Source: Aquibium microcysteis
Lineage (GTDB): Bacteria; Pseudomonadota; Alphaproteobacteria; Rhizobiales; Rhizobiaceae
Direction: 5' to 3'
Assembly (NCBI RefSeq): GCF_014495845.1
Contig: NZ_CP061080.1
Location: 795,001 to 859,000 of the forward strand
Length of the DNA stretch: 64,000 nt
Under the pieces are notes generated by a model. It did not search any database and was not told the DNA's origin. It was given only the letters and a program-made list of their open reading frames with translations. Numbering within the stretch: the first letter of the stretch is position 1; every line of letters begins with the position of its first letter. A program made the translations under genes and the position numbers. Below are positions 1 through 64,000 of the stretch, one piece after another.

Positions 1-133
1 GATCTCGCCGGCCGGCGTCTCGATCAGGTCGATGTCCGGCTCGCCGAAGACGACGAAGAGGTTGCCCTTGCCCGTGTTTTTCAGGTCCTCGGCCATGTGC
101 AGGTCGGGGTTCATGCGGGCTTTCAGGATCGGA
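1..133 (-). pseudogene. Detached C-terminal coding fragment of the interrupted DNA methyltransferase
   Basis: Read on the minus strand, this stretch is open throughout and encodes PILKARMNPDLHMAED followed by LKNTGKGNLFVVFGEPDIDL, then runs off the left edge. From memory of the family, this is the conserved segment that directly follows the AFNFEA motif in adenine methyltransferases partnered with BPTD_3080-type Res proteins. AFNFEA is exactly where the methyltransferase frame at 3,175-5,652 stops. The two pieces are separated by an IS21-family element and an IS3-family remnant. About ten family residues between the pieces are missing, so some target DNA was deleted. The fragment has no start of its own and is unlikely to be expressed usefully. 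The rest of the C-terminus lies outside the window. Confidence 0.8.
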
Positions 134-195
134 TGTGAATCGGCATGCAATTTTGACCCCCTAGACGGGAGGATCGGCGTCCAATTTTGACCCCC
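134..195 (+). repeat. IS21 left terminal repeats (outer and inner copies)
   Basis: Two related blocks lie here, 134-160 and 171-195, each ending in a TTTTGACCCCC motif. They pair as inverted repeats with 2,598-2,624 and 2,573-2,597. In the IS21 family such tandem end repeats bind IstA. Confidence 0.75.
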
Positions 196-250
196 CTCGT
201 GAAGTCGATCTGCGACCATCCGTTCGTTTTGGCGAGCGGGTGGAGAGGGG

Positions 251-1750
251 ATGAAGACAGTGGACACGATTGCCCGGGTTCGGCGTGCCTTTCATGTGCA
301 GGGGTGGTCGCTCAAGCGGATCTGCCGCGAGCTGCACGTGTCGCGCAACACGGTCCGCAAGATCCTCAGGTCCGACGAGACCTCGTTCTCCTACGAGCGC
401 GAGCTGCAACCGAAGCCGAAGATCGGACCGTGGAAGGATCAACTCGACGGGCTCCTGAACGGCAATCTCGGCAAGGCGGCGCGCGAGCAACTGACGCTGA
501 TCCGGATCTATGAGGAACTGCGCGCGCTTGGTTATGAGGGCGGCTACGACGCGGTGCGCCGGTATGCGAAGAGCTGGGCGAAGACGAGAGGATCGGCGAC
601 GGCCGAGGCCTACGTGCCGCTGCTCTTCGCGCCGGGCGAAGCCTACCAGTTCGACTGGAGCCACGAGATCGTCCTGCTCGCCGGCGTGACGGTGACCGTG
701 AAGGTCGCCCACGTCCGGCTCTGCCACAGCCGCATGATGTTCGTGCGGGCCTATCCGCGCGAGACGCAGGAGATGGTGTTCGACGCCCACGACCGGGCCT
801 TCGCCTTCTTCGGCGGCGCCTGCACGCGCGGCATCTACGACAACATGAAGACGGCGGTGGAGACGGTCTTCGTCGGCAAGGAGCGGCAGTACAACCGTCG
901 CTTCCTGCAGATGTGCAGCCACTATCTGGTCCAGCCGGTTGCCTGCACGCCGGCCTCGGGCTGGGAGAAGGGGCAGGTCGAGAACCAAGTTGGCCTGGTG
1001 AGGGAGCGCTTCTTCACGCCTCGGCTGCGCTTCAGGAGCTACGAGGAGCTGAACGCCTGGTTGCTCGACAAGTGCGTGGCCTACGCCAAGGCCCATCGCC
1101 ATGTCGACCAGCCGGAGCGCACCATCTGGGACGTGTTCGAGGAGGAGCGCGGCAAGCTGGTCGAGTATCGCGGCCGTTTCGACGGCTTCCACACGGTTCC
1201 CGCCTCGGTCACGAAGACCTGCACCGTGCGGTTCGACAACAACAAATACTCGGTGCTCTCGACCGCAGTCGGCCGCCCAGTCGAGATCCAGGCCTATGCC
1301 GATCGCATCGTCGTGCGCCAGGACGGCACGATCGTGGGCGAGCATGCCCGTTCGTTCGGTCGCAACCAGACGGTCTACGATCCGTGGCACTACGTCCCTG
1401 TGCTGGCGCGCAAGCCCGGCGCGCTGCGCAACGGTGCGCCGTTCCAGGGCTGGGAACTGCCATCGGCGATGGAGCGGGTCAGGCGCCGGCTGAAGGCTGC
1501 CGACGACGGCGACCGGCAGATGGTGTCGATCCTGACGGCGGTGCTGTCGGATGGGCTCGATGCCGTCGAGATCGCCTGCCAGCAGGCGCTTGCCGAGAAC
1601 GTCTGCTCGTCCGCCGTCATTCTCAACATCCTGGCCCGCCGGCGCGATCCGGCGCCGGCCGTGACCATCCTCACACCCGACGCGCTGCGCTTGGCGATCG
1701 AGCCGCAGGCCGACTGCGCCCGTTACGACAGCCTCAGGAGGGCAAGCTGA
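251..1750 (+). CDS. istA: IS21-family transposase IstA
   Basis: IstA is the DDE transposase of IS21 elements and cuts and joins the element ends together with the IstB ATPase. The 499-residue product has the usual family length. An N-terminal helix-turn-helix is clear around residues 17-40 ([20 protein letters not shown]). The integrase core follows, with candidate catalytic acidic residues in FDWSHE, IYDNMK and KGQVENQVG, and a beta-barrel-type C-terminal region. The ATG at 251 has a GAGAGGGG purine run immediately before it. The stop codon overlaps the istB start by one base (TGATG), which implies translational coupling. No frameshift is seen, so the gene is probably functional. Confidence 0.93.
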
Positions 1751-2484
1751 TGGAACGCACCCAGGTTCTGGACCTGATGGGAACGCTGAAGCTCTACGGC
1801 ATGCGCAGCGCCTACGATGAGATCATGACGACCGCCATCAAGCGTCAGCACGAGCCGCCGAGGGTCGTCGGCGATCTGCTGTCGGTCGAGATCGCCGAGA
1901 AGCAGGCGCGCTCCATCAAGTACCAGCTCACCGTCGCCAAGCTGCCGCTGGCCAAGGACATCGACGACTTCGACTTCGCCGGCACGCCCGTCAACGAGAC
2001 GCTCGTGCGCGACCTCGCCACCGGCGCCTTCGTCGCCGACCAGCGCAACGCCGTGCTCATCGGCGGCACCGGCACGGGCAAGTCGCATCTGGCCATCGCG
2101 ATCGCCCGCGCCCTCATACGCAGTGGCGCCCGCGGCCGCTTCTTCAACGTCGTCGATCTGGTCAACCGGCTGGAGACCGAGCACCGCTCCGGCAAGCAGG
2201 GACGCATCGCCGACTACCTCACCCGGCTCGACTTCGTTGTGCTCGACGAACTCGGCTATCTCCCCTTCGCCCAGGCGGGCGGCCAGCTCCTCTTCCACCT
2301 GATCAGCCGGCTCTACGAGCGGACCTCCATCATCGTGACCACCAACCTCGCCTTCGGGGAATGGCCTGCCGTCTTTGGCGACGCCAAGATGACCACCGCT
2401 CTGCTCGACCGCCTCACCCACCACTGCGAGATCATCGAGACCGGCAACGAATCCTGGCGCTTCAAGAACCGCACTCAAAGCTAA
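1750..2484 (+). CDS. istB: IS21-family helper ATPase IstB
   Basis: IstB is the AAA+ ATPase, related to DnaC, that assists IstA in target capture. The product is 244 residues, the usual size. A Walker A motif is present ([11 protein letters not shown], residues about 102-112), as is a Walker B motif ([10 protein letters not shown]). It is followed by the conserved STTNLAF-like sensor region (here [12 protein letters not shown]) and a C-terminal [12 protein letters not shown] motif that is diagnostic of IstB. The ATG at 1,750 shares its A with the istA stop. The reading frame is open far upstream of 1,750, but that is overlap with istA and not part of the protein. Confidence 0.93.
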
Positions 2485-2572
2485 AGCCGGAAAGCCTCTC
2501 CGACACGCCCGACCGGGCTGCGCAACCCAGACCAGCTCCACCCGGTCGGGCGCTCACCGTCGCGCACTACGA

Positions 2573-2624
2573 GGGGGTCAATATTGGACGCCGATCCGGG
2601 GTCAACTTTGCGCGCCGATTGACA
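2573..2624 (-). repeat. IS21 right terminal repeats (outer and inner copies)
   Basis: This is the inverted counterpart of the left-end repeats. The inner block at 2,573-2,597 is nearly identical to 171-195 (one difference in 25). The outer block at 2,598-2,624 ends in the terminal CA (TG on the element's other strand). Confidence 0.75.
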
Positions 2625-3118
2625 GCAACGCCCGCTGGAGCCTCGACTTCGTCTCCGACACCTTCACCGACGGCCGTCGCTTCCGGGTTCTGGCCGTCGT
2701 CGACGACTACACGCGGGAGTGCCTGGCGCTGATCGCCGACACCTCACTGTCGGGCCAGCGTGTCGTGCGCGAGCTGGACGCCATCATCCGCCGGCGCGGC
2801 CGGCCGGACACGATCGTCTCAGACAACGGCACCGAGCTGACCTCGATGGCGGTCCTGCGGTGGTGCCAGCAGACCGGCGTCGAATGGCATTACATCGCTC
2901 CGGGAAAGCCCACACAGAACGCCTTCGTCGAAAGCTTCAACGGCCGCTTCCGGGACGAATGCCTCAACGACACGCTGTTCTCGACACTCACCGAAGCGCG
3001 CAGCGCCATCAACTCATGGAAGGAGGACTACAACAACCACCGACCCCACTCGGCCCTCGGCAACTTGCCGCCGGCCGAGTTCGCAACGAAATCCACGCTG
3101 GAAAAACAGGCCGCATGA
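2625..3118 (+). pseudogene. Truncated IS3-family transposase OrfB (C-terminal part)
   Basis: The frame is open from the IS21 junction and reads [13 protein letters not shown] at once, the start of the catalytic core of IS3-family OrfB. The DDE set is visible: Asp in SLDFVSD, Asp in IVSDNGTE, and Glu in [14 protein letters not shown]. The conserved [10 protein letters not shown] tail and a stop at 3,116-3,118 follow. The helix-turn-helix and the N-terminal third are missing. An internal ATG at 2,765 would give only 117 residues lacking the first catalytic Asp, so any product would be inactive. Confidence 0.88.
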
Positions 3119-3177
3119 GGCCAGAAAAGAAACCCAGGACTCTCCCTCATGCCGGAGGAGATTGGGGTCTCAGGTCA
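2625..3177 (+). mobile_element. IS3-family remnant (right half only)
   Basis: Only the 3' half of the element survives. It contains the last two thirds of orfB and a right end that on the complementary strand starts TGACCTGAGACCCC, the kind of terminus used by IS3-family elements. The last element base is about 3,177, directly followed by methyltransferase coding sequence. The left half, with orfA, the start of orfB and the left repeat, has been replaced by the IS21 element. Without its left end it cannot transpose by itself. Confidence 0.82.
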
Positions 3178-5652
3178 CTGGGCCTCGAAGTTGAAGGCGC
3201 AGGCGATCAGCGCGTCGAAGCGGGCGTCGGAGGCCTCGCGGGCGGCGGCGGTGATGTTGGATCGGGTGAGCGTGCCGAATTCCGGGCCGATCAGGATTCC
3301 CGCGCGCTTCTCGCGCCCGTCGCCGTCGGTATAGCGGCCTTCGGCGGCCAGCCAGTTGCCCGGCCAGGGTTCGACGGAGTGGAAATGGATCGTGTCGCGC
3401 CGCTCCTGGCTGTGGACGCCCGCGGAGCGCAGGTGGTCGAGCACCATGCGGCCGAAATCCTGGTCCGGCACGTTCTTCGGCGCGGGCTGCATGGTGCCCT
3501 CGGCGGCCGCCAGATCGCCCGCCAGCGTGTCGTCGCGCGAGGTGACGACGCGGTGCGGCGACAGGCTCTCGACGGTGAAGGGGCCGGCGACGCGCACCTT
3601 GGTCTTGTCCTCGTAGGGACGGTCGTAGAGCATCTCGACGTCGGCTGCGCGGGCGATGGAATCGTCTATCGCCTTCTGCCGCGCGATCCGGCCCTCCCAC
3701 CAGTCCTTGTGCAGCGCGCGCACCCGGGCGCTGACGAGCCCGGCCTTTGCGGCGCCGTCTTTCGTCTCCAGCCACTGGTCGAGATCACGCGGGATTTCCC
3801 ATTCCTCGAAGGCGGCCTGAAGCTTCTCGTTTATCTCCGCCCGTAGCGGCTCCAGCACCGCCTGCCACTTCTCCCAGATCACATCGATCTCAGAGTTGTT
3901 CGCGATCGACTTCAGCGTGATATGCGGCGCCCGATCATAGACAAACCCTTGGCGGATGTCGCCAGCAGTTGGCGCCTGCGGTTGTAACCTGCCGGAGACC
4001 TCTTGTTCTTTCTCACGACCTTCGTGGCTATCAGCGAGGAAGTAATAAGGATACCGCGCCGACATGAGCCGGGTTCGTGCGAGTGCAAGTGAGACACGCG
4101 AAGTGTCGGTCGTAATCCACCGACGGCCCCATTGCTCTGCAACAGTGGCCGTGGTGCCAGACCCGCAGGTTGGATCAAGCACAAGGTCGCCAGGATCGGT
4201 GGTCATCATAATGCAACGCTGCACAACTGCCGTGGAAGTCTGAACGACGTAGATTTTAGGATCCGACCTGCTCTGAATTCCGCCACCGACGTCGTCCCAA
4301 AAATTGGTCAAAGAAATCGATCCGAAATCATCGAAGTATTTCTTAAATCTCACCTGTCTTTCCGTTTCGATTAGCCGATCTGATTTTATCACTCGCTCTA
4401 GGCCGTCTTTCGTGGTTCGCCACGTCTGGCCTCCTGATTTGAATTCACGACCCCGAAATCGAACCGCGAAACGCTCAGCTTCGGTGGCGGGACGCCGCGA
4501 TGTCAGGCCTTGATCGGTGTAGAAGCGCGATCCCTCCGGATAGTCTTGGTCCGACGCATTCATTTCCCGACCATCGGGCAATTTGACGTAGTTGTAGCGC
4601 GTTGCCCCGGCGTCGCCTCGCCTAAGTTTTTGATATAGAGGACGGTATTTAATCTGGGGCGTTCTTCCGTACCAAATAATATAATCACAGACTTTGTCTA
4701 TGTGTTTCGATCCTAGGCCAACAGATGTCTTGTAAGGGATGACCGCAATAAAGTTTTTGTCTCCGAATACCTCATCCATCAATGAGCGCACGCGGTGAAA
4801 ATTCTCATCGCTAATCTGTACAAATATCGAACCACTCTCCGTGAGTAGCTCGCGCGCGACCATCAGGCGGTCGCGCAGATAGGTAAGGTATGAGTGGATG
4901 CCGTCCTTCCAGGTGTCGCGAAACGCCTTCACCTGCTCCGGCTCTCGTGAGACGTCCTCCTTCTTGCCGTCCTTCACGTCGCGGGAGAGTGTGGAGACCT
5001 GCCAGTTCGAGTTGAACTTGATGCCGTAAGGGGGGTCGAAATAGATGCACTGCACCTTGCCCCGCATCGCCTCACGCTCGGTGAGGCTCGCCATCACCTG
5101 CAGGCTGTCGCCGAGGATGAAGCGGTTCGTCCAGTGCTGGGCGTGCTGGTAGAACTCGGCCCGCGCCTCCGGATCGGTGATACCATTGAAATCGGCGAAC
5201 AGGTTCGGCTGCTCGGCGCCGGTCTCGCGGGCGCGCTCCGACATGCGCCGGAGATCGTCGATCAGGTGCTTCGGATGGATGGCCTCCTGGCGGTAGATCG
5301 GCGGCGCGTTCACCACGAGGTCGGACCAGTCCTGCGAATCCTTGCCGCGCCAGACCAGCTGCGCGTCGCCGAGCTCGAGCTCGCCCGTCTCGGCCAGCTG
5401 GCGCATCTGCTCTCTTGTGATGCGGATCCTCGCGCCGTTCCAGACGATCTGCGGGTCGAGATCGCCATCACGTGTGCGCGTCTCGCCATGGTTCAGCGGG
5501 CGAGGGCGCGGCATCGTTATCTCGCGCTCGGTGTCTCCCGTCAGCTCCGCCTGCTGCTCGAACAGCGACGCCATCTCGGCCGTCGGCACGTTGATGCGCG
5601 TGTCGTCATGCGACAGCGCCGCGATGGCCTTCTGGATCGGGGTCTTGGCCAT
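3175..5652 (-). CDS. Site-specific adenine DNA methyltransferase (type III-like Mod), C-terminus cut off by an IS
   Basis: This is predicted to methylate adenine N6 within the recognition sequence of the adjacent Res enzyme. The DPPY catalytic motif is at residues 206-209 and the AdoMet-binding motif DPTCGSGTT at 493-501. That order, DPPY first, marks the beta class used by type III Mod subunits. The stretch between, about residues 304-487, is the likely target-recognition domain and is clearly more AT-rich than the rest. The protein stops after AFNFEAQ at 825 residues because the TGA at 3,175-3,177 is the terminal TGA of the IS3-family end; family members continue, and the continuation is at 1-133. 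The start at 5,652 follows the DUF2971 gene by 7 bp, so it is the last gene of the operon. Both catalytic motifs remain, but whether the truncated enzyme works is unknown. Confidence 0.85.
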   Translation of the reverse strand: MAKTPIQKAIAALSHDDTRINVPTAEMASLFEQQAELTGDTEREITMPRPRPLNHGETRTRDGDLDPQIVWNGARIRITREQMRQLAETGELELGDAQLVWRGKDSQDWSDLVVNAPPIYRQEAIHPKHLIDDLRRMSERARETGAEQPNLFADFNGITDPEARAEFYQHAQHWTNRFILGDSLQVMASLTEREAMRGKVQCIYFDPPYGIKFNSNWQVSTLSRDVKDGKKEDVSREPEQVKAFRDTWKDGIHSYLTYLRDRLMVARELLTESGSIFVQISDENFHRVRSLMDEVFGDKNFIAVIPYKTSVGLGSKHIDKVCDYIIWYGRTPQIKYRPLYQKLRRGDAGATRYNYVKLPDGREMNASDQDYPEGSRFYTDQGLTSRRPATEAERFAVRFRGREFKSGGQTWRTTKDGLERVIKSDRLIETERQVRFKKYFDDFGSISLTNFWDDVGGGIQSRSDPKIYVVQTSTAVVQRCIMMTTDPGDLVLDPTCGSGTTATVAEQWGRRWITTDTSRVSLALARTRLMSARYPYYFLADSHEGREKEQEVSGRLQPQAPTAGDIRQGFVYDRAPHITLKSIANNSEIDVIWEKWQAVLEPLRAEINEKLQAAFEEWEIPRDLDQWLETKDGAAKAGLVSARVRALHKDWWEGRIARQKAIDDSIARAADVEMLYDRPYEDKTKVRVAGPFTVESLSPHRVVTSRDDTLAGDLAAAEGTMQPAPKNVPDQDFGRMVLDHLRSAGVHSQERRDTIHFHSVEPWPGNWLAAEGRYTDGDGREKRAGILIGPEFGTLTRSNITAAAREASDARFDALIACAFNFEAQ

Positions 5653-5659
5653 GATGCTC

Positions 5660-6523
5660 CTAGCTTCGATCGCTGTGTTGGGGCGGGATTGCGTGCGATG
5701 TCACTTGTCCCTCTTCCAACCTTGCACCGGTAACCGCGATATGGGGAGGCAGGTCAGCACGCAGAGCTTCGATATCCTCCGCGGCAACATTCCACCCACA
5801 GATGATTTCGGTCACGTGGTGCGGATCGATCTCGTACAGATGCAGTGTATCGGAGGATGTGCAGTCAGACAGCGCTAGGACGACACGCCACTCGCGCTCA
5901 TATGCCCAGTCCGACAGCTTGCTAAAGAACAGGTTGTCCTGACTGGACGGATCGTAGGTCATTCCTTCAAACTGATCGACATAGCGAACGGCTTTCAGAG
6001 CTTTCAGGCTGCCGGTTTCGTCTCCTGCGAAGCACCCTCTCAAGCCGTCGAAACGGACGACGAAACCTTTCGCCATGTTTGCATAGTGTGCCCACATGGG
6101 AAGCGAACCGTACCGCTCAGTCAGGCATAGGACCCCGACGCTACCGCGGATCAGATCAACCGTCCTCGCGAATGTCCGTTTCATGTACTCGGCATTCTCG
6201 TAGACAGCGGCAGCCCTGATCAGTTCGTTGGCCGCCTGGCGGCTCGAGGGTAGGGGAACTGCCTGCATATTTGGCGCCAGCTTCTGCAGGATCGCGTTTT
6301 GGTGCCCAAGCCACCGAAACTGATCTTCTGAGAAGCCGGTTTTTCGGATGGCCTCCAAGGAATCTAAAAATGCACGCTCCCTGAAGGTCGGGAGCATTTC
6401 GCTGGGGTCGTTCAGTTCGGCTATCGGGCTGAACTTCAGTCGGCCCGCTGCCAGGTTGGTCACGGCAGCGGGGCTCGAAACGAACTTGTATAGGCTAACC
6501 GGATCCGTTGAGGAGATAGGCAT
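5660..6523 (-). CDS. DUF2971 family protein
   Basis: A 287-residue DUF2971 protein of unknown function, a family often found in defence islands. The signature blocks are present in order: LYKFVS near the N-terminus, LKFSPIAELNDPSEM at about residue 28, VLCLTERYGSLPMWAHYAN in the middle, and FFSKLSDWAYEREWRVV toward the end. The frame is open upstream, but the ATG at 6,523 is preferred: it lies 2 bp after the stop of the previous gene and has GGGGAGAAGAGC just upstream. It sits between an unknown gene and mod with almost no spacing, so it is co-transcribed with the restriction-modification genes. No catalytic residues can be assigned. Confidence 0.8.
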   Translation of the reverse strand: MPISSTDPVSLYKFVSSPAAVTNLAAGRLKFSPIAELNDPSEMLPTFRERAFLDSLEAIRKTGFSEDQFRWLGHQNAILQKLAPNMQAVPLPSSRQAANELIRAAAVYENAEYMKRTFARTVDLIRGSVGVLCLTERYGSLPMWAHYANMAKGFVVRFDGLRGCFAGDETGSLKALKAVRYVDQFEGMTYDPSSQDNLFFSKLSDWAYEREWRVVLALSDCTSSDTLHLYEIDPHHVTEIICGWNVAAEDIEALRADLPPHIAVTGARLEEGQVTSHAIPPQHSDRS

Positions 6524-6525
6524 TC

Positions 6526-7116
6526 TCAGCTCTTCTCCCCGGTATGCGAGTAGCGTCGGACGGTCGGCAGATAGTCCGCGACTCCGTCGAACATCTCCTT
6601 CGCCGGACTGTCCGCGTGCAGTCCCGGAAACCAAGCTGCCGCCATGCCCGGGAAGCCCTTGCGCGTCTGAATGACGTCGAAAGAGCGTCGCGCCACGGGG
6701 ACGAGGTGGCAGTCTTCCGCACGCGCCTTGGCGATGAAAGGTCGCACAGGTTCGTCCGGCGGCATGTAGCGAAACACCGTGGCGTTGTCGTAGAGGCCGA
6801 CGATCACCGTGCCACGTTCAGGGTGACGGCCTGTCCATACGACAGTGATGCCGCTGAGTTCGTAGTCATAGCAGGCAGCGCCCAGCGTCTCTATATTGAG
6901 CGTTCGGTTCGCCTTGGGAACTCCAGGAGCACTGCGCCCCTCGCTGGTGCGGCTGACGGGGGCGTAGCCATAGCACCCCCCGTCGACCGGCTTGAAATTC
7001 TCGGCTTCGACTCCGACCGACTTCTTCAGATAGGCGTGGCCACCCACGGGTGCCTCGCTGCCGTCGTACCGGGAGGTCCAGCCGGTGTGGAGGAAGGCGG
7101 TGCGGTTCCAGTTCAT
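6526..7116 (-). CDS. Unknown protein in the restriction-modification operon
   Basis: I do not recognise this 196-residue protein with confidence. It is rich in Gly, aromatic residues and short beta-like segments (GITVVWTGRHPERGTVIVGL, NATVFRYM) and has no signal peptide or membrane segment. The pattern of a glycine-rich N-terminus followed by SGITVVWTGRHPE..VIVGLYDNATVFR recalls N-terminal domains I have seen in HNH-type and other restriction-associated proteins. That is memory, not a search result. Its ATG overlaps the stop of the preceding gene by 4 bp (ATGA), showing translational coupling. Position between res and mod suggests a role in recognising or processing DNA, or in regulating the locus. 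Confidence 0.6.
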   Translation of the reverse strand: MNWNRTAFLHTGWTSRYDGSEAPVGGHAYLKKSVGVEAENFKPVDGGCYGYAPVSRTSEGRSAPGVPKANRTLNIETLGAACYDYELSGITVVWTGRHPERGTVIVGLYDNATVFRYMPPDEPVRPFIAKARAEDCHLVPVARRSFDVIQTRKGFPGMAAAWFPGLHADSPAKEMFDGVADYLPTVRRYSHTGEKS

Positions 7117-7577
7117 GTGTCGCCCCTTTTCGCCACGACAGCGGAATCCGTTCGTTCCCGCAGAATGTCCTGCAGCGCCGCTTCGTAGCGCGACGCCTCC
7201 GTCACCATCCAGTCGACCATGGCGGGCCAGTTGTCCTCGGCATGGCAGTTGACGGACCAGAAGGTGACGAAGGGCTCCTTCTCGGTGCTGTCGGCCGGAT
7301 CGAGCCCCAGCACCTCGTTCAGCCGGGCCGCATGGGGACGCAACCGCTCCGCGACGTCGACCGCGCCGAGCTTCTCGTTGCGGCCGAGAAAGACGCCGCA
7401 GCGGTTCTTGCTGGGCGAGACGTAGAGCGTGATCACCAGATCAAGGTCCGGAAGTCCGCGGTGCCAGTGCAACGCCACGCTCCTGGCTTGACGCGCTTTC
7501 TCTTCGGGATGACGCTCCTCGAGTAGCGCCCAGAAGCGGGCGTTGGGAAACTCGGCGGCGGTGCGGGGCTCGTGCAT
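7113..7577 (-). CDS. DUF4268-like small protein
   Basis: A soluble protein of 154 residues. An FWALLEERHPEEKARQ segment, a beta-strand-rich middle (DLDLVITLYVSPSKNRCGVFL), GRNEKLGAVDVAERLRPH and a helical tail resemble the DUF4268 arrangement (FW near the start, a strand pair, then a helix holding a Leu-rich motif). This is a weak, by-eye match. The ATG at 7,577 is chosen over an upstream one at 7,679 because it lies 4 bp after the stop of the preceding gene and has a GGAGAA ribosome-binding site. The stop overlaps the next gene's start. DUF4268-type domains are known in restriction and defence operons, which fits the context. Confidence 0.55.
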   Translation of the reverse strand: MHEPRTAAEFPNARFWALLEERHPEEKARQARSVALHWHRGLPDLDLVITLYVSPSKNRCGVFLGRNEKLGAVDVAERLRPHAARLNEVLGLDPADSTEKEPFVTFWSVNCHAEDNWPAMVDWMVTEASRYEAALQDILRERTDSAVVAKRGDT

Positions 7578-7581
7578 GAGG

Positions 7582-8574
7582 CTAGTTCTCCGCTCGCGCT
7601 GCATCCTGAAATGGCACCGGGCCAGGGGTCCATCCCTCGCAGTCTTGTCCGTTCCTTGCGAAGTCTTCCTCCAGTTCACGTCTCAGCGACGCCTCGTCGG
7701 CATAGGGATAAAGCTCCAGGAACCCACCGATCGCTTCATCGGGTCCGAATCCCCAGGCAAGCCTGGCGCCGGCGCACAGGAACTCATAGACCGAAGAGTA
7801 TGGAATTCCGGCAGGATCGGACAGTCCGACCGATTGGCCGATCGCATCGAACGTCGCGTTGCTTCCACGGCTGACGTGGCCGATCGCCCAATATCGTGTG
7901 GTACCGTCAGACCGAAAACGAACCTTCGCGTCCTGCTGCTGCTGCTCCATTCGTCCTCCGGCCAGCTCTTCCCATAGATCGTTATAGGTCGCGCCGTACA
8001 TCACGACGTCTCTCGGCCGGAATGCTGCGATGGTACGTCGGATCACTGCGAGGCGGCGCGGCGCCCATGCCTGAAGGTATTTCTGTCGGCTCTCCAGTTC
8101 CGGCAGAGCCTCGATGGCGGAATACGGCCAGTGGCTGGTCGAGGGTGCAGGCAGGGGAAGCAGGTTGAGAAGGCGGGCTTCGCCGTCGCTGCGTCCCCAT
8201 TTCGAGACCTGATAGTCCCGTACCTTCTCCCGCGTCGGCGTCAACCCCTTGGCCTTCAACAGGATGCGAATCAACCCCCGCCAGGTCGACTGGATCCGGG
8301 CGCTCCCGTCCGGCGCGAAGAAGGCGGCGATCGCGGGGAAACCTGCACTGAGGCGGTCATGATACACGGCTAGGTCGGCACACTCCGGACGGCCCAATCC
8401 GTCCCAGATCGCGATCCTCTCGCCGACCTCGTCCAAGCTGTTCCCGCCTCCTTCTTCCATTCCGATGAACCACAACGCGGCCTGCGGATTTCCGTATCCG
8501 TAGAAGCCATCCATGAAGTCACGTAGATCGCGCGGATCGAGCATCAGTCTGCTTCCGTTGGGGCTACGCTGCAT
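7582..8574 (-). CDS. Uracil-DNA-glycosylase-like protein (tentative)
   Basis: A 330-residue soluble protein. Near the N-terminus it has AALWFIGMEEGGG, a hydrophobic strand followed by a Gly/Glu loop that resembles the first motif of uracil-DNA glycosylase superfamily proteins. A later strand-loop VVMYGATYNDLWEEL could be the partner segment. The classical catalytic motifs are not obvious, so this could be a divergent or catalytically altered member, or an unrelated Rossmann-like protein. The start at 8,574 is supported by AGGAG about 7 bases upstream; a second ATG at 8,544 lacks such a site. It lies 31 bp after res and 4 bp before the next gene, within the same operon. A base-excision or nucleotide-sensing role would suit a defence locus, but that is inference. 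Confidence 0.45.
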   Translation of the reverse strand: MQRSPNGSRLMLDPRDLRDFMDGFYGYGNPQAALWFIGMEEGGGNSLDEVGERIAIWDGLGRPECADLAVYHDRLSAGFPAIAAFFAPDGSARIQSTWRGLIRILLKAKGLTPTREKVRDYQVSKWGRSDGEARLLNLLPLPAPSTSHWPYSAIEALPELESRQKYLQAWAPRRLAVIRRTIAAFRPRDVVMYGATYNDLWEELAGGRMEQQQQDAKVRFRSDGTTRYWAIGHVSRGSNATFDAIGQSVGLSDPAGIPYSSVYEFLCAGARLAWGFGPDEAIGGFLELYPYADEASLRRELEEDFARNGQDCEGWTPGPVPFQDAARAEN

Positions 8575-8605
8575 CCGGTGCTCCTGCGGAATCCGATCCC
8601 GTCCC

Positions 8606-11600
8606 TCATGCCGGTTCCTTCGCCCTGTCCTTCGAAAGCGTTTCCACCAGCTTCCCCCACTCCTCCTCGATGGCGAAGGCGTCGCGGAACTCCGCGAAAC
8701 CCCAGCGCCCGAAGGTGCCGAGATTGTTGACACCCGGCACCCAGAGCGTGGCCATGGTCTCGGCCTTGATCTGCGCGTCGACGCCGCGGAAACCCTTGAT
8801 CTCGACCACGAGGTGCAGCGGATCATCGTCGCCGCGGCCGTCGTCGATGCGGACGATGAAATCCGGCAGGTAGCGGCGGGTGGTCGCGCCGAGGCGGTAG
8901 GGCACCTCGAAGCCGAGCGCCTGGTTCTTCCCATAGGCCAGCGTTGCCGGATGGGATTCCACCACGCGCGCAAACTCGGCCTCCCAATCGGAATCGCAGA
9001 CCACGTAATTGATGTGCGACTTGTCGGGCGCGGTCTTCCAGAGGTTGGACTTGGTCGTGTTGAAGGCGACGAAACTGGTCGTGCCCGCGGGGTTGTAGGG
9101 GTCGAGCATGGCCTTCACCACGCGGGCACCCTCGGCACCCGCTTCCCGCACGATCGCGCTGTAGATCAGGTTCGCGGCCTTCTCTGCCAGCTCGGCATAG
9201 GTGAGCATGCCGACCCTTGTGCCGCCGACGCATTTGACGTGCTCGCGCAGCCAGCGGCGCGTCACCGGCTGGATCTGGCTGAACAGATGGTAGGGCGGAT
9301 CCTGGTCGCCGTCGCGGAAATAGAGCTCGATCAGCCGCTTGGTGAGGTGCATGCCGACCGTGTTGGGCGCCATCTCGTCGAGCGCCGCGGGCGACATGTC
9401 GATTCCTTCGCCGACGAGACCTTCGAGCCGAACGTTGGTCGGCCCGACCATGTCGGGCGTCAGCGTCAGCGTCGAATCCTGCGTGAAGGTCGCGGAGATG
9501 CGGTCCGGCGGCAGTTCGGTGCGGTAGCCGGCGACACGCGGAAAGCGAATGGCCAGCCGCTCGCGCTCCTTCATGGCCTGAACTCGGGTGGTCTTCTTCG
9601 GGGGCGTGCGGACGACCTTCTGCGGCTCCGTCGCGAAGTCGAAGGGAATCCCCATGATGTCGGCATACTCGACGTTGAAGAGCCGATTGCCTTGGGGATC
9701 GGTCTTTTCGCCTTTCTCATAGGACTGGCGGCGCAGGCCACGCCCGATGACCTGCTCGCAGAGCAGCTGGGTGCCGAAGGCGCGGACGCCCAGGATGTGG
9801 GTGACCGTCTGGGCGTCCCAGCCCTCGGTCAGCATCGAGACCGAGACGACGCAGCGTATCTGTTCGCCGAGCCGACCCTTCTGGCCGACCGTGTTCATGA
9901 CTTCGCGCAGCAGGTCGCTGTCCGAGATGCTGCCGGCCGCAGCTCCTTCACGCTCCTGCTTCTCGCGCCGGAACAGATCGATCTCAGCTTCGGCGATCTT
10001 GCGGAAGTTCGGGTCGAGCGCGTCGCCGGACTCGAGCTGTTCGGAATCGATCAGCAGCGTGTTCATGCGGGGCAGGGGCTCCCCGGTGCGTTCATCGAAA
10101 TTTCGCAGGAGGTCCAAATGGCCTGCGTGGATCGTCTGCATCTGGCCTTCGCGCTCGCGCTGCCATCCGGCGATCCATTCGTAGACGAGCTTGGAGCTCG
10201 ACGTGTTGTTGCAGACGACAATGAACACGGGCGGCACGCCGATGGCGGCCCGCTCCCATTCGTCATGCTCGATCTTGTAGTGGCTGTAGAGCGAATGCAG
10301 CGCCGTCTGCAGGTCGTTGGGGAGTTCCAGGGGATCGAGGTCGCCTGCCTTGCCTGCGCCCTTCTTCGGCATCTTCTTGCCGATGTGGTCCCAGAGGTTC
10401 CTGTAGATCGGCGCAGGCGCGTTGACCGCGTTGTCGGCGACGGGAACGCGGGGCAGCTTGACGATGCCACATTCGATCGCGTCGACGAGGCTGAAATCGG
10501 ACACGACCCACGGAAACAGCGTTCCTTCATCGTAGCCCGAACCGCGCAGGAAGAAGGGCGTCGCCGACAGGTCGTAGACACCGCGCAGGCCAACCTTGCG
10601 CTTGAGCGCCTCGATGCCCGAGATCCAGAGGCGCGCCGCCTCGTTGTTCTTCTTGGCTTCCTCCTTGTCCTCGCCCTTGGCCTCCTTCTCCTCGTCGGTC
10701 CCCGGGCGCTCGCGGTAGCAGTGGTGCGCCTCGTCGTTGATGACGACGACGTTCTTGAGCGGCAGGAGTTCGCCGCAGGCGCGCTGCAGCATCTCGCCTT
10801 CCGTCTCCTGCTTCTCGATCGGCGCACCGGTGCGCCCCTGCATCAGGCGCTCGCCCACGGGGTTCAGGTCGTGCGCCTTGCGGCGCTGGAAGGCGTGGTA
10901 GTTGGTGATGACGATCTTGGCCTTGCCGAGGTCGAACATCATGTCCGGCGGAACGAGTTCGCGCGTGACGTAATAGTTGTCGGGGTCCGATGGCAGGAGC
11001 ACGCGAAGCCGGTCGCGGATGGTAATGCCCGGCGCTACCAGCAGGAAGCCGCGGGAGAACAGGCTGGAGTTCGGCTGGCGGGCGGCGTTGATGGACTGCC
11101 AGGCGATCAGCATCGCCATGACGGTCGTCTTGCCGGCGCCGGTCGCGAGTTTCAGGGCCAGCCGGAACAGCTCCGGATTGGAATCCCTGTTGGCCGCCTC
11201 GAGCGACCGAAAGATGTGCGCATACTGCTTTCGCCCGCGCGCGACTTCGCTCAGCCAGATGATGGTCTCGGCGGCTTCCACCTGGCAGAAGAAGGGGCGC
11301 TGGTTCGAGAACTCGTGGTGACGCCAGTGCTGGAGTAGGCGCTGCGTCGTCGGCGTCACGCCCCAGTCGGAAGGATTGGGAAGCGCTCGCCAGGATTCGA
11401 GGTGACGGCGAAGCTCGTTGACCAGATCGTTCGGCGAGTACTTGCCGCCCTCGCGCCCCGCATGGTCGAGATCGAGGTCCTTCTGCGCGGCAGACGCCTT
11501 CGCGCGCCGTCCACGCGGGACGGGAACGAGGTACTTCGAGCTACGGCGGCCGTCTATCGGGGGGGAGTCGAGCGGCTGCCCCTCGTCGTCCAGCGCGTGA

Positions 11601-11662
11601 TGTCGCGTAGGCGGCCGATAAGGCGAGTTGAGAATGGGATCCGCATAGAACGGCTTCGTCAT
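8606..11662 (-). CDS. Type III-like restriction endonuclease Res (BPTD_3080-type helicase-nuclease)
   Basis: A 1,018-residue superfamily 2 translocase fused to a nuclease; with Mod it would cut unmodified DNA. Walker A is LATGAGKTT (residues about 172-180). The DEAH box is VVVINDEAHHCY (DEAH at 310-313), followed by DLSATPFF (motif III) and helicase motifs near the SMLTEGWDAQTVTHILGVR and QVIGRGLRR segments. A C-terminal PD-(D/E)xK nuclease is supported by LPDF (Asp about 934) and VVEIKG (Glu 954, Lys 956). The gene is first in a minus-strand operon and probably carries its promoter in the 331 bp between its ATG and the tRNA-Lys gene. It appears intact even though its methyltransferase partner is interrupted, which is odd because an active Res without Mod would be toxic. 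Confidence 0.88.
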   Translation of the reverse strand: MTKPFYADPILNSPYRPPTRHHALDDEGQPLDSPPIDGRRSSKYLVPVPRGRRAKASAAQKDLDLDHAGREGGKYSPNDLVNELRRHLESWRALPNPSDWGVTPTTQRLLQHWRHHEFSNQRPFFCQVEAAETIIWLSEVARGRKQYAHIFRSLEAANRDSNPELFRLALKLATGAGKTTVMAMLIAWQSINAARQPNSSLFSRGFLLVAPGITIRDRLRVLLPSDPDNYYVTRELVPPDMMFDLGKAKIVITNYHAFQRRKAHDLNPVGERLMQGRTGAPIEKQETEGEMLQRACGELLPLKNVVVINDEAHHCYRERPGTDEEKEAKGEDKEEAKKNNEAARLWISGIEALKRKVGLRGVYDLSATPFFLRGSGYDEGTLFPWVVSDFSLVDAIECGIVKLPRVPVADNAVNAPAPIYRNLWDHIGKKMPKKGAGKAGDLDPLELPNDLQTALHSLYSHYKIEHDEWERAAIGVPPVFIVVCNNTSSSKLVYEWIAGWQREREGQMQTIHAGHLDLLRNFDERTGEPLPRMNTLLIDSEQLESGDALDPNFRKIAEAEIDLFRREKQEREGAAAGSISDSDLLREVMNTVGQKGRLGEQIRCVVSVSMLTEGWDAQTVTHILGVRAFGTQLLCEQVIGRGLRRQSYEKGEKTDPQGNRLFNVEYADIMGIPFDFATEPQKVVRTPPKKTTRVQAMKERERLAIRFPRVAGYRTELPPDRISATFTQDSTLTLTPDMVGPTNVRLEGLVGEGIDMSPAALDEMAPNTVGMHLTKRLIELYFRDGDQDPPYHLFSQIQPVTRRWLREHVKCVGGTRVGMLTYAELAEKAANLIYSAIVREAGAEGARVVKAMLDPYNPAGTTSFVAFNTTKSNLWKTAPDKSHINYVVCDSDWEAEFARVVESHPATLAYGKNQALGFEVPYRLGATTRRYLPDFIVRIDDGRGDDDPLHLVVEIKGFRGVDAQIKAETMATLWVPGVNNLGTFGRWGFAEFRDAFAIEEEWGKLVETLSKDRAKEPA

Positions 11663-11993
11663 GATCCCCCCGGAAGCGATTCCGGTACAGATTGCACGTA
11701 TCGGCCTGTATCGTTCAACCTCAAATCGCGGGAGAGAACAAATGACACGGTCTGCGACCGAAAGTCTGAATTCCGCCTCGGTCCGCTGATGCGCTGAGGC
11801 TGCTTGACGTCGGCTTTGGCTTTATCGCTGATCGTTTGGTCAGTGCGGTAGTGCCCGGCAATCTTCTCACAACTGCATCGAGGTCTGTCGACGCGGGAAG
11901 AAAAATCCTGTGCCAAAGAGGAGCGGGATTTCGCAGGGGGCACAGTCCGAACCATGGCACCCGGGCGAAAGGCTGGACGGTCGGGCGGCGAAC
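11663..11993. other. Gene-free stretch between tRNA-Lys and res
   Basis: Base composition here is visibly lower in GC than the flanking genes. Open frames occur on both strands but have no ribosome-binding site or recognisable product. No integrase gene is present. The stretch most likely holds the promoter for the restriction operon. If the tRNA 3' end served as an attachment site, it would also hold the island's left junction. No convincing direct repeat of the tRNA 3' end is seen inside the stretch. Confidence 0.5.
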
Positions 11994-12069
11994 TGGTGAG
12001 CGCGCTGGGGCTCGAACCCAGGACCTACTGATTAAAAGTCAGTTGCTCTACCGGCTGAGCTACGCGCTC
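11994..12069 (-). tRNA. tRNA-Lys (anticodon TTT)
   Basis: On the minus strand the 76-base gene folds as a standard cloverleaf. The acceptor stem GAGCGCG pairs with CGCGCTC, and the D-arm is GCTCAGCCGGTAGAGC. The anticodon stem-loop is ACTGACTTTTAATCAGT with anticodon TTT. The T-arm CTGGGTTCGAGCCCCAG is followed by discriminator A and an encoded CCA (11,994-11,996). Its 3' end faces the restriction-modification island, the usual orientation for tRNA-targeted integration. Confidence 0.97.
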
Positions 12070-12264
12070 CCGAAGCGCGCCTGGCGCGCCGGAAAGTGCG
12101 GCGGAACATAGGGAGGCGGCTCGGGGCGGTCAACCGGAAAAACGCCGGGGGCCCGGCGCCGGGCCGCGGGCAGGCGGGCTTCCGTGCCGGGCGCGCGGGA
12201 GCGCCTGCGGTCCGTCCAGCCCCGAACCGGGCGCCGGGCCGCCCGTACAGCCGGTGCGGCGCCG

Positions 12265-14430
12265 TCAGTCCAGCCCGCGCGCCAGGTGCTTCGGCCGCAC
12301 GACGCGGGTCTGGACGAGGAAGAGGAGAAGCGCGATGCCCAGGCCGACGACGTCGGTCGCCCAGCCGCCCTCGATCATCGCGAGGCCGGCGACGAGCGTG
12401 CCTGCCCTGACGAGGAGGCCCGCCGCTCCGAAGAACCAGCCCTGCACGCAGGCCGCCAGCATGTAGACGCCGAAGGTGGCGGTGATGGTGACGTGGGCGA
12501 TCTCCAGCCACGACCCGTCCATCAGCAGCGCCGGCGAGGAGAAGAACATGAAGGGGACCACGAAGGCGGCGAGACCGATCTTGAAGCTCTCCACCGAGGT
12601 CTTCATCGGATCGGACTGGGCGATGGCCGCCCCCGCATAGGCGGCGAGCGCCACCGGCGGCGTGATGGCCGACATGACGGCGAAGTAGAAGATGAAGAAA
12701 TGCGCCGTCAGCGGCGCGATCCCCATCTGGATCAGGCCGGGCGCGATCACCGAGGCGGCGACCGCATAGGCGGCCGTCGTCGGCATGCCCATGCCGAGCA
12801 CGATCGACACCACCATGGCGAAGAACAGCGCCACCACCTGGTTCTGGTCGGCGAGGCCGAGCAGCAGCGACGAGAAGCGCGTGCCGATGCCGGTCAGCGC
12901 GATGACGCCGACGATGATGCCCGCCGCCGCGCAGACCGCGACCAGCTGCAGGCTCATCTTGGTGGAGAGTTCGAGCGCGTAGAGGATCTCCTTCACGCCC
13001 ATCCTGTAGGGCGTCAGCCAGGACACGACGGCCGCCGCCGCCATCGCCAGCGTGCCGGCCCGGATCACCGAATAGCCGGCAAACAGCGCGCCGATCAGGA
13101 TGATGATCGGGATGAACAGGAAGGCCTGCCGCGCCAGCTTCGCGAATTTCGGCAGTTCCTCGTGCGGCAGCCCCTTCATCCCGAACTTCTGCGCCGCCAG
13201 ATCGACCATGAAATAGACCGACAGGAAATAGAGGATGGCGGGAATGATCGCCGCGACCACGATCTCGGCATAGGGAATGCCGGTGATCTCCGACATGATG
13301 AAGGCGCCGGCGCCCATGATCGGCGGCAGGATCTGTCCGCCGGAGGAGGCGGCCGCCTCCACCGACGCGGCGGTCTGCGGCGCATAGCCCACCCGCTTCA
13401 TCAGCGGGATGGTCAGCGACCCGGTGGCGACCACGTTGCCGGCCGACGTGCCGTTGATCATGCCCATCAGGCCCGAGCCGAACACCGCCACCTTGGCCGG
13501 TCCGCCGCGCTTGTCGCCGGCCGCGGCGAAGGCGAAGTTGACGAAATACTCGCCCACCCGGCTCGCCTGCAGGAAGGCCGCGAACGCCACGAACAGGATG
13601 ATGTAGGTCGACGAGATCGCCGTCGTGGGGCCGAGGATGCCCTGATCGGTGAAGATGTAGGTGAAGAAGCGGCTGGCGGTGTAGCCGCGGTGCTGCAGGA
13701 TGCCGGGCAGCCAGGGGCCGACGAAGCTGTAGGCCACGAAGACGCCGCAGATGATGACCAGCGCCAGCCCCGCCATCCGTCGCGTCAGTTCGAGGATGAG
13801 GATGACGCCCGCCATGGCCGCGAAGAGGTCGGCGTCCTTGGCAAGCCCGGTGCCGGCGCGCAGCCGCAGCAGCGGCGCGTGGAAGATGATGTAGAGCGTC
13901 ACCGCCACCGCGGCGACCGCCAGGAAGGCGTCGGCCATGTCGATCCGGCTGCGGTCGCGGTCGGGCATCAGCCAGCCCACGCCGATCAGCCAGAGCGAGC
14001 CGCCCACCAGCGGCCAGCCGAAGGACCAGACGAAAGCGGTCCTGCCGGCCGCCTGGCCCACGCCTTCGCCGGTCAGCCAGAAGCCGGCGGCCTGGGCGAA
14101 GGCCAGCGTCACCGCCAGCGCGCCCGGCGCCAGCAGGGCCATCCGCAGGGTCGAACGCGTCCCGGCGCGGTCGGGCGTAGCGGCCGAAAACAGCGTCGAG
14201 GAAAACAGCAGGAAACCGATCACCAGCCCGCCGCCGACATGGATCAGCCGGTAGGTCCAGGTCTCCAGCGGATAGAGGTTCATCACCGCGATGTGGAAGG
14301 CGGTGTAGAGGACGCACAGTGCGGCAAGCGCGAGCTTCGTCGTGCCGAACGGCTTGCGCTGGTTGGCCGTGAAGATCTCGTCGTCGACGCCCTTGCCCAG
14401 AAGGCCGTCGCTGTCGGTGCTGGCGCTCAT
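12265..14430 (-). CDS. TRAP transporter fused permease (TAXI type)
   Basis: A 721-residue inner-membrane protein combining the small (DctQ-like) and large (DctM-like) permease subunits, the form that partners TAXI-type binding proteins in sodium-driven uptake. Many hydrophobic segments run through the protein. The DctM-typical blocks are visible: FGSGLMGMINGTSAGNVVAT in the middle, GGQILPPIMGAGAFIMSEI, and MGMPTTAAYAVAA, followed by PPVALAAYAGAAIA near the C-terminus. The ATG at 14,430 is chosen because GGGGGAC precedes it and the protein then starts with a short cytoplasmic leader; the frame is open 14 codons further upstream. It lies downstream of the binding-protein gene with a 91 bp gap, so it is co-transcribed. 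The substrate cannot be deduced from sequence. Confidence 0.9.
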   Translation of the reverse strand: MSASTDSDGLLGKGVDDEIFTANQRKPFGTTKLALAALCVLYTAFHIAVMNLYPLETWTYRLIHVGGGLVIGFLLFSSTLFSAATPDRAGTRSTLRMALLAPGALAVTLAFAQAAGFWLTGEGVGQAAGRTAFVWSFGWPLVGGSLWLIGVGWLMPDRDRSRIDMADAFLAVAAVAVTLYIIFHAPLLRLRAGTGLAKDADLFAAMAGVILILELTRRMAGLALVIICGVFVAYSFVGPWLPGILQHRGYTASRFFTYIFTDQGILGPTTAISSTYIILFVAFAAFLQASRVGEYFVNFAFAAAGDKRGGPAKVAVFGSGLMGMINGTSAGNVVATGSLTIPLMKRVGYAPQTAASVEAAASSGGQILPPIMGAGAFIMSEITGIPYAEIVVAAIIPAILYFLSVYFMVDLAAQKFGMKGLPHEELPKFAKLARQAFLFIPIIILIGALFAGYSVIRAGTLAMAAAAVVSWLTPYRMGVKEILYALELSTKMSLQLVAVCAAAGIIVGVIALTGIGTRFSSLLLGLADQNQVVALFFAMVVSIVLGMGMPTTAAYAVAASVIAPGLIQMGIAPLTAHFFIFYFAVMSAITPPVALAAYAGAAIAQSDPMKTSVESFKIGLAAFVVPFMFFSSPALLMDGSWLEIAHVTITATFGVYMLAACVQGWFFGAAGLLVRAGTLVAGLAMIEGGWATDVVGLGIALLLFLVQTRVVRPKHLARGLD

Positions 14431-14521
14431 GATCGTCCCCCGCCGGTCCGGTGCATCCGCAAGAGGCGCCACCCGACGCCGCGCCGTCTCCGGCCGACGT
14501 CGGGCGGCGCGTGCCGGAGGC

Positions 14522-15496
14522 TTACTTCAGGTTGTCGGGGATGGTGATGCCCTTTTCGGTGAAGTACCGGACGGCGCCGGGGTGGTAGGGCATGAACGTG
14601 TTCTTGTCCCAGTTCTCCACCAGCGTCTCGGATGCCGCGGCATGGATCTGCACCATCCGGTCGGGGTTCTCCATGGCCAGCCTGGTGATCTCGTAGGCCA
14701 GGCTCTCCGGCATGTCCTGGTGCGCGATGGCGAAGTTCCACAGCGCCACGGTCGGCTGGTCGTAGTCGTGTCCGGCATAGGTGCCGGCCGGAATGGTCAG
14801 CGGCGCCATGGCCGGGAACGCCTCCAGCACCTTGGGCAGCTCGGCTTCCGACAGGCCGAACATCACCACGTCCTGCTCGGCGGCAAGCTGCGAGAAGGCC
14901 GAGATCGGCACGCCGGCGGCGAAGGCGAAGGCGTCGATCAGCCCGTCGGCGAGCTGGCCCACTGCATCCGAGGCGCCGGCGTTCGAGATGTTGGCCTCGA
15001 TCCCGAGCGCGCTCATGAACTGCGGCCAGTAGGTGCCGGGCGTCCCGCCCGCGGGGCCGACGCTGACGCGCTTGCCGGCGAGGTCGGAGACCGACGTGAT
15101 GCCGGAGGATTTGAGCGCGATCACCTGGAACGGCGTCTGGTACATCGGGAAGAGCGCGCGGATCGACTTGTGCTCCAGCCCTGGCGCCAGTTCCGACTTG
15201 CCGGTCCAGGCGTCATAGGCCGGCCCCATCGTCACGAGGCCCATCAGGTGGTCGCCGGTCTCCACCAGAGTCACGTTCTGCACCGGGCCGCCGGTCACCT
15301 CGCCGGTGGCGTTGAGGCCGAGGCTCTCGGTGATGTAGCTGGCGAAGCCGTTGCCGTAGACGAAATAGGTTCCGCCCTGGCTGGCGGTGCCGATCGTCAG
15401 TTCGCTCGGCCAGCCTTCACGGTCCTGGGCGACTGCCGGTGCGGTCATCGTCGCGGCGATTGCCAACGCGGAAAGGTATTTCTTGAGCATATTCAT
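14522..15496 (-). CDS. TAXI family TRAP transporter solute-binding protein
   Basis: A 324-residue periplasmic binding protein that captures the solute for the fused permease encoded next. A Sec signal peptide is clear (MNMLKKYLSALAIAATM, cleavage near APAVAQ). The mature start ELTIGTASQGGTYFVYG matches the TAXI family signature region, and the later VSVGPAGGTPGTYW segment is also typical. The start has GGGAGGAG seven bases upstream. Known TAXI substrates include glutamate and other carboxylates, but no ligand can be assigned here. It is the first gene of a two-gene operon, divergent from ccdA, and the 265 bp between them should hold both promoters. Confidence 0.92.
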   Translation of the reverse strand: MNMLKKYLSALAIAATMTAPAVAQDREGWPSELTIGTASQGGTYFVYGNGFASYITESLGLNATGEVTGGPVQNVTLVETGDHLMGLVTMGPAYDAWTGKSELAPGLEHKSIRALFPMYQTPFQVIALKSSGITSVSDLAGKRVSVGPAGGTPGTYWPQFMSALGIEANISNAGASDAVGQLADGLIDAFAFAAGVPISAFSQLAAEQDVVMFGLSEAELPKVLEAFPAMAPLTIPAGTYAGHDYDQPTVALWNFAIAHQDMPESLAYEITRLAMENPDRMVQIHAAASETLVENWDKNTFMPYHPGAVRYFTEKGITIPDNLK

Positions 15497-15761
15497 GGAT
15501 TATCTCCTCCCGTTTGCGCCGACACCTCCATGTCGCCGACCCTGTTTCCATAACTGAATTCCACATCATCGGGAAGGCTGGAGCGCAAACGTCATTTCCG
15601 GCCGGAAGTCTTGGGCGGCGACGACCGCTGCGGCCGCCCCTGCGGGGTCCGGGACCGATGACCGGCGGGACAATATGCCCACGCAAGGGTGATTGGCTCC
15701 GGCACCGGTCGCGGTCTATAGCCGCCCCACGGCGGGTATCAGACCGGACGGGACGAGGCCA

Positions 15762-16508
15762 ATGGCGATCGATGTCGGCTATGTGAGCGCGGTGGGGGCG
15801 GGGGCGATCTCCTTCCTGTCGCCCTGCGTCCTGCCGCTGGTGCCGCCTTATCTCTGCTACATGGCCGGCGTCTCGGTCGACGATTTCCGCGGCGAGGGCG
15901 CGAAGGCCGAGGACCGGACCACGCGTTTCGCGCTGCTCGGCGCGTCGGCGGCCTTCGTGCTCGGCTTCTCCACCGTCTTCGTCGCGCTCGGTGCCGGCGC
16001 CTCCACCATCGGCGGGCTGCTGCGGGCGTACCAGCAGGAGCTGGCGGTCGTCGCGGGCCTGCTGATCATCCTGATGGGGCTGAACTTCCTCGGCGTCGTC
16101 CGCATCCCGTTGTTGTCGCGCGAGGCGCGCTTCCAGGCAGGCGGCAGGCCGGCCAGCGGCATCGCCGCCTATCTCATGGGCCTCGCCTTCGCCTTCGGCT
16201 GGACGCCCTGCATCGGCCCGGTGCTGGGTCCGATCCTGACGCTTGCCGGCGGGCGCGACACGGTGGGCGAGGGGGCGGCACTGCTCGCCGCCTATTCGCT
16301 GGGGCTCGGCATCCCGTTCCTGGTGGCGGCGCTGTTTTCCGGCGCCTTCATGCGCTTCCTGTCGCGCTTCCGGGTGCATCTCGGCCGGGTCGAGAAGGTG
16401 ATGGGCGGGCTGCTCGTCGTCGCCGGCATCCTGTTCCTGACCGGCGGCATCCAGACCGCCTCCTTCTGGCTGCTGGAGACCTTCCCGATTCTCGGCACGC
16501 TCGGCTGA
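15762..16508 (+). CDS. ccdA: Cytochrome c biogenesis protein CcdA
   Basis: A 248-residue six-helix membrane protein that carries reducing equivalents from cytoplasmic thioredoxin to periplasmic partners for cytochrome c maturation. The redox motif SFLSPCVLPLVPPY is in the first helix, and the second cysteine lies in GWTPCIGPVLGP around residues 146-157. Both are needed for activity and both are present. The ATG at 15,762, after GGACGAGG, is preferred to an upstream ATG at 15,693 because it places the first helix and the SPC motif at the usual position. It ends with a TGA directly abutting the stop of the convergent eamA gene. Confidence 0.92.
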   Translation: MAIDVGYVSAVGAGAISFLSPCVLPLVPPYLCYMAGVSVDDFRGEGAKAEDRTTRFALLGASAAFVLGFSTVFVALGAGASTIGGLLRAYQQELAVVAGLLIILMGLNFLGVVRIPLLSREARFQAGGRPASGIAAYLMGLAFAFGWTPCIGPVLGPILTLAGGRDTVGEGAALLAAYSLGLGIPFLVAALFSGAFMRFLSRFRVHLGRVEKVMGGLLVVAGILFLTGGIQTASFWLLETFPILGTLG

Positions 16509-17444
16509 TCAGCGCCGATCCCGTGCGCCGAAGGCGGGCAGCCAGGCAGGCGGCAGCGTGGCGAGGATGACGCCGCCGCAGACCAGCACGATGCCCAGTG
16601 CGTGGTAGGCGTGGAAGGTCTCGCCGAGAAACAGCACCGCCAGCCCCACGCCATAGGGCGGAAGCAGGTACATGAACACGCCGGCCACCGGTGCGCCCAG
16701 CCGGCGGATGCCGAACTGGAAGCCGAGGAAGGCCGCCAGCGAGGCGAAGGCCACGATCCCGGCGATCCCGCCCCACGCGCTGCCCGTCACCGGCATCGGC
16801 GCGCCTGAGAAGAATTCGAAGGCTGCGAAGGGCGCGAGCATCAGCGCGCCGGCCGCCGCGATCAGCGGCAGCAGCGCGAGATTGGAGACCCCGGTGACGC
16901 GCGGCGAGCGCAGCAGCAGCGAATAGACCGCCCAGGCGACCGCGGCGCCGACGAAGATCAGGTCGCCATCGTTGAAATCGAGGGCCGCCAGGGCCCGCAG
17001 GTTACCGCGCAGCACGATGACGGCGATGCCGGCAAGCGCCAGCGCCGAGCCCGCCGCTGCGCGCAGTCCGACGCGGCGGCGGTTCGTGACGGCATCGATC
17101 AGGATAATGAAGACCGGCGAGGTGGTGTAGATCAGCGTGCCATTGGTGGCCGTCGTGCGCTGCAGGGCGAGGTACACCAGCGCGCCGCAGATCCACATGC
17201 CGAGCAGGCCGAGAAGGGCCAGGAAAGGCGCATGGCCGCGGACGAGCCGCAGCGCCGCGGTGCGGTCGGCGAGCACGAAAGGGGCCAGCGCCAGTGCCAC
17301 CGCGCCCCAGCGCAGGAAGGCCAGCGTGAAGGGCGCGACGTCGCCGATGACCCCGCGTCCGAAGATCAGGTTGGTGGAAAAGAACAGCGGCGTCAGCACC
17401 ATCACGGCGACGGCTGCGCTCTGGCGTCCGGTGGGGCTCGACAT
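16509..17444 (-). CDS. EamA/DMT family transporter
   Basis: A 311-residue member of the drug/metabolite transporter superfamily with ten predicted helices formed by two EamA repeats. Typical features are LFFSTNLIFGR at the start, LAFLRWGAVALALAPF in helix 2, TSPVFIILIDA near the end of the first repeat, and YLLPPYGVGLAVLFLGE in the second repeat. Members export amino acids, sugars or drugs; this one cannot be assigned. The ATG at 17,444 is preferred because the frame upstream lacks hydrophobic character and would add 62 odd residues. Its stop abuts the ccdA stop, so the two genes converge with no room for a separate terminator. Confidence 0.88.
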   Translation of the reverse strand: MSSPTGRQSAAVAVMVLTPLFFSTNLIFGRGVIGDVAPFTLAFLRWGAVALALAPFVLADRTAALRLVRGHAPFLALLGLLGMWICGALVYLALQRTTATNGTLIYTTSPVFIILIDAVTNRRRVGLRAAAGSALALAGIAVIVLRGNLRALAALDFNDGDLIFVGAAVAWAVYSLLLRSPRVTGVSNLALLPLIAAAGALMLAPFAAFEFFSGAPMPVTGSAWGGIAGIVAFASLAAFLGFQFGIRRLGAPVAGVFMYLLPPYGVGLAVLFLGETFHAYHALGIVLVCGGVILATLPPAWLPAFGARDRR

Positions 17445-17551
17445 GGCGGTCACTCCGCGCCGGGCGGCGATTGGATTGGCTGAGCTGCGGTGATAGAGAC
17501 GTTGGCGATCTGGAACAATGGCCGGTTTCGGTAGGCACGATTGGGGTGGGG

Positions 17552-18568
17552 ATGCTGCCAAATGACGTAGAAGGGCGAGCCTGGGTTGAACTACTATCCG
17601 ATTCGAATAATCCCCCAGAGCAGACGGCATTGATTACGTTGCTTTCATCAGATGATGATCTTCAAGTCGATGTTCTCGGGTCGGCATTTGTAATTAAAGC
17701 CAACGGAGTTAGTGCGATATGCCTGGGTGCCGCTCACAGTTTTCATCCAGTTCAGCGCAGGCAGGCGTGGCGTAGTGGAAAAAGTAATCTGAAGATACCC
17801 ATCGATTTCCTGCCGAAAGGACCAAACTACCTAAACCCTGAAGAGATAACTGCTTTTTGCGTGAGGGACGGCGTTCCGCATGTGTGCCGTGTCGATCAAA
17901 TAAACTATATAGAAAATTTTGATGTTGCCCTATTTACTGTATATGAAATTGACGGGGCCAATATATTTAATGAACATGTTGCAATAGATATTGGGGCGCC
18001 TTCAGTCGGTGAAAATTTGATAGTGATGGGTAATATTATAAACATCGAAAAACGAAGTGACGGAAAGGGCGTTATTTCGCAAAGATTTTGTATGAGAATG
18101 GGCGTCGTAACCGCTACTGAGATGGGCAAAGGTGCTCTGCCAGGTATAAGTTCATATTTCGAAACAACAATTCCACTATATGGAGGCATGAGCGGTTCTC
18201 CGGTAATAAGAGAGCCGAAAAAAATCGGGGATCCTATAGTCGTCGTCGGCGTTGTGTCCACGGACAATTCTCCATCAGAAGCTTTTGAGAAATTTCAGGT
18301 CTCAGGGAGCTCGAAGGCAACGATGCTGTGGCCTGCAATGGGATTGGGGCTGCAAGTAGAAATTGGGAATGAGGTCGATACGGGTCACGTTTTTCTCGGT
18401 GAGCTTGTTGAGCGCTCGATAATTGACAATCGATCACAAAATGTCACCGTTAAGGTACGAGGTGACACCGAAAGAACTGAAGTTCTGTACGAGGACATGC
18501 GTTCTGGATCTCCTTACCGTGTCCTACTAACTACAACCGGACATCCAAACGACACGCGGTCAAAATAG
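17552..18568 (+). CDS. Trypsin-like serine protease, low-GC orphan
   Basis: A 338-residue protein with the trypsin-fold catalytic triad: His62 in LGAAHSF, Asp124 in ENFDVALF and Ser214 in GGMSGSPV. No signal peptide or membrane segment is apparent, so it is probably cytoplasmic. The C-terminal 100 residues are of unknown nature and no PDZ domain is recognised. Base composition is far lower in GC than both neighbours and codon use is different (many ATA, AAT, TTA), so the gene looks horizontally acquired. The ATG at 17,552 follows GGGGTGGGG; an earlier ATG at 17,471 would add 27 residues overlapping the eamA promoter region. It is alone between eamA and glmU. Confidence 0.72.
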   Translation: MLPNDVEGRAWVELLSDSNNPPEQTALITLLSSDDDLQVDVLGSAFVIKANGVSAICLGAAHSFHPVQRRQAWRSGKSNLKIPIDFLPKGPNYLNPEEITAFCVRDGVPHVCRVDQINYIENFDVALFTVYEIDGANIFNEHVAIDIGAPSVGENLIVMGNIINIEKRSDGKGVISQRFCMRMGVVTATEMGKGALPGISSYFETTIPLYGGMSGSPVIREPKKIGDPIVVVGVVSTDNSPSEAFEKFQVSGSSKATMLWPAMGLGLQVEIGNEVDTGHVFLGELVERSIIDNRSQNVTVKVRGDTERTEVLYEDMRSGSPYRVLLTTTGHPNDTRSK

Positions 18569-18665
18569 GCGTCCGGTGCACTCCTATGCCCGACGAATCC
18601 AGTGGCGCAACTCGTCACAAGTATATGATCAACAATCCTGATTCCCAACACATGGTAGGCTACCT

Positions 18666-20036
18666 ATGAGCGCACGCAGCTGTCTTTCCGTCATCCTGGC
18701 CGCGGGCGAGGGCACGCGCATGAAGAGCGCTCTGCCGAAGGTCCTGCACCCGGTGGCCGGCCTGCCGCTCGTCTGCCACGTCATCGATGCGGCGGCTGCC
18801 GCCGGCAGCGGCGCGCTCGCCGTGGTGATCGGCCATGGCGCGGATGCCGTCCGCAAGGCGGTCGAGACGCGCGCGCCGGGCGCCGGCGTCTATCTGCAGT
18901 CCGAGCGGCTCGGCACCGCGCATGCGGTGCTGGCGGCGCGCGAGGCGATCGCGCGTGGCCATGACGACGTGCTGGTGATGTTCGGCGACACGCCGCTGAT
19001 CGAGCCCGCCGCGCTGGAGACGGCGCGGGCGCGGCTCGCGGAAGGCGCCGCGGTCGCGGTCATCGGCTTCCGCACGGCAAATCCTGCAGGTTACGGCCGC
19101 CTGATCGAGAGAGACGGCGCGCTGATGGCGATCCGCGAGGACCGCGACTGCTCCGAGGAGGAGCGGAAGATCACCTTCTGCAATGGCGGGCTGATGGCGA
19201 TGTCGGGCGAACACGCCCTGTCGCTGCTCGACGCGGTCGGCAACGCCAATGCCAAGGGCGAGTATTATCTGACCGACGTCGTCGAGATCGCCCGCGCCCG
19301 GGGGCTGCCGGTGGTGGCGACGGAAGCGCCGTTCGAAAACGTGCTCGGCATCAACAACCGCGTCGAGCTCGCCGAGGCCGAGGCGATCTGGCAGGCGCGC
19401 CGCCGCCGCGCCATGATGCTGTCGGGCGTGACGCTGACGGCGCCGGAGACGGTGCATTTCAGCCATGACACGGTGATCGGTGCCGACACGATCGTCGAGC
19501 CCAACGTCGTCTTCGGGCCAAAGGTGACGGTAGCCGCCAACGCCCGCATCCGCGCCTTCTCCCATCTGGAGGGCGCGACCGTGGGCGAGGACTGCGAGGT
19601 CGGCCCCTATGCGCGGCTGAGGCCCGGCGCGCGGCTGGCCGAAAAGGCAAAGGTCGGCAATTTCTGCGAGGTCAAGGAGGCGGACGTCCAGGCCGGCGCC
19701 AAGATCAACCACCTGACCTATATCGGTGACGCCACGGTCGGCGCCGAGGCGAACGTCGGCGCGGGCACCATCACCTGCAACTACAACGGCTACACCAAGG
19801 ACCGCACCGAGATCGGCGCCGGCGCCTTCATCGGCTCCAATTCCTCGCTGGTCGCGCCGGTCCGCATCGGCGACCGCGCCTATGTCGCGTCGGGCAGCGT
19901 GATCACGAAGGACGTGCCAGACGACGGCCTGGCCTTCGGCCGCGCCCGCCAGGAGGTCAAGCCCGCCCGCGCCCCGGTGCTGCGCGCGCTCTACAAGGCC
20001 GAGAAGGAACGGCGCGGCGGCGGCTCGAAGGTCTGA
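18666..20036 (+). CDS. glmU: Bifunctional UDP-GlcNAc pyrophosphorylase / GlcN-1-P acetyltransferase GlmU
   Basis: GlmU makes UDP-GlcNAc in two steps, acetylating glucosamine-1-phosphate and then transferring UMP. At 456 residues it has the usual length. The N-terminal nucleotidyltransferase motif is [19 protein letters not shown] (residues 11-29). The C-terminal half is a left-handed beta-helix of hexapeptide repeats, with the conserved [20 protein letters not shown] segment and [21 protein letters not shown] of the acetyltransferase. It lies 147 bp upstream of glmS, which supplies glucosamine-6-phosphate to the same pathway. The start is the only ATG giving the standard N-terminus. Confidence 0.97.
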
Positions 20037-20183
20037 AACGCCTCGCTCCTTCGGCCCCCCCTCTGCCCTGCCGGTCCGAGGCCACAACGTAAGGTTCTGA
20101 AACGAAAATTTAGTTCCGTTCGTCCAACGAACGTCTCACCATCGGCGCCATCGAAATGGCGCGAATCCCCGGGGGGCTGGAAT

Positions 20184-22007
20184 ATGTGCGGCATTGTTGC
20201 AATCGTCGGCTCGACGCCGGTCGCTCCGCTGATCGTCGACGCGCTGAAGCGCCTCGAATATCGCGGCTATGATTCGGCGGGCGTCGCCACCATCGAGCAC
20301 GGACGGCTCGACCGCCGCCGCGCCGAAGGCAAGCTGGTCAATCTGGAGAACCGGCTGAAGGCCGAGCCGCTGGCCGGCCTGATCGGCATCGGCCACACCC
20401 GCTGGGCGACCCATGGCGTGCCCAACGAGACCAACGCGCATCCGCATTTCGGCAAGGACGTCGCGGTCGTCCACAACGGCATCATCGAGAACTTCGCCGA
20501 ACTGCGCGACGAGCTGAAGGCCGACGGCTACGATTTCGTCTCGCAGACCGACACCGAGGTGGTGGCGCATCTCGTCTCGCGCGAACTCGATCGCGGCGCC
20601 GCACCCGAGAAGGCCGCGCACAATGCGCTGAAGCGGCTGCAGGGCGCCTTCGCGCTCGCCATCCTCTTCCGCGGCGACGAGGACCTGATCGTCGGCGCCC
20701 GCTCCGGCCCGCCGCTCGCCGTCGGCCACGGCAAGGGGGAGATGTATCTCGGTTCCGACGCCATCGCGCTGTCGCCCTTCACCAATGCCGTCACCTATCT
20801 GGAGGACGGCGACTGGGCGGTGGTGCGCCGAAGCGGCATGACGATCTTCGACATGGAGGGCAGGCCGGTCGAGCGGCGCATGCAGCAGTCGGTCGGCACG
20901 GCCTTCCTGGTCGACAAGGGCAACCACCGGCACTTCATGGAAAAGGAAATCCACGAACAGCCGGAGACGATCTCCCACACGCTCTCGCATTATCTCGACT
21001 TCGCCGAGGGCAGGGCGCGGCGCGAGGCGCTGCCCTTCGACTTCGCCAAGCTCGACCGCATCGCCATCTCGGCCTGCGGCACCGCCTATCTCGCCGGTCT
21101 GGTGTCGAAATACTGGTTCGAGCGCTATGCCCGCCTGCCGGTCGACATCGACATCGCCTCGGAGTTCCGCTACCGCGAGATGCCGATGCCGAAGGCGAGC
21201 GCGGCCTTCTTCGTCTCCCAGTCGGGCGAAACCGCCGACACACTGGCCTCGCTGCGCTACTGCCGCTCGCAGGGCGTTGCGATCGGCGCCATCGTCAACG
21301 TGCAGGAATCGACCATCGCCCGCGAGGCCGACTGCATCTTCCCGACGCTTGCCGGCCCCGAGATCGGCGTCGCCTCCACCAAGGCCTTCACCAGCCAGCT
21401 CTCCGTGCTGGCCTCGCTCGCCCTGCGCGCCGGGCGCGAGCGCGGCACGATCACGCCCGAGGACGAGAAGCGCATGGTGCGCGAGCTCTCGGAGGCGCCG
21501 CGCTTCGTGCGCATGGCGCTGAAGCTCGAGGAACAGATCGACCGCGTGGCACGCAAGCTCTCGCAGTACCGCCACGTGCTCTATCTCGGCCGCGACACCA
21601 GCTTTCCGCTCGCCATGGAAGGTGCGCTGAAGCTGAAGGAGATTTCCTACATCCATGCAGAGGGCTACGCGGCCGGCGAACTGAAGCACGGGCCGATCGC
21701 GCTGATCGACCGCGACATGCCGGTGATCGTCATCGCCCCGCACGACCGCATCTTCGACAAGACCGTGTCGAACATGCAGGAGGTGGCGGCCCGCGGCGGC
21801 CAGATCATCCTGATCACCGATCAGGAGGGTGCGCGCCGCGCCTCGATCAACGCCTTCGAGACGATCATCATGCCGGACGTGCCGGAGATCATCGCGCCGA
21901 TCGTCTATGCCCTGCCGATCCAGATGCTGGCCTATTTCACGGCCGTCTTCATGGGCACCGACGTCGACCAGCCGCGCAACCTCGCCAAGTCGGTCACGGT
22001 GGAGTGA
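20184..22007 (+). CDS. glmS: Glutamine-fructose-6-phosphate aminotransferase GlmS
   Basis: GlmS makes glucosamine-6-phosphate from fructose-6-phosphate and glutamine, the entry step to UDP-GlcNAc, peptidoglycan and lipid A. The 607-residue product starts MCGIVAIVG with the catalytic Cys after Met removal. The glutaminase motifs RLEYRGYDSAG and GHTRWATHG are present, followed by two SIS isomerase domains (SACGTAYLAG; SQSGETADTL; STKAFTSQ) and the C-terminal DQPRNLAKSVTVE. The 147 bp leader after glmU contains no structure I recognise as a glmS ribozyme, as expected for an alphaproteobacterium. Confidence 0.98.
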   Translation: MCGIVAIVGSTPVAPLIVDALKRLEYRGYDSAGVATIEHGRLDRRRAEGKLVNLENRLKAEPLAGLIGIGHTRWATHGVPNETNAHPHFGKDVAVVHNGIIENFAELRDELKADGYDFVSQTDTEVVAHLVSRELDRGAAPEKAAHNALKRLQGAFALAILFRGDEDLIVGARSGPPLAVGHGKGEMYLGSDAIALSPFTNAVTYLEDGDWAVVRRSGMTIFDMEGRPVERRMQQSVGTAFLVDKGNHRHFMEKEIHEQPETISHTLSHYLDFAEGRARREALPFDFAKLDRIAISACGTAYLAGLVSKYWFERYARLPVDIDIASEFRYREMPMPKASAAFFVSQSGETADTLASLRYCRSQGVAIGAIVNVQESTIAREADCIFPTLAGPEIGVASTKAFTSQLSVLASLALRAGRERGTITPEDEKRMVRELSEAPRFVRMALKLEEQIDRVARKLSQYRHVLYLGRDTSFPLAMEGALKLKEISYIHAEGYAAGELKHGPIALIDRDMPVIVIAPHDRIFDKTVSNMQEVAARGGQIILITDQEGARRASINAFETIIMPDVPEIIAPIVYALPIQMLAYFTAVFMGTDVDQPRNLAKSVTVE

Positions 22008-22113
22008 GGCGCGGCGCTCTCGCGCAGCCCGCCGCCCGGCGCATGAAAGGGCATTCATAATTTCGTCGCCTTGCCCTATCTATGGTGAGGCTGCCGATCC
22101 GGAATCCCCTTTC

Positions 22114-22812
22114 ATGTCCGACAATCCCAAGAGCCGAGGAATGATGCGGATCAGGAACTATTTCCTGACCGGCTTCGTGGTCTGCGCGCCGCTGGCGATC
22201 ACCGCCTACATCGCCTGGTCCTTCGTCGGCTGGGTCGATTCCTGGGTGAAGCCCTACATTCCGGCGCGCTACAATCCCGATTACTACCTGCCCTTCGCCG
22301 TGCCCGGCTTCGGCCTGATCGTGGCGCTGATCCTGATCACCATGGTGGGCTTCCTCACGGCAAACTTCATCGGCCGCTCGATCGTCGCCTATGGCGAGAG
22401 CCTGCTCGACCGCACGCCGCTGGTGCGCAGCCTCTACAAGGCGCTGAAGCAGATCTTCGAGACCGTGCTGTCGAACAAGTCGGAGGTCTTCAAGAAGGTC
22501 GCGCTGATCGAGTATCCGCGCCGCGGCCTGTGGTCGATCGTCTTCGTCTCGTCCGAGCGGCAGTCGGAGGTGAACCACACGCTGGAGGAGCCGGCAAGCG
22601 AGACGATCGCGGTCTTCCTGCCGTCGACGCCCAACCCGACGACGGGCTTTCTCATGTACGTGCCGCGCGCCGACGTCATCGAACTGTCGATGTCTGTCGA
22701 GGAGGCGGCCAAGCTGATCATTTCGGCCGGCCTCGTCACGCCTGACCACCAGAAGAAGACCGCCGACCTGGCGAAGGCGGCCAGGGCCGAGCGCCTCTCC
22801 GCGGCGGAATGA
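22114..22812 (+). CDS. DUF502 family membrane protein
   Basis: A 232-residue inner-membrane protein of unknown function. Two hydrophobic helices occur at about residues 16-40 (YFLTGFVVCAPLAITAYIAW) and 65-90 (GFGLIVALILITMVGFLTAN). The family-specific segment SLLDRTPLVRSLYKALKQI and the later FLPSTPNPTTGFLMYVPR follow. The ATG at 22,114 gives the standard N-terminus; the frame is open far upstream only because it overlaps glmS in another frame. The gene commonly sits between glmS and recG in this order of bacteria. Its stop is 7 bp from the convergent recG stop. Confidence 0.88.
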   Translation: MSDNPKSRGMMRIRNYFLTGFVVCAPLAITAYIAWSFVGWVDSWVKPYIPARYNPDYYLPFAVPGFGLIVALILITMVGFLTANFIGRSIVAYGESLLDRTPLVRSLYKALKQIFETVLSNKSEVFKKVALIEYPRRGLWSIVFVSSERQSEVNHTLEEPASETIAVFLPSTPNPTTGFLMYVPRADVIELSMSVEEAAKLIISAGLVTPDHQKKTADLAKAARAERLSAAE

Positions 22813-22819
22813 GCGCGGC

Positions 22820-24928
22820 TCAGCCGGCGCGCAGCAGCCGCACCGCCTCGTCGCGCCCGAAGAGATAGAGCAGCAGCCGCAGCGCCTCGCCGCGCGGCGA
22901 GACGAGGTCCGGGTCGCGCTCGAGCACCAGCCGGGCGTCGCTGCGGGCGATCTCCAGGAGGTCGCCATGCGCCTCGAGCCGCGCCACCTGAAACCCCGGC
23001 GTGCCGGACTGGCGCGTGCCGAGCAGCTCGCCTTCGCCGCGCAGCTTCAGGTCTTCCTCCGAGATCACGAAGCCGTCCTCGGTCTCGCGCAGCACCGACA
23101 GCCGGCGCTTCGCCGTCTCGCCGAGCGGACCCTCGTAGAGCAGCACGCAGGTCGAAGCCTTGTCGCCGCGCCCGACCCGGCCGCGCAGCTGGTGCAGCTG
23201 GGCGAGCCCGAAGCGCTCGGCGTGCTCGATGACGATGATCGTGGCGTCCGGCACGTCGACGCCCACCTCCACCACGGTGGTGGCGACGAGCACCTTCGTC
23301 TCGCCGGCCTTGAAGGCGCGCATCGCCTCGTCCTTTTCGGCCGCCTTCATGCGCCCGTGCACCAGCCCGACCAGTGGCCCGAACACCTCGCGCAGCGCCC
23401 TGGCCCGGTCCTCGGCCGACATCAGCTTGACCTCTTCGGATTCCTCCACAAGAGGGCAGATCCAGTAGGCCTTCTGGCCGTCGCGCACCGCCTTGCCGAT
23501 GCGCGCGACCAGTTCGGAGAGCCGCTCGACCGGCAGCGTCACCGTCTGGATCGGCCGCCGTCCGGCGGGCTTCTCGGTCAGGCGCGAGACGTCCATGTCG
23601 CCGAAGGCCGACAGCACCAGCGTCCGCGGGATCGGGGTGGCCGTCATCACCAGCATGTCGGGGGCGTCGCCCTTGGCGGTGATCGCCAGCCGCTGGTGCA
23701 CGCCGAAGCGGTGCTGCTCGTCGACGATGGCGAGCACGAGGTTGCGGTAGCCGACGGCGTCCTGGAACAGCGCATGGGTGCCGATGACGAAGTCGATCGA
23801 GCCATCGGCGATGCCGGCCAGGATCTCGGCGCGCTCGCGGCCCTTCTCGCGGCCGGTCAGCACGCGGGCCACGAGACCGGCCTGTTCGGCCAGCGGGGCG
23901 ATGGTGGCAAAATGCTGTCGCGCGAGGATCTCGGTCGGCGCCATCAGCGCCGCCTGGCCGCCGGCCTCCGCCGCCCGCGCCATCGCCATCAGCGCCACCA
24001 CGGTCTTGCCGGCGCCGACGTCGCCCTGCAGCAGCCGCAGCATGCGGTCGGGCCGCGCGAGGTCGGCGTCGATCTCGGCCACCGCCCGTTCCTGGCTGCC
24101 GGTCAGCGCATAGGGCAGGGCGCTCCGGATCGCCGCCACGTGGCGGCCGTCGCCGGAGAGCGGCCGTCCGGAAAGCCGGCGGATGCGGGCGCGCACCAGC
24201 GCCAGCGACAGCTGGCCGGCGAGCAGCTCGTCATAGGCCAGCCTCCGCCGCGCCGGATTGTCGAGCGCGACGTCGAGCGCGTCGGCCGGCTCGTGCAGCC
24301 GCTTCAGCGCGGCAGCGAAATCGGGGAAGGACTGCCGCCGCATCAGCTCCGCGTCCTGCCATTCCGGCAGCACCGGAAGCCGCGCCAGCGCCTGGGCGAG
24401 GATGCGCCGCAGCACGCGCGGCGACAGGCCGGCCGTCAGCGGATAGACCGGCTCCACCAGCGGCAGGTCGCCCGCCTTGTCGGCCGGCACCATGTGGTCC
24501 GGATGCACCATCGAGGGGCGGCCGTTGAACCATTCCATCCGCCCGCTGACCAGCATGCGCATGCCGACCGGCAGGGCGTTCTCCAGCCAGGTCCCCTTGG
24601 CGTGGAAGAAGGTGAGCGCCATCTCGCCGGTCTCGTCGAAGGCGAAGACGCGGTAGGGCATGGCCCTGTTGCCGCGCGGCGGCGGCTGGTGGCGGTCGAC
24701 CGTCACCTCCAGCGTCACGATCGCGCCCTCGGCGGCGGACGCGATCCCGGGCCGGTTGCGCCGGTCGATCAGCGAATGCGGCAGCACGAAGAGGAGGTCG
24801 CCGACCCTGAGATCGCGCTCGGCGACGTCGGCGGGGGTCACCTTCTCCAGCAGCGCGACGACCTTCGGCCCCACGCCCTCGAGCGTGGTGGCCGGCGCAA
24901 ACAGCGGGTCGAGCAGCGACGGACGCAT
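22820..24928 (-). CDS. recG: ATP-dependent DNA helicase RecG
   Basis: RecG regresses stalled replication forks and branch-migrates Holliday junctions. The 702-residue product has the usual architecture: an N-terminal wedge/OB domain, then Walker A LQGDVGAGKT around residue 300, a DEQHRFG Walker B box, TATPIPRTL, and the C-terminal HQLRGRVGRGDKAS motif VI with the FVISEEDLKLRGEGELLGTRQSG tail. No truncation is seen. It is transcribed on the opposite strand from sdhE-mfd, which start 182 bp away, so the promoters lie between 24,929 and 25,110. Confidence 0.96.
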   Translation of the reverse strand: MRPSLLDPLFAPATTLEGVGPKVVALLEKVTPADVAERDLRVGDLLFVLPHSLIDRRNRPGIASAAEGAIVTLEVTVDRHQPPPRGNRAMPYRVFAFDETGEMALTFFHAKGTWLENALPVGMRMLVSGRMEWFNGRPSMVHPDHMVPADKAGDLPLVEPVYPLTAGLSPRVLRRILAQALARLPVLPEWQDAELMRRQSFPDFAAALKRLHEPADALDVALDNPARRRLAYDELLAGQLSLALVRARIRRLSGRPLSGDGRHVAAIRSALPYALTGSQERAVAEIDADLARPDRMLRLLQGDVGAGKTVVALMAMARAAEAGGQAALMAPTEILARQHFATIAPLAEQAGLVARVLTGREKGRERAEILAGIADGSIDFVIGTHALFQDAVGYRNLVLAIVDEQHRFGVHQRLAITAKGDAPDMLVMTATPIPRTLVLSAFGDMDVSRLTEKPAGRRPIQTVTLPVERLSELVARIGKAVRDGQKAYWICPLVEESEEVKLMSAEDRARALREVFGPLVGLVHGRMKAAEKDEAMRAFKAGETKVLVATTVVEVGVDVPDATIIVIEHAERFGLAQLHQLRGRVGRGDKASTCVLLYEGPLGETAKRRLSVLRETEDGFVISEEDLKLRGEGELLGTRQSGTPGFQVARLEAHGDLLEIARSDARLVLERDPDLVSPRGEALRLLLYLFGRDEAVRLLRAG

Positions 24929-25110
24929 GGCTCAGCCTCCGGCCGGCTGCGGGCAGGCGGGGGAGGGGCCGGCAGGCGCCGAAGAGGCGCAGGAGGAGCG
25001 ATGGCGTGACACGCGCGCACCTTATCCGCCTGCGCGGTCGCTGCAAGGCTGACACTGGCCCCGTTCCGTTCTATATGCGCAGCCGAACCAGGCAGGCGAA
25101 GATCGTGACG

Positions 25111-25386
25111 ATGACCAGCAGCGGACCTCTCGGCATCCGGCGCAAGAAGGCGCTCTACCGCGCCCAGCATCGCGGCATGCGCGAGATGGATCTGCTGCTC
25201 GGCACCTTCGCCGCCGCCAGCCTCGACGGCATGAGCGCCGCCGAACTCGACGCGTTCGAGGGAATGCTCGACATCCCGGACGGCGACTTCCTGAAATGGC
25301 TCACCGGCGAGGTGCCGGTGCCCGACCGCTACGACACAGACCTCTTCCGCAGGATCCGGGCGTTCCGCCAGGTCATGCCTTTCTGA
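25111..25386 (+). CDS. sdhE: FAD assembly factor SdhE (DUF339)
   Basis: A 91-residue cytoplasmic factor that promotes covalent FAD attachment to succinate dehydrogenase SdhA. The diagnostic RGMRE motif is present (HRGMREMDLLLGTF, around residues 21-34), followed by LDAFEGMLDIPDGDFLKWLTG, typical of the family. The ATG at 25,111 gives the standard length; an upstream ATG at 25,006 would overlap the promoter region and add non-conserved residues. It ends 13 bp before mfd, so the two are probably co-transcribed, an arrangement common in Hyphomicrobiales. Confidence 0.93.
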   Translation: MTSSGPLGIRRKKALYRAQHRGMREMDLLLGTFAAASLDGMSAAELDAFEGMLDIPDGDFLKWLTGEVPVPDRYDTDLFRRIRAFRQVMPF

Positions 25387-25399
25387 CGACGGTCCATCC

Positions 25400-28300
25400 A
25401 TGAGCTTGATCGATTCCCTCGGGCTGAAGCCCGGCCGCACGGGCTCCGTCGTCATCGGCGGCGTGGCCGACGGCTACGAGGCCTTCGTGCTGGCCGAGGT
25501 CGCCGCCGAAGCGGCGGGCGACCGGCCGCTGCTCTACGTCGCCCGCGACGGCCAGCGCATTCCCGCCATCGTCGAGGCGCTCGGCTTCGCCGCACCCGGC
25601 CTGCCGGTGCTGGAACTGCCCGCCTGGGACTGCCTGCCCTACGACCGGGTCTCGCCCGGCGCCGATGCCGCCGCGCGTCGGCTCGATGCGCTGTCGGCGA
25701 TGATCGCGCTGAAGGAGAAGCCGCACCGGGCCGTCATCCTCACCACCGTCAACGCCATCCTCCAGAAGGTGCCGCCGGCCGCACTGCTCGCCGCCCAGTC
25801 CGTCTCGGTCCGGCCCGGCAACCAGGTCGACATGAAGGCGCTGGTGGCGCGGCTGGAGACCGGCGGCTTCGACCGCGTCGGCACCGTGCGCGACGTCGGC
25901 GATTACGCCGTGCGCGGCGGCATCCTCGATCTCTTCGCACCCGGCTGGGCCGAACCGCTCCGGCTCGACTTCTTCGGCGACACGCTGGAATCGATCCGCG
26001 CCTTCGACCCGGCCACGCAACGCACCACCAGCCAGCGCCCCGCCATGACCCTGCAGGCGGCGAGCGAGGTGACGCTGACGGCCGAGACCATCAGCCGCTT
26101 CCGCCGCAACTACATCGAGACCTTCGGCGCGCCCTCGCGGGACGACGCGCTCTACGTCGCGATCTCCGAGGGCCGCCGCTTCTCGGGCATGGAGCACTGG
26201 CTGCCCTTCTTCTACGAGAGCCTCGACACCGTCTTCGACTATGTGCCCGACGGACCGGTGGTCTTCGACGCGCTGGCGCAGGAGGCGATGGCCGAGCGCC
26301 ACACGCTGATCCTCGACCATTACGACGCCCGCAAGCGGCAGGCCTCGGGCAAGGGCCTCGGCGATTCGACGCCCTACAATCCGACCCCGCCGGACCGGCT
26401 CTACCTCGCCCCCGACGCCGTGCGCGCGGCGGCCGGCGAGCGGCTGATCGCCGACCTGTCGCCCTTCGACGCGCCGCCGGCCGACGGCCGCGTGATCCTG
26501 AAGGCGAAGTCGCGCGCCGGCCGCTCCTTCGCCGCCGTGCGCGCCGATCCCGGCGCCAACGTCTTCGACCACGCCGTCAGCCATGTCGCGGAGGTCCGCG
26601 CGGCCGGCCGGAAGACGCTGGTCGCCGGCTGGACGGAAGGCTCGCTCGACCGGCTGACCCAGATCCTCGCCGAGCACGGCCTCGGCGGCCTGACGCGGGT
26701 CACCTGCCTCGACGAACTGGAAAGGCTCCCGCCCGGCCAGACCGGCATCGCCGTCCTGCCGCTGGAGACCGGCTTCGAGACCGACCGGCTGGCCGTCATC
26801 GGCGAACAGGACATCCTGGGCGACCGTCTGGTGCGCCGCGCCAAGCGCAAGCGCGCCTCCGACTTCATCTCCGAACTCGCGTCGCTCGCCGCCGGCGACA
26901 TCGTCGTCCATGCCGACCACGGCATCGGCCGCTTCATTGGCCTGCGCACCATCGAGGCGGCGGGCGCGCCGCACGACTGCCTGGAAATCCACTATGCCGG
27001 CGATGGGCGGCTGTTCCTGCCGGTCGAGAACATCGACCTGTTGTCGCGCTACGGTTCGGATGCCGCCGACACGCCGCTGGACAAGCTCGGCGGCGGCGCC
27101 TGGCAATCGCGCAAGGCCAAGCTGAAGAAGCGCCTGCTCGACATGGCGGGCGACCTGATCCGCATCGCCGCCGAGCGCCAGATGCGCGGCGCCCCGGCCT
27201 TCCACCCGCCCGAAGGGCTCTACGGCGAGTTCGCCGCGCGCTTCCCCTACGAGGAGACCGAGGACCAGCAGGCGGCCATCGACGCCGTCATCGACGATCT
27301 CGGCCTCGGCCGGCCGATGGACCGGCTGATCTGCGGCGACGTCGGTTTCGGCAAGACCGAGGTGGCGCTGCGTGCCGCCTTCCTCGCCGCCATGGAAGGC
27401 GTCCAGGTGGCCGTGGTGGTGCCGACGACGCTGCTCGCCCGCCAGCACTTCAAGACCTTCTCGCAGCGCTTCGCCGGCCTGCCGGTGACCGTGCGCCAGG
27501 CCTCGCGTCTCGTCGGCGCCAAGGAACTGGCCGAGACCAAGAAGGGGCTGGCCGACGGTACCGTCGACATCGTCGTCGGCACCCATGCGCTGCTCGGCGC
27601 CGGCATCGGCTTCAAGCATCTCGGCCTGCTGATCATCGACGAGGAGCAGCATTTCGGCGTCAAGCACAAGGAGCGGCTGAAGGACCTGAAGAGCGACGTG
27701 CACGTGCTGACGCTGTCGGCCACGCCGATCCCGCGCACGCTGCAATTGGCGCTGACGGGCGTGCGGGAGCTGTCGCTCATCACCACGGCCCCGGTCGACC
27801 GCATGGCGGTGCGCACCTTCATCTCGCCCTTCGACCCGCTGGTCATCCGCGAGACGCTGCTGCGCGAGCGCTACCGCGGCGGCCAGAGCTTCTACGTCGT
27901 GCCGCGCATCGCCGACCTGAAGGAGGTGGGCGATTTCCTGAAGGAGCACGTGCCGGAGCTGAAATTCGCCACCGCCCACGGCCAGCTGGCGCCGGGCGAG
28001 CTCGACGACATCATGAACGCCTTCTACGACAGCAAGTACGACGTGCTTCTGTCGACCACGATCGTCGAATCCGGCCTCGACATCCCGACCGCCAACACGC
28101 TGATCGTCCACCGCGCCGACATGTTCGGTCTGGCCCAGCTCTACCAGCTGCGCGGCCGCGTCGGCCGCTCGAAGCTGCGCGCCTACGCGCTGTTCACCCT
28201 GCCGGCCAAGCGCACGCTGACGCAGACCGCCGAGCGGCGGCTGAAGGTGCTGCAGTCGCTCGACACGCTCGGCGCCGGCTTCCAGCTCGCCAGCCACGAC

Positions 28301-28897
28301 CTCGACATCCGCGGCGCCGGCAACCTGCTCGGCGAGGAGCAGTCGGGCCACATCAAGGAGGTCGGCTTCGAACTCTACCAGCAGATGCTGGAGGAGGCCG
28401 TGGCCGAAATCCGCGGCACCGGCGAGGTCTCCGACGGCTCCTGGTCGCCGCAGATCACGGTGGGCACCGCCGTCATGATCCCGGAAGCCTACGTCCCCGA
28501 CCTGCAGCTGCGCCTCGCCCTCTACCGGCGCCTGGCCGACCTCGAGACCATCGCCGAGATCGACAGTTTCGGCGCCGAGCTGATCGACCGCTTCGGCCCG
28601 CTGCCCGACGAGGTGCAGCACCTCCTGAAGATCGTCTACATCAAGGCGCTCTGCCGCAAGGCCAACGTCGAGAAGCTCGACGCCGGCCCGAAGGGCGTGG
28701 TGATCCAGTTCCGCGACAAGACCTTCGCCGACCCGGCCGGTCTGGTGAGGATGATCGCCGAACAGGGCTCGATGGCGAAAATCCGCCCCGACCAGGGCGT
28801 CGTCTTCATCCGCGACTGGCCGAACCCCGAAAAGCGGCTCGCAGGCGCCGCCGTGGTGATGACGCAGCTGGCGCGGCTGGCGGAGAAGGCGGCGTAG
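25400..28897 (+). CDS. mfd: Transcription-repair coupling factor Mfd
   Basis: Mfd removes RNA polymerase stalled at DNA damage and recruits UvrA. The 1,165-residue product has the full domain order. A UvrB-like N-terminal region comes first, then the RNA-polymerase-interacting (CarD-like) domain with GDIVVHADHGIGRFIGL near residue 500. The translocase follows, with Walker A CGDVGFGKTEVALRAAF (around residue 650), the DEEQHFG box, SATPIPRTLQL, and LYQLRGRVGRSKLRAYA. The TRCF C-terminal domain completes it, including AYVPDLQLRLALYRRLA. It follows sdhE closely. Downstream of its stop the sequence passes straight into palindromic repeats. Confidence 0.97.
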   Translation: MSLIDSLGLKPGRTGSVVIGGVADGYEAFVLAEVAAEAAGDRPLLYVARDGQRIPAIVEALGFAAPGLPVLELPAWDCLPYDRVSPGADAAARRLDALSAMIALKEKPHRAVILTTVNAILQKVPPAALLAAQSVSVRPGNQVDMKALVARLETGGFDRVGTVRDVGDYAVRGGILDLFAPGWAEPLRLDFFGDTLESIRAFDPATQRTTSQRPAMTLQAASEVTLTAETISRFRRNYIETFGAPSRDDALYVAISEGRRFSGMEHWLPFFYESLDTVFDYVPDGPVVFDALAQEAMAERHTLILDHYDARKRQASGKGLGDSTPYNPTPPDRLYLAPDAVRAAAGERLIADLSPFDAPPADGRVILKAKSRAGRSFAAVRADPGANVFDHAVSHVAEVRAAGRKTLVAGWTEGSLDRLTQILAEHGLGGLTRVTCLDELERLPPGQTGIAVLPLETGFETDRLAVIGEQDILGDRLVRRAKRKRASDFISELASLAAGDIVVHADHGIGRFIGLRTIEAAGAPHDCLEIHYAGDGRLFLPVENIDLLSRYGSDAADTPLDKLGGGAWQSRKAKLKKRLLDMAGDLIRIAAERQMRGAPAFHPPEGLYGEFAARFPYEETEDQQAAIDAVIDDLGLGRPMDRLICGDVGFGKTEVALRAAFLAAMEGVQVAVVVPTTLLARQHFKTFSQRFAGLPVTVRQASRLVGAKELAETKKGLADGTVDIVVGTHALLGAGIGFKHLGLLIIDEEQHFGVKHKERLKDLKSDVHVLTLSATPIPRTLQLALTGVRELSLITTAPVDRMAVRTFISPFDPLVIRETLLRERYRGGQSFYVVPRIADLKEVGDFLKEHVPELKFATAHGQLAPGELDDIMNAFYDSKYDVLLSTTIVESGLDIPTANTLIVHRADMFGLAQLYQLRGRVGRSKLRAYALFTLPAKRTLTQTAERRLKVLQSLDTLGAGFQLASHDLDIRGAGNLLGEEQSGHIKEVGFELYQQMLEEAVAEIRGTGEVSDGSWSPQITVGTAVMIPEAYVPDLQLRLALYRRLADLETIAEIDSFGAELIDRFGPLPDEVQHLLKIVYIKALCRKANVEKLDAGPKGVVIQFRDKTFADPAGLVRMIAEQGSMAKIRPDQGVVFIRDWPNPEKRLAGAAVVMTQLARLAEKAA

Positions 28898-28996
28898 CGG
28901 CGCGCGGACGCGCTCCGCCAGCGCCCGGCCGAGGTTCAGCACGCCGCGCGAGCCGCGTAGCGGCACGCGCGCGCGGACGCGCTCCGACCTGCCTTT

Positions 28997-29230
28997 CGTC
29001 ATCCCGGAACGCGGCGCCGAGCGAAGCGAGGCGGCGCGTGTCCGGGATCCATGCCTCGCCGTCCGCGACACGCGATCCGGTGCCGGACGGTCGCCGTCCG
29101 TGGTCCATGTCCGGGGCGCGCTGCGGAACCGGCGCAGTCTTTTCCATCGTGGAGCCCGACGACGTCCGTCGAGGCATGGATCCCGGATACGCCGTCCGTC
29201 GCTTCGCTCGGACGCAGTTCCGGGATGACG
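28997..29230. repeat. Palindromic element with GTCATCCCGG ends (in copy A)
   Basis: The left arm is 28,997-29,057 and the right arm 29,170-29,230, with about 110 bases between. The arms read CGTCATCCCGGAACG...GGGATCCATGCCTCG and CGAGGCATGGATCCCGG...CCGGGATGACG. A further right-type arm occurs alone at about 29,558-29,620. The corresponding pair in copy B is 32,672-32,733 with 32,843-32,903. Related arms recur at 38,052-38,823. Confidence 0.85.
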
Positions 29231-29291
29231 AGGGTGGAGGGATGGCCGGGCGAGGCGGGCCTGTGCGGTTGCCGTCCAGGGGCAGCGTGGT

Positions 29292-29431
29292 CCCCCCCTC
29301 CGCCTCGCTGCGCTCGGCACCTGCCCCCACTTCGTGGGGTTGGAGGATGGGCGGCAGCGGTGGCGGCGGGCTGTCCTCCACCCCACGAAGGGGGGCGGAG
29401 GTGGGGTCGCGAAGCGACGACGGAGGGGGGG
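29292..29431. repeat. C-tract/G-tract palindrome (in copy A)
   Basis: The left arm starts CCCCCCCTCCGCCTCG and includes CCCCCACTTCGTGGGG, itself a small hairpin. The right arm carries the complementary CCCCACGAAGGGGGGCGGAGG and ends CGGAGGGGGGG. It could fold into a long hairpin in either strand. The copy-B equivalent starts about 32,966. Confidence 0.75.
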
Positions 29432-29689
29432 CGCGCCGCTGGAAGACTTGGCGTCGACCGTGACGACCGAGCCAATGGAGGAGCGCTGCGACAGAGGCTC
29501 CGACGCCGGCGCGGCGGCGGCACCTGACTCGTCCTCCACCGGATCGCGGACGACGTCCGTCGAGGCATGGATCCCGGATACGCCGTCCGTCGCTTCGCTC
29601 GGACGCCGTTCCGGGATGACGAAGGCGGGGGGATGGCCTGCAGCCCTTGGGCCTCAGCCTGCGTCTCCATGCGGCCACCCTGCGCGCCA

Positions 29690-29823
29690 CGTCATTCCGG
29701 GGCCGCGCAGCGGAGCCCGGAATCCAGAGTGGTAGCTGAGGCGGAAATGCGCGTGGTTCGTGCGCAGCCTTGGGGCGTCGGCACGCTGGATCCCGGGTTC
29801 CGCTGCGCGGCCCCGGAATGACG
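29690..29823. repeat. Palindromic element with GTCATTCCGG ends (in copy A)
   Basis: The left arm at 29,690-29,727 (CGTCATTCCGGGGCCGCGCA... ending in AATCCAG) pairs with the right arm at 29,786-29,823 (CTGGATCCCGGG...CCCCGGAATGACG). The loop is about 58 bases. The copy-B version is at 33,367-33,499. It differs from the GTCATCCCGG type by the T after GTCAT and by the arm interior, so two repeat families are interleaved here. Confidence 0.85.
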
Positions 29824-30290
29824 CCGACGAGCGAGGTCGCAAGGTTGCCAGCCTGCAGTCTCTCAAACGCAACAGAGTTGATGACGATAGCGGTAGGGCG
29901 CTTTGCGAAAGCGGTTGCCGTCCCTGCGCCGGCCGCGACACCCGCGTCATTCCGGAAGACGAGCCGCGCGGAGCGCGGAGCGGCTGTCCGGAATCCATTC
30001 CGTGACGCCCCCCGGTGCCGCCGACGTCACGCCGGGCCCGCCGCCGAGGTCACGGAACGCATCCCGGCTCCGACCGCCTCCGCTGCGCCCGGCGTCCGGT
30101 CCGGAAGGGCGCGGCGGTGGAGGTGGCGCGGTGCAGGTGCGGGTCGACGTGCCGACCAGCGATTTCGGAACGATGCCGCCACCGGCAAACAGGGGTTGCA
30201 TTCTCGAAAGAACCCCACCAGCATGGCTCCATCGGCGGCCGCCTTTCGGGACGGCGCCGCAGGGATAACACTTTCGCGGGAGGCTGCGGC

Positions 30291-30872
30291 GTGTTCGAGG
30301 CGGGCGACAGGGCAGGATCGGGAGCCGCGGCGTCGGGCGCACCCACCGACGCGATGCGGCATACGTCGAGCGAGTTGTCCCGCCGGCTGGCCGCTCCTGC
30401 CGACACCATCGTCGTGCGCACGCCGGTCGAGGCCGACCGCGAGCCGGTCCGCATGCTCTGCAGGGCGATGCATGCCCGCACCGTCTTCGGCGACATCCCC
30501 TTCTCAGACGCGAAGTTCGACCGCGCGGTCGCCTCGCTGAAGAACCGGTCGCGCCAGTCGGTCGGGCTGGTCGCCGAACTGAACGGCCGCGTCATCGGCG
30601 CGGCCTGGGCGAGTGCCGGGGAGTATGTCTTCGGCGAAGGCGAGGTTCTGACCACGGTTCACGTCATTGCCGTGGACGTGCCTTTCTGTGGCCGGCTTCT
30701 GTCGGCGCGGACCTTCCTCCGGCTCGTCGCGGCGATCCGCAAATGGTCCATCACCCGCGGGGCAAAGCGCCTTCTCGTCCACGTGACCACGGGCCGCGAT
30801 CTCGCTTCCACCGACCGGTTGCTGAGGGCGGCAGGTCTGGAACTGATGGGTGGAGGGTATGTGGATAAATAG
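30291..30872 (+). CDS. GNAT family N-acetyltransferase (probable)
   Basis: A 193-residue protein with the GNAT plan. It has an N-terminal VRTPVEADREPVRMLCRAMH helix region, a central strand VGLVAELNGRVIGAAWAS, and the strand TVHVIAVDVPFCGRLLSARTFLRLVAAIRKW, where an acetyl-CoA-binding loop would be expected. A later strand is RLLVHVTTGRD, then DRLLRAAGLELMGGGYV. The usual Q/RxxGxG/A loop is poorly conserved (VPFCGRLLSA), so activity is uncertain. The GTG at 30,291 is chosen because GGGAGG lies seven bases upstream; an ATG at 30,354 has no clear site. The gene lies between repeat copy A and an AT-rich segment. Its substrate is unknown; an effect on the neighbouring secreted-type protein is conceivable but unsupported. 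Confidence 0.6.
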   Translation: MFEAGDRAGSGAAASGAPTDAMRHTSSELSRRLAAPADTIVVRTPVEADREPVRMLCRAMHARTVFGDIPFSDAKFDRAVASLKNRSRQSVGLVAELNGRVIGAAWASAGEYVFGEGEVLTTVHVIAVDVPFCGRLLSARTFLRLVAAIRKWSITRGAKRLLVHVTTGRDLASTDRLLRAAGLELMGGGYVDK

Positions 30873-31014
30873 CTCAAACGTGAGTCTGTCCAACGGATTT
30901 GTGCTCAAAATTCCCGTTGTAGTAAGCAGATGTAGGCCATAGGCTTTGGCGGGATAAAGGGAGGAGTCTAGATTGGACACCAAAAAAAGAGACCGCGAGC
31001 GTTAATGAGAAAGT

Positions 31015-31392
31015 ATGGCACCGTTCATGATCAGATTGCGGTTTAATTACCTGAAGTTTAGAACAATATTCATTCTATTATTCATGAGTATCATTGTCGC
31101 AAGTCTGTGTTCAAAATATTCGTCATTGTACGCAGAAGAAGGATATAATAAATTCCGAATGGATACACTAATAATATTACTTCTATTTATATCATCTTCC
31201 GTTATATTTGTTTACTGTTGCATGTCAATAATGGTGAATATGTTTCTATTGACCGGGCGATCTGTCGATCAAAAGGCGGCGTTGGCTGTATATCGCTTCT
31301 TTCGAATGAGTTGGCTTCTTGCTCGAGAGACAAAAAACTACTATGAACGCAAAATGCAAGAGCTAGGTCAAAGAGCGTATTTCGATGAGTGA
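31015..31392 (+). CDS. Small two-helix membrane protein, AT-rich
   Basis: A 125-residue protein I do not recognise. Two hydrophobic helices are evident at about residues 16-33 (FRTIFILLFMSIIVASL) and 50-80 (TLIILLLFISSSVIFVYCCM), followed by a charged cytoplasmic-looking tail with RFFRMSWLLARETKNYYERKM. GAGAAAG just precedes the ATG at 31,015; a second ATG four codons later is possible. Its end overlaps the start of the next gene by 8 bp, so the two are translationally coupled. The region is far more AT-rich than the chromosome around it, a sign of transfer. A role in secretion or immunity for the next protein is possible but not shown. Confidence 0.6.
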   Translation: MAPFMIRLRFNYLKFRTIFILLFMSIIVASLCSKYSSLYAEEGYNKFRMDTLIILLLFISSSVIFVYCCMSIMVNMFLLTGRSVDQKAALAVYRFFRMSWLLARETKNYYERKMQELGQRAYFDE

Positions 31393-32671
31393 AATCGGGG
31401 GGTATTTCCAAAAAGGAGGAGCGTACGCGGCTTTGGGAGTCGTTAACGATTCGGGTAGGGTAGGTTATTCGTTTAGTTTAGGTCTTCAAGGATCTGTTGT
31501 TGCAGCTGGATATGCTCAGGTTTCATTCACGACTACGATAGATACTACCGGAAGTTTTTTTTCAGTTATATCTTCTCTTTCTTTCGAGATAAGTCCTTCG
31601 GTTGGCCTCGGTTATGCGAGTCCCACATTTGGGAATCCCACCCAGGTAACCGCAGGAACATATGTCTCAGTACTAGGAACACCAACCCAGACTACAACAA
31701 TCGGCTATTCTCTGATCCCTTGGACTTCGGATTTTTATGAGTATGGCTTGTACGAGAGCCATCCAATAGTAGGGGTTCCGCAGGTCTCTCCTGTATCGCA
31801 AGTGCCCGCGTATGTGTCGCAAGTGCCAACTTACCTAGATGCGTTGCTCTCGCTGACCTATCACGACATCGCCGAGGCGGGCGGCTCACGCTACGATGCG
31901 GCGATTGCAAACCAAATGGATGCTGCCGGCGCGGTGGCAGCCCTTGGCGGCGCGGCAACCTTCGCAGGCACTGCCTCGGGCTTTGGAACCGGGCTCGGTG
32001 TGCCGTCCGTCGCGACCGCGGGCTCGTTCTCCCTGGACAACGGTGTCCAGTCCACCGGCGGCTTTGACAATGGGTCGCAGGGCGGGTCCGACATGGATGC
32101 TCCGTCTGGCACTGCGGGTTCGGCCGGTGACGGCCGTGGCGCGGCATCGTCATCCGGGGGCTTCACGGTGGGTTCCCTCGCAGGCTCGGCCGCGGGCTTC
32201 GGCTCCGGTGTCGGCACGCCCTCCGCCGCGACCGCCGGCTCGTTTTCCACCGGGAACGGCGTCCAGCCCACCGGTGCCTTCGTTTCCAGTCCCGCCGTAC
32301 CCGGCCAGTCCGCCACTTCGCCAACCGGCATCCTCGACATCGGAACGGTAAGCGTCTTCGCCTATGGTATGACGGTTGACGAGGATGCCGTCGCCCCCGC
32401 CGCGACCTCGTCCGACAGCGGCGGAGGTGCGAAACCCATCCTCGTCGATCTCGACGGCGACGGCCTCGAAATCGCTGCCGCGGACGATAACTTCGTCCTG
32501 TTCGACACCGACGACACCGGGCTGATCCATCGGACCGCCTGGGCCGGCAAGGGCGACGGCGTGCTGTTCTTCGATGCCGACGGTGACGGAACGATCTCGG
32601 CCGCGCGCGAATACATCTTCACCGAATGGGACCCGACCGCCGGCGGCGACATGGAAGCGCTGCCCTCCCAC
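31385..32671 (+). pseudogene. RTX-like calcium-binding protein gene, truncated by repeat copy B
   Basis: The native part encodes about 426 residues. The N-terminal 155 residues are Ser/Thr/Gly/aromatic-rich beta-like sequence coded by AT-rich DNA. From about 31,850 the DNA becomes GC-rich and the protein holds a duplicated motif (GFGTGLGVPSVATAGSFS near residue 199 and GFGSGVGTPSAATAGSFS near residue 271). The end has the hallmark of RTX-type proteins: PILVDLDGDGLEI, then TAWAGKGDGVLFFDADGDGT and TEWDPTAGGDMEAL. Family members continue with more EF-hand-like and RTX units. Here the frame enters repeat copy B at 32,672 and stops only at 33,298, adding about 210 residues of repeat translation. 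No signal peptide is seen, consistent with type I secretion, but the C-terminal secretion signal is lost. Confidence 0.72.
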
Positions 32672-33822
32672 CGTCATCCCGGAATGCGGCGCCGGGCGAA
32701 GCGAGACGGCGCGTATCCGGGATCCATGCCTCGTCGGTCGCGACACGCGGTGTGGAAGGACCAGCGCCGGCCGCCGGCCATCTCGGTGGCGCGCGGCAGG
32801 ACCGGCGCCGTCTTCTCGATCGTTCCGCCGGACGACGTCCGTCGAGGCATGGATCCCGGATACGCCGTCCATCGCTTCGCTCGGACGCCGTTCCGGGATG
32901 ACGAAGGCGGGGGCAAAGCCGGGCGAGGCGGGCCTGTGCGGTTACCGTCCAGGGGCAGCGTGGTCCCCCCCTCCGCCTCGCTTCGCTCGGCACCTCCCCC
33001 CACTTCGTGGGGTTGGAGGATGGGCGGCAGCGGTGGCGGCGGGCTGTCCTCCACCCCACGAAGTGGGGGCGGAGGTGGCGTCGCGAAGCGACGACGGAGG
33101 GGGGGCGCGCCGCTGGAAGACTTGGCGTCGACCGTGACGACCGGGCCGACGGAGGGGCGCTGCGACAGAAGCTGCGACCCCGACGCCGGCGCGGCGGCGG
33201 CACCTGACTCGTCCTCCACCGGATCGCGGACGACGTCCGTCGAGGCATGGATCCCGGATACGCCGTCCTTCGCTTCGCTCGGACGCCGTTCCGGATGACG
33301 AGGCGGGGGATGGCCTGCAGCCCTCAGGTCTCAGCCTGCGTCTCCATGCGGCCACCCCGCGGGCCACGTCATTCCGGGGCCGCGCAGCGGAACCCGGAAT
33401 CCAGAGTGGTAACCGAGGCGGAAATGCGCGTGGTTCGTGCGCCGCCTTGGGGCGTCGGCACGCTGGATCCCGGGTTCCGCTGCGCGGCACCGGAATGACG
33501 CCGACGAGCGAGGTCGCAAGGTTGCCAGCCTGCAGTCTCTCAACCGCAACAGAGTTGATGACGATAGCGGTAGGGCGCTTTGCGAAAGCGGTTGCCGTCC
33601 CTGCGCCGGCCGCGACGCCCGTGTCAATCCGGAAGACGAGCCGCGCGGAGCGCGGAGCGGCTGTCCGGAATCCATTCCGTGACGCCCGCCAGTGCCGCGA
33701 ACGTCACGCCGGACCCGCCGCCGAGGTCACGCCGCGCCCGCCCGGTTCCGGCTCCCGCTGCCTCCGCTGCGCCCGGCGTCCGGTCCGGAACGACGCGGCG
33801 TGAATGGCCGGCGCGGTGCAGC
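32672..33822 (+). repeat. Long composite repeat, copy B
   Basis: Direct, collinear copy of 28,997-30,142. It begins with CGTCATCCCGG immediately after the RTX-like coding sequence and carries the same order of palindromes: a large inverted repeat at 32,672-32,903, a C/G-tract palindrome from about 32,966, a single arm at about 33,239-33,300, and a GTCATTCCGG palindrome at 33,367-33,499. It differs from copy A by point changes and a few short indels, mostly near its two ends. Confidence 0.88.
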
Positions 33823-34239
33823 CGCTTCGGCGGGCCTCATTCCGAAACGCGATCCCGCGCCCGACGAAGGATAGCCACGTCGGACGTAACGAGTTCAACG
33901 GTGTTCTCGGTCGGCCCGACCGCGGCGCACGGCCGCGCTCGACATCGTCCGGCACGGCCCGCGAGGGGAGACGACCATGAGCGGCACCGACCGGCAGCGG
34001 GTGGGAGGCGGATATGCGGCTCAGGTTCCACCCGGACTCGCTGCAGCGGCAGTTGACCATGTCGTGTGGTGCCGCCTTTCCGGGGCTGTCGGCGCTTTAC
34101 CCCTGGCGCAAGGGCGGATGACACACCCGACGAGCGAGCCGAACGCATCGCACCGAAGCAGTTCGCCCAGCCGGCCGCTCGTCCGGAGCAGAGGCGCCTG
34201 CCGCCTCGTCTCCAGCCGTCGATACAAGCAGCCCGCCCT
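33823..34239. other. Gene-free stretch before the dsbA-like gene
   Basis: About 420 bases without a convincing gene. A purine-rich GAGGGGAGACGACC precedes an ATG at 33,977, and GGAGGCGGAT precedes an ATG at 34,014 that would give a 35-residue peptide (MRLRFHPDSLQRQL...). Neither product is recognisable. This may be decayed coding sequence. Confidence 0.45.
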
Positions 34240-34929
34240 TCACGCCCCCTCCAGTTCCCCCTTCGCCTTCAGCTCCGCCACCTGCCGGATCGCGTCCGCC
34301 AGGGTCTGCGGGTCCTGGGCGCCCATCACGGCGTATTTGTTCTCGATGATGAAGCAGGGCACGCCGCGCACGCCCATGCGGGAGGCGGTGGCGATCTCTT
34401 CGGTGACGGCGTCGCGGTCGGCGTCGGTGGGCAGCAGCGTCTCGACGACGGCGGCGTCCATGCCGGCCTCGCGGGCCGCCGCGATGAGTTCGGCCGGGTC
34501 GCCGACGTTGCGGCCCTCCTGGAAGTAGAACTCGAACAGGCGCCGGGCGAGGCGGTTCTGGATCTCGGGTCCGGCCGAGCCCGCCCAGCGGATCACCCGG
34601 TGGGCGTCGAGCGTGTTCGGTGCCACGGTGATCGCCTCGAAGTCGAATTCGATGCCCTCGGCCTGGCCGGCGCCGACCAGCGTGTCGTGCGCCTGGCGCA
34701 GCCGGTCGCCGCTGCCGAATTTCGCCAGCATGTAGGCCTTGCGCTCCAGCCCCTCCGGCGGAATCGACGGGTCGAGCTGGTAGGGTCGCCAGCGCACGTC
34801 GACGTCGATGCCCTCGGCAAGTTCCATGGCGCGGTCGAGCCGCTTCTGGCCGAGGAAGCACCAGGGGCACACCACGTCGGAGATGACGTCGATGCGGACG
34901 GTCCGGGTCTGGTTCACGGCTGGCTCCAT
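34240..34929 (-). CDS. DsbA family oxidoreductase (FrnE-like)
   Basis: A 229-residue thioredoxin-fold protein of the DsbA/2-hydroxychromene-2-carboxylate isomerase superfamily. The active-site CPWC is near the N-terminus (DVVCPWCFLGQKRLD, around residue 20). The family segment YQLDPSIPPEGLERKAYM follows, then a helical insertion and the cis-Pro loop in MGVRGVPCFIIENKYAVMGAQ. No signal peptide is present, so it is likely cytoplasmic, like FrnE, and may handle oxidative protein damage. The ATG at 34,929 gives a short leader before the first strand. It follows the YejA-like gene with a 67 bp gap on the same strand and may be co-transcribed. Confidence 0.88.
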   Translation of the reverse strand: MEPAVNQTRTVRIDVISDVVCPWCFLGQKRLDRAMELAEGIDVDVRWRPYQLDPSIPPEGLERKAYMLAKFGSGDRLRQAHDTLVGAGQAEGIEFDFEAITVAPNTLDAHRVIRWAGSAGPEIQNRLARRLFEFYFQEGRNVGDPAELIAAAREAGMDAAVVETLLPTDADRDAVTEEIATASRMGVRGVPCFIIENKYAVMGAQDPQTLADAIRQVAELKAKGELEGA

Positions 34930-34996
34930 GTCTGCGCGGGCTCCCTGGCTGCGCTCTCGGTCGGATCGGGTCTCTGCGGCGGTTTCGCGGCCGGGG

Positions 34997-36802
34997 TCAG
35001 TCGGCGGCGCGCCACCATGTCGGCAGCTGATAGCCGTAGAGCGGTACCTTGCCGGGATGGCCGATCCGTGTCCAGCGTCCCACCCACTGCTCGCCCTGGT
35101 GATAGAGCGGCACGACGTAGGCGCCGGAGAGCAGCACCCGGTCGAGCGCCCGCACCGCCTCGATGAAGTCGCCCCGCGCGCGCGCCTGCAGCATCGCCTC
35201 GATCAGCGCGTCGACGGCGGGGTCGGCCACGCCCGCGAAGTTCCAGGAGCCCTGCGCGTCCTTCGACGCCGAGCCCCAGCGGCCGACCTGTTCGACGCCC
35301 GGCGACAGCGAGGCCGAATAGCTCATCAGGATGACGTCGTAGTCGCGCGTCAGGAGCCGCTGCTGGTACTGCGCCGCGTCGACCGAGCGGATCGAGGTCT
35401 CGATGCCGAGGCTGGCGAGCGTGCGCTGCCACGCCAGCGCCAGTTCCTGGCCGCCATTGGCCTTGAGCATGATCTCGAAGGCGAAGGGCCGCCCGTCGGG
35501 GCCCATCATCCTTCGGTCCTTCATCGCATAGCCGGCCGCCTTCAGCGCCTCGAAGGCCTCGCGCAGGAAGGCGCGATCGCGGCCGGTGCCGTCGGAAACC
35601 GGCGGCGCCCAGCTGCCCGCCAGGATGGCGGGGTCGACGGCGCCGGAGAAGGGCGCGAGCAGGGTCTTCTCGGCGTCGCTCGCCGGCACGCCGTGCGAGC
35701 CGAGTTCGGAACCGTCCCAGTAGCTCTTCGTACGGGTGTAGACGCCCGAAAACAGGTTCTGGTTCGCCCATTCGAAGTCGAACAGCCCGGCCAGCGCGCG
35801 GCGTGCGGCGCGATCCTCAAACACCGGGCGCCGGGTGTTCATCACGAAGCCGTACATGCCCGACGGCAGTCCGCTGTCGAACGTGTCCTTCGCCACCGCG
35901 CCGCTCGCCACTGCCGGAAAGTCATAGTCGCTCGTCCAGCGGGTCGAACTCCCTTCCGGGAACACGTCGATCAGGCCCTTCTTGAAGGCCTCGAACATGG
36001 CGTTCTCGTCGCGGAAATAATTGAGGCGGATCGTGTCGAAATTGTCGAAGCCGCGCTTGGAAGGGATGTCCCTGCCCCAGTAGTCGGGGTCGCGCGAAAG
36101 CTCGAGCAGTTCGCCCGGCCGCACCGTCGTGATGGTGTAGGGACCCGAGCCGGTCATCGGCGTCAGCGTCGACTTGTCGAAGGTCGCCGCATCGATCGCG
36201 TGCCTGGGCAGCACCGGCATCAGGCCGAGGATCAGCGGCAGCTCGCGGTCGGGCGTCTCGAAGGTGAAGCGCACGCCGCGCTCGCCGACCTTCTCCATCG
36301 ACGCCAGCTTGTTGACCGTCGTCGCATAGCGCGGGAAGCCCTTGTCGCGCAGGAGCTCGAAGGTGAAGATCACGTCCTCGGGCGTCACCGGCTCGCCGTC
36401 CGAGAAGCGGGCGCGGGCGTCGAGCGTGAACTCGGCATAGGTCCGGGCCTCGTCGGTGTCGATCGTCTCGGCCAGCAGCGGATAGAGCGTGAAGGGTTCG
36501 TCGTAGGAGCGCATCATCAGCGTCTCGACGACATTGTTGCCGTAGAGGAGGTCGAGGATGCCGCGGGCGCCAGATCCCTGGATGATCAGCGGGTTCAGGC
36601 TGTCGAAGGTGCCCTGCACGGCGTAGTTCACCGTGCCGCCCTTCGGCGCATCGGGATTGGCATAGGGCAGGTGGTCGAAACCGGCCGGCAGCGCCGGCTC
36701 GCCATGCATGGCGATGGCGTGCCGCGGCTCCGCGCCGGCCGGCGCGGCGGCGAAGGGGAGGGCGCAGAGCGCCAGGGCGAGGAGGGGGATGAAGGGTCTC
36801 AT
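34997..36802 (-). CDS. Extracellular solute-binding protein family 5, YejA-like
   Basis: A 601-residue periplasmic binding protein of the peptide ABC transporter class. A Sec signal is clear (MRPFIPLLALALCALPFAA, cleavage near APAGA). The mature start HAIAMHGEPALPAGFDHLPY, running on into ANPDAPKGG, is characteristic of the YejA subgroup, which serves microcin C and oligopeptide uptake. Also visible are the SDGEPVTPEDVIFTFELL ligand-domain hinge and the C-terminal YVVPLYHQGEQWVG. The ATG at 36,802 is chosen because it begins the signal peptide; the frame extends 21 codons upstream without such character. The yejBEF permease and ATPase genes are not adjacent in this window, so it either uses a transporter encoded elsewhere or is an orphan. 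Confidence 0.88.
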   Translation of the reverse strand: MRPFIPLLALALCALPFAAAPAGAEPRHAIAMHGEPALPAGFDHLPYANPDAPKGGTVNYAVQGTFDSLNPLIIQGSGARGILDLLYGNNVVETLMMRSYDEPFTLYPLLAETIDTDEARTYAEFTLDARARFSDGEPVTPEDVIFTFELLRDKGFPRYATTVNKLASMEKVGERGVRFTFETPDRELPLILGLMPVLPRHAIDAATFDKSTLTPMTGSGPYTITTVRPGELLELSRDPDYWGRDIPSKRGFDNFDTIRLNYFRDENAMFEAFKKGLIDVFPEGSSTRWTSDYDFPAVASGAVAKDTFDSGLPSGMYGFVMNTRRPVFEDRAARRALAGLFDFEWANQNLFSGVYTRTKSYWDGSELGSHGVPASDAEKTLLAPFSGAVDPAILAGSWAPPVSDGTGRDRAFLREAFEALKAAGYAMKDRRMMGPDGRPFAFEIMLKANGGQELALAWQRTLASLGIETSIRSVDAAQYQQRLLTRDYDVILMSYSASLSPGVEQVGRWGSASKDAQGSWNFAGVADPAVDALIEAMLQARARGDFIEAVRALDRVLLSGAYVVPLYHQGEQWVGRWTRIGHPGKVPLYGYQLPTWWRAAD

Positions 36803-37051
36803 GGCGGCCGTCGTCGATGAGCGGATTGATTCGGGCCACCCTAACACGCCGGGCCCGGCCTGCACCCCTTGCAGGATAAAGCGGCGCGATTCCGGACGAC
36901 GATACTGGATTCGCCTTGCGCGCGGGTGTACAGGCGGCGGCAGAACGATTCACGGTCGGCCGGCCCCGCGGCCAAGTCATGCTGTCGCCTCATTTGGCCA
37001 ACATTGAGCGGCCAGGGTTCAGACACCGAAACTCGAGAGGAAGCGCAACCG

Positions 37052-37681
37052 ATGCTGTCGACGAACTTCTCCGCACCCCGCTTTGCAATCCATGCGGCCG
37101 GCGTGGCCGGCTTCCTCGTGGCGAGCGCCGCTCCGGTCCTGGCCCAGCAGCCCGGCCAGCCGCCGCGCGGCTGGTTCAAGGCCTGCTCCAAGCAGGAAGA
37201 CATCGACATCTGCAACGTGCAGAACATCGTGGTGGCGGATTCCGGCCAGCTGATCACCGGCGTCAGCCTGATCGAGGTCAAGGGCAAGGTGAACCGCAAG
37301 GTCTTCCAGGTGACCGTGCCCACCGGCCGCATGATGATGCCCGGCATCGGCATGCAGGTCGACACCTCCAAGCCGCAGAAGGTCGACTACGCCGTCTGCT
37401 TCCCGGATCGCTGCGTGGCCGAAGTGCCGATGACCGACGAACTGGTCGCTGCCTTCAAGAAGGGCACCGAGCTGACGCTGACCTCGGTCAACTTCCAGAA
37501 CCAGCCGAACCCGATCAAGGTCTCGCTCTCGGGCTTCACCGCCGCCTTCGACGGCGCGCCGCTGCAGCAGGCCGACATCGAGGACCGCCAGAAGAAGCTC
37601 CAGGAGTTCGTGTCGAAGAACAACGAGGACTTCGCCAAGAAGCTCAAGGAAGAGCAGGAAAAGGCCAAGGCCGCGAACTGA
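37052..37681 (+). CDS. Invasion-associated locus B (IalB) family protein
   Basis: A 209-residue exported protein of the IalB family, named after a Bartonella invasion factor but widespread in Hyphomicrobiales, where its role is poorly defined. A signal peptide lies at residues 1-32 (VAGFLVASAAPVLAQQ). The mature part carries the family pattern RGWFKACSKQEDIDICNVQN, with paired cysteines, and a second pair in DYAVCFPDRCVAEVPM. A Lys/Glu-rich coiled-coil-like tail (KKLQEFVSKNNEDFAKKLKE) ends the protein. The ATG at 37,052 has GAGAGGAAG upstream. It stands alone, divergent from the yejA-like gene, and is followed by repeats. Confidence 0.85.
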   Translation: MLSTNFSAPRFAIHAAGVAGFLVASAAPVLAQQPGQPPRGWFKACSKQEDIDICNVQNIVVADSGQLITGVSLIEVKGKVNRKVFQVTVPTGRMMMPGIGMQVDTSKPQKVDYAVCFPDRCVAEVPMTDELVAAFKKGTELTLTSVNFQNQPNPIKVSLSGFTAAFDGAPLQQADIEDRQKKLQEFVSKNNEDFAKKLKEEQEKAKAAN

Positions 37682-37840
37682 CGCGGATTTCTGAACCCGG
37701 CGGCGCGGATCTCCGTTCCGCCGGTGTCGGCAGCGCGGCCGGCTGGACTCGTCGTCAAGTCTCTGGAGACTCCCTTTCGGCGCCTCGGGATCGGCCACAC
37801 GGGCGCCGAAGCCACGGTATTGCGGCCGTCACCCGCTCCG

Positions 37841-37994
37841 CGTCATTCCGGACCGGGTGCCGAGCGCAGCAGAGGTGTCCGGATCCGGAATCCATTCCGG
37901 GACGTCTGCGGCGCGCGCTTGATATCCCCGGCGTCACGGAATGGATTCCGGACAGACGCCCCGCGCTTCGCGCGGTACCTCTTCCGGAATGACG
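37841..37994. repeat. GTCATTCCGG-type palindromic element
   Basis: The left arm begins CGTCATTCCGGACCGGG and ends ATCCATTCCGGGACG. The right arm, from about 37,933, begins GTCACGGAATGGATTCCGG and ends CTTCCGGAATGACG. The arm ends match the single arms near 29,944-30,004 and 33,620-33,683. Confidence 0.75.
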
Positions 37995-38051
37995 CGGGGA
38001 TGGCGGGCGGCGCCGGGACTGCCGCCACTGTCGCGTGGCGCCCCCCTCCTT

Positions 38052-38823
38052 CGTCATCCCGGAACGGCGTCCGAGCGGAGCGAAGGACGACGTATCCGGG
38101 ATCCATGCCTCGCCGTCGCCCACGAACGAGATGGTGCAGGAGAGTTCGCCGCACGCCGTCGCCTTTCTCCGCCGCCCAGCCTCCCGACGACTTCCGAGGC
38201 ATGGATCCCGGGTCTGCGCCTCCGCTTCGCTCCGGCTTCGCCCAGGATGACGAAGGCGAAGAGGACGCCGGTGTGACGATGCGGAAGCCGGGAAGGCGAT
38301 GGGTCTGACGCCGCTTCTTCCGCGCCGCCCCCCACCTTCGTCATCCCGGAACGGCGTCCGAGCGGAGCGAAGGACGACGTATCCGGGATCCATGCCTCGC
38401 CGTCGCCCACGAACGAGATGGTGCAGGAGAGTTCCCCCGACGCCGTCGCCTTTCTCCGCCGCCGAGCCTCCCGACGACTTCCGAGGCATGGATCCCGGGT
38501 CTGCGCCTCCGCTTCGCTCCGGCTTCGCCCGGGATGACGAAGGCGAAGGGGGCGCCGGTGTGACGATGCGGAAGCCGGAAAGGCGAACGGTCTGACGCCG
38601 CTTCTTCCACGCGCCGCCGCCCACCTTCGTCATCCCGGAACGCGGCGTCGAGCGGAGCGAGAGGCCGCGTATCCGGGATCCATGCCTCGCCGTCGCACGC
38701 GAACGAGATGGTGCAGGAGAGTTCCCCCGACGCCATCGCCTTTCTCCGCCGTCCAGCCTCCCGACGACTGCCGAGCCATGGATCCTGCGCCTCCGCTTCG
38801 CTCCGGCTTCGCCCGGGATGACG
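38052..38823 (+). repeat. Three tandem ~288 bp repeat units, each a long palindrome
   Basis: Units start at 38,052, 38,339 and 38,628 (spacing 287 and 289). Each begins CGTCATCCCGGAACG and holds GGGATCCATGCCTCGCCGTCG, a conserved CGAACGAGATGGTGCAGGAG centre and CGAGGCATGGATCCCGGG (degenerate in the third unit). Each ends CCCGGGATGACG or a one-base variant. About 86-88 bases of also-conserved spacer with GACGCCGCTTCTTCC separate the units. The arms of each unit are mutually complementary. Confidence 0.88.
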
Positions 38824-38851
38824 AAGGCGAAGGGGGCGCCCCCTTCAGGCC

Positions 38852-40570
38852 TCACGCCGCCTGCATCTGTCGTGCCGCGAACGCGTGGATCTCGATCGGC
38901 GCCTTCTTGCCCTTGACCGAGATCGGCGGCAGCGCGCGCGCGGCGTCGCGCAGCTTGGCCGGCAGCGCGTCGTAGACCACCCGCGACACCAGCGTCTGGT
39001 CTGGATCGGCCGCCGAGCACAGCCGCGCCGCCAGGTTCACGTGGTCGCCGAGCACGGTGAAGTCCTTGCGGTGGGTCGAGCCCATCGCGCCCACCACCAC
39101 CTCGCCGGTGTTGACGCCGATGCCGATCTTCAGGTCGGCCGAGGTCTGGCTCGCCATCTCGTTCATGGCGTTCATCATGCCGATGGCGCATTCCACCGCA
39201 TGCTTCGACATGTTGGCGCCGGCGAACACCGCCATGATCTGGTCGCCGACATATTTGTCGATGTCGCCATGATTGGCGGTGACGATGTCGGCGAGCTTCT
39301 GGAAATAGCTGTTCAGCACCGTGACAACCTCCTCCGGCTCGCGGTTCTCCGAGAACGCGGTGTAGCCGCGGATGTCGGCGAAGAGCACGGCCATCTGCCG
39401 CCGCTCGCCGCCGAGATGCACCGTGCGCGCGTCGCTGTCCTGGATCGCCCGCATGGTGCCGGCCGAGACGAATTTCTGCAGCTCGAAGCGCTCGTTCAGC
39501 TGCACGATCATGTCGTTGAAGCGGGTCGCCAGATCGCCGATCTCGTCGCGCGAGGCCACCCCGCGCACCCGGTGCGCGAGGTTGCCCTTGGCGATCTCCG
39601 ACGCCGCTTCGCCAATCCGCAGGATCGGCCGCGAAATGCCGAGCGCAAACAAAAGCGCGCCCGCCAGGGCGGCGACGAGCCCGATCGCCAGCCATTGTGC
39701 CAGGCTGCGGATCATGTCGTTGACGGGCGCATAGGCGTCCGCCTCGGCCTTTTCCGCCACCACCGCGAAGGGCAGGGCGCGCGTCAGCGCGATGGCGCCG
39801 AGCGAGATCGAGCCGTCGTCCAGCGTGAAGGGCTCCACCGCCACCGTCGCCGTGCCCGCAGCCAGCATGTCGCGCGCCTTGGCGAGCACGGCCGGCTGGT
39901 TCCACGGCTGGCCGTCGCTGGCGAAGACCACGCGCCCGCCGCCGTCCACCACATGGATCGACCCGGTCTTCGCGAAGGGGTTGCCCTCGACCGCGCCGCG
40001 CAGGCGGGCGAGGTTGACGCGCGCGTGCAGCGTCGCCGCCCGTTCGCGGATGCCGCCGGGGATCGGCAGGCTTACCGTCGCCAGCCAGTCGCCGGTCTCC
40101 TCGATCTGCACGACCTGCGCCGCCGACCGTCCGTCGGCGGGCATATCGAACTGGCCGGCATCCACCCGCAGCACGTCGAGCGGATTGTCGAAATGCGCCT
40201 TCAGCCTGTCGAAATAGGCTTCCTGCACCACGGTGATCGGCCGCGGCACGCCGTCGACGTCGACCTGCAGCACCACCACGTCGGGCAGGTCGGCGATGCC
40301 CTGGCGCAGCACCACGATCTTCTCCTCGAAGCCGAGCTGCTCGCCCGAGATCGCGTTGCGGATCAGGTCGAGCGGCGTGTAGAGCGAGTATTCGAGGAAG
40401 TCGTTGAATTCGCCGGTGACCTTGTCCACCGTCACGGCGAGCTGCTCGTTGGCCGCGCTCTTCAGTTCGTCGCGCGCCACGCGGATCACCGACTGGCCGG
40501 CCACGATCAGCGGCAGCGCCGCGATCACGGCGGTGAAGATCAGCATCTTCGCACGGAGGTTGAGGCGCAT
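38852..40570 (-). CDS. Membrane-bound adenylate/guanylate cyclase with sensor, HAMP and class III cyclase domains
   Basis: A 572-residue receptor cyclase predicted to make cAMP or cGMP. Helix 1 is at residues 9-27 and helix 2 at 291-312, enclosing a ~260-residue extracytoplasmic sensor that looks like a double-Cache domain (FLEYSLYTPLDLIRNAI, VVVLQVDVDGVPRPI, WLATVSLPIPGG). HAMP is about 312-364 (SRPILRIGEAASEIAKGN). The cyclase domain starts near 388, with metal-binding Asp399 in VLFADIRGYTAFSE and Asp443 in DKYVGDQIMAVF, and the later KDFTVLGDHVNLAARL. It lies 124 bp downstream of the PKD cluster on the same strand and may be its signalling output; that link is inference. Tandem repeats abut its 3' end. 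Confidence 0.9.
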   Translation of the reverse strand: MRLNLRAKMLIFTAVIAALPLIVAGQSVIRVARDELKSAANEQLAVTVDKVTGEFNDFLEYSLYTPLDLIRNAISGEQLGFEEKIVVLRQGIADLPDVVVLQVDVDGVPRPITVVQEAYFDRLKAHFDNPLDVLRVDAGQFDMPADGRSAAQVVQIEETGDWLATVSLPIPGGIRERAATLHARVNLARLRGAVEGNPFAKTGSIHVVDGGGRVVFASDGQPWNQPAVLAKARDMLAAGTATVAVEPFTLDDGSISLGAIALTRALPFAVVAEKAEADAYAPVNDMIRSLAQWLAIGLVAALAGALLFALGISRPILRIGEAASEIAKGNLAHRVRGVASRDEIGDLATRFNDMIVQLNERFELQKFVSAGTMRAIQDSDARTVHLGGERRQMAVLFADIRGYTAFSENREPEEVVTVLNSYFQKLADIVTANHGDIDKYVGDQIMAVFAGANMSKHAVECAIGMMNAMNEMASQTSADLKIGIGVNTGEVVVGAMGSTHRKDFTVLGDHVNLAARLCSAADPDQTLVSRVVYDALPAKLRDAARALPPISVKGKKAPIEIHAFAARQMQAA

Positions 40571-40694
40571 GCTGCAAATCCCGGCGGTGACGGAGGAATG
40601 CCGTGTCTGCGGGCGTGGCGACGGTACGACCGCGGCACGACGCGAAAGCGCGTCGGCACGATCCTCCCCGGGTCCCCACCCATCAGGCGAGGGA

Positions 40695-43600
40695 TCAGTT
40701 TAGACCCGAATCACCGGTTTCGGGAAGCAGCAGAGTCTGCGATCGCGACCGCGCGCGGATGGTGATCCTGTCGGTCGACACGCTGCAGTCCAGCCCGTGC
40801 GGGTCCGACGTCGTCAGTTCGACGGCGATGTCGCCCGGCTGCGTGATCTCCACGCGCGTCTTCTCGCCGTCGGCCTCGAAGCCGTTCGACAGCGTCCAGT
40901 AGTGGTCGAGCGCGTCGCCGTCGGCATCGCGCGAGCCGCTGGCGTCGAGCACATGGCTGTCGAGCGCGCCGCCGACGAAAAGGTCGACGTCCGGCCCGGC
41001 ATCGGCCACCGGCGGCGCGTTGACGAAGACCTCCAGCGTCTCGACAGTCGACGCGCAGGCAGAGCCCGACATGTCGGTGGCCTTCAGGCGCACCGCATAG
41101 GTGCCCGGCCTGTCGAAGGTGTGAGTGACCTGCGGTCCCGTCGCCAGGTGCCCGTCGCCGAAGTCCCAGTCGTAGCTGGCGATCGCGCCGTCCGCGTCGA
41201 AGGAGCGCGACGCGTCGAAGCGGACCGTCTGACCGGGGCAGGTCTTGCGCTCCGCCTCGATGATGGCGGCCGGCGGCCGGTTCACCTTCACCAGCCGCGC
41301 CACTGGCGTCAGCAGCACCTCGCCGGCGCGGTCGATCGGGCCCTTCACCGAAACCGAATAGGTGCCCGGCTGCGCGAAGACGTGCACGGCGGCCGGCCCG
41401 GTCGCATTGCTGCCGTCGCCGAAGCTCCACACCAGCGCGCCGGGGTCGGCAAGGCCTGGCAGGTTGGAGAGGCCAAAGGCGATGCGCTCGCCGGCACAGG
41501 CGGCATCGGCCGTCTCGATCGCGGTGCGCGGCGCGTCGGCCACGGTCACGTCGAACGTCGTCGCGTTCTCGGCATTGATCAGCCCGGTACCGTCGCTCAC
41601 CGTCAGCGTCACCGGGAAGGTGCCCGGCGAGCGCCAGATGTGCCGCACCTCGACGCCCGTCGCCGTGCCGCCGTCGCCGAAGTCCCAGCGGTAGGCGGCG
41701 ATGCCGCCGTCCGGGTCGACCGAGCCGGCAGCCGAAAGCTCGAGTGGCTGGTCCACCTCCACGGCCGCGTTTCCCGCCACCCTGGCCACCGGGGCGGCAT
41801 TGATCGTGATGACGTGGATCGTATCGGCGCTGGAACAGCCCTGGCTGTCCTGTCCCGACAGCGCCTTCAGCTGCACGCGGTAGGTGCCCGGCCGGTCGAA
41901 GGCATGCTTCACCACCGCCCCGGTGCCGGTCGTGCCGTCGCCGAAGTCCCAGGCGTGGCCGGTGACGCTGCCGCCGTCGAGATAGGAGGCGGTGCCGTCG
42001 AACACGACCTCCTCGCCCACGGCCGCCGCGCGGACCGCACCGATCACCGCGCGCGGCGCCGGCAGCACGGTCACCAGCAGGTCGTCGCTCGACACCGGCG
42101 AGCAGAGGCCGAGATTGTCGCCCTCGATCTGCAGCGTCACCCGGTAGTTGCCGGCGTCGGTGTAGGCGTGTTCGGGCTGGTCGCCGCCGCCGCTGGAGCC
42201 GTCGCCGAAATCCCACGAGAAGCGGTTGACGACGCCGTCGATGTCGGTCGAGCGGCGGCCGTCGAAGCGCACGGTGGTGTTGGCGCAGATCTGCCGGTCC
42301 TCGCCCGCATTGGCCACCGGCGCGGGCAGCACGGTCACCAGCGTCTCGGCCGAATGGGTGCCGTTGGCGAGCCCTGATTCGTCCGTGACCGTCAGGCGCA
42401 CGCCGAAGGTCCCGGGCGTCTCGAAGGTCTTGGTCGGGTTGATGATGTCGGAGGCCGCCCCGTCGCCGAAATCCCAGGCATAGCGCAGCAGCCCCTGGTC
42501 GGGGTCGCTCGACGAGGAGCCGTCGAACACGACGACGTCGCCCACGCAGGCCTGGCGGTTGTCGCCGGCGATGGCCAGCGGCGCGCGGTTGATGCGCACC
42601 GTCATCGCATCGCGGTTCTGCGAGTTGGACAAGCCCTTCCCGTCGTCCACGGTCAGCAGCACCGGATAGACGCCGCCGGTCTGGTAGGTGTGCTCCACCA
42701 CCGGTCCGATCGCCGTGTTGCCGTCGCCGAGATCCCACAGATAGGCCAGCCCGTCATTGTCGGCGTCGGCCGAGGCGGTGGCGTCGAAGACGATGCGCAG
42801 CGCCTCCGAGAACACGTCGCGGCCGGCTTCCGCCACCGGCTGGTGGTTGACGAACACCGTCATCTCGTCCTGGGCGGTGCGGTTGGCGGCGCTGGAATCG
42901 TCGGTCACCGTCAGCGTCACCGTGTAGACGCCAGGCGCGTCGAAGCGGTGCTCCACGTTGGCGCCGTCCAGCACCGTACCGGTCTCGTTGACGTCCCACC
43001 GCCAGGCCGTGACGGTGCCGTCCCGGTCGCTCGACCGGTCGCCCGACAGCCGGAACGGCTCGCCCGGCGCCACCACGAGATTGGGACCGGCCTGCGCCAC
43101 CGGCGCCTCGTTCACGGTGACGCGGATCTGCGAGAAATCGCTGGCGTTCGGGTGGCCGCTGTCGTCGTCCACCGTGAGTTCGACCGTGTAGGTGCCGGGT
43201 CGCGCGAAAGCGTGTTCCACCACCTCGCCCTCGGCCGTTGTGCCGTCGCGGAAGTTCCAGGCGTGGCGGGTAATCCTCCCGTCCGGGTCTTCCGAGCGGC
43301 GGCCGTCGAAGGAAAGCGTCTCGCCGGGGGCGGCGACCATGTCGAAGCCGGCATCGGCGACCGGCAGCGCGTTGACCCGGACCGCCATGGTATCGGTCGC
43401 GCCGTTGCGGATCGTGCCGGAATCATCCGCGACCGACAGTGTCACGGTGTAGGTCCCGGGGCTGCGATAGGTATGGGCGATCGTCCGGCCGTCGCCGCTC
43501 TCTCCGTCGCCGAAATCCCAGCGATAGGTCGCGATCGTGCCGTCGCCGTCGGTGGAGCCGCCCGCGTCGAAATCGACCACCGAGGCCGTGACGTGCTGGT

Positions 43601-46600
43601 CGGGTCCGGCGTCGGCCACCGGCGGCTGGTTCACCAGGATGCGCCGCTCCGCGCTCGCCCGGTCGTTGGCGAGGCCCGAATCGTCGGTGACGGTCAGCCG
43701 CGCGACATAGAGCCCCGGGCGCGCATAGCGGTGCACGACGTCGCGACCGCCTGCGGTGGTGCCGTCGCCGAAGTCCCAGTCATAGGCGAGGATGTTGCCG
43801 TCCGGATCCTCCGACGCGGCGCCGGAAAACGCGATCGGCTCGTCGATCGCGGCCGGCCGGTCCGGCTCCACCCGCGCCACGGGCGCAAGGTTCGGCCGGT
43901 CGGCCACGGTGACGGTGAGCGTGTCCGACGCGCTCGCATTGTCCTGGCCGGAACCGTCGGTGACGGTCAGCGTCACCGTATAGGTCCCCGGCCGGTCGTA
44001 GACGATCGAGCGTTTCTGTCCCTCCGCCCGCCTGCCATTGCCGAAGTCCCAGAGGTAGCCGACGAGATTCGAATCGGTGTCGGTCGACCCGCCGCCGTCG
44101 ACATCGATGCGCTGGCCGACGATCGCCGCCACGTCGGGCCCGGCCTCTGCCACCGGCTGCGCGTTGCGCCGCTCCTCCACGAAGGCGACGAACTTCTTTT
44201 CGGTGACGCCGCTGTCGAGGCCCGAATCGTCCACCAGCGTCAGCTTGCCGAAATAGGTGCCCGGCGCGGCATAGGCATGCGCGATCGCCGCTTCCGTCGA
44301 CACCGTGCCGTCACCGAAGCTCCATTCGTTCCGTGTGACGCGACCGTCCGGATCGGCGGCCCCGCGCGCATCGAACAGATGCGGCACGCCGGTCTGCAGC
44401 GTGAGTTCGGGCGCCACCGCCCCGTCCGGCGGTTCGTTGTAGGGATGCGTGACGGTGACGGTGAAGCGCGCCTCGGCCTCCGAGCCGCGCCGCCCGGAAT
44501 CGTCGCGCACCAGCACGTGCACCTCATAGGCGCCCGGCCGCGCATAGGCGTGCCTGGCCTCGAAGCCGGAGGCCTTCGCCCCGTCGCCGAAGTCCCACTC
44601 CACGGCCACCACATTGCCGTCCGGGTCGGTCGTGCCGGTCGCGTCGAAGGGGATGATCTCGTTGACGAAGGCGGCGCGGTCGCCGCCGACGCGCACCTGC
44701 GGCGACAGGTTCTGCCGATTGTCGACGATGACGTCGAAACCCGTGCTGGCCACGGCGTTCTCGCGGCCGGAATCGTCTTCCACCGTCAGCGTCGCGCGAT
44801 AGGTGCCGGCGACGTGGTAGACATGGTCGACGGCGAGCCCTTCCGCCGTCGCGCCGTCACCGAAATCCCAGCGATAGGCGAGGATCGAGCCGTCCGGATC
44901 GCGGGAGCCCGAGCCGTCGAAGCGCACCACCGCGCCCGCGACCGCCTCGCGGTCGCCGCCCGCGTCGGGGATGGGCGCATCATTGCCCGAATCGACCACG
45001 GTGAAGCTGCGCTCGATCGTCGTCGTGCCGTTCGCCAGCCGCGAATCATCGGTGACGGTCAACGTCACACCATAGGTCCCCGGCGCCGAAAAGCTGCGCC
45101 GTATCACCGGCTTGTCGGAGGTCGTGCCGTCGCTGAAGCGCCATTCGGTGGCGATGATCCGCCCGTCCGGGTCGGTCGCCGCCGAGGCGTCGAACAGCCC
45201 GGGCGCGCCGGCAACCAGCCGGTCCGGCGTCCTGGCCGCCGTGGCGTCGGGCGCGGCGTTGACGAAGACGCCCGCCGCCGCGCGGGCGACGCTGTTGGCC
45301 GCGCCACGGCCGTCGTCGACCGTCAGCGACACGGCATAGGTGCCGGGCCGCGCATAGCGATGCGCGACCGCCGCGCCTGCAGCCGTCGTCCCGTCGCCGA
45401 AATCCCAGGTGAATGCGTGCGTGTCGCCGTCCGCCCCTTGCGGGCTGCCGGCGTCGAAGGCGATCTCTTCGCCGAACGCGATGCGCCTGTCGCCGCCGGC
45501 ATTGGCGACCGGCGGCGCATTGACGGAGATCATCCGCGTCGCGACCGCCTCGTTGCACGGGTTGCCGGAGGAGTCCGTCACCGTCAGCGTCACCGTGAAG
45601 CTGCCGAAGCGGTCGTAGCGGTGCACCGGCCGGCCGAATCCGGGCTCGCCCGCCTCCTGCACCAGCACCGTGCCGTCGCCGAAATCCCAGCGGTAGCGCG
45701 CGATCTCGGTGCCTTCGGGCAGGGCCGGGCTCGACGAGCCGCGGCCGTCGAAGGCCACCTCCGCCCCCTGCGCCACCAGCCCCGGCGCCTCGAACACGGC
45801 AAACGGCGGCGGCTTGACGAAGAACGAGAACGCCCGGGCCGCACCGCTCGCCACCTGGCCCGACGCGTCGAAGCCTTCCAGCCGTCCGTCCTGAACGCCA
45901 TACTCGGGGAAATTCTGCGTCACCGTCTCGCCCGTCACCCAGCCAGCGTCGGCACCGAGCTTCCAGCGATAGGTCAGCGCCCCGCCGTCGGGGTCGGCCG
46001 AGCCTGCGGCCGAGAAGCGGATCTCGCGGCAGGCGAGCGGCTCGACCGACAGCGAAAGCACGGGCCGCCGGTTCGGCGGCACGGCACGGATCGGCAGTTC
46101 GACGGCGAGCGGCCGCTCGGTGCCGGCCGCATCCAGCGCGGTGACGAACAGCGTCATGTCGTTCGGCGTCTCGGAGCCGTTGGTGGCGGTCACCGAGCCC
46201 GGTCCGCCGGGCTCGTCGGCGTCGAGTTCGACGTCGGAGCCGCGCCATTCGTTCTTGCCGGAGGCGGCCAGCACCCGGCTGCGGAACGGCCCGCCATAGG
46301 TGATGCGCCCGCCGGCCGCGTCGAAATTCTCGACCCGCACCGCCGTGGCATCGGCCGGAACCACAAACCGCATCTCGCCGAGGTCGCGGCCGGCCGGCAC
46401 CTGGATGGTCGGGATCAGTGTCGACAGCCGCGCGCCGGCGATGGCCTCGTTCCGCGCGTCCGACGAACTCGCCGCCACGTCGAAGACGTTGCCGTCATTG
46501 CCCGACAGGCCCTCGACGACGAGCATGAACTCGCGCCCGCCGGCGATCTCGATCCCGGACGAGGCCTCGGCCGAAAACAGCGTCGTCCAGCGTCCGTCGG

Positions 46601-47072
46601 CGGCGGCATCCGTGCCGAAGTCGATGGTGCCGAGCGGCGTTCCCTCGATGCGCTCCTGCGGAACGCCGTCGCCGTCGCGTTGAATCACCGCGCGAGCGCC
46701 CGCGCCGAACAGGCTGAATCGAATCGCCGAATCATAGCCGCCCTTGGCCTCGTCGAAGGCGCCGCCGGTGTCGGGATCGAACACCCGCAGATGGACGCGA
46801 CCGGCATCGGCCGGCACCAGCACCCGCACCACCTGGCGGAAGTCGTGATCGCCCTCGTTGACCCGTGCCAGCGGTCCGAAGACGACGAGATGCGGCTCGG
46901 CCGGCTCGTCGCGCATCATCGCGAAGGCCGTGAGCCGGGGCATCGCGTCGGCGATGGCGTCCGCGTTCACGTAGAGACCCACCGGCGCCAGCACCGAGCC
47001 CATGCCGGCGGCCAGCAGCGCGGCGTTGCGTCCGGCGCGGGTGGCAAGCAGCCTGGCGAGGAGGGCGCGCAT
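40695..47072 (-). CDS. Giant PKD-repeat surface protein (2,125 aa)
   Basis: A very long, probably exported beta-sandwich protein. A hydrophobic segment near residues 16-35 (NAALLAAGMGSVLAPVGLYV) can act as signal or anchor. It is followed by about 500 residues nearly identical to the next gene upstream (EPHLVVFGPLARVNEGDHDF...). Then come some 18-19 PKD domains, recognised by repeats of YxWDFGDGxxxxG followed by HxYxxPGxYxVxLTVxDDSG. No C-terminal anchor, sortase-like or autotransporter motif is visible; the protein ends RSRSQTLLLPETGDSGLN. PKD domains usually mediate protein or polysaccharide contacts at the cell surface. The start shares one base with the upstream gene's stop (TGATG), indicating translational coupling. 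Long open frames on the opposite strand are composition effects. Confidence 0.85.
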   Translation of the reverse strand: MRALLARLLATRAGRNAALLAAGMGSVLAPVGLYVNADAIADAMPRLTAFAMMRDEPAEPHLVVFGPLARVNEGDHDFRQVVRVLVPADAGRVHLRVFDPDTGGAFDEAKGGYDSAIRFSLFGAGARAVIQRDGDGVPQERIEGTPLGTIDFGTDAAADGRWTTLFSAEASSGIEIAGGREFMLVVEGLSGNDGNVFDVAASSSDARNEAIAGARLSTLIPTIQVPAGRDLGEMRFVVPADATAVRVENFDAAGGRITYGGPFRSRVLAASGKNEWRGSDVELDADEPGGPGSVTATNGSETPNDMTLFVTALDAAGTERPLAVELPIRAVPPNRRPVLSLSVEPLACREIRFSAAGSADPDGGALTYRWKLGADAGWVTGETVTQNFPEYGVQDGRLEGFDASGQVASGAARAFSFFVKPPPFAVFEAPGLVAQGAEVAFDGRGSSSPALPEGTEIARYRWDFGDGTVLVQEAGEPGFGRPVHRYDRFGSFTVTLTVTDSSGNPCNEAVATRMISVNAPPVANAGGDRRIAFGEEIAFDAGSPQGADGDTHAFTWDFGDGTTAAGAAVAHRYARPGTYAVSLTVDDGRGAANSVARAAAGVFVNAAPDATAARTPDRLVAGAPGLFDASAATDPDGRIIATEWRFSDGTTSDKPVIRRSFSAPGTYGVTLTVTDDSRLANGTTTIERSFTVVDSGNDAPIPDAGGDREAVAGAVVRFDGSGSRDPDGSILAYRWDFGDGATAEGLAVDHVYHVAGTYRATLTVEDDSGRENAVASTGFDVIVDNRQNLSPQVRVGGDRAAFVNEIIPFDATGTTDPDGNVVAVEWDFGDGAKASGFEARHAYARPGAYEVHVLVRDDSGRRGSEAEARFTVTVTHPYNEPPDGAVAPELTLQTGVPHLFDARGAADPDGRVTRNEWSFGDGTVSTEAAIAHAYAAPGTYFGKLTLVDDSGLDSGVTEKKFVAFVEERRNAQPVAEAGPDVAAIVGQRIDVDGGGSTDTDSNLVGYLWDFGNGRRAEGQKRSIVYDRPGTYTVTLTVTDGSGQDNASASDTLTVTVADRPNLAPVARVEPDRPAAIDEPIAFSGAASEDPDGNILAYDWDFGDGTTAGGRDVVHRYARPGLYVARLTVTDDSGLANDRASAERRILVNQPPVADAGPDQHVTASVVDFDAGGSTDGDGTIATYRWDFGDGESGDGRTIAHTYRSPGTYTVTLSVADDSGTIRNGATDTMAVRVNALPVADAGFDMVAAPGETLSFDGRRSEDPDGRITRHAWNFRDGTTAEGEVVEHAFARPGTYTVELTVDDDSGHPNASDFSQIRVTVNEAPVAQAGPNLVVAPGEPFRLSGDRSSDRDGTVTAWRWDVNETGTVLDGANVEHRFDAPGVYTVTLTVTDDSSAANRTAQDEMTVFVNHQPVAEAGRDVFSEALRIVFDATASADADNDGLAYLWDLGDGNTAIGPVVEHTYQTGGVYPVLLTVDDGKGLSNSQNRDAMTVRINRAPLAIAGDNRQACVGDVVVFDGSSSSDPDQGLLRYAWDFGDGAASDIINPTKTFETPGTFGVRLTVTDESGLANGTHSAETLVTVLPAPVANAGEDRQICANTTVRFDGRRSTDIDGVVNRFSWDFGDGSSGGGDQPEHAYTDAGNYRVTLQIEGDNLGLCSPVSSDDLLVTVLPAPRAVIGAVRAAAVGEEVVFDGTASYLDGGSVTGHAWDFGDGTTGTGAVVKHAFDRPGTYRVQLKALSGQDSQGCSSADTIHVITINAAPVARVAGNAAVEVDQPLELSAAGSVDPDGGIAAYRWDFGDGGTATGVEVRHIWRSPGTFPVTLTVSDGTGLINAENATTFDVTVADAPRTAIETADAACAGERIAFGLSNLPGLADPGALVWSFGDGSNATGPAAVHVFAQPGTYSVSVKGPIDRAGEVLLTPVARLVKVNRPPAAIIEAERKTCPGQTVRFDASRSFDADGAIASYDWDFGDGHLATGPQVTHTFDRPGTYAVRLKATDMSGSACASTVETLEVFVNAPPVADAGPDVDLFVGGALDSHVLDASGSRDADGDALDHYWTLSNGFEADGEKTRVEITQPGDIAVELTTSDPHGLDCSVSTDRITIRARSRSQTLLLPETGDSGLN
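45484..46898 (-). repeat. 1,415 bp block shared by the two PKD genes (downstream copy)
   Basis: This block matches 48,417-49,831 with a constant offset of 2,933 bases at both ends, meaning no net insertion or deletion. It encodes the common N-terminal module and the first PKD domain. Differences are scattered single bases. Outside the block the two genes diverge quickly. Confidence 0.85.
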
Positions 47073-49939
47073 CAGTCCTGCCCCCCGCGCGCTTCGGCCG
47101 TGGTCACCGTCACGGTGATCGTGTCGCTCGAGGTCATGGCCGGCTCGCCATCGTCGGTCACCGTCAACTCGACGGTGTAGACGCCCGGGTCGTGGAAGGC
47201 GTGGCGGGGTGCGGCGTCGGGCGAGGCGCCGCCGTCGCCGAAGCTCCAGCGCCAGGCGAGCACGTTGCCGTCCGGGTCGGACGAATCCCGTCCTTCGAGT
47301 TCGATGATCTCGCCCGTGGCCACCATCCGGTCGGTGCCGGCCCGCGCCACCGGGGGCTGGTTCGGGGCAGGGGCGACCGTCACCGTGACGCTGTCGGTCG
47401 CCGTCAGCCTGTCGTGCGGCCCGTCATCCGCGACGGCGAGCGTCAGCGTATAGACGCCGGGAAACTGGTAGACGTGCCGCGCGCGGATGCCGGACGCCGT
47501 GTTGCCGTCGCCGAAATCCCAGCTGTGCGTCAGGATCGAGCCGTCGGGATCGCGCGAGGCCGAGGCGTCGAAGGCGATCTCCGCGCCCGCTACCGCCGCC
47601 ATGTCGGGACCGGCGGCCGCGACCGGCGGCAGGTTCGGCCGGTCGGCCACGATCACCGTGAAGGGGAAGGACACGACCGCCGGCTCCGGCAGGCCGTTGT
47701 CGACGAGGTCGAGCCGGGCCTCGTAGAAGCCCGGCTTGCGGTACATGTGCTCGATGACGGGGCCGAGCCCGGTCGCGCCGTCGCCGAAATCCCATCGATG
47801 GGCGATGATCGAGCCGTCGCGGTCGCTCGCCGCCGAGGCGTCGAGCCTGAGCGCCTGCCACGTCGTGGCGGCGAATTCGCGCGGGAACGTCGCCACGGGC
47901 GGCCGGTTTTCGGCCGGCAGCACGGTGATCTTCGCCGTGTCCACCGCCCGTTCGCCGCCGCCCGGCCCGTCGTCGCGCACCGTCAGCGTCGCGGCATAGG
48001 TGCCGGGCTGCCACCAGGCATGCTCCATCGCGGGCAAGTCGCCGCCGCTGCCGTCGCCGAAATCCCAGGAATAGAACAGGATGCGGCCGTCCGGATCGGT
48101 CGAGCCGCCCCCGTCCATGCGCACGGCCTCGCCGGCCCGGACGGTCCGGTCGCCGCCGGCCTCGGCCACGGGGCGCTGGTTCGCCCGCTCCTCGACATGC
48201 ACCTCGATCACGTCGACGCCCTTGGCGCTGTCGAAGGCGGTATCGTCGAGCACGGTCAGGCTGACGCGGTAGATGCCCGGGCGGTGGAAGGCATGCGGCA
48301 CCACGGTCCCGCTTGCCCGTGTGCCGTCGCCGAAGTCCCAGAGGGTGGAGACGATCCGGCCGTCGGGGTCGCGCGACAGCGCGGCGTCGAAACGGTGAGT
48401 TTCGCCCACCGTCAGCCGCCTGTCGCCGCCGGCATTGGCGACCGGGGGTGCGTTGACGGAGATCATCCGCGTCGCGACCGCCTCGTTGCACGGGTTGCCG
48501 GAGGAGTCCGTCACCGTCAGCGTCACCGTGAAGCTGCCGAAGCGGTCGTAGCGGTGCACCGGCCGGCCGAATCCGGGCTCGCCCGCCTCCTGCACCAGCA
48601 CCGTGCCGTCGCCGAAGTCCCAGCGGTAGCGCGCGATCTCGGTGCCTTCGGGCAGCGCCGGGTTCGACGAGCCGCTGCCGTCGAAGGCCACCTCCGCCCC
48701 CTGCGCCACCAGCCCCGGCGCCTCGAACACGGCCACCGGCGGCGGCTTGACGAAGAACGAGAATTCCCGGGCCGCACCGCTCGCCACCTGGCCCGACGCG
48801 TCGAAGCCTTCCAGCCGTCCGGCCTGAACGCCGTATTCGGCGAAGCCCTGCGTCACCGTCTCGCCCGTCACCCAGTCAGCGTCGGCACCGAGCTTCCAGC
48901 GATAGGTCAGCGCCCCGCCGTCGGGGTCGGCCGAGCCCGCGGCCGAGAAGCGGATCTCGCGGCAGGCCAGCGGCTCGACCGACAGCGAAAGCACGGGCCG
49001 CCGGTTCGGCGCCACGGCGCGGATCGGCAGTTCGACGGCGAGCGGCCGTTCGGCTCCTGCCGCATCCAGCGCGGTGACGAACAGCGTCATGTCGTTCGGC
49101 GTCTCGGAGCCGTTGGTGGCGGTCACCGAGCCCGGTCCGCCGGGCTCGTCGGCGTCGAGGGTGACGTCGGAGCCGCGCCATTCGTTCTTGCCGGAGGCGG
49201 CCAGCACCCGGCTGCGGAACGGCCCGCCATAGGTGATGCGCCCGCCGGCCGCGTCGAAATTCTCGACCCGCACCGCCGTGGCATCGGCCGGAACCGTGAA
49301 CCGCATCTCGCCAAGGTCGCGGCCGGCCGGCACCTGGATCGTCGGGATCAGCGTCGACAGCCGCGCGCCGTCGATGGCCTCGTTCCGCGCGTCCGACGAA
49401 CTCACCGCCACGTCGAAGACGTTGCCGTCATTGCCCGACAGGCCCTCGACGACGAGCATGAACTCGCGCCCGCCGGCGGCCTCGATCCCGGACGAGGCCT
49501 CGGCCGAAAACAGCGTCGCCCAGCGCCCGTCGGCGGTGGCATCCGTGCCGAAGTCGATGGTGCCGAGCGGCGTTCCCTCGACGCGTTCCTGCGGAACGCC
49601 GTCGCCGTCGCGTTGAATCACCGCGCGAGCGCCCGCGCCGAACAGGCTGAATCGAATCGCCGAATCATAACCGCCCTTGGCCTCGTCGAAGGCGCCGCCG
49701 GTGTCGGGATCGAACACCCGCAGATGGATGCGACCGGCATCGGCCGGCACCATCACCCGCACCACCTGGCGGAAGTCATGGTCGCCCTCGTTGACCCGTG
49801 CCAGCGGCCCGAACACGACGAGATGCGGCTCGAAGGGTTCCTCGGCCCGGCCGGCCGCGGGAGCCAGCAGCAGCACTGCGATTGCGGCACCGGCGAGCGA
49901 TCGGCGAAGGCGGAGCGCGGACAGGCGTGCCGCGCTCAT
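47072..49939 (-). CDS. PKD-repeat surface protein (955 aa), paralogue of its neighbour
   Basis: An exported protein with a clear signal peptide (SLAGAAIAVLLLAPAAGRAEE, residues about 14-34). A ~500-residue module shared with the 2,125-residue neighbour is next, then about six PKD domains (WDFGDGTRASG, WDFGDGSGG, WDFGDGATGLG and others). The shared module contains LFGAGARAVIQRDGDGVPQE and FMLVVEGLSGNDGNVFDV, which suggests beta-rich carbohydrate- or protein-binding folds, but I do not recognise a named family. The ATG overlaps the stop of the FecR-type gene by 4 bp (ATGA) and its own stop overlaps the next start, so three genes form one coupled operon. Confidence 0.85.
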   Translation of the reverse strand: MSAARLSALRLRRSLAGAAIAVLLLAPAAGRAEEPFEPHLVVFGPLARVNEGDHDFRQVVRVMVPADAGRIHLRVFDPDTGGAFDEAKGGYDSAIRFSLFGAGARAVIQRDGDGVPQERVEGTPLGTIDFGTDATADGRWATLFSAEASSGIEAAGGREFMLVVEGLSGNDGNVFDVAVSSSDARNEAIDGARLSTLIPTIQVPAGRDLGEMRFTVPADATAVRVENFDAAGGRITYGGPFRSRVLAASGKNEWRGSDVTLDADEPGGPGSVTATNGSETPNDMTLFVTALDAAGAERPLAVELPIRAVAPNRRPVLSLSVEPLACREIRFSAAGSADPDGGALTYRWKLGADADWVTGETVTQGFAEYGVQAGRLEGFDASGQVASGAAREFSFFVKPPPVAVFEAPGLVAQGAEVAFDGSGSSNPALPEGTEIARYRWDFGDGTVLVQEAGEPGFGRPVHRYDRFGSFTVTLTVTDSSGNPCNEAVATRMISVNAPPVANAGGDRRLTVGETHRFDAALSRDPDGRIVSTLWDFGDGTRASGTVVPHAFHRPGIYRVSLTVLDDTAFDSAKGVDVIEVHVEERANQRPVAEAGGDRTVRAGEAVRMDGGGSTDPDGRILFYSWDFGDGSGGDLPAMEHAWWQPGTYAATLTVRDDGPGGGERAVDTAKITVLPAENRPPVATFPREFAATTWQALRLDASAASDRDGSIIAHRWDFGDGATGLGPVIEHMYRKPGFYEARLDLVDNGLPEPAVVSFPFTVIVADRPNLPPVAAAGPDMAAVAGAEIAFDASASRDPDGSILTHSWDFGDGNTASGIRARHVYQFPGVYTLTLAVADDGPHDRLTATDSVTVTVAPAPNQPPVARAGTDRMVATGEIIELEGRDSSDPDGNVLAWRWSFGDGGASPDAAPRHAFHDPGVYTVELTVTDDGEPAMTSSDTITVTVTTAEARGGQD
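48417..49831 (-). repeat. 1,415 bp block shared by the two PKD genes (upstream copy)
   Basis: Partner of 45,484-46,898; see that entry for the alignment. The block stops just inside the signal-peptide region, so the two proteins keep different N-termini. Confidence 0.85.
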
Positions 49940-52368
49940 CGCACCAGCTCCACCTGGCTGACATTGCCGGCCACGTCGGCGAGTTCGACCACGATGGTGA
50001 CGACGTCGCCCGCGGCGCGGCGCGGCAGCTCGACCGTTCCCTGGTAAACCTTGCGCGCCCGGTTGTAGCGCAGCACGCCGTCCTTCTCGGCCGTGCCCGA
50101 CCGCACCGCATAGCGGGAGGTCTGCGCGAGGCCGGAGGCATCGGTGGCGCCGATGCGGATCTCGAACAGCTCGGTTTCGCCGCGATCCTCGACGGAAACC
50201 TCCTGCGCGGTAACCGCCGGCCGCTCCGTGTCGTAGACGACGGTGCGCTTCTCGATGGTGACCAGCCCGACCGGGTTGGTGGCGACGATCTCGATCGTGT
50301 TCGCGCCCTGCACGAGCGCGACCTCGCCGCTGGCGACGCCGCCCGCCATGGCGAAGGGGGTGCCGTTGACGGCAACCCGGTTGGCCGGGTCGGTCTCGAA
50401 GGCGAGCGGCAGAAGAGCGCTGGCCGTGACCTGGGGCAGGGGCTCCGTCGGCCGCAGCCGTGGCGCCTCGTCGAGGATCGCCGCCGCGATGGTCTCTTCA
50501 TAGGCGTAGCCCGACACGGTCGTGACGCGGATCGCGAGGTCTTCGCCGCGCGCCGACAGGGGCACATTGAGCGCGAACCGGCCGTCGGCGGCGGCGATCG
50601 TCTCCGAACGCGGCGTGCCGGCCGCGCCGAACACGGAAACGCGAGCGCCTCCGATGACGGTGCCGGCCAGCGACAGCACCTCGTTGGCCGAGAGGAACCG
50701 CCCCTCGGCGTCGCGCGGCAGCGAACGGTCGTAGAGGATGTCGGCGCGCTGGTCGGCGACGTAGTCGAAGGCGATGCGCCGCTCGGTCTCGTTGCCGGCC
50801 GTGTCGCGGGCAACCACGGCGACGTCGTTCAGTCCTTCCCGCGCGTCGATGGTGAGGTAGAAGCGGCCGCTCTGGTCGATGTCGGCCACCGCCCCGTCGA
50901 TCAGCACCGCGGCGCCCGCCTCGGTCTCGCCCGAGATCGTGACCGCCGCCTCACGCAGCACCGCGCCCGGTTCAGGCGTCCTGATCTGCAGGAACGGCGG
51001 GGTGTCGTCGGTGCGCAGCTCGAACTTGCGCACCGAGCTCATCTGGCCGGGCAGGCCGAAATCGTCGAGCGCCGCGACGCGCCAGAAATAGGTGCCGGGC
51101 GGCAGCGGATGATCGTCGAGCCGGTTGGTCTCGATGCCCCACAGGCTGTCCGCCATGCGGTCGAAGCGGCCGTCATGGGCGATTTCGATCCAGTAGCCGC
51201 CGCTCGTCTCGGCCGCGTCCCAGCCGAGATCGACGCTGCCGCCATAGACCACGGCCTCGTCGGCCGGCGTCTGCAGCGCGATTCGCGACTGGATGCCGAT
51301 CTTGCGGCCGGGCTTCTGGCCGGGCCGCACCACCGTGCCCTCGTTGCGCCCGAGCACCAGCGTCTCGTCGCCCGCCGTGATCGCCACCGGCCGCACGTCG
51401 TAGTTCGAGAACTTGGCGCCGTCTGCGTCCTGGCTGACCCAGAAGCTGCCGGAATCGATCTTGGCGTCGACGTTTTCCAGTTCGACCTGGAGCTGGTTGC
51501 GGTCGCTTTCCGTGGCGAGCAGCGCGTAGAAGTCGCCTTCCACCAGGCTGATCTTGGCCTCCTCGCGCCGCTTCAGCGGATCGACCCGCATGCGCTGGAT
51601 CACGGCCTGCGAATTGGCGTTGAGCCGCAGCCGGCTGGCGTCGCGGAACACCACCTGCGCGGTCGAGCGCGACAGCGTGCGCAGCTTCTCCTGCTCGTTG
51701 AGGATGGCGTTGAGGTCGCGCTCCGACCAGCTGTTCTCCGACGTCTTCTGTCCCTCGACCCAGCCCTGGCGGTCGCTGAGCCGCGCCTCGGCCTCGACGT
51801 CGCGCTGCTCCTCGCTCTTCAGCCGTGCCGCCTCGGCGCGGTTGATGGCGCGCGACGACAGGTCGATGCTCTCGACATAGATGCCCTCGCGGTCGCGCAC
51901 CGTCGCCTCGTCGCGAAACTCGATCGCGTTGCGGATCAGGATCGGCGCATAGAGCTGTGCGCCCGATTCGTTGGCGCGCTGGATCTCGGACAGCGAGGCG
52001 TCGAGCGCCGACGCCGACAGCCGCTTCTGGTTGCCCGGAAGCAGAAGCTCCTGGCCGATGGCCAATTCGGTGATGTCGCTGACATTGTTGACGCTGAGGA
52101 TGATCGGCCAGAGATCGGGATTGTCGAGATAGCGCTGCGACAGAGTCCGCAGTCCGACGCCCGGCTCGAGCCGTACCTTGATGAAGTCTTCGGCCCCAGC
52201 GGTGGCCGGCTGGGCGCTGGCGGGGACGGCGCAGGCGAAGGCGAGCAACAGCGACAGGCCGCAGGCCCCGAGCCGCTTCAGGCCCGCCCGCCGTCTTCCG
52301 CCTTGACGCTCGTCGCCGATCGTCACGCCCCAAATCCCCGCCCGCGAAGCGATCTCAGCCAGGACCAC
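49936..52368 (-). CDS. LysM-FecR domain surface protein with Ig-like domains
   Basis: An 810-residue exported protein. A signal peptide is at about residues 32-53 ([21 protein letters not shown]). A LysM-type peptidoglycan-binding domain follows at about 61-112 ([20 protein letters not shown]). A FecR-like domain comes next, with [22 protein letters not shown] and [12 protein letters not shown] in the 220-300 region, and then several bacterial Ig-like/fibronectin-like domains ([44 protein letters not shown]). The start is GTG at 52,368; a second in-frame GTG at 52,326 would give a more compact signal peptide and may be the true start. It is the first gene of the operon with the two PKD proteins, and could tether them to the wall. 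Confidence 0.82.
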
Positions 52369-52616
52369 TCGTTACCGTTTACGCTCTGGTAACCATACGG
52401 AATGCGGCGCTGGGAATCCAGTCGCAAAAACACGGTCTTGCGCACCGAGAATGTCCCAAAACAGGACAGATATCAGGGACTTGGCTCAAATACCGCAGGT
52501 TGAGGAGAAGCTTCGCAGGACGCTGCCGCCCAGCCCCTTGGCGACGCGGCCCGTCCCGAGCGGGGACGGGGACTGCGTCCGGACATGCGGGGACGTCAGA
52601 CGCCGGGCCGGACGTG

Positions 52617-52967
52617 TCAGACCGAGAAACTCGTCCCGCAGCCGCAGGAAGCGACGGCATTCGGATTGCGGATCTGGAAGGACTGGCCGATCAGATCGTC
52701 GACGAAGTCGATCACCGAGCCGCCCATGTAGATCAGCGACATCTCGTCGATCAGCACCGTGGCGCCATCGCGCTCGATGGCGACGTCGTCGTCGTTGCGT
52801 TCGGCCGTCAGGTCGAACTTGTAGGAGAATCCCGAGCAGCCGCCGCCCTCCACCGAGACCCGCAGCGCCGTCTTGTCCGGTTCGCCCGACACGATCCTGA
52901 CGATCCGCTTTGCGGCCGCCTCGGTCAGTTCCACGCCCTTCATCGAAATCTTGGCGTCGCTGCCCAT
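52617..52967 (-). CDS. erpA: Fe-S cluster carrier/insertion protein, ErpA/IscA (HesB) family
   Basis: A 116-residue A-type carrier that delivers iron-sulfur clusters to target enzymes. The three ligand cysteines are present: one in [13 protein letters not shown] and two in [11 protein letters not shown] at the C-terminus. [13 protein letters not shown] near the start and [19 protein letters not shown] in the middle are typical. The ATG at 52,967 gives standard length; an ATG 15 codons upstream adds non-conserved residues. It is divergent from dgt with 69 bp between starts, the usual arrangement in this order. erpA versus iscA cannot be separated with certainty by eye. Confidence 0.9.
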
Positions 52968-53036
52968 GGCATCACCTTGCTTTTGCGATACGACGATAGG
53001 TATGAAGCGCATCGGGGCAAGTCAACCGGCAGGGGC

Positions 53037-54257
53037 ATGAGCGCTGAAGGGCCACGCGACGACATCGGCTATGGCTACCGGCCGCGCGCCGTCTATGCCT
53101 GCGATCCGGCCGCGACGCGCGGGCGCTTCTATCCGGAGCCCGAAAGCCCGACGCGCACGCCGTTCCAGCGCGACCGCGACCGCATCATCCATTCCACCGC
53201 ATTCCGCCGGCTGAAGCACAAGACGCAGGTCTTCTTCGCCCACGAGGCCGACCACTACCGCACCCGGCTGACCCATTCCATCGAAGTGGCGCAGATCGCC
53301 CGGGCACTCGCCCGCGCGCTGCGCCTGGACGAGGATCTGGCCGAGGCCGTGGCGCTGGTTCACGATTTCGGCCACACGCCCTTCGGCCATACCGGCGAGG
53401 ACGCGCTGCATGCGAAGATGGCGCCTTACGGCGGCTTCGACCACAATGCCCAGGCGCTGCGGGTCGTCACCCGGCTGGAGCGCCGCTACGCCGAGTTCGA
53501 CGGGCTGAACCTGTGCTGGGAGACGCTGGAGGGCCTCGTCAAGCACAACGGCCCGCTGGTCGGTCCGGACGGGGAGGGGCTGAAGGCGCCGCTGCCGCAG
53601 TCGATCCGCGACTTCGACGCGCTGTTTCCGCTCGACCTCGCCGGCTTCGCCTCGCTGGAGGCGCAGGTGGCGGCGATCGCCGACGACATCGCCTACGACG
53701 CTCACGACATCGACGACGGGCTGCGCTCCGGCCTGCTGACGCTCGACATGCTGGAGGGACCGGCCTTCACGGCCGATCTCCTCGCCATCGTGCGCGACCG
53801 TTATCCGGCGCTCGACCCCGTTCGCACCGGCCATGAGCTGATGCGCCGCCAGATCACCCGGATGGTCGAGGACGTCATTGCGGAGGCACAGGCCCGCCTG
53901 GCGGAAATCGATCCTTCCTCGCCCGAGGCGGTCCGGGCCGCGCCGCGCGCCATCGCCGCCTTCTCGCAGGACATGCGCGTGAAGGAGAAGGAGTTGAAGT
54001 CCTTCCTCTACGCCAATCTCTACCGCCATCCCGACGTGATGGCTGTGCGGGCGCGGGCCGAGCGCATCGTCACCGACCTGTTCGACGTCTACTTCGCCGA
54101 TCCGCAGGCGATGCCCGAAGGCTGGCGTGGCATCCTGGCCCGGGCGGGCGATGCCGTGAAGGCCCGCCACGTCGCCGATTTCCTCGCCGGCATGACCGAC
54201 ACCTACGCCCTGAAGGAGCACCGGCGGCTGTTTGACCATACGCCAGATATCGGTTAG
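53037..54257 (+). CDS. dgt: Deoxyguanosinetriphosphate triphosphohydrolase-like protein (dGTPase)
   Basis: A 406-residue HD-domain hydrolase that splits dNTPs, typically dGTP, to deoxynucleoside and triphosphate. The [18 protein letters not shown] motif is followed by [17 protein letters not shown] with the first HD-type histidine. [16 protein letters not shown] holds the second metal site, and [13 protein letters not shown] the last Asp. The ATG at 53,037 follows AGGGG. It lies 57 bp upstream of argS and is probably co-transcribed. The length agrees with the short (non-E. coli) type of Dgt. Confidence 0.93.
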
Positions 54258-54314
54258 GCGAAGCCCGAAAACGGCGCGGCCCCGCCGGCATCTCCAGGCA
54301 CCGGAAGACGACCG

Positions 54315-56072
54315 ATGAACATCTTCGCCGATTTCCACGATCGGATCAGCAAGGCCATACTTTCGCTCGGCCTGACCCCCGTCGACGGTTCGGACCTGTC
54401 GCTGGCGCGCGTCACCGTCGAGCCGCCGCGCGATCCCGCCCATGGCGACCTCGCCACCAACGCTGCGATGGTGCTGTCCAAGGCCGTCGGCCAGAATCCG
54501 CGCGCGCTCGCCCAGCAGATCGCGGAACGCCTCAGAGGCGAGCCCGACGTCTCGCGCGTCGACATCGCCGGCCCGGGCTTCATCAACCTTGCCCTCAGCG
54601 ACGCCTTCTGGCAGGCGCGGCTGCGCGACATCCTGGCCGCCGGCGCCGACTACGGCCGTTCCACCGTCGGCGCCGGCCGCCGCGTCAACGTCGAATACGT
54701 CTCGGCCAACCCGACCGGTCCCATGCATGTCGGCCATTGCCGCGGCGCGGTCGTCGGCGACACGCTGGCCAACCTGATGGCCTTCGCCGGCTACGACGTC
54801 GTCAAGGAATACTACATCAACGACGCCGGCTCGCAGATCGACGTGCTCGGCCGCTCCGTCCTGCTGCGCTACCGCGAGGCACTGGGCGAGAACATCGGCG
54901 AAATCCCGGCCGGGCTCTATCCCGGCGACTACCTGAAGCCGGTCGGCCAGGCGCTGCTGGCCGAGTACGGCTCGGGCCTGCTGGGCATGGCCGACGCGAA
55001 GGCGCTGGAGATCGCCAAGGACGTTGCCATCGCCATGATGATGGACATGATCCGCGAGGATCTCGCCGCCCTCAACGTGCGCCACGACGTGTTCTTCTCC
55101 GAGCGCAGCCTGCATGCCGGCAATGGCGGCAAGATCCGCTCCGCCATCACCGACCTGACGCTGTCCGGCCACGTCTACAAGGGCAAGCTGCCGCCGCCGA
55201 AGGGGCAGAAGCCGGAGGACTGGGAGGACCGCGAGCAGACGCTGTTCCGCTCCACCGAGGTCGGCGACGACATCGACCGCCCGCTGGTCAAGTCGGACGG
55301 CGCCTTCACCTATTTCGCCGCAGACGTCGCCTACATGAAGGACAAGTACGAGCGCGGCTTCGAGGAACTGATCTTCGTGCTCGGCGCCGACCATGGCGGC
55401 TACGTCAAGCGGCTCGAGGCGCTGGCCAAGGCGCTGTCGGGCGGCGCGCTGAAGGTCGAAGTCCTGCTGTGCCAGCTCGTGCGGCTCTATCGCGACGGCG
55501 AGCCGGTCAAGATGTCGAAGCGCTCCGGCGATTTCGTCACGCTGCGCGACGTGGTGGACGAGGTCGGCCGTGACCCGATCCGCTTCATGATGCTCTATCG
55601 CAAGAACGACGCGCCGCTGGATTTCGATTTCGCCAAGGTCACGGAGCAGTCGAAGGAGAACCCGGTCTTCTACGTGCAGTATGCGTCCGCCCGCTGCCAT
55701 TCCGTGTTCCGTCAGGCCGCCGAGCAGTTTCCGGGTGCCGCTTTCGACCGCGCGACGCTGTCGGCGGCGGTGGGCGCGCTCGCCGACGCCGCCGAGATCG
55801 CCATGGTTCGCAAGCTCGCCGAATACCCGCGCATCGTCGAGGCAGCCGCAGCCGCGCACGAGCCGCACCGCATCGCCTTCTACCTCTACGAAGTCGCGAG
55901 CGCCCTCCACGCCCTGTGGAACCGCGGCACCGACGATCCCGACTTACGTTTTCTTAAGGTTAACGATCCAGTATCGACCAACGCCAGACTAGGGCTGGTG
56001 CGGGCCGTACTTGACGTCTTGACGTCGGGGCTCGGGCTCCTCGGTGCGGATGCTCCAGAGGAAATGCGCTGA
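54315..56072 (+). CDS. argS: Arginyl-tRNA synthetase
   Basis: A class I synthetase of 585 residues charging tRNA-Arg. The N-terminal domain shows [18 protein letters not shown]. The HIGH-type signature is [20 protein letters not shown] near residues 130-150. The KMSKS-type loop is [13 protein letters not shown] near residue 400, and the C-terminal DALR anticodon-binding domain ends in [19 protein letters not shown]. The start has GGAAGACGACCG upstream. It is followed after 102 bp by the SPOR-domain gene, an order conserved across Hyphomicrobiales. Confidence 0.96.
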
Positions 56073-56174
56073 ATAGCCCGAAAACCCGCCACCTTTCGCC
56101 CACATTGCGCTGGTAACGACCGAAAGTTCGACGCGACACCATCGCGCGGACGTCTGCGATTGCGGGGACGAGGT

Positions 56175-59100
56175 ATGGCAGATCCGAAGCATCTCAAGGT
56201 GCAGCCGCAGGGCGGAAGCGTGGAAAGCGATCCGCTGGCCGAGCTGACGCGCATCATGGGAATGAACACGCCCTCTGCCGCGCGGCGGGACGCAGGCGCC
56301 GACGATTTCGGGATCGATCTCGAGCGGGAACTGCTCGGTGATCTCGGCGCCAACGACAGCCGTCCGCCGGTAGCGGCGGCCGCCCGCACCGCCGCGCCGG
56401 CGTCCGCGCGCAGCTTCGCCGTTCCGTCGAACGACAGCTGGAAGGCTGCCTTCAGCGACCTTGCTCCCCCGGCGTCCTCGCCGGCCGCCGGCCCGGCTGG
56501 ACCGGCCGTGACGCAGGCCGCCCCGCCCCCCCGCGCTTCGAGGGAGGCGGAACCGTCCGCTCCGCGCAGTGACTGGAAGGCTCCGCAGGCGGCCGAACCG
56601 GTCGACGCGCCTGCCGCCGACAAGCCGGAGGAGGACCCGTTCGAGCGGCTCGCGGCCTTCTCCCGCATGTGGCTCGATCGTCGCCAGGCAGACGCGCCTG
56701 CCGATGGCGGCCGGCCCGCAGCGCCCGCCTTCCGCATGCCCGACCAGCCTGCCGGGCCGGTATCGCCCGTTCGGTCGGCCGAGCGGCCGGCGAATTCGCC
56801 GATCCCCGTGCTTCGACCCGCCGCAGCGTCGTCGCAGGTGCCCTCGCCGGAGCCAGTCGCTTCCGCGCCTCGACCCGCCCCCGTCCAGCCGGCCGCTCCC
56901 GTCCAGCCGGCCGCGTCCGGACAGCCCGTCGTGTCGGCACGGAGGGTCGAGCCCGAGCCCGTCGCCGCGCCCGAAGACAAGATCTTCGATCCCTTCGCGG
57001 AACTCGTCGCCATGGCGGGCCAGTCTCGCCCCGCACCGAAGACGGAAGCCCCGAAGGTCGAGACCGCCGGTCCGGCAGCGCCCGCCGCGCAGCCGCGGCA
57101 GGGCCCGGGGCCCGCTCCGGGCAGCGCGCCGGACGGAGGGCTGCACAACCAGTCCTTCATCGCCAACCCCTCCATCATCGCCCGCCGCACCAACTGGCAG
57201 TCGGTGCCGGGCGCCGCTCCTGCCGCGGCCCCGCGCGATGCCGCGATGCCGGCTGCGTTGGCGCCCGTCGCCGCGGCGATCGCTGCGCGGGAGCCGGAGC
57301 CGGTCGAGGCGCCGCCGTCCGATTTCGATCTGCCCGCCGCCGAGCCGCTTGCCCGTGCGGTCCCCGAGGACCGGCCGGAGGAGGATCTGGCCGAGCCGGC
57401 TGCCGCGCCCGACCCCACCTGGGATGCCATATCGGCCTGGGTGAGCCGCCCGAGCGAGCGCAGCGCTGCAGCCGTGCCGGATTCGGGCGACGATCTCGAT
57501 GACGAGTTCTTCTTCCGCAAGGATGCCGCCGAACCGGATGCCTTGCCGCCGATGGCCCGGATCCCCGCACTCTCTCCGGAAGCCCCGGCCGAAGAGGATT
57601 TCGCCGGCTACGGAGACGATTTCGATCTGGAAAGCCTGCTGCGCAGCGAGCTCGAAGGCGAGGGGCTGCGGTCGGGCCCCGCCCGTGCAGAAGAAGCCGA
57701 CACCCCGTTCGTACCGACCGTGGCGCCGGCTGAACCGAGGGCCGCCCAGGCCGGAGCAGCCGGTGCAGCGGACGTCCCGCAGCCGGCCCCCGTCCCGCTT
57801 CCCCAGGCCGCTCCGGTCGCGACAGCCGGCCCCGCGCGCGACGACGCCGCCGATGAGCCGGCGGGTGCCGGCGACGACGGCGGTATGCCCGAAGTGGACA
57901 CGGTCGAGGTGCCGACGGCGCGTTACGTCGTGGCGGACGAGATCGATCTTCCCGAACTCGCCGTCGAGGACGAGATTCCTCAGGCGGTCGCTCCCGACGA
58001 CATCGATGCGGATTTCGGCGGCGGTTTCGAGGATCGCGCGGAGACCCGTCCCGCCGTCGCCATGGCGGCCGCTGCCGCGCCGGCCGCCGTGGGCGAGGGC
58101 TGGTCGCGGGTGTCGCCCCGCAAGCCGGATGCCGCTCGTGACGAACTCGATTCGGTCGACGACCTCGACGCTGCTTTCGACGAGGCGGTGCGATCCTGGG
58201 CGGATGCCGAGAGCGAGAAGGACGTTATGGCGCGGCGCGACGCCGTTCCGGCCTGGCTCGGCATTCGTCCCGAAAGCGATCGCATGGAGGTGGACGACCG
58301 CTTCGATCCCGGGTTCCATCCCGTTCCGGCCTCCGCGCAGGAGGTTCCCCCTGTTCAGCGGCGCCGCGGCTTCGTGGCCGCGGCCGTGGTTGCCGGCATC
58401 GCGATCCTGGGTGGCATCGGCGCCTTCGCCCTGTCGCTCGGCGGCAGCGGGGACGACGACGCGCCGGTGCTCGTCCGCGCCGACCCCGAGCCGGTCAAGG
58501 TCAAGCCGGAGCAGCCGGGCGGCGCGACGGTCCCCAATCAGGACAAGGCGGTCTACGAGCGCTTCTCGGCCGGAGACGGCGATGCGCAGCCGTCGCAGGA
58601 AAAGCTCCTCTCCACGCAGGAAGAGCCGGTCAATCTGGCCGTCCGCACGGTGCCGATCACCGCGCCGACTCCCCTGGTCGACCCCGCGGAGGCCGATTCG
58701 GCCGACGAACTGCCGGAGGCCTTCGGCCAGGGGCCCGATGCTGCCACCCTGAAGTCGGAGGATCGCGTCGAGCAGGCCGAGGACGGCGAGACCGCTCTGT
58801 CCGGCGAGATCGCGGTTGTGACGCCGCGGCGCGTCCGCACCATGGTCGTGCGCCCCGACGGGACGATGGTGCCGCGCGAGGAGCCGGCCGACGAGGCGCC
58901 GGCGATCGTGGCTGCCGTCCCCGAGCCAGCCGCCGCGGAGACGCCCGCTGTGCTCGCCCAGGCGCCGATCCGAACCGATCCGGCCGCGCCGCCTGCGGCC
59001 ACGACGGCAGCGCCCGCCGGAGATGCCGCCACAGCGCCCGCTCCTGCCGCCGAATCTCCCGCCAGGCAGGATCCGCCGGTGCGCAGGGTCGAGACGTCGA

Positions 59101-59498
59101 CGATCACCCGCGAACAGGCGACACCGGTGCGCGGACCCGTCGCTCCGGCGCGTCCGTCCGATCAGCCGGTCGACATCGTCGGCACGGCCGGCGGCGCTGC
59201 GCCGGGCGCCCAGGTCGCTGCCGTCCAGCCGGCGCCGGTCGTCGCCGCCCAGAGCAGCGAATGGGCCATGCAGATCGCCTCGCAGCCGACGCCCGAAGGC
59301 GCCCGCGCCAGCTATGCCGATCTGTCGCGCCGCTTCGGCTCCGTGCTGAACGGCCGCGGCGTCGACATCGTCAGGGCCGAGATTGCCGGGAAGGGCACCT
59401 TCTGGCGCGTCCGCATTCCCACCGGCTCGCGCGCCGACGCCAATGCCCTGTGCGAGCGCTACAAGGCCGCCGGCGGCAGCTGCTTCGTGTCGCGCTAG
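56175..59498 (+). CDS. Very large SPOR-domain cell-division/envelope protein (1,107 aa)
   Basis: A bitopic membrane protein. The N-terminal ~720 residues are mainly low-complexity Pro/Ala/Glu-rich cytoplasmic sequence with conserved islands such as DPLAELTRIMG, EEDPFERLAAF and DFDLESLLRSEL. One transmembrane helix is seen near residue 735 (GFVAAAVVAGIAILGGIGAF). A periplasmic linker follows, and then a C-terminal SPOR domain (EWAMQIASQPTPEGARASYADL...RVRIPTGSRADANALC) that binds denuded peptidoglycan at division septa. The ATG at 56,175 is preferred, five codons inside the open frame, with GGGGACGAGG upstream. SPOR proteins at this locus are common, but this one is long. It precedes nagZ, linking it to cell-wall turnover. 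Confidence 0.85.
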   Translation: MADPKHLKVQPQGGSVESDPLAELTRIMGMNTPSAARRDAGADDFGIDLERELLGDLGANDSRPPVAAAARTAAPASARSFAVPSNDSWKAAFSDLAPPASSPAAGPAGPAVTQAAPPPRASREAEPSAPRSDWKAPQAAEPVDAPAADKPEEDPFERLAAFSRMWLDRRQADAPADGGRPAAPAFRMPDQPAGPVSPVRSAERPANSPIPVLRPAAASSQVPSPEPVASAPRPAPVQPAAPVQPAASGQPVVSARRVEPEPVAAPEDKIFDPFAELVAMAGQSRPAPKTEAPKVETAGPAAPAAQPRQGPGPAPGSAPDGGLHNQSFIANPSIIARRTNWQSVPGAAPAAAPRDAAMPAALAPVAAAIAAREPEPVEAPPSDFDLPAAEPLARAVPEDRPEEDLAEPAAAPDPTWDAISAWVSRPSERSAAAVPDSGDDLDDEFFFRKDAAEPDALPPMARIPALSPEAPAEEDFAGYGDDFDLESLLRSELEGEGLRSGPARAEEADTPFVPTVAPAEPRAAQAGAAGAADVPQPAPVPLPQAAPVATAGPARDDAADEPAGAGDDGGMPEVDTVEVPTARYVVADEIDLPELAVEDEIPQAVAPDDIDADFGGGFEDRAETRPAVAMAAAAAPAAVGEGWSRVSPRKPDAARDELDSVDDLDAAFDEAVRSWADAESEKDVMARRDAVPAWLGIRPESDRMEVDDRFDPGFHPVPASAQEVPPVQRRRGFVAAAVVAGIAILGGIGAFALSLGGSGDDDAPVLVRADPEPVKVKPEQPGGATVPNQDKAVYERFSAGDGDAQPSQEKLLSTQEEPVNLAVRTVPITAPTPLVDPAEADSADELPEAFGQGPDAATLKSEDRVEQAEDGETALSGEIAVVTPRRVRTMVVRPDGTMVPREEPADEAPAIVAAVPEPAAAETPAVLAQAPIRTDPAAPPAATTAAPAGDAATAPAPAAESPARQDPPVRRVETSTITREQATPVRGPVAPARPSDQPVDIVGTAGGAAPGAQVAAVQPAPVVAAQSSEWAMQIASQPTPEGARASYADLSRRFGSVLNGRGVDIVRAEIAGKGTFWRVRIPTGSRADANALCERYKAAGGSCFVSR

Positions 59499-59609
59499 CG
59501 GTTCTTTCCGCTTCTGCCTGCCGACGGGCCGTCCCACGGGCGGCCCGTTCGCATTCGTGCGGGCACGGCGCATTTCCCTCGCGCGCACAAAGGCACTACC
59601 TTCGCCGTC

Positions 59610-60629
59610 ATGAGCGAATCAAGAGCCGTCATCTTCGGATCATCGGGCAGGCGCCTCACTGGCGAGGAGCGCGCCTTCTATCGCGGCGAGGCCCCCTGGG
59701 GCTTCATCCTGTTCGCCCGCAACGTCGGCGAGCCGAACGAGATTGCCGATCTCGTCGCCGACATGCGCGACTGCGTCGGCCGGGCCGACGCGCCCGTCTT
59801 CATCGATCAGGAAGGTGGCCGCGTGCAGCGCCTGCGCCCGCCGCTGGCGCCGAACTATCCGCCGGCCGCCGCCCTCGGCGCCCTTCACGCGGCGGAGCCG
59901 GAAACCGGCCTGCGCGCGGCCTGGCTGATGTCGCGGCTGCACGCCTTCGATCTGATGCGTCTCGGCATCAATGCCGACTGCCTGCCGGTGCTCGACGTCC
60001 CCGTCGAGGGGGCGCACGACGTCATCGGCAACCGCGCCTATGCCAAGGATCCTGCGGTCGTGGCCGCGATGGGGCGTGCCGCGGCCGCGGGGCTGATGGC
60101 CGGCGGCGTCCTGCCGGTGATGAAGCACGTGCCCGGCCACGGCCGCGCCTTCTCCGACAGCCATCTCGCACTGCCGGTGGTCGACGCGCCGCTCGACGAA
60201 CTCCGCGCCCGCGACTTCGCGCCCTTCGCCGCGCTCGCCGACCTGCCGATGGCGATGACGGCGCACGTCGTCTACACCGCGCTCGACCCCGACCGCCCGG
60301 CAACCACATCGCCGCGGATCGTCGGCGACGTCATCCGCGGCGAAATCGGCTTCGACGGACTGCTGATGAGCGACGACGTGTCGATGAAGGCGCTTTCTGG
60401 GGATTTCGACGAAAAGGCCCGCGCCATCCTTGAAGCCGGCTGCGATGTGGTCCTTCACTGCAACGGCGTGATGGACGAGATGAAGGCCGTCGCCGCCGGC
60501 TGTGCGGGGCTGTCGCCCGAGGCGCGGCGCCGCGCCGGACGCGCGTTGTCGCTGCTCGGCCGGGCAGACGGCGCCATCGAGGCGGCGTTGCGCGAAGAGT
60601 TTTCCGCCCTGACGGGGGCTGTCGCATGA
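59610..60629 (+). CDS. nagZ: Beta-N-acetylhexosaminidase NagZ
   Basis: A glycoside hydrolase family 3 enzyme of 339 residues that trims GlcNAc from anhydromuropeptides in the cytoplasm during peptidoglycan recycling. Signature segments are VFIDQEGGRVQRLRPP, INADCLPVLDVP, and KHVPGHGRAFSDSHLALPVV, which supplies the His/Asp catalytic loop. The nucleophile Asp lies in GFDGLLMSDDVSMKAL. The start at 59,610 has no strong ribosome-binding site but gives standard length. It ends 11 bp before the scpA start codon, so nagZ, scpA and scpB form an operon. Confidence 0.95.
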   Translation: MSESRAVIFGSSGRRLTGEERAFYRGEAPWGFILFARNVGEPNEIADLVADMRDCVGRADAPVFIDQEGGRVQRLRPPLAPNYPPAAALGALHAAEPETGLRAAWLMSRLHAFDLMRLGINADCLPVLDVPVEGAHDVIGNRAYAKDPAVVAAMGRAAAAGLMAGGVLPVMKHVPGHGRAFSDSHLALPVVDAPLDELRARDFAPFAALADLPMAMTAHVVYTALDPDRPATTSPRIVGDVIRGEIGFDGLLMSDDVSMKALSGDFDEKARAILEAGCDVVLHCNGVMDEMKAVAAGCAGLSPEARRRAGRALSLLGRADGAIEAALREEFSALTGAVA

Positions 60630-60640
60630 GAGGATGACGC

Positions 60641-61480
60641 GTGGCCAAGGCCGCCGCAGCAAAAGCAGAGCCCGCCGTCCCGAAGGAGCGCCTCCCGGCA
60701 TCCGAGGCGGACGTGCGCGATCCGGCCGAGGCGCTCGTCGTCGACGTCGATGGCTTCGAAGGTCCGCTCGACCTGCTGCTCCACCTCGCCCGCGGCCAGA
60801 AGGTCGATCTCGCCCGCATCTCGATCCTGGCGCTGGCAGAGCAGTATCTGGTCTTCGTCGGGCGTGCCCGCAGCCTTCGCCTCGAACTCGCCGCCGACTA
60901 TCTCGTCATGGCTGCCTGGCTCGCCTTCCTGAAGTCGAAGCTGCTCATCCCGAGGGTGCCCGGCGACGACGGCGAGAGCGGCGAGGAACTGGCCGCCGTC
61001 CTGCAGTTCCGGCTGGAGCGGCTCGAAGCCATGCGCGAGGCCGCCGCCCGGCTCGTCAACCGCAACCGGCTCGGCCGCGACGTCATGGCGCGGGGCATGC
61101 CGGAAGTCGTGGTCGTTGAGAAGCAGACCGCCTACCAGGCCTCGCTCTACGACCTGCTCACCGCCTACGCCATCCAGCGGCAGCGCCAGGCGGTCACCCA
61201 CGTGCGCATCGCCCGGCGAACCGTCTGGTCGCTGCAGGAGGCGCGCGACCTGCTGACGCGTCTCGTCGGCCGCATGCGCGACTGGACCGCCCTCGACGGC
61301 TTCCTCCTCGACTGGCTGGCGAGCCCCCAGGAGCGCGCCACCGCGATCGCCAGTTCCTTCGCCGCCTCGCTCGAACTGGTGCGCGAGGGGGCGCTGGAGA
61401 TCCGCCAGGACGGCGCCTTCGCCCCCATCTACCTGCGGCCGCGGCTGAAGCACGCCGCTGCGGAGGCCTCCGATGCGTGA
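60641..61480 (+). CDS. scpA: Segregation and condensation protein A
   Basis: A 279-residue kleisin that joins the two Smc heads in the chromosome-condensing complex with ScpB. The conserved N-terminal segment is DGFEGPLDLLLHLARGQKVD (near residue 37), followed by ISILALAEQYLVFV and LVMAAWLAFLKSKLLIP. The C-terminal winged-helix region includes LLTRLVGRMRDW. The start is a GTG at 60,641 with GAGAGG seven bases upstream. The extra ~35 N-terminal residues are poorly conserved. Its last 8 bases overlap scpB. Confidence 0.94.
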   Translation: MAKAAAAKAEPAVPKERLPASEADVRDPAEALVVDVDGFEGPLDLLLHLARGQKVDLARISILALAEQYLVFVGRARSLRLELAADYLVMAAWLAFLKSKLLIPRVPGDDGESGEELAAVLQFRLERLEAMREAAARLVNRNRLGRDVMARGMPEVVVVEKQTAYQASLYDLLTAYAIQRQRQAVTHVRIARRTVWSLQEARDLLTRLVGRMRDWTALDGFLLDWLASPQERATAIASSFAASLELVREGALEIRQDGAFAPIYLRPRLKHAAAEASDA

Positions 61481-62216
61481 CCTGCGAGCAGCCGCCATGC
61501 CGGCCGGCGACGACGACGGCGTCTTTTCCGGGCCGGCGGGCAACGACAATCCCGCCGGGGGCGTGCATTCTTCCGAAGCGATCCGCATGGCCGAGGCCAT
61601 CGTCTTCGCCTCCGCCGAACCGGTCACGGAGAAGGCGCTCGCCGCCCGGCTGCCCGAGGGCGTCGACGTGCCTTCGGTGATGGCCTCGCTCGCGCGCCAG
61701 TACGCGACGCGCGGCGTCAACCTCGTCCGCGTCGCCGACGCCTGGGCCTTCCGCACGGCGGGCGACCTCGCCTTCCTGATGAGCCGCGACGCGCCGCAGC
61801 CGAAGAAGCTGTCGCGGGCGGCGCTGGAGGTGCTCGCCATCATCGCCTACCACCAGCCGGTCACGCGCGCCGAGATCGAGGAGGTGCGCGGCGTCGAGAC
61901 CTCCAGGGGCACGCTCGACACGCTGCTCGAAAGTGCCTGGGTCAGGATGCGCGGCCGCCGCCGCACGCCCGGCCGCCCGGTGACCTACGGCACCACCACG
62001 GCCTTCCTCGACCATTTCGGCCTCGCCGAACTGCGCGACCTGCCCGGCATGGACGAGCTCAAGGGTGCCGGCCTGCTCTCGGTGCGGATGCCGTCGAACT
62101 TCTCCATGCCGCTGCCGCCTGCCGATCCGGACGAACTGACGGACGACGAGGATCCGCTGACCGACGTCGACCTCGAGGAACTCGGCCTGTTGACACCCCG
62201 CGGCGGGGATGGTTGA
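61473..62216 (+). CDS. scpB: Segregation and condensation protein B
   Basis: A 247-residue double winged-helix partner of ScpA in the Smc complex. Typical segments are RMAEAIVFASAEPVTEKALA near residue 38, KLSRAALEVLAIIAYHQPVTRAEIEEVRG in the middle, and GRPVTYGTTTAFLDHFGLAELRDLPGMDEL. A glycine/asparagine-rich N-terminal extension of about 35 residues and an acidic C-terminal tail are extra. It overlaps scpA by 8 bp, implying coupled translation. Confidence 0.94.
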   Translation: MRDLRAAAMPAGDDDGVFSGPAGNDNPAGGVHSSEAIRMAEAIVFASAEPVTEKALAARLPEGVDVPSVMASLARQYATRGVNLVRVADAWAFRTAGDLAFLMSRDAPQPKKLSRAALEVLAIIAYHQPVTRAEIEEVRGVETSRGTLDTLLESAWVRMRGRRRTPGRPVTYGTTTAFLDHFGLAELRDLPGMDELKGAGLLSVRMPSNFSMPLPPADPDELTDDEDPLTDVDLEELGLLTPRGGDG

Positions 62217-62267
62217 CCACGGCACCCGGCCGCAGCAGGTCGCCGGGACGGGCCGCGACGAGCAACG

Positions 62268-63431
62268 ATGACGCAATCCAGCACAAGGCGGACGGGCACG
62301 GGGCAGCCCGGCACGGATCCGGCGGCGGCCGGCCGGCCGGCCGCACGCGGCGTGCGCCCGGCCACCGGCGTCAGCTTCGCCGCCAGGCTGGCCTTCGACG
62401 AGATCTGGCATTCCTTCGGCCGGGGCAGCGAGACGCTGCGCGGCGTCTCGCTCACGGCCGAGCCCGGCGAGGTGCTCTGCCTGCTCGGTCCCTCCGGTTC
62501 CGGCAAGACGACGCTGCTCAGGATCGCCGCCGGCATCGAGGCGCAGACGCGGGGCAGGGTGCTGCTCAACGACCGCGAGATCGCCGGCCCTTCGGTCTTT
62601 CTCCCTCCCGAGAAGCGTTCGATCGGCCTGGTGTTCCAGGATTTCGCGCTGTTTCCGCACTACACCATTCTCGACAATGTTCGCTTCGGCCTCACCGCCC
62701 TGTCGGCCGCCGAATCGAAGCGCGAGGCGATGGCCGCACTCGCCCGCGTCGGGCTCGAGCACCACGCCGCCTCCTATCCGCACATCCTGTCGGGCGGCGA
62801 GCAGCAGCGCGCCGCGCTCGCCCGGGCACTCGCGCCGCGCCCGGCTGTGCTGCTCCTCGACGAACCCTTCTCCGGCCTCGATTCGCGGCTGAAGGACAGC
62901 GTGCGGGCCGAGACGCTGGCGATCCTGCGCCAGAGCCGCGCCACCGCCATCGTGGTCACGCACGACGCCGAGGAGGCCATGCGCATGGGCGACCGCATCG
63001 CGCTCCTGCGCGACGGCCGGCTGGTCCAGGCGGGCCGCGCCGAGGACCTGTTCCAGAAGCCGGCCAGCCTCTTCGTCGCGGGCTTCTTCTCCGAGCTCAA
63101 CGTCTTCGACGCCGTCGCCCGCGACGGGATGGTCGAGACGCCGCTCGGCCCCTTTGCCGCGCCCGGCTTTCCGGCGGGGACCGACGTCACCGTCGCCGTC
63201 CGGCTCACCGCCATCGAGGCGCATGAAAAGGATGGCGGGACGGAAGCCAGGGTGATATCCCGTCGCTTCCTGGGAGACTCCGAGGCTCTCGAACTCGCCG
63301 TGTCCGGCGCCGAGGTCCCGGTCCGGGCGCGCATCCGGTGTGGCGCTTTGTCTCCGGGAGCGCGCGCGGTCTGGCTCTCGGTGCGAAAGTCTGATGTGCT
63401 TGTGTTTGAAAGACGGGCCGATAGCGCCTAA
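62268..63431 (+). CDS. ABC transporter ATP-binding protein (FbpC/PotA-like), no adjacent permease
   Basis: A 387-residue ATPase of the iron(III)/spermidine/molybdate-type importers. Walker A is LLGPSGSGKTTLL (about residues 73-85). The Q-loop is GLVFQDFALFPHY, the signature is LSGGEQQRAALARAL, and Walker B is AVLLLDEPFSGLD with a following H-loop VVTHDAEEAM. The C-terminal ~120 residues form a TOBE-like regulatory domain. An unusual ~40-residue Pro/Gly/Ala-rich N-terminal extension precedes the nucleotide-binding domain. It lies between scpB and tatA, where no permease or binding protein is found, so its membrane partners are encoded elsewhere or it has another role. Confidence 0.87.
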   Translation: MTQSSTRRTGTGQPGTDPAAAGRPAARGVRPATGVSFAARLAFDEIWHSFGRGSETLRGVSLTAEPGEVLCLLGPSGSGKTTLLRIAAGIEAQTRGRVLLNDREIAGPSVFLPPEKRSIGLVFQDFALFPHYTILDNVRFGLTALSAAESKREAMAALARVGLEHHAASYPHILSGGEQQRAALARALAPRPAVLLLDEPFSGLDSRLKDSVRAETLAILRQSRATAIVVTHDAEEAMRMGDRIALLRDGRLVQAGRAEDLFQKPASLFVAGFFSELNVFDAVARDGMVETPLGPFAAPGFPAGTDVTVAVRLTAIEAHEKDGGTEARVISRRFLGDSEALELAVSGAEVPVRARIRCGALSPGARAVWLSVRKSDVLVFERRADSA

Positions 63432-63465
63432 CTAAGTGGACGATCATCGTTCGGAAGAGGTTATC

Positions 63466-63687
63466 ATGGGTTCCTTCTCCATCTGGCACTGGCTCATCGT
63501 CCTGGTGGTGGTGCTGCTGCTCTTCGGGCGCGGCAAGATCCCGGAGCTGATGGGCGACATGGCCAAGGGCATCAAGAGCTTCAAGAAGGGCATGTCGGAC
63601 GAGGACGAGGCGGAAAAGGCGCGGGTCGTCGAGCACCGCGAGGACGAGGCGGTGAAGGCCGCCAAGGAAACGGCGCCGAAGTCCTGA
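63466..63687 (+). CDS. tatA: Twin-arginine translocase subunit TatA
   Basis: A 73-residue membrane protein that forms the translocation pore for folded Tat substrates. It has the short N-terminal helix ([17 protein letters not shown]), the [23 protein letters not shown] hinge and amphipathic helix, and a charged tail. The ATG at 63,466 with GAAGAGG upstream is preferred; an earlier in-frame ATG would add ten residues before the helix, unusual for TatA. It is followed by tatB after 44 bp. Confidence 0.95.
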
Positions 63688-63731
63688 TCCGCACGCCTGG
63701 CATTCGCGCCGCTCAACCGGAAGCGTAAGAC

Positions 63732-64000
63732 ATGTTCGACATCGGTTGGCCGGAGATGCTCGTGATCGCGGTCGTCCTGATCGTGGTCGTCGGGCCCAAG
63801 GATCTTCCGAAAATGCTGCGCACCTTCGGGCGCACGACCTCGAGCCTGCGCCGGATGGCCGGCGACTTCCGCAAGCAGTTCGACGAGGCGCTGAAGGAAG
63901 CCGAGCTCGACGACGTCAAGTCGACCATCGACTCGGCCCGCAAGCTCAACCCCGCGGCCGACATCCGCAAGGCGCTCAATCCCATGGAGAAGGCCGCGTC
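63732..64000 (+). CDS. tatB: Twin-arginine translocase subunit TatB (partial, runs off the right edge)
   Basis: The first 89 codons are visible. MFDIGWPEMLVIAVVLIVVV is the characteristic TatB membrane helix with the conserved Glu. It is followed by GPKDLPKMLRTFGRTTSSLR and an amphipathic segment rich in Arg/Lys/Glu. TatB receives substrates with TatC. The C-terminus, and presumably tatC, lie beyond the window. Confidence 0.94.
   Translation, partial: MFDIGWPEMLVIAVVLIVVVGPKDLPKMLRTFGRTTSSLRRMAGDFRKQFDEALKEAELDDVKSTIDSARKLNPAADIRKALNPMEKAA

What the first reader, a model, noticed from the sequence alone, without database searches (positions are those of the whole stretch)
38852..52368. LysM-FecR / PKD / PKD cluster linked to a sensor cyclase: candidate undescribed envelope system
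A wall-binding LysM-FecR protein and two PKD-repeat proteins (955 and 2,125 aa) are joined by 4 bp and 1 bp overlaps. A Cache-HAMP-class III cyclase follows 124 bp later on the same strand. This suggests a large surface assembly anchored to peptidoglycan whose state or ligand is reported by cyclic nucleotide. I know FecR-LysM proteins near cyclases in this order of bacteria, but not this full set with a giant PKD protein.
Basis: inference. Interest (0 to 1): 0.75.

Follow-up and report, generated by a model that had tools for sequence, protein, structure and literature searches.

The report
Conserved wall-bound PKD adenylate-cyclase gene module
Four linked genes encode a probable cell-wall-binding protein, two long chains of Ig-like (PKD) domains and a membrane enzyme predicted to make the signal molecule cAMP; the set is kept together in distantly related bacteria and looks like an undescribed way of telling the cell about its envelope.

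Summary
The order recurs in 11 complete four-gene loci; five three-gene loci (FecR, one PKD, cyclase) include two Skermanella plasmids. Of 247 family genomes the same ten carry FecR, PKD head and cyclase; one fragmented assembly shows only part of a cyclase. Flanking genes are shared almost only by near relatives. The first ~265 residues of the PKD head match no solved structure by sequence. PKD1 and PKD2 heads are nearly identical within 4 of 11 genomes although their tails are 33-39% identical, pointing to concerted evolution. The catalytic residues are those of an adenylate cyclase. Surface location and cAMP reporting are inference; a periplasmic place is as likely. FecR proteins beside CHASE2 cyclases or kinases are published, and this genome has such a locus too, so this is a new variant of that theme. 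Against strict unity: Desulfonema and a Thiomargarita MAG split the parts over loci, and three Desulfobacterota loci have a PilZ gene where the cyclase would be.

The parts
49936..52368 (-). LysM-FecR protein with Ig-like tail (longest ORF; likely start 52326)
52033..52185 (-). LysM-like region of the FecR protein (approximate)
   Evidence: LysM called in homologues, not in the window protein itself
51415..51687 (-). FecR domain (PF04773)
50773..50997 (-). Glucodextranase-B / bacterial Ig-like domain
47072..49939 (-). PKD1, 955 aa: signal-like N-terminus, head domain, 7 PKD_4 stretches
48857..49834 (-). PKD1 head (326 aa modelled): all-beta, ending in the start of a PKD-like domain
40695..47072 (-). 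PKD2, 2125 aa: signal-like N-terminus, head domain, 20 PKD_4 stretches
45924..46901 (-). PKD2 head, 96% identical to PKD1 head
48410..49822 (-). stretch of PKD1 (residues about 40-510) nearly identical to PKD2
38852..40570 (-). Cache-HAMP-class IIIb adenylate cyclase, 572 aa
39701..40483 (-). predicted periplasmic Cache-like sensor between two TM helices
39494..39649 (-). HAMP domain
38900..39397 (-). cyclase catalytic domain
40571..40694 (-). 124-bp gap between PKD2 and cyclase genes
52369..52430 (-). conserved block upstream of the FecR gene (candidate promoter/leader)
   Evidence: no sigma-70-type match there

Best explanation
The four genes form one operon-like module for envelope-to-cytoplasm signalling. 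LysM-FecR is exported and holds the complex to peptidoglycan. PKD1 and PKD2 are exported rods that share one head domain, through which both dock on the same partner (FecR tail or cyclase sensor); the PKD arrays reach along or through the periplasm. The Cache domain of the cyclase reads the state of this scaffold, or a ligand that it presents, and through HAMP sets the rate of cAMP synthesis, which then acts on CRP-type regulators. Shown by computation: gene order, co-occurrence, near-identical heads, domain make-up, adenylate-cyclase residues. Inferred: export and place, physical contacts, the signal, cAMP production and the regulator.
For: Co-occurrence: in 41 relatives the same 6 carry PKD, FecR and cyclase; in 247 family genomes the same 10 carry all three strong matches; in 190 class genomes the same 2 carry cyclase and PKD head. 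Order kept in 11 complete four-gene loci and 5 three-gene loci, mostly with 1- or 4-bp overlaps. Flanking genes shared almost only between near relatives. Heads 87-100% identical (82-100% at third positions) within 4 of 11 genomes and pairing by genome in 7 of 10 genomes in a tree, while tails match by gene. Adenylate-cyclase residues kept in 45-46 of 46; catalytic fold like CyaB, CyaC, Cya2. FecR orthologues present in 7 of 7 distant genomes with a PKD head, twice beside the cyclase. Precedent: FecR proteins clustered with CHASE2 cyclases or kinases, and such a locus in this same genome.
Against: No direct evidence of protein contact, cAMP output or co-transcription. Correlated distances (r 0.935-0.983, 16 loci) are expected from shared descent alone. 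Three Desulfobacterota loci have PKD then PilZ without a cyclase; Desulfonema and Thiomargarita split the set. Heads group by gene in 2 of 10 genomes and are unresolved in 1, and are only 32-65% identical per 60-residue window in 7 of 11. Gene conversion could be a neutral result of tandem copies. Cyclases with 36-37% identical sensors exist in Ruegeria, Lutimaribacter and Tropicibacter whose neighbours I could not inspect.
Confidence: 0.5

Rival explanations
1. The PKD and FecR proteins are a structural or adhesive product (wall-retained matrix or envelope girder). The cyclase senses a small molecule on its own with its Cache domain and is linked only so that the product and its control are inherited together.
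For: Cache domains usually bind small ligands (established knowledge); dCache_1 in 28 of 46 family members. The cyclase gene is the least tightly coupled in two-PKD loci (gaps 16-149 bp, the start placed by homology in three of the 11). In three Desulfobacterota loci PKD is followed by PilZ, not cyclase. The FecR tail profile matches chain 2yn3, E 2.8e-4 (that this is the adhesin SiiE is recalled).
Against: In three-gene loci L053, L056 and L092 the cyclase start overlaps the PKD gene by 4 bp (start placed at the homologous Met in L053 and L056). FecR lies directly beside the cyclase, without PKD between or next to them, in two genomes.
Confidence: 0.3
2. The PKD heads bind glycans (wall, LPS or exopolysaccharide), so the module is a polysaccharide sensor; cAMP then controls surface polysaccharide.
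Confidence: 0.15
3. Chance neighbourhood of unrelated envelope genes.
For: None found; long GC-rich ORFs can look linked.
Against: Order, overlaps and co-occurrence across genera and classes.
Confidence: 0.01

Closest known systems
CHASE2 adenylate cyclase + phosphodiesterase + FecR-domain outer-membrane protein + TPR protein cluster of Campylobacterota (PMC9239204; passages seen)
   Same: FecR-domain envelope protein clustered with a sensor adenylate cyclase
   Different: Sensor is CHASE2; the passages mention no PKD or LysM protein. Here the sensor is Cache-HAMP and there are one or two PKD proteins with a shared head domain
BiofilmReg operon of Burkholderia: response regulator, LysM-FecR protein, CHASE2 histidine kinase, DUF4136 (PMC5192318; passages seen)
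   Same: LysM-FecR protein in an operon with a membrane sensor; smallest form is just these two genes
   Different: Output is a two-component system; sensor CHASE2; the word PKD does not occur in the text
Second locus in this same genome, L126: TPR/SlipAM-like 472 aa, 1555-aa FecR protein, CHASE2 cyclase
   Same: Large FecR protein next to a sensor class III cyclase
   Different: No LysM or PKD match in Pfam at E<=0.01; similarity to the window FecR protein weak and in and around the FecR domain (E 0.009)
Class IIIb cyclases CyaB (P. aeruginosa), CyaC (S. platensis), Cya2 (a guanylyl cyclase); class name recalled
   Different: Other sensor domains (recalled)

Membership tests
Class IIIb adenylate cyclase | two metal Asp, Lys and Thr for adenine, Asn-Arg pair (assignment recalled) | tested here: met
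   D399 46/46, K439 45/46, D443 45/46, T505 45/46, N512 45/46, R516 46/46
Class IIIb adenylate cyclase | cyclase homology domain fold | tested here: met
Class IIIb adenylate cyclase | makes cAMP | not testable with these tools
   needs assay
dCache sensor | Cache domain between two TM helices | tested here: met
   met by homology only: dCache_1 in 28 of 46 family members, no match in the window protein itself; model shows a long N-terminal helix and two alpha/beta parts; the fold search barely tested this part
LysM-FecR envelope protein with sensor partner (BiofilmReg / COG4254 type) | LysM plus FecR plus signal-like N-terminus | tested here: met
   FecR; LysM in 4 of 15 family members and 12 of 120 listed homologues, not in the window protein; hydrophobic N-terminus
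LysM-FecR envelope protein with sensor partner (BiofilmReg / COG4254 type) | CHASE2 partner | tested here: not met
   partner has HAMP and a Cache-family sensor, no CHASE2 match
LysM-FecR envelope protein with sensor partner (BiofilmReg / COG4254 type) | COG4254 assignment | not tested
   no COG library on hand
FecR anti-sigma regulator (FecI-FecR-FecA; features recalled) | cytoplasmic anti-sigma part before a TM helix; ECF sigma and TonB receptor genes beside it | tested here: not met
   only an N-terminal signal-like hydrophobic segment; no sigma or TonB gene among the neighbours scanned. By contrast another FecR gene of this genome lies beside a TonB receptor (L127)
PKD-domain protein | PKD domains | tested here: met
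   PKD_4: 7 and 20 stretches
Carbohydrate-binding jelly-roll family for the head | clear structural match to a named CBM family | tested here: inconclusive

The most novel reading that the evidence does not exclude
A wall-anchored strain or spacing gauge: LysM-FecR fixes the complex to peptidoglycan, PKD rods of two kept lengths with the same head bridge to a second site, and tension or distance between the two is read by the Cache domain and turned into cAMP. This would be a mechanical envelope sensor with cAMP output.
Probability: 0.1. Interest if true: 0.9.

Novelty: new variant of a known kind. Interest (0 to 1): 0.6.

Why it matters
What FecR-domain envelope proteins do beside sensor cyclases and kinases is open. 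This module gives a compact, conserved set with a testable head domain, two rods that differ in length but keep the same head, a predicted second-messenger output, and sequenced hosts (Aquibium, Mesorhizobium sp. L-8-3, Skermanella plasmids) in which deletions could be tried. A PilZ gene in the cyclase's place in some relatives hints that the same envelope part may be wired to different nucleotide signals.

Tried and rejected
FecI-FecR iron signalling: rejected, no sigma or TonB gene among the scanned neighbours and no anti-sigma topology. Sortase reading of the LPETG near the PKD2 C-terminus: rejected, no hydrophobic stretch follows it, and of the relatives only the nearest (L018) has it. Lipoprotein anchor: no conserved lipobox Cys seen by eye. 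Sigma-70 promoter in the 124-bp gap: none found. Sequence search of the head profile against solved structures matched only positions 266-319, its PKD part, in the best rows; fold comparison gave middling Z, so a new fold is not claimed. Foldseek of the head model in 'pdb' never ran. No signal-peptide predictor was on hand; the hydropathy scan found an N-terminal segment in 7 of 9 FecR/PKD proteins (not in PKD1 of G001 nor PKD2 of G023). An uncleaved membrane anchor in PKD2 is not excluded. That scan also gave a third peak (254-272) in the cyclase, which is strand in the model.

Own errors: the cyclase of L094 was read in a wrong frame, so the FecR-cyclase and head-cyclase values there, and the cyclase tree, are void; one search is the corrected run and had no permutation test. 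In one search I placed some starts by homology rather than taking the longest ORF: PKD2 of L050, PKD of L056, and the cyclase of L038, L044, L053, L056 and L094 (and FecR of L053 and L056, which does not affect the spacings).

Papers: nine searches ran. Searches gave 0 papers; one search gave 3, all term-searched; one search gave 22, 12 listed, of which only PMC5192318 was opened; one search gave 119, 10 listed, one opened (PMC6390638: outline, and 0 occurrences of FecR, PKD, cyclase, LysM, PilZ). Only open-licence papers are held, no preprints.

Full report
What is there. Four minus-strand genes follow each other: LysM-FecR (49936-52368), PKD1 (47072-49939), PKD2 (40695-47072) and a cyclase (38852-40570), with spacings of -4, -1 and +124 bp. 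Upstream on the same strand lies a Fe-S_biosyn gene (52617-53012), with an HD-domain gene and argS on the other strand; downstream are IalB (plus strand), a solute-binding protein and DsbA (minus strand). The window lies in a 6.1-Mb single-contig genome. A congener's contig of 290,010 bases is that of Aquibium sp. ELW1220, so the genus is probably Aquibium (Phyllobacteriaceae).

It is a unit. Among 41 relatives the same 6 genomes match PKD1, FecR and cyclase, and 35 match none of them (cyclase at E<=1e-40). Among 247 family genomes, drawn from a larger group, the PKD head is in 10 (E<=1e-30); FecR is in 16 at E<=1e-3, of which the same 10 are full-length and six are partial (E 7e-7 to 9e-4); the cyclase is in 11 (E<=1e-60): the same ten plus G109, where the match runs off a 4.5-kb contig of an assembly of about 770 contigs. 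Among 190 class genomes cyclase and PKD head are each in 2, the same two; FecR lies beside them in the second. FecR itself was not searched class-wide.

A scan of named genomes with the PKD head found 23 loci, which I count as 20 assemblies. From: FecR is beside PKD, or split from it by a contig end, in 17 of 20 (not in L052, L054, L057). The cyclase is beside PKD in 13 of 20; in 3 (L041, L048, L049) the contig ends first; in 3 (L052, L054, L055) a PilZ gene is found instead; in L057 another ORF follows and the contig ends. Complete four-gene loci: window, G001/L017, L038, L039, L040, L042, L043, L044, L045, L050, L094, that is 11 genomes, three of them (L040, L042, L043) close kin. Three-gene loci: L053, L056, L090, L091, L092. 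In the four-gene loci FecR-PKD1 spacing is -4 or -1 in 10 of 11 (42 in L050); PKD1-PKD2 is -4 or -1 in 9 of 11 (12 in L045; -4 in L050 only with a start that I placed); PKD2-cyclase is 16 to 149, with the cyclase start placed by homology in L038, L044 and L094. Skermanella mucosa and S. rosea carry FecR-PKD-cyclase on plasmids. Flanking genes in the stretches held match between near relatives (window/G001; L040/L042/L043; L090/L091; L053/L056); otherwise there were two lone hits, L044 to L038 and L044 to L039. So the set mostly sits at different sites. As a further check, 14 of 51 longest-contig lengths of at least 10 kb in the cyclase list equal one in the FecR list (from, whose FecR list shows 120 of 372); equal length is taken to mean the same contig.

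Results against strict unity. Desulfonema magnum has FecR-PKD (L114), cyclase-FecR (L115) and PKD-PilZ (L052) at three places; the Thiomargarita MAG has cyclase-FecR (L119) on another contig than PKD (L057). FecR orthologues are in 7 of 7 such distant genomes. In three Desulfobacterota loci the next recognised gene after PKD is PilZ (in L052 a 101-aa mechanical ORF lies between). In the gamma MAG L051 the order is a divergent, cut-off cyclase, then PKD, then FecR. Cyclases with 36-37% identical sensors are listed for Ruegeria, Lutimaribacter and Tropicibacter; I could not see their neighbours.

Two heads kept alike. Residues about 61-480 of PKD1 match PKD2 of the same genome at 87-100% (amino acids, per 60-residue window) and 82-100% (third positions) in 4 of 11 loci (window, G001, Mesorhizobium L-8-3, G232), and at 32-65% (amino acids) in the other 7. 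G232's contig length is that given for Nitratireductor mangrovi. In a tree of 20 heads from 10 of these genomes (L042 left out) the two copies pair by genome in 7 (six with starred support, L039 at 86/84), by gene in 2 (MnEN and Flavimaribacter) and are unresolved in 1 (L044); the PKD1 label needs 8 changes, no fewer than most shuffles. The tails do the opposite: PKD1 tails are 51-70% and PKD2 tails 58-74% identical between five genomes, but PKD1 and PKD2 tails only 33-39% within each of eight genomes. One old duplication with later gene conversion of the head explains this best; selection for a common partner is my inference, and neutral conversion is not excluded.

How it may work. I favour a wall-bound scaffold that governs the cyclase: LysM-FecR ties to peptidoglycan, both PKD proteins dock by the same head, and the Cache-HAMP cyclase turns scaffold state or a presented ligand into cAMP. 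Contacts, place of the rods (no anchor seen by eye), signal, cAMP production and regulator are all inferred.

Known relatives. FecR proteins cluster with CHASE2 cyclases in Campylobacterota (PMC9239204, passages) and LysM-FecR with CHASE2 kinases in Burkholderia (PMC5192318, passages); in Sinorhizobium meliloti a FecR-domain protein is among the targets of the cAMP regulator Clr (PMC5498481, passages). The window's genome has a CHASE2-cyclase/FecR/TPR locus as well. So the theme is known; Cache in place of CHASE2, the PKD proteins and their head are the new parts. No paper on this set turned up in the nine searches.

Noticed in passing
window 38034-38897: Three nearly head-to-tail copies of a 287-nt repeat (95% and 61% to the reference) downstream of the cyclase gene, the third overlapping the last 46 bp of its ORF.
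   Followed up: no
L052:15728-16126, L054:5420-5797, L055:15586-15939: PilZ-domain genes after the PKD-head gene in three Desulfobacterota, where other lineages have the cyclase.
   Followed up: partly
L126 (G000:C1:95000-112000): Second sensor-cyclase locus in the same genome: TPR/SlipAM-like protein, 1555-aa FecR protein, CHASE2 cyclase.
   Followed up: partly
window 45483-49822: PKD1 and PKD2 heads look subject to concerted evolution in several genera.
   Followed up: yes
PKD heads, alignment A6: Strongly conserved Asp/Asn/Gly-rich motifs (EGDxD, FDPDxGGxxD, GNDGNVFD) might be a metal site; not tested.
   Followed up: no
L090, L091: The three-gene form lies on 308- and 329-kb plasmids of two Skermanella species.
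   Followed up: partly
window 52369-52430: Block upstream of the FecR gene strongly conserved among three congeners, without a sigma-70 match.
   Followed up: no
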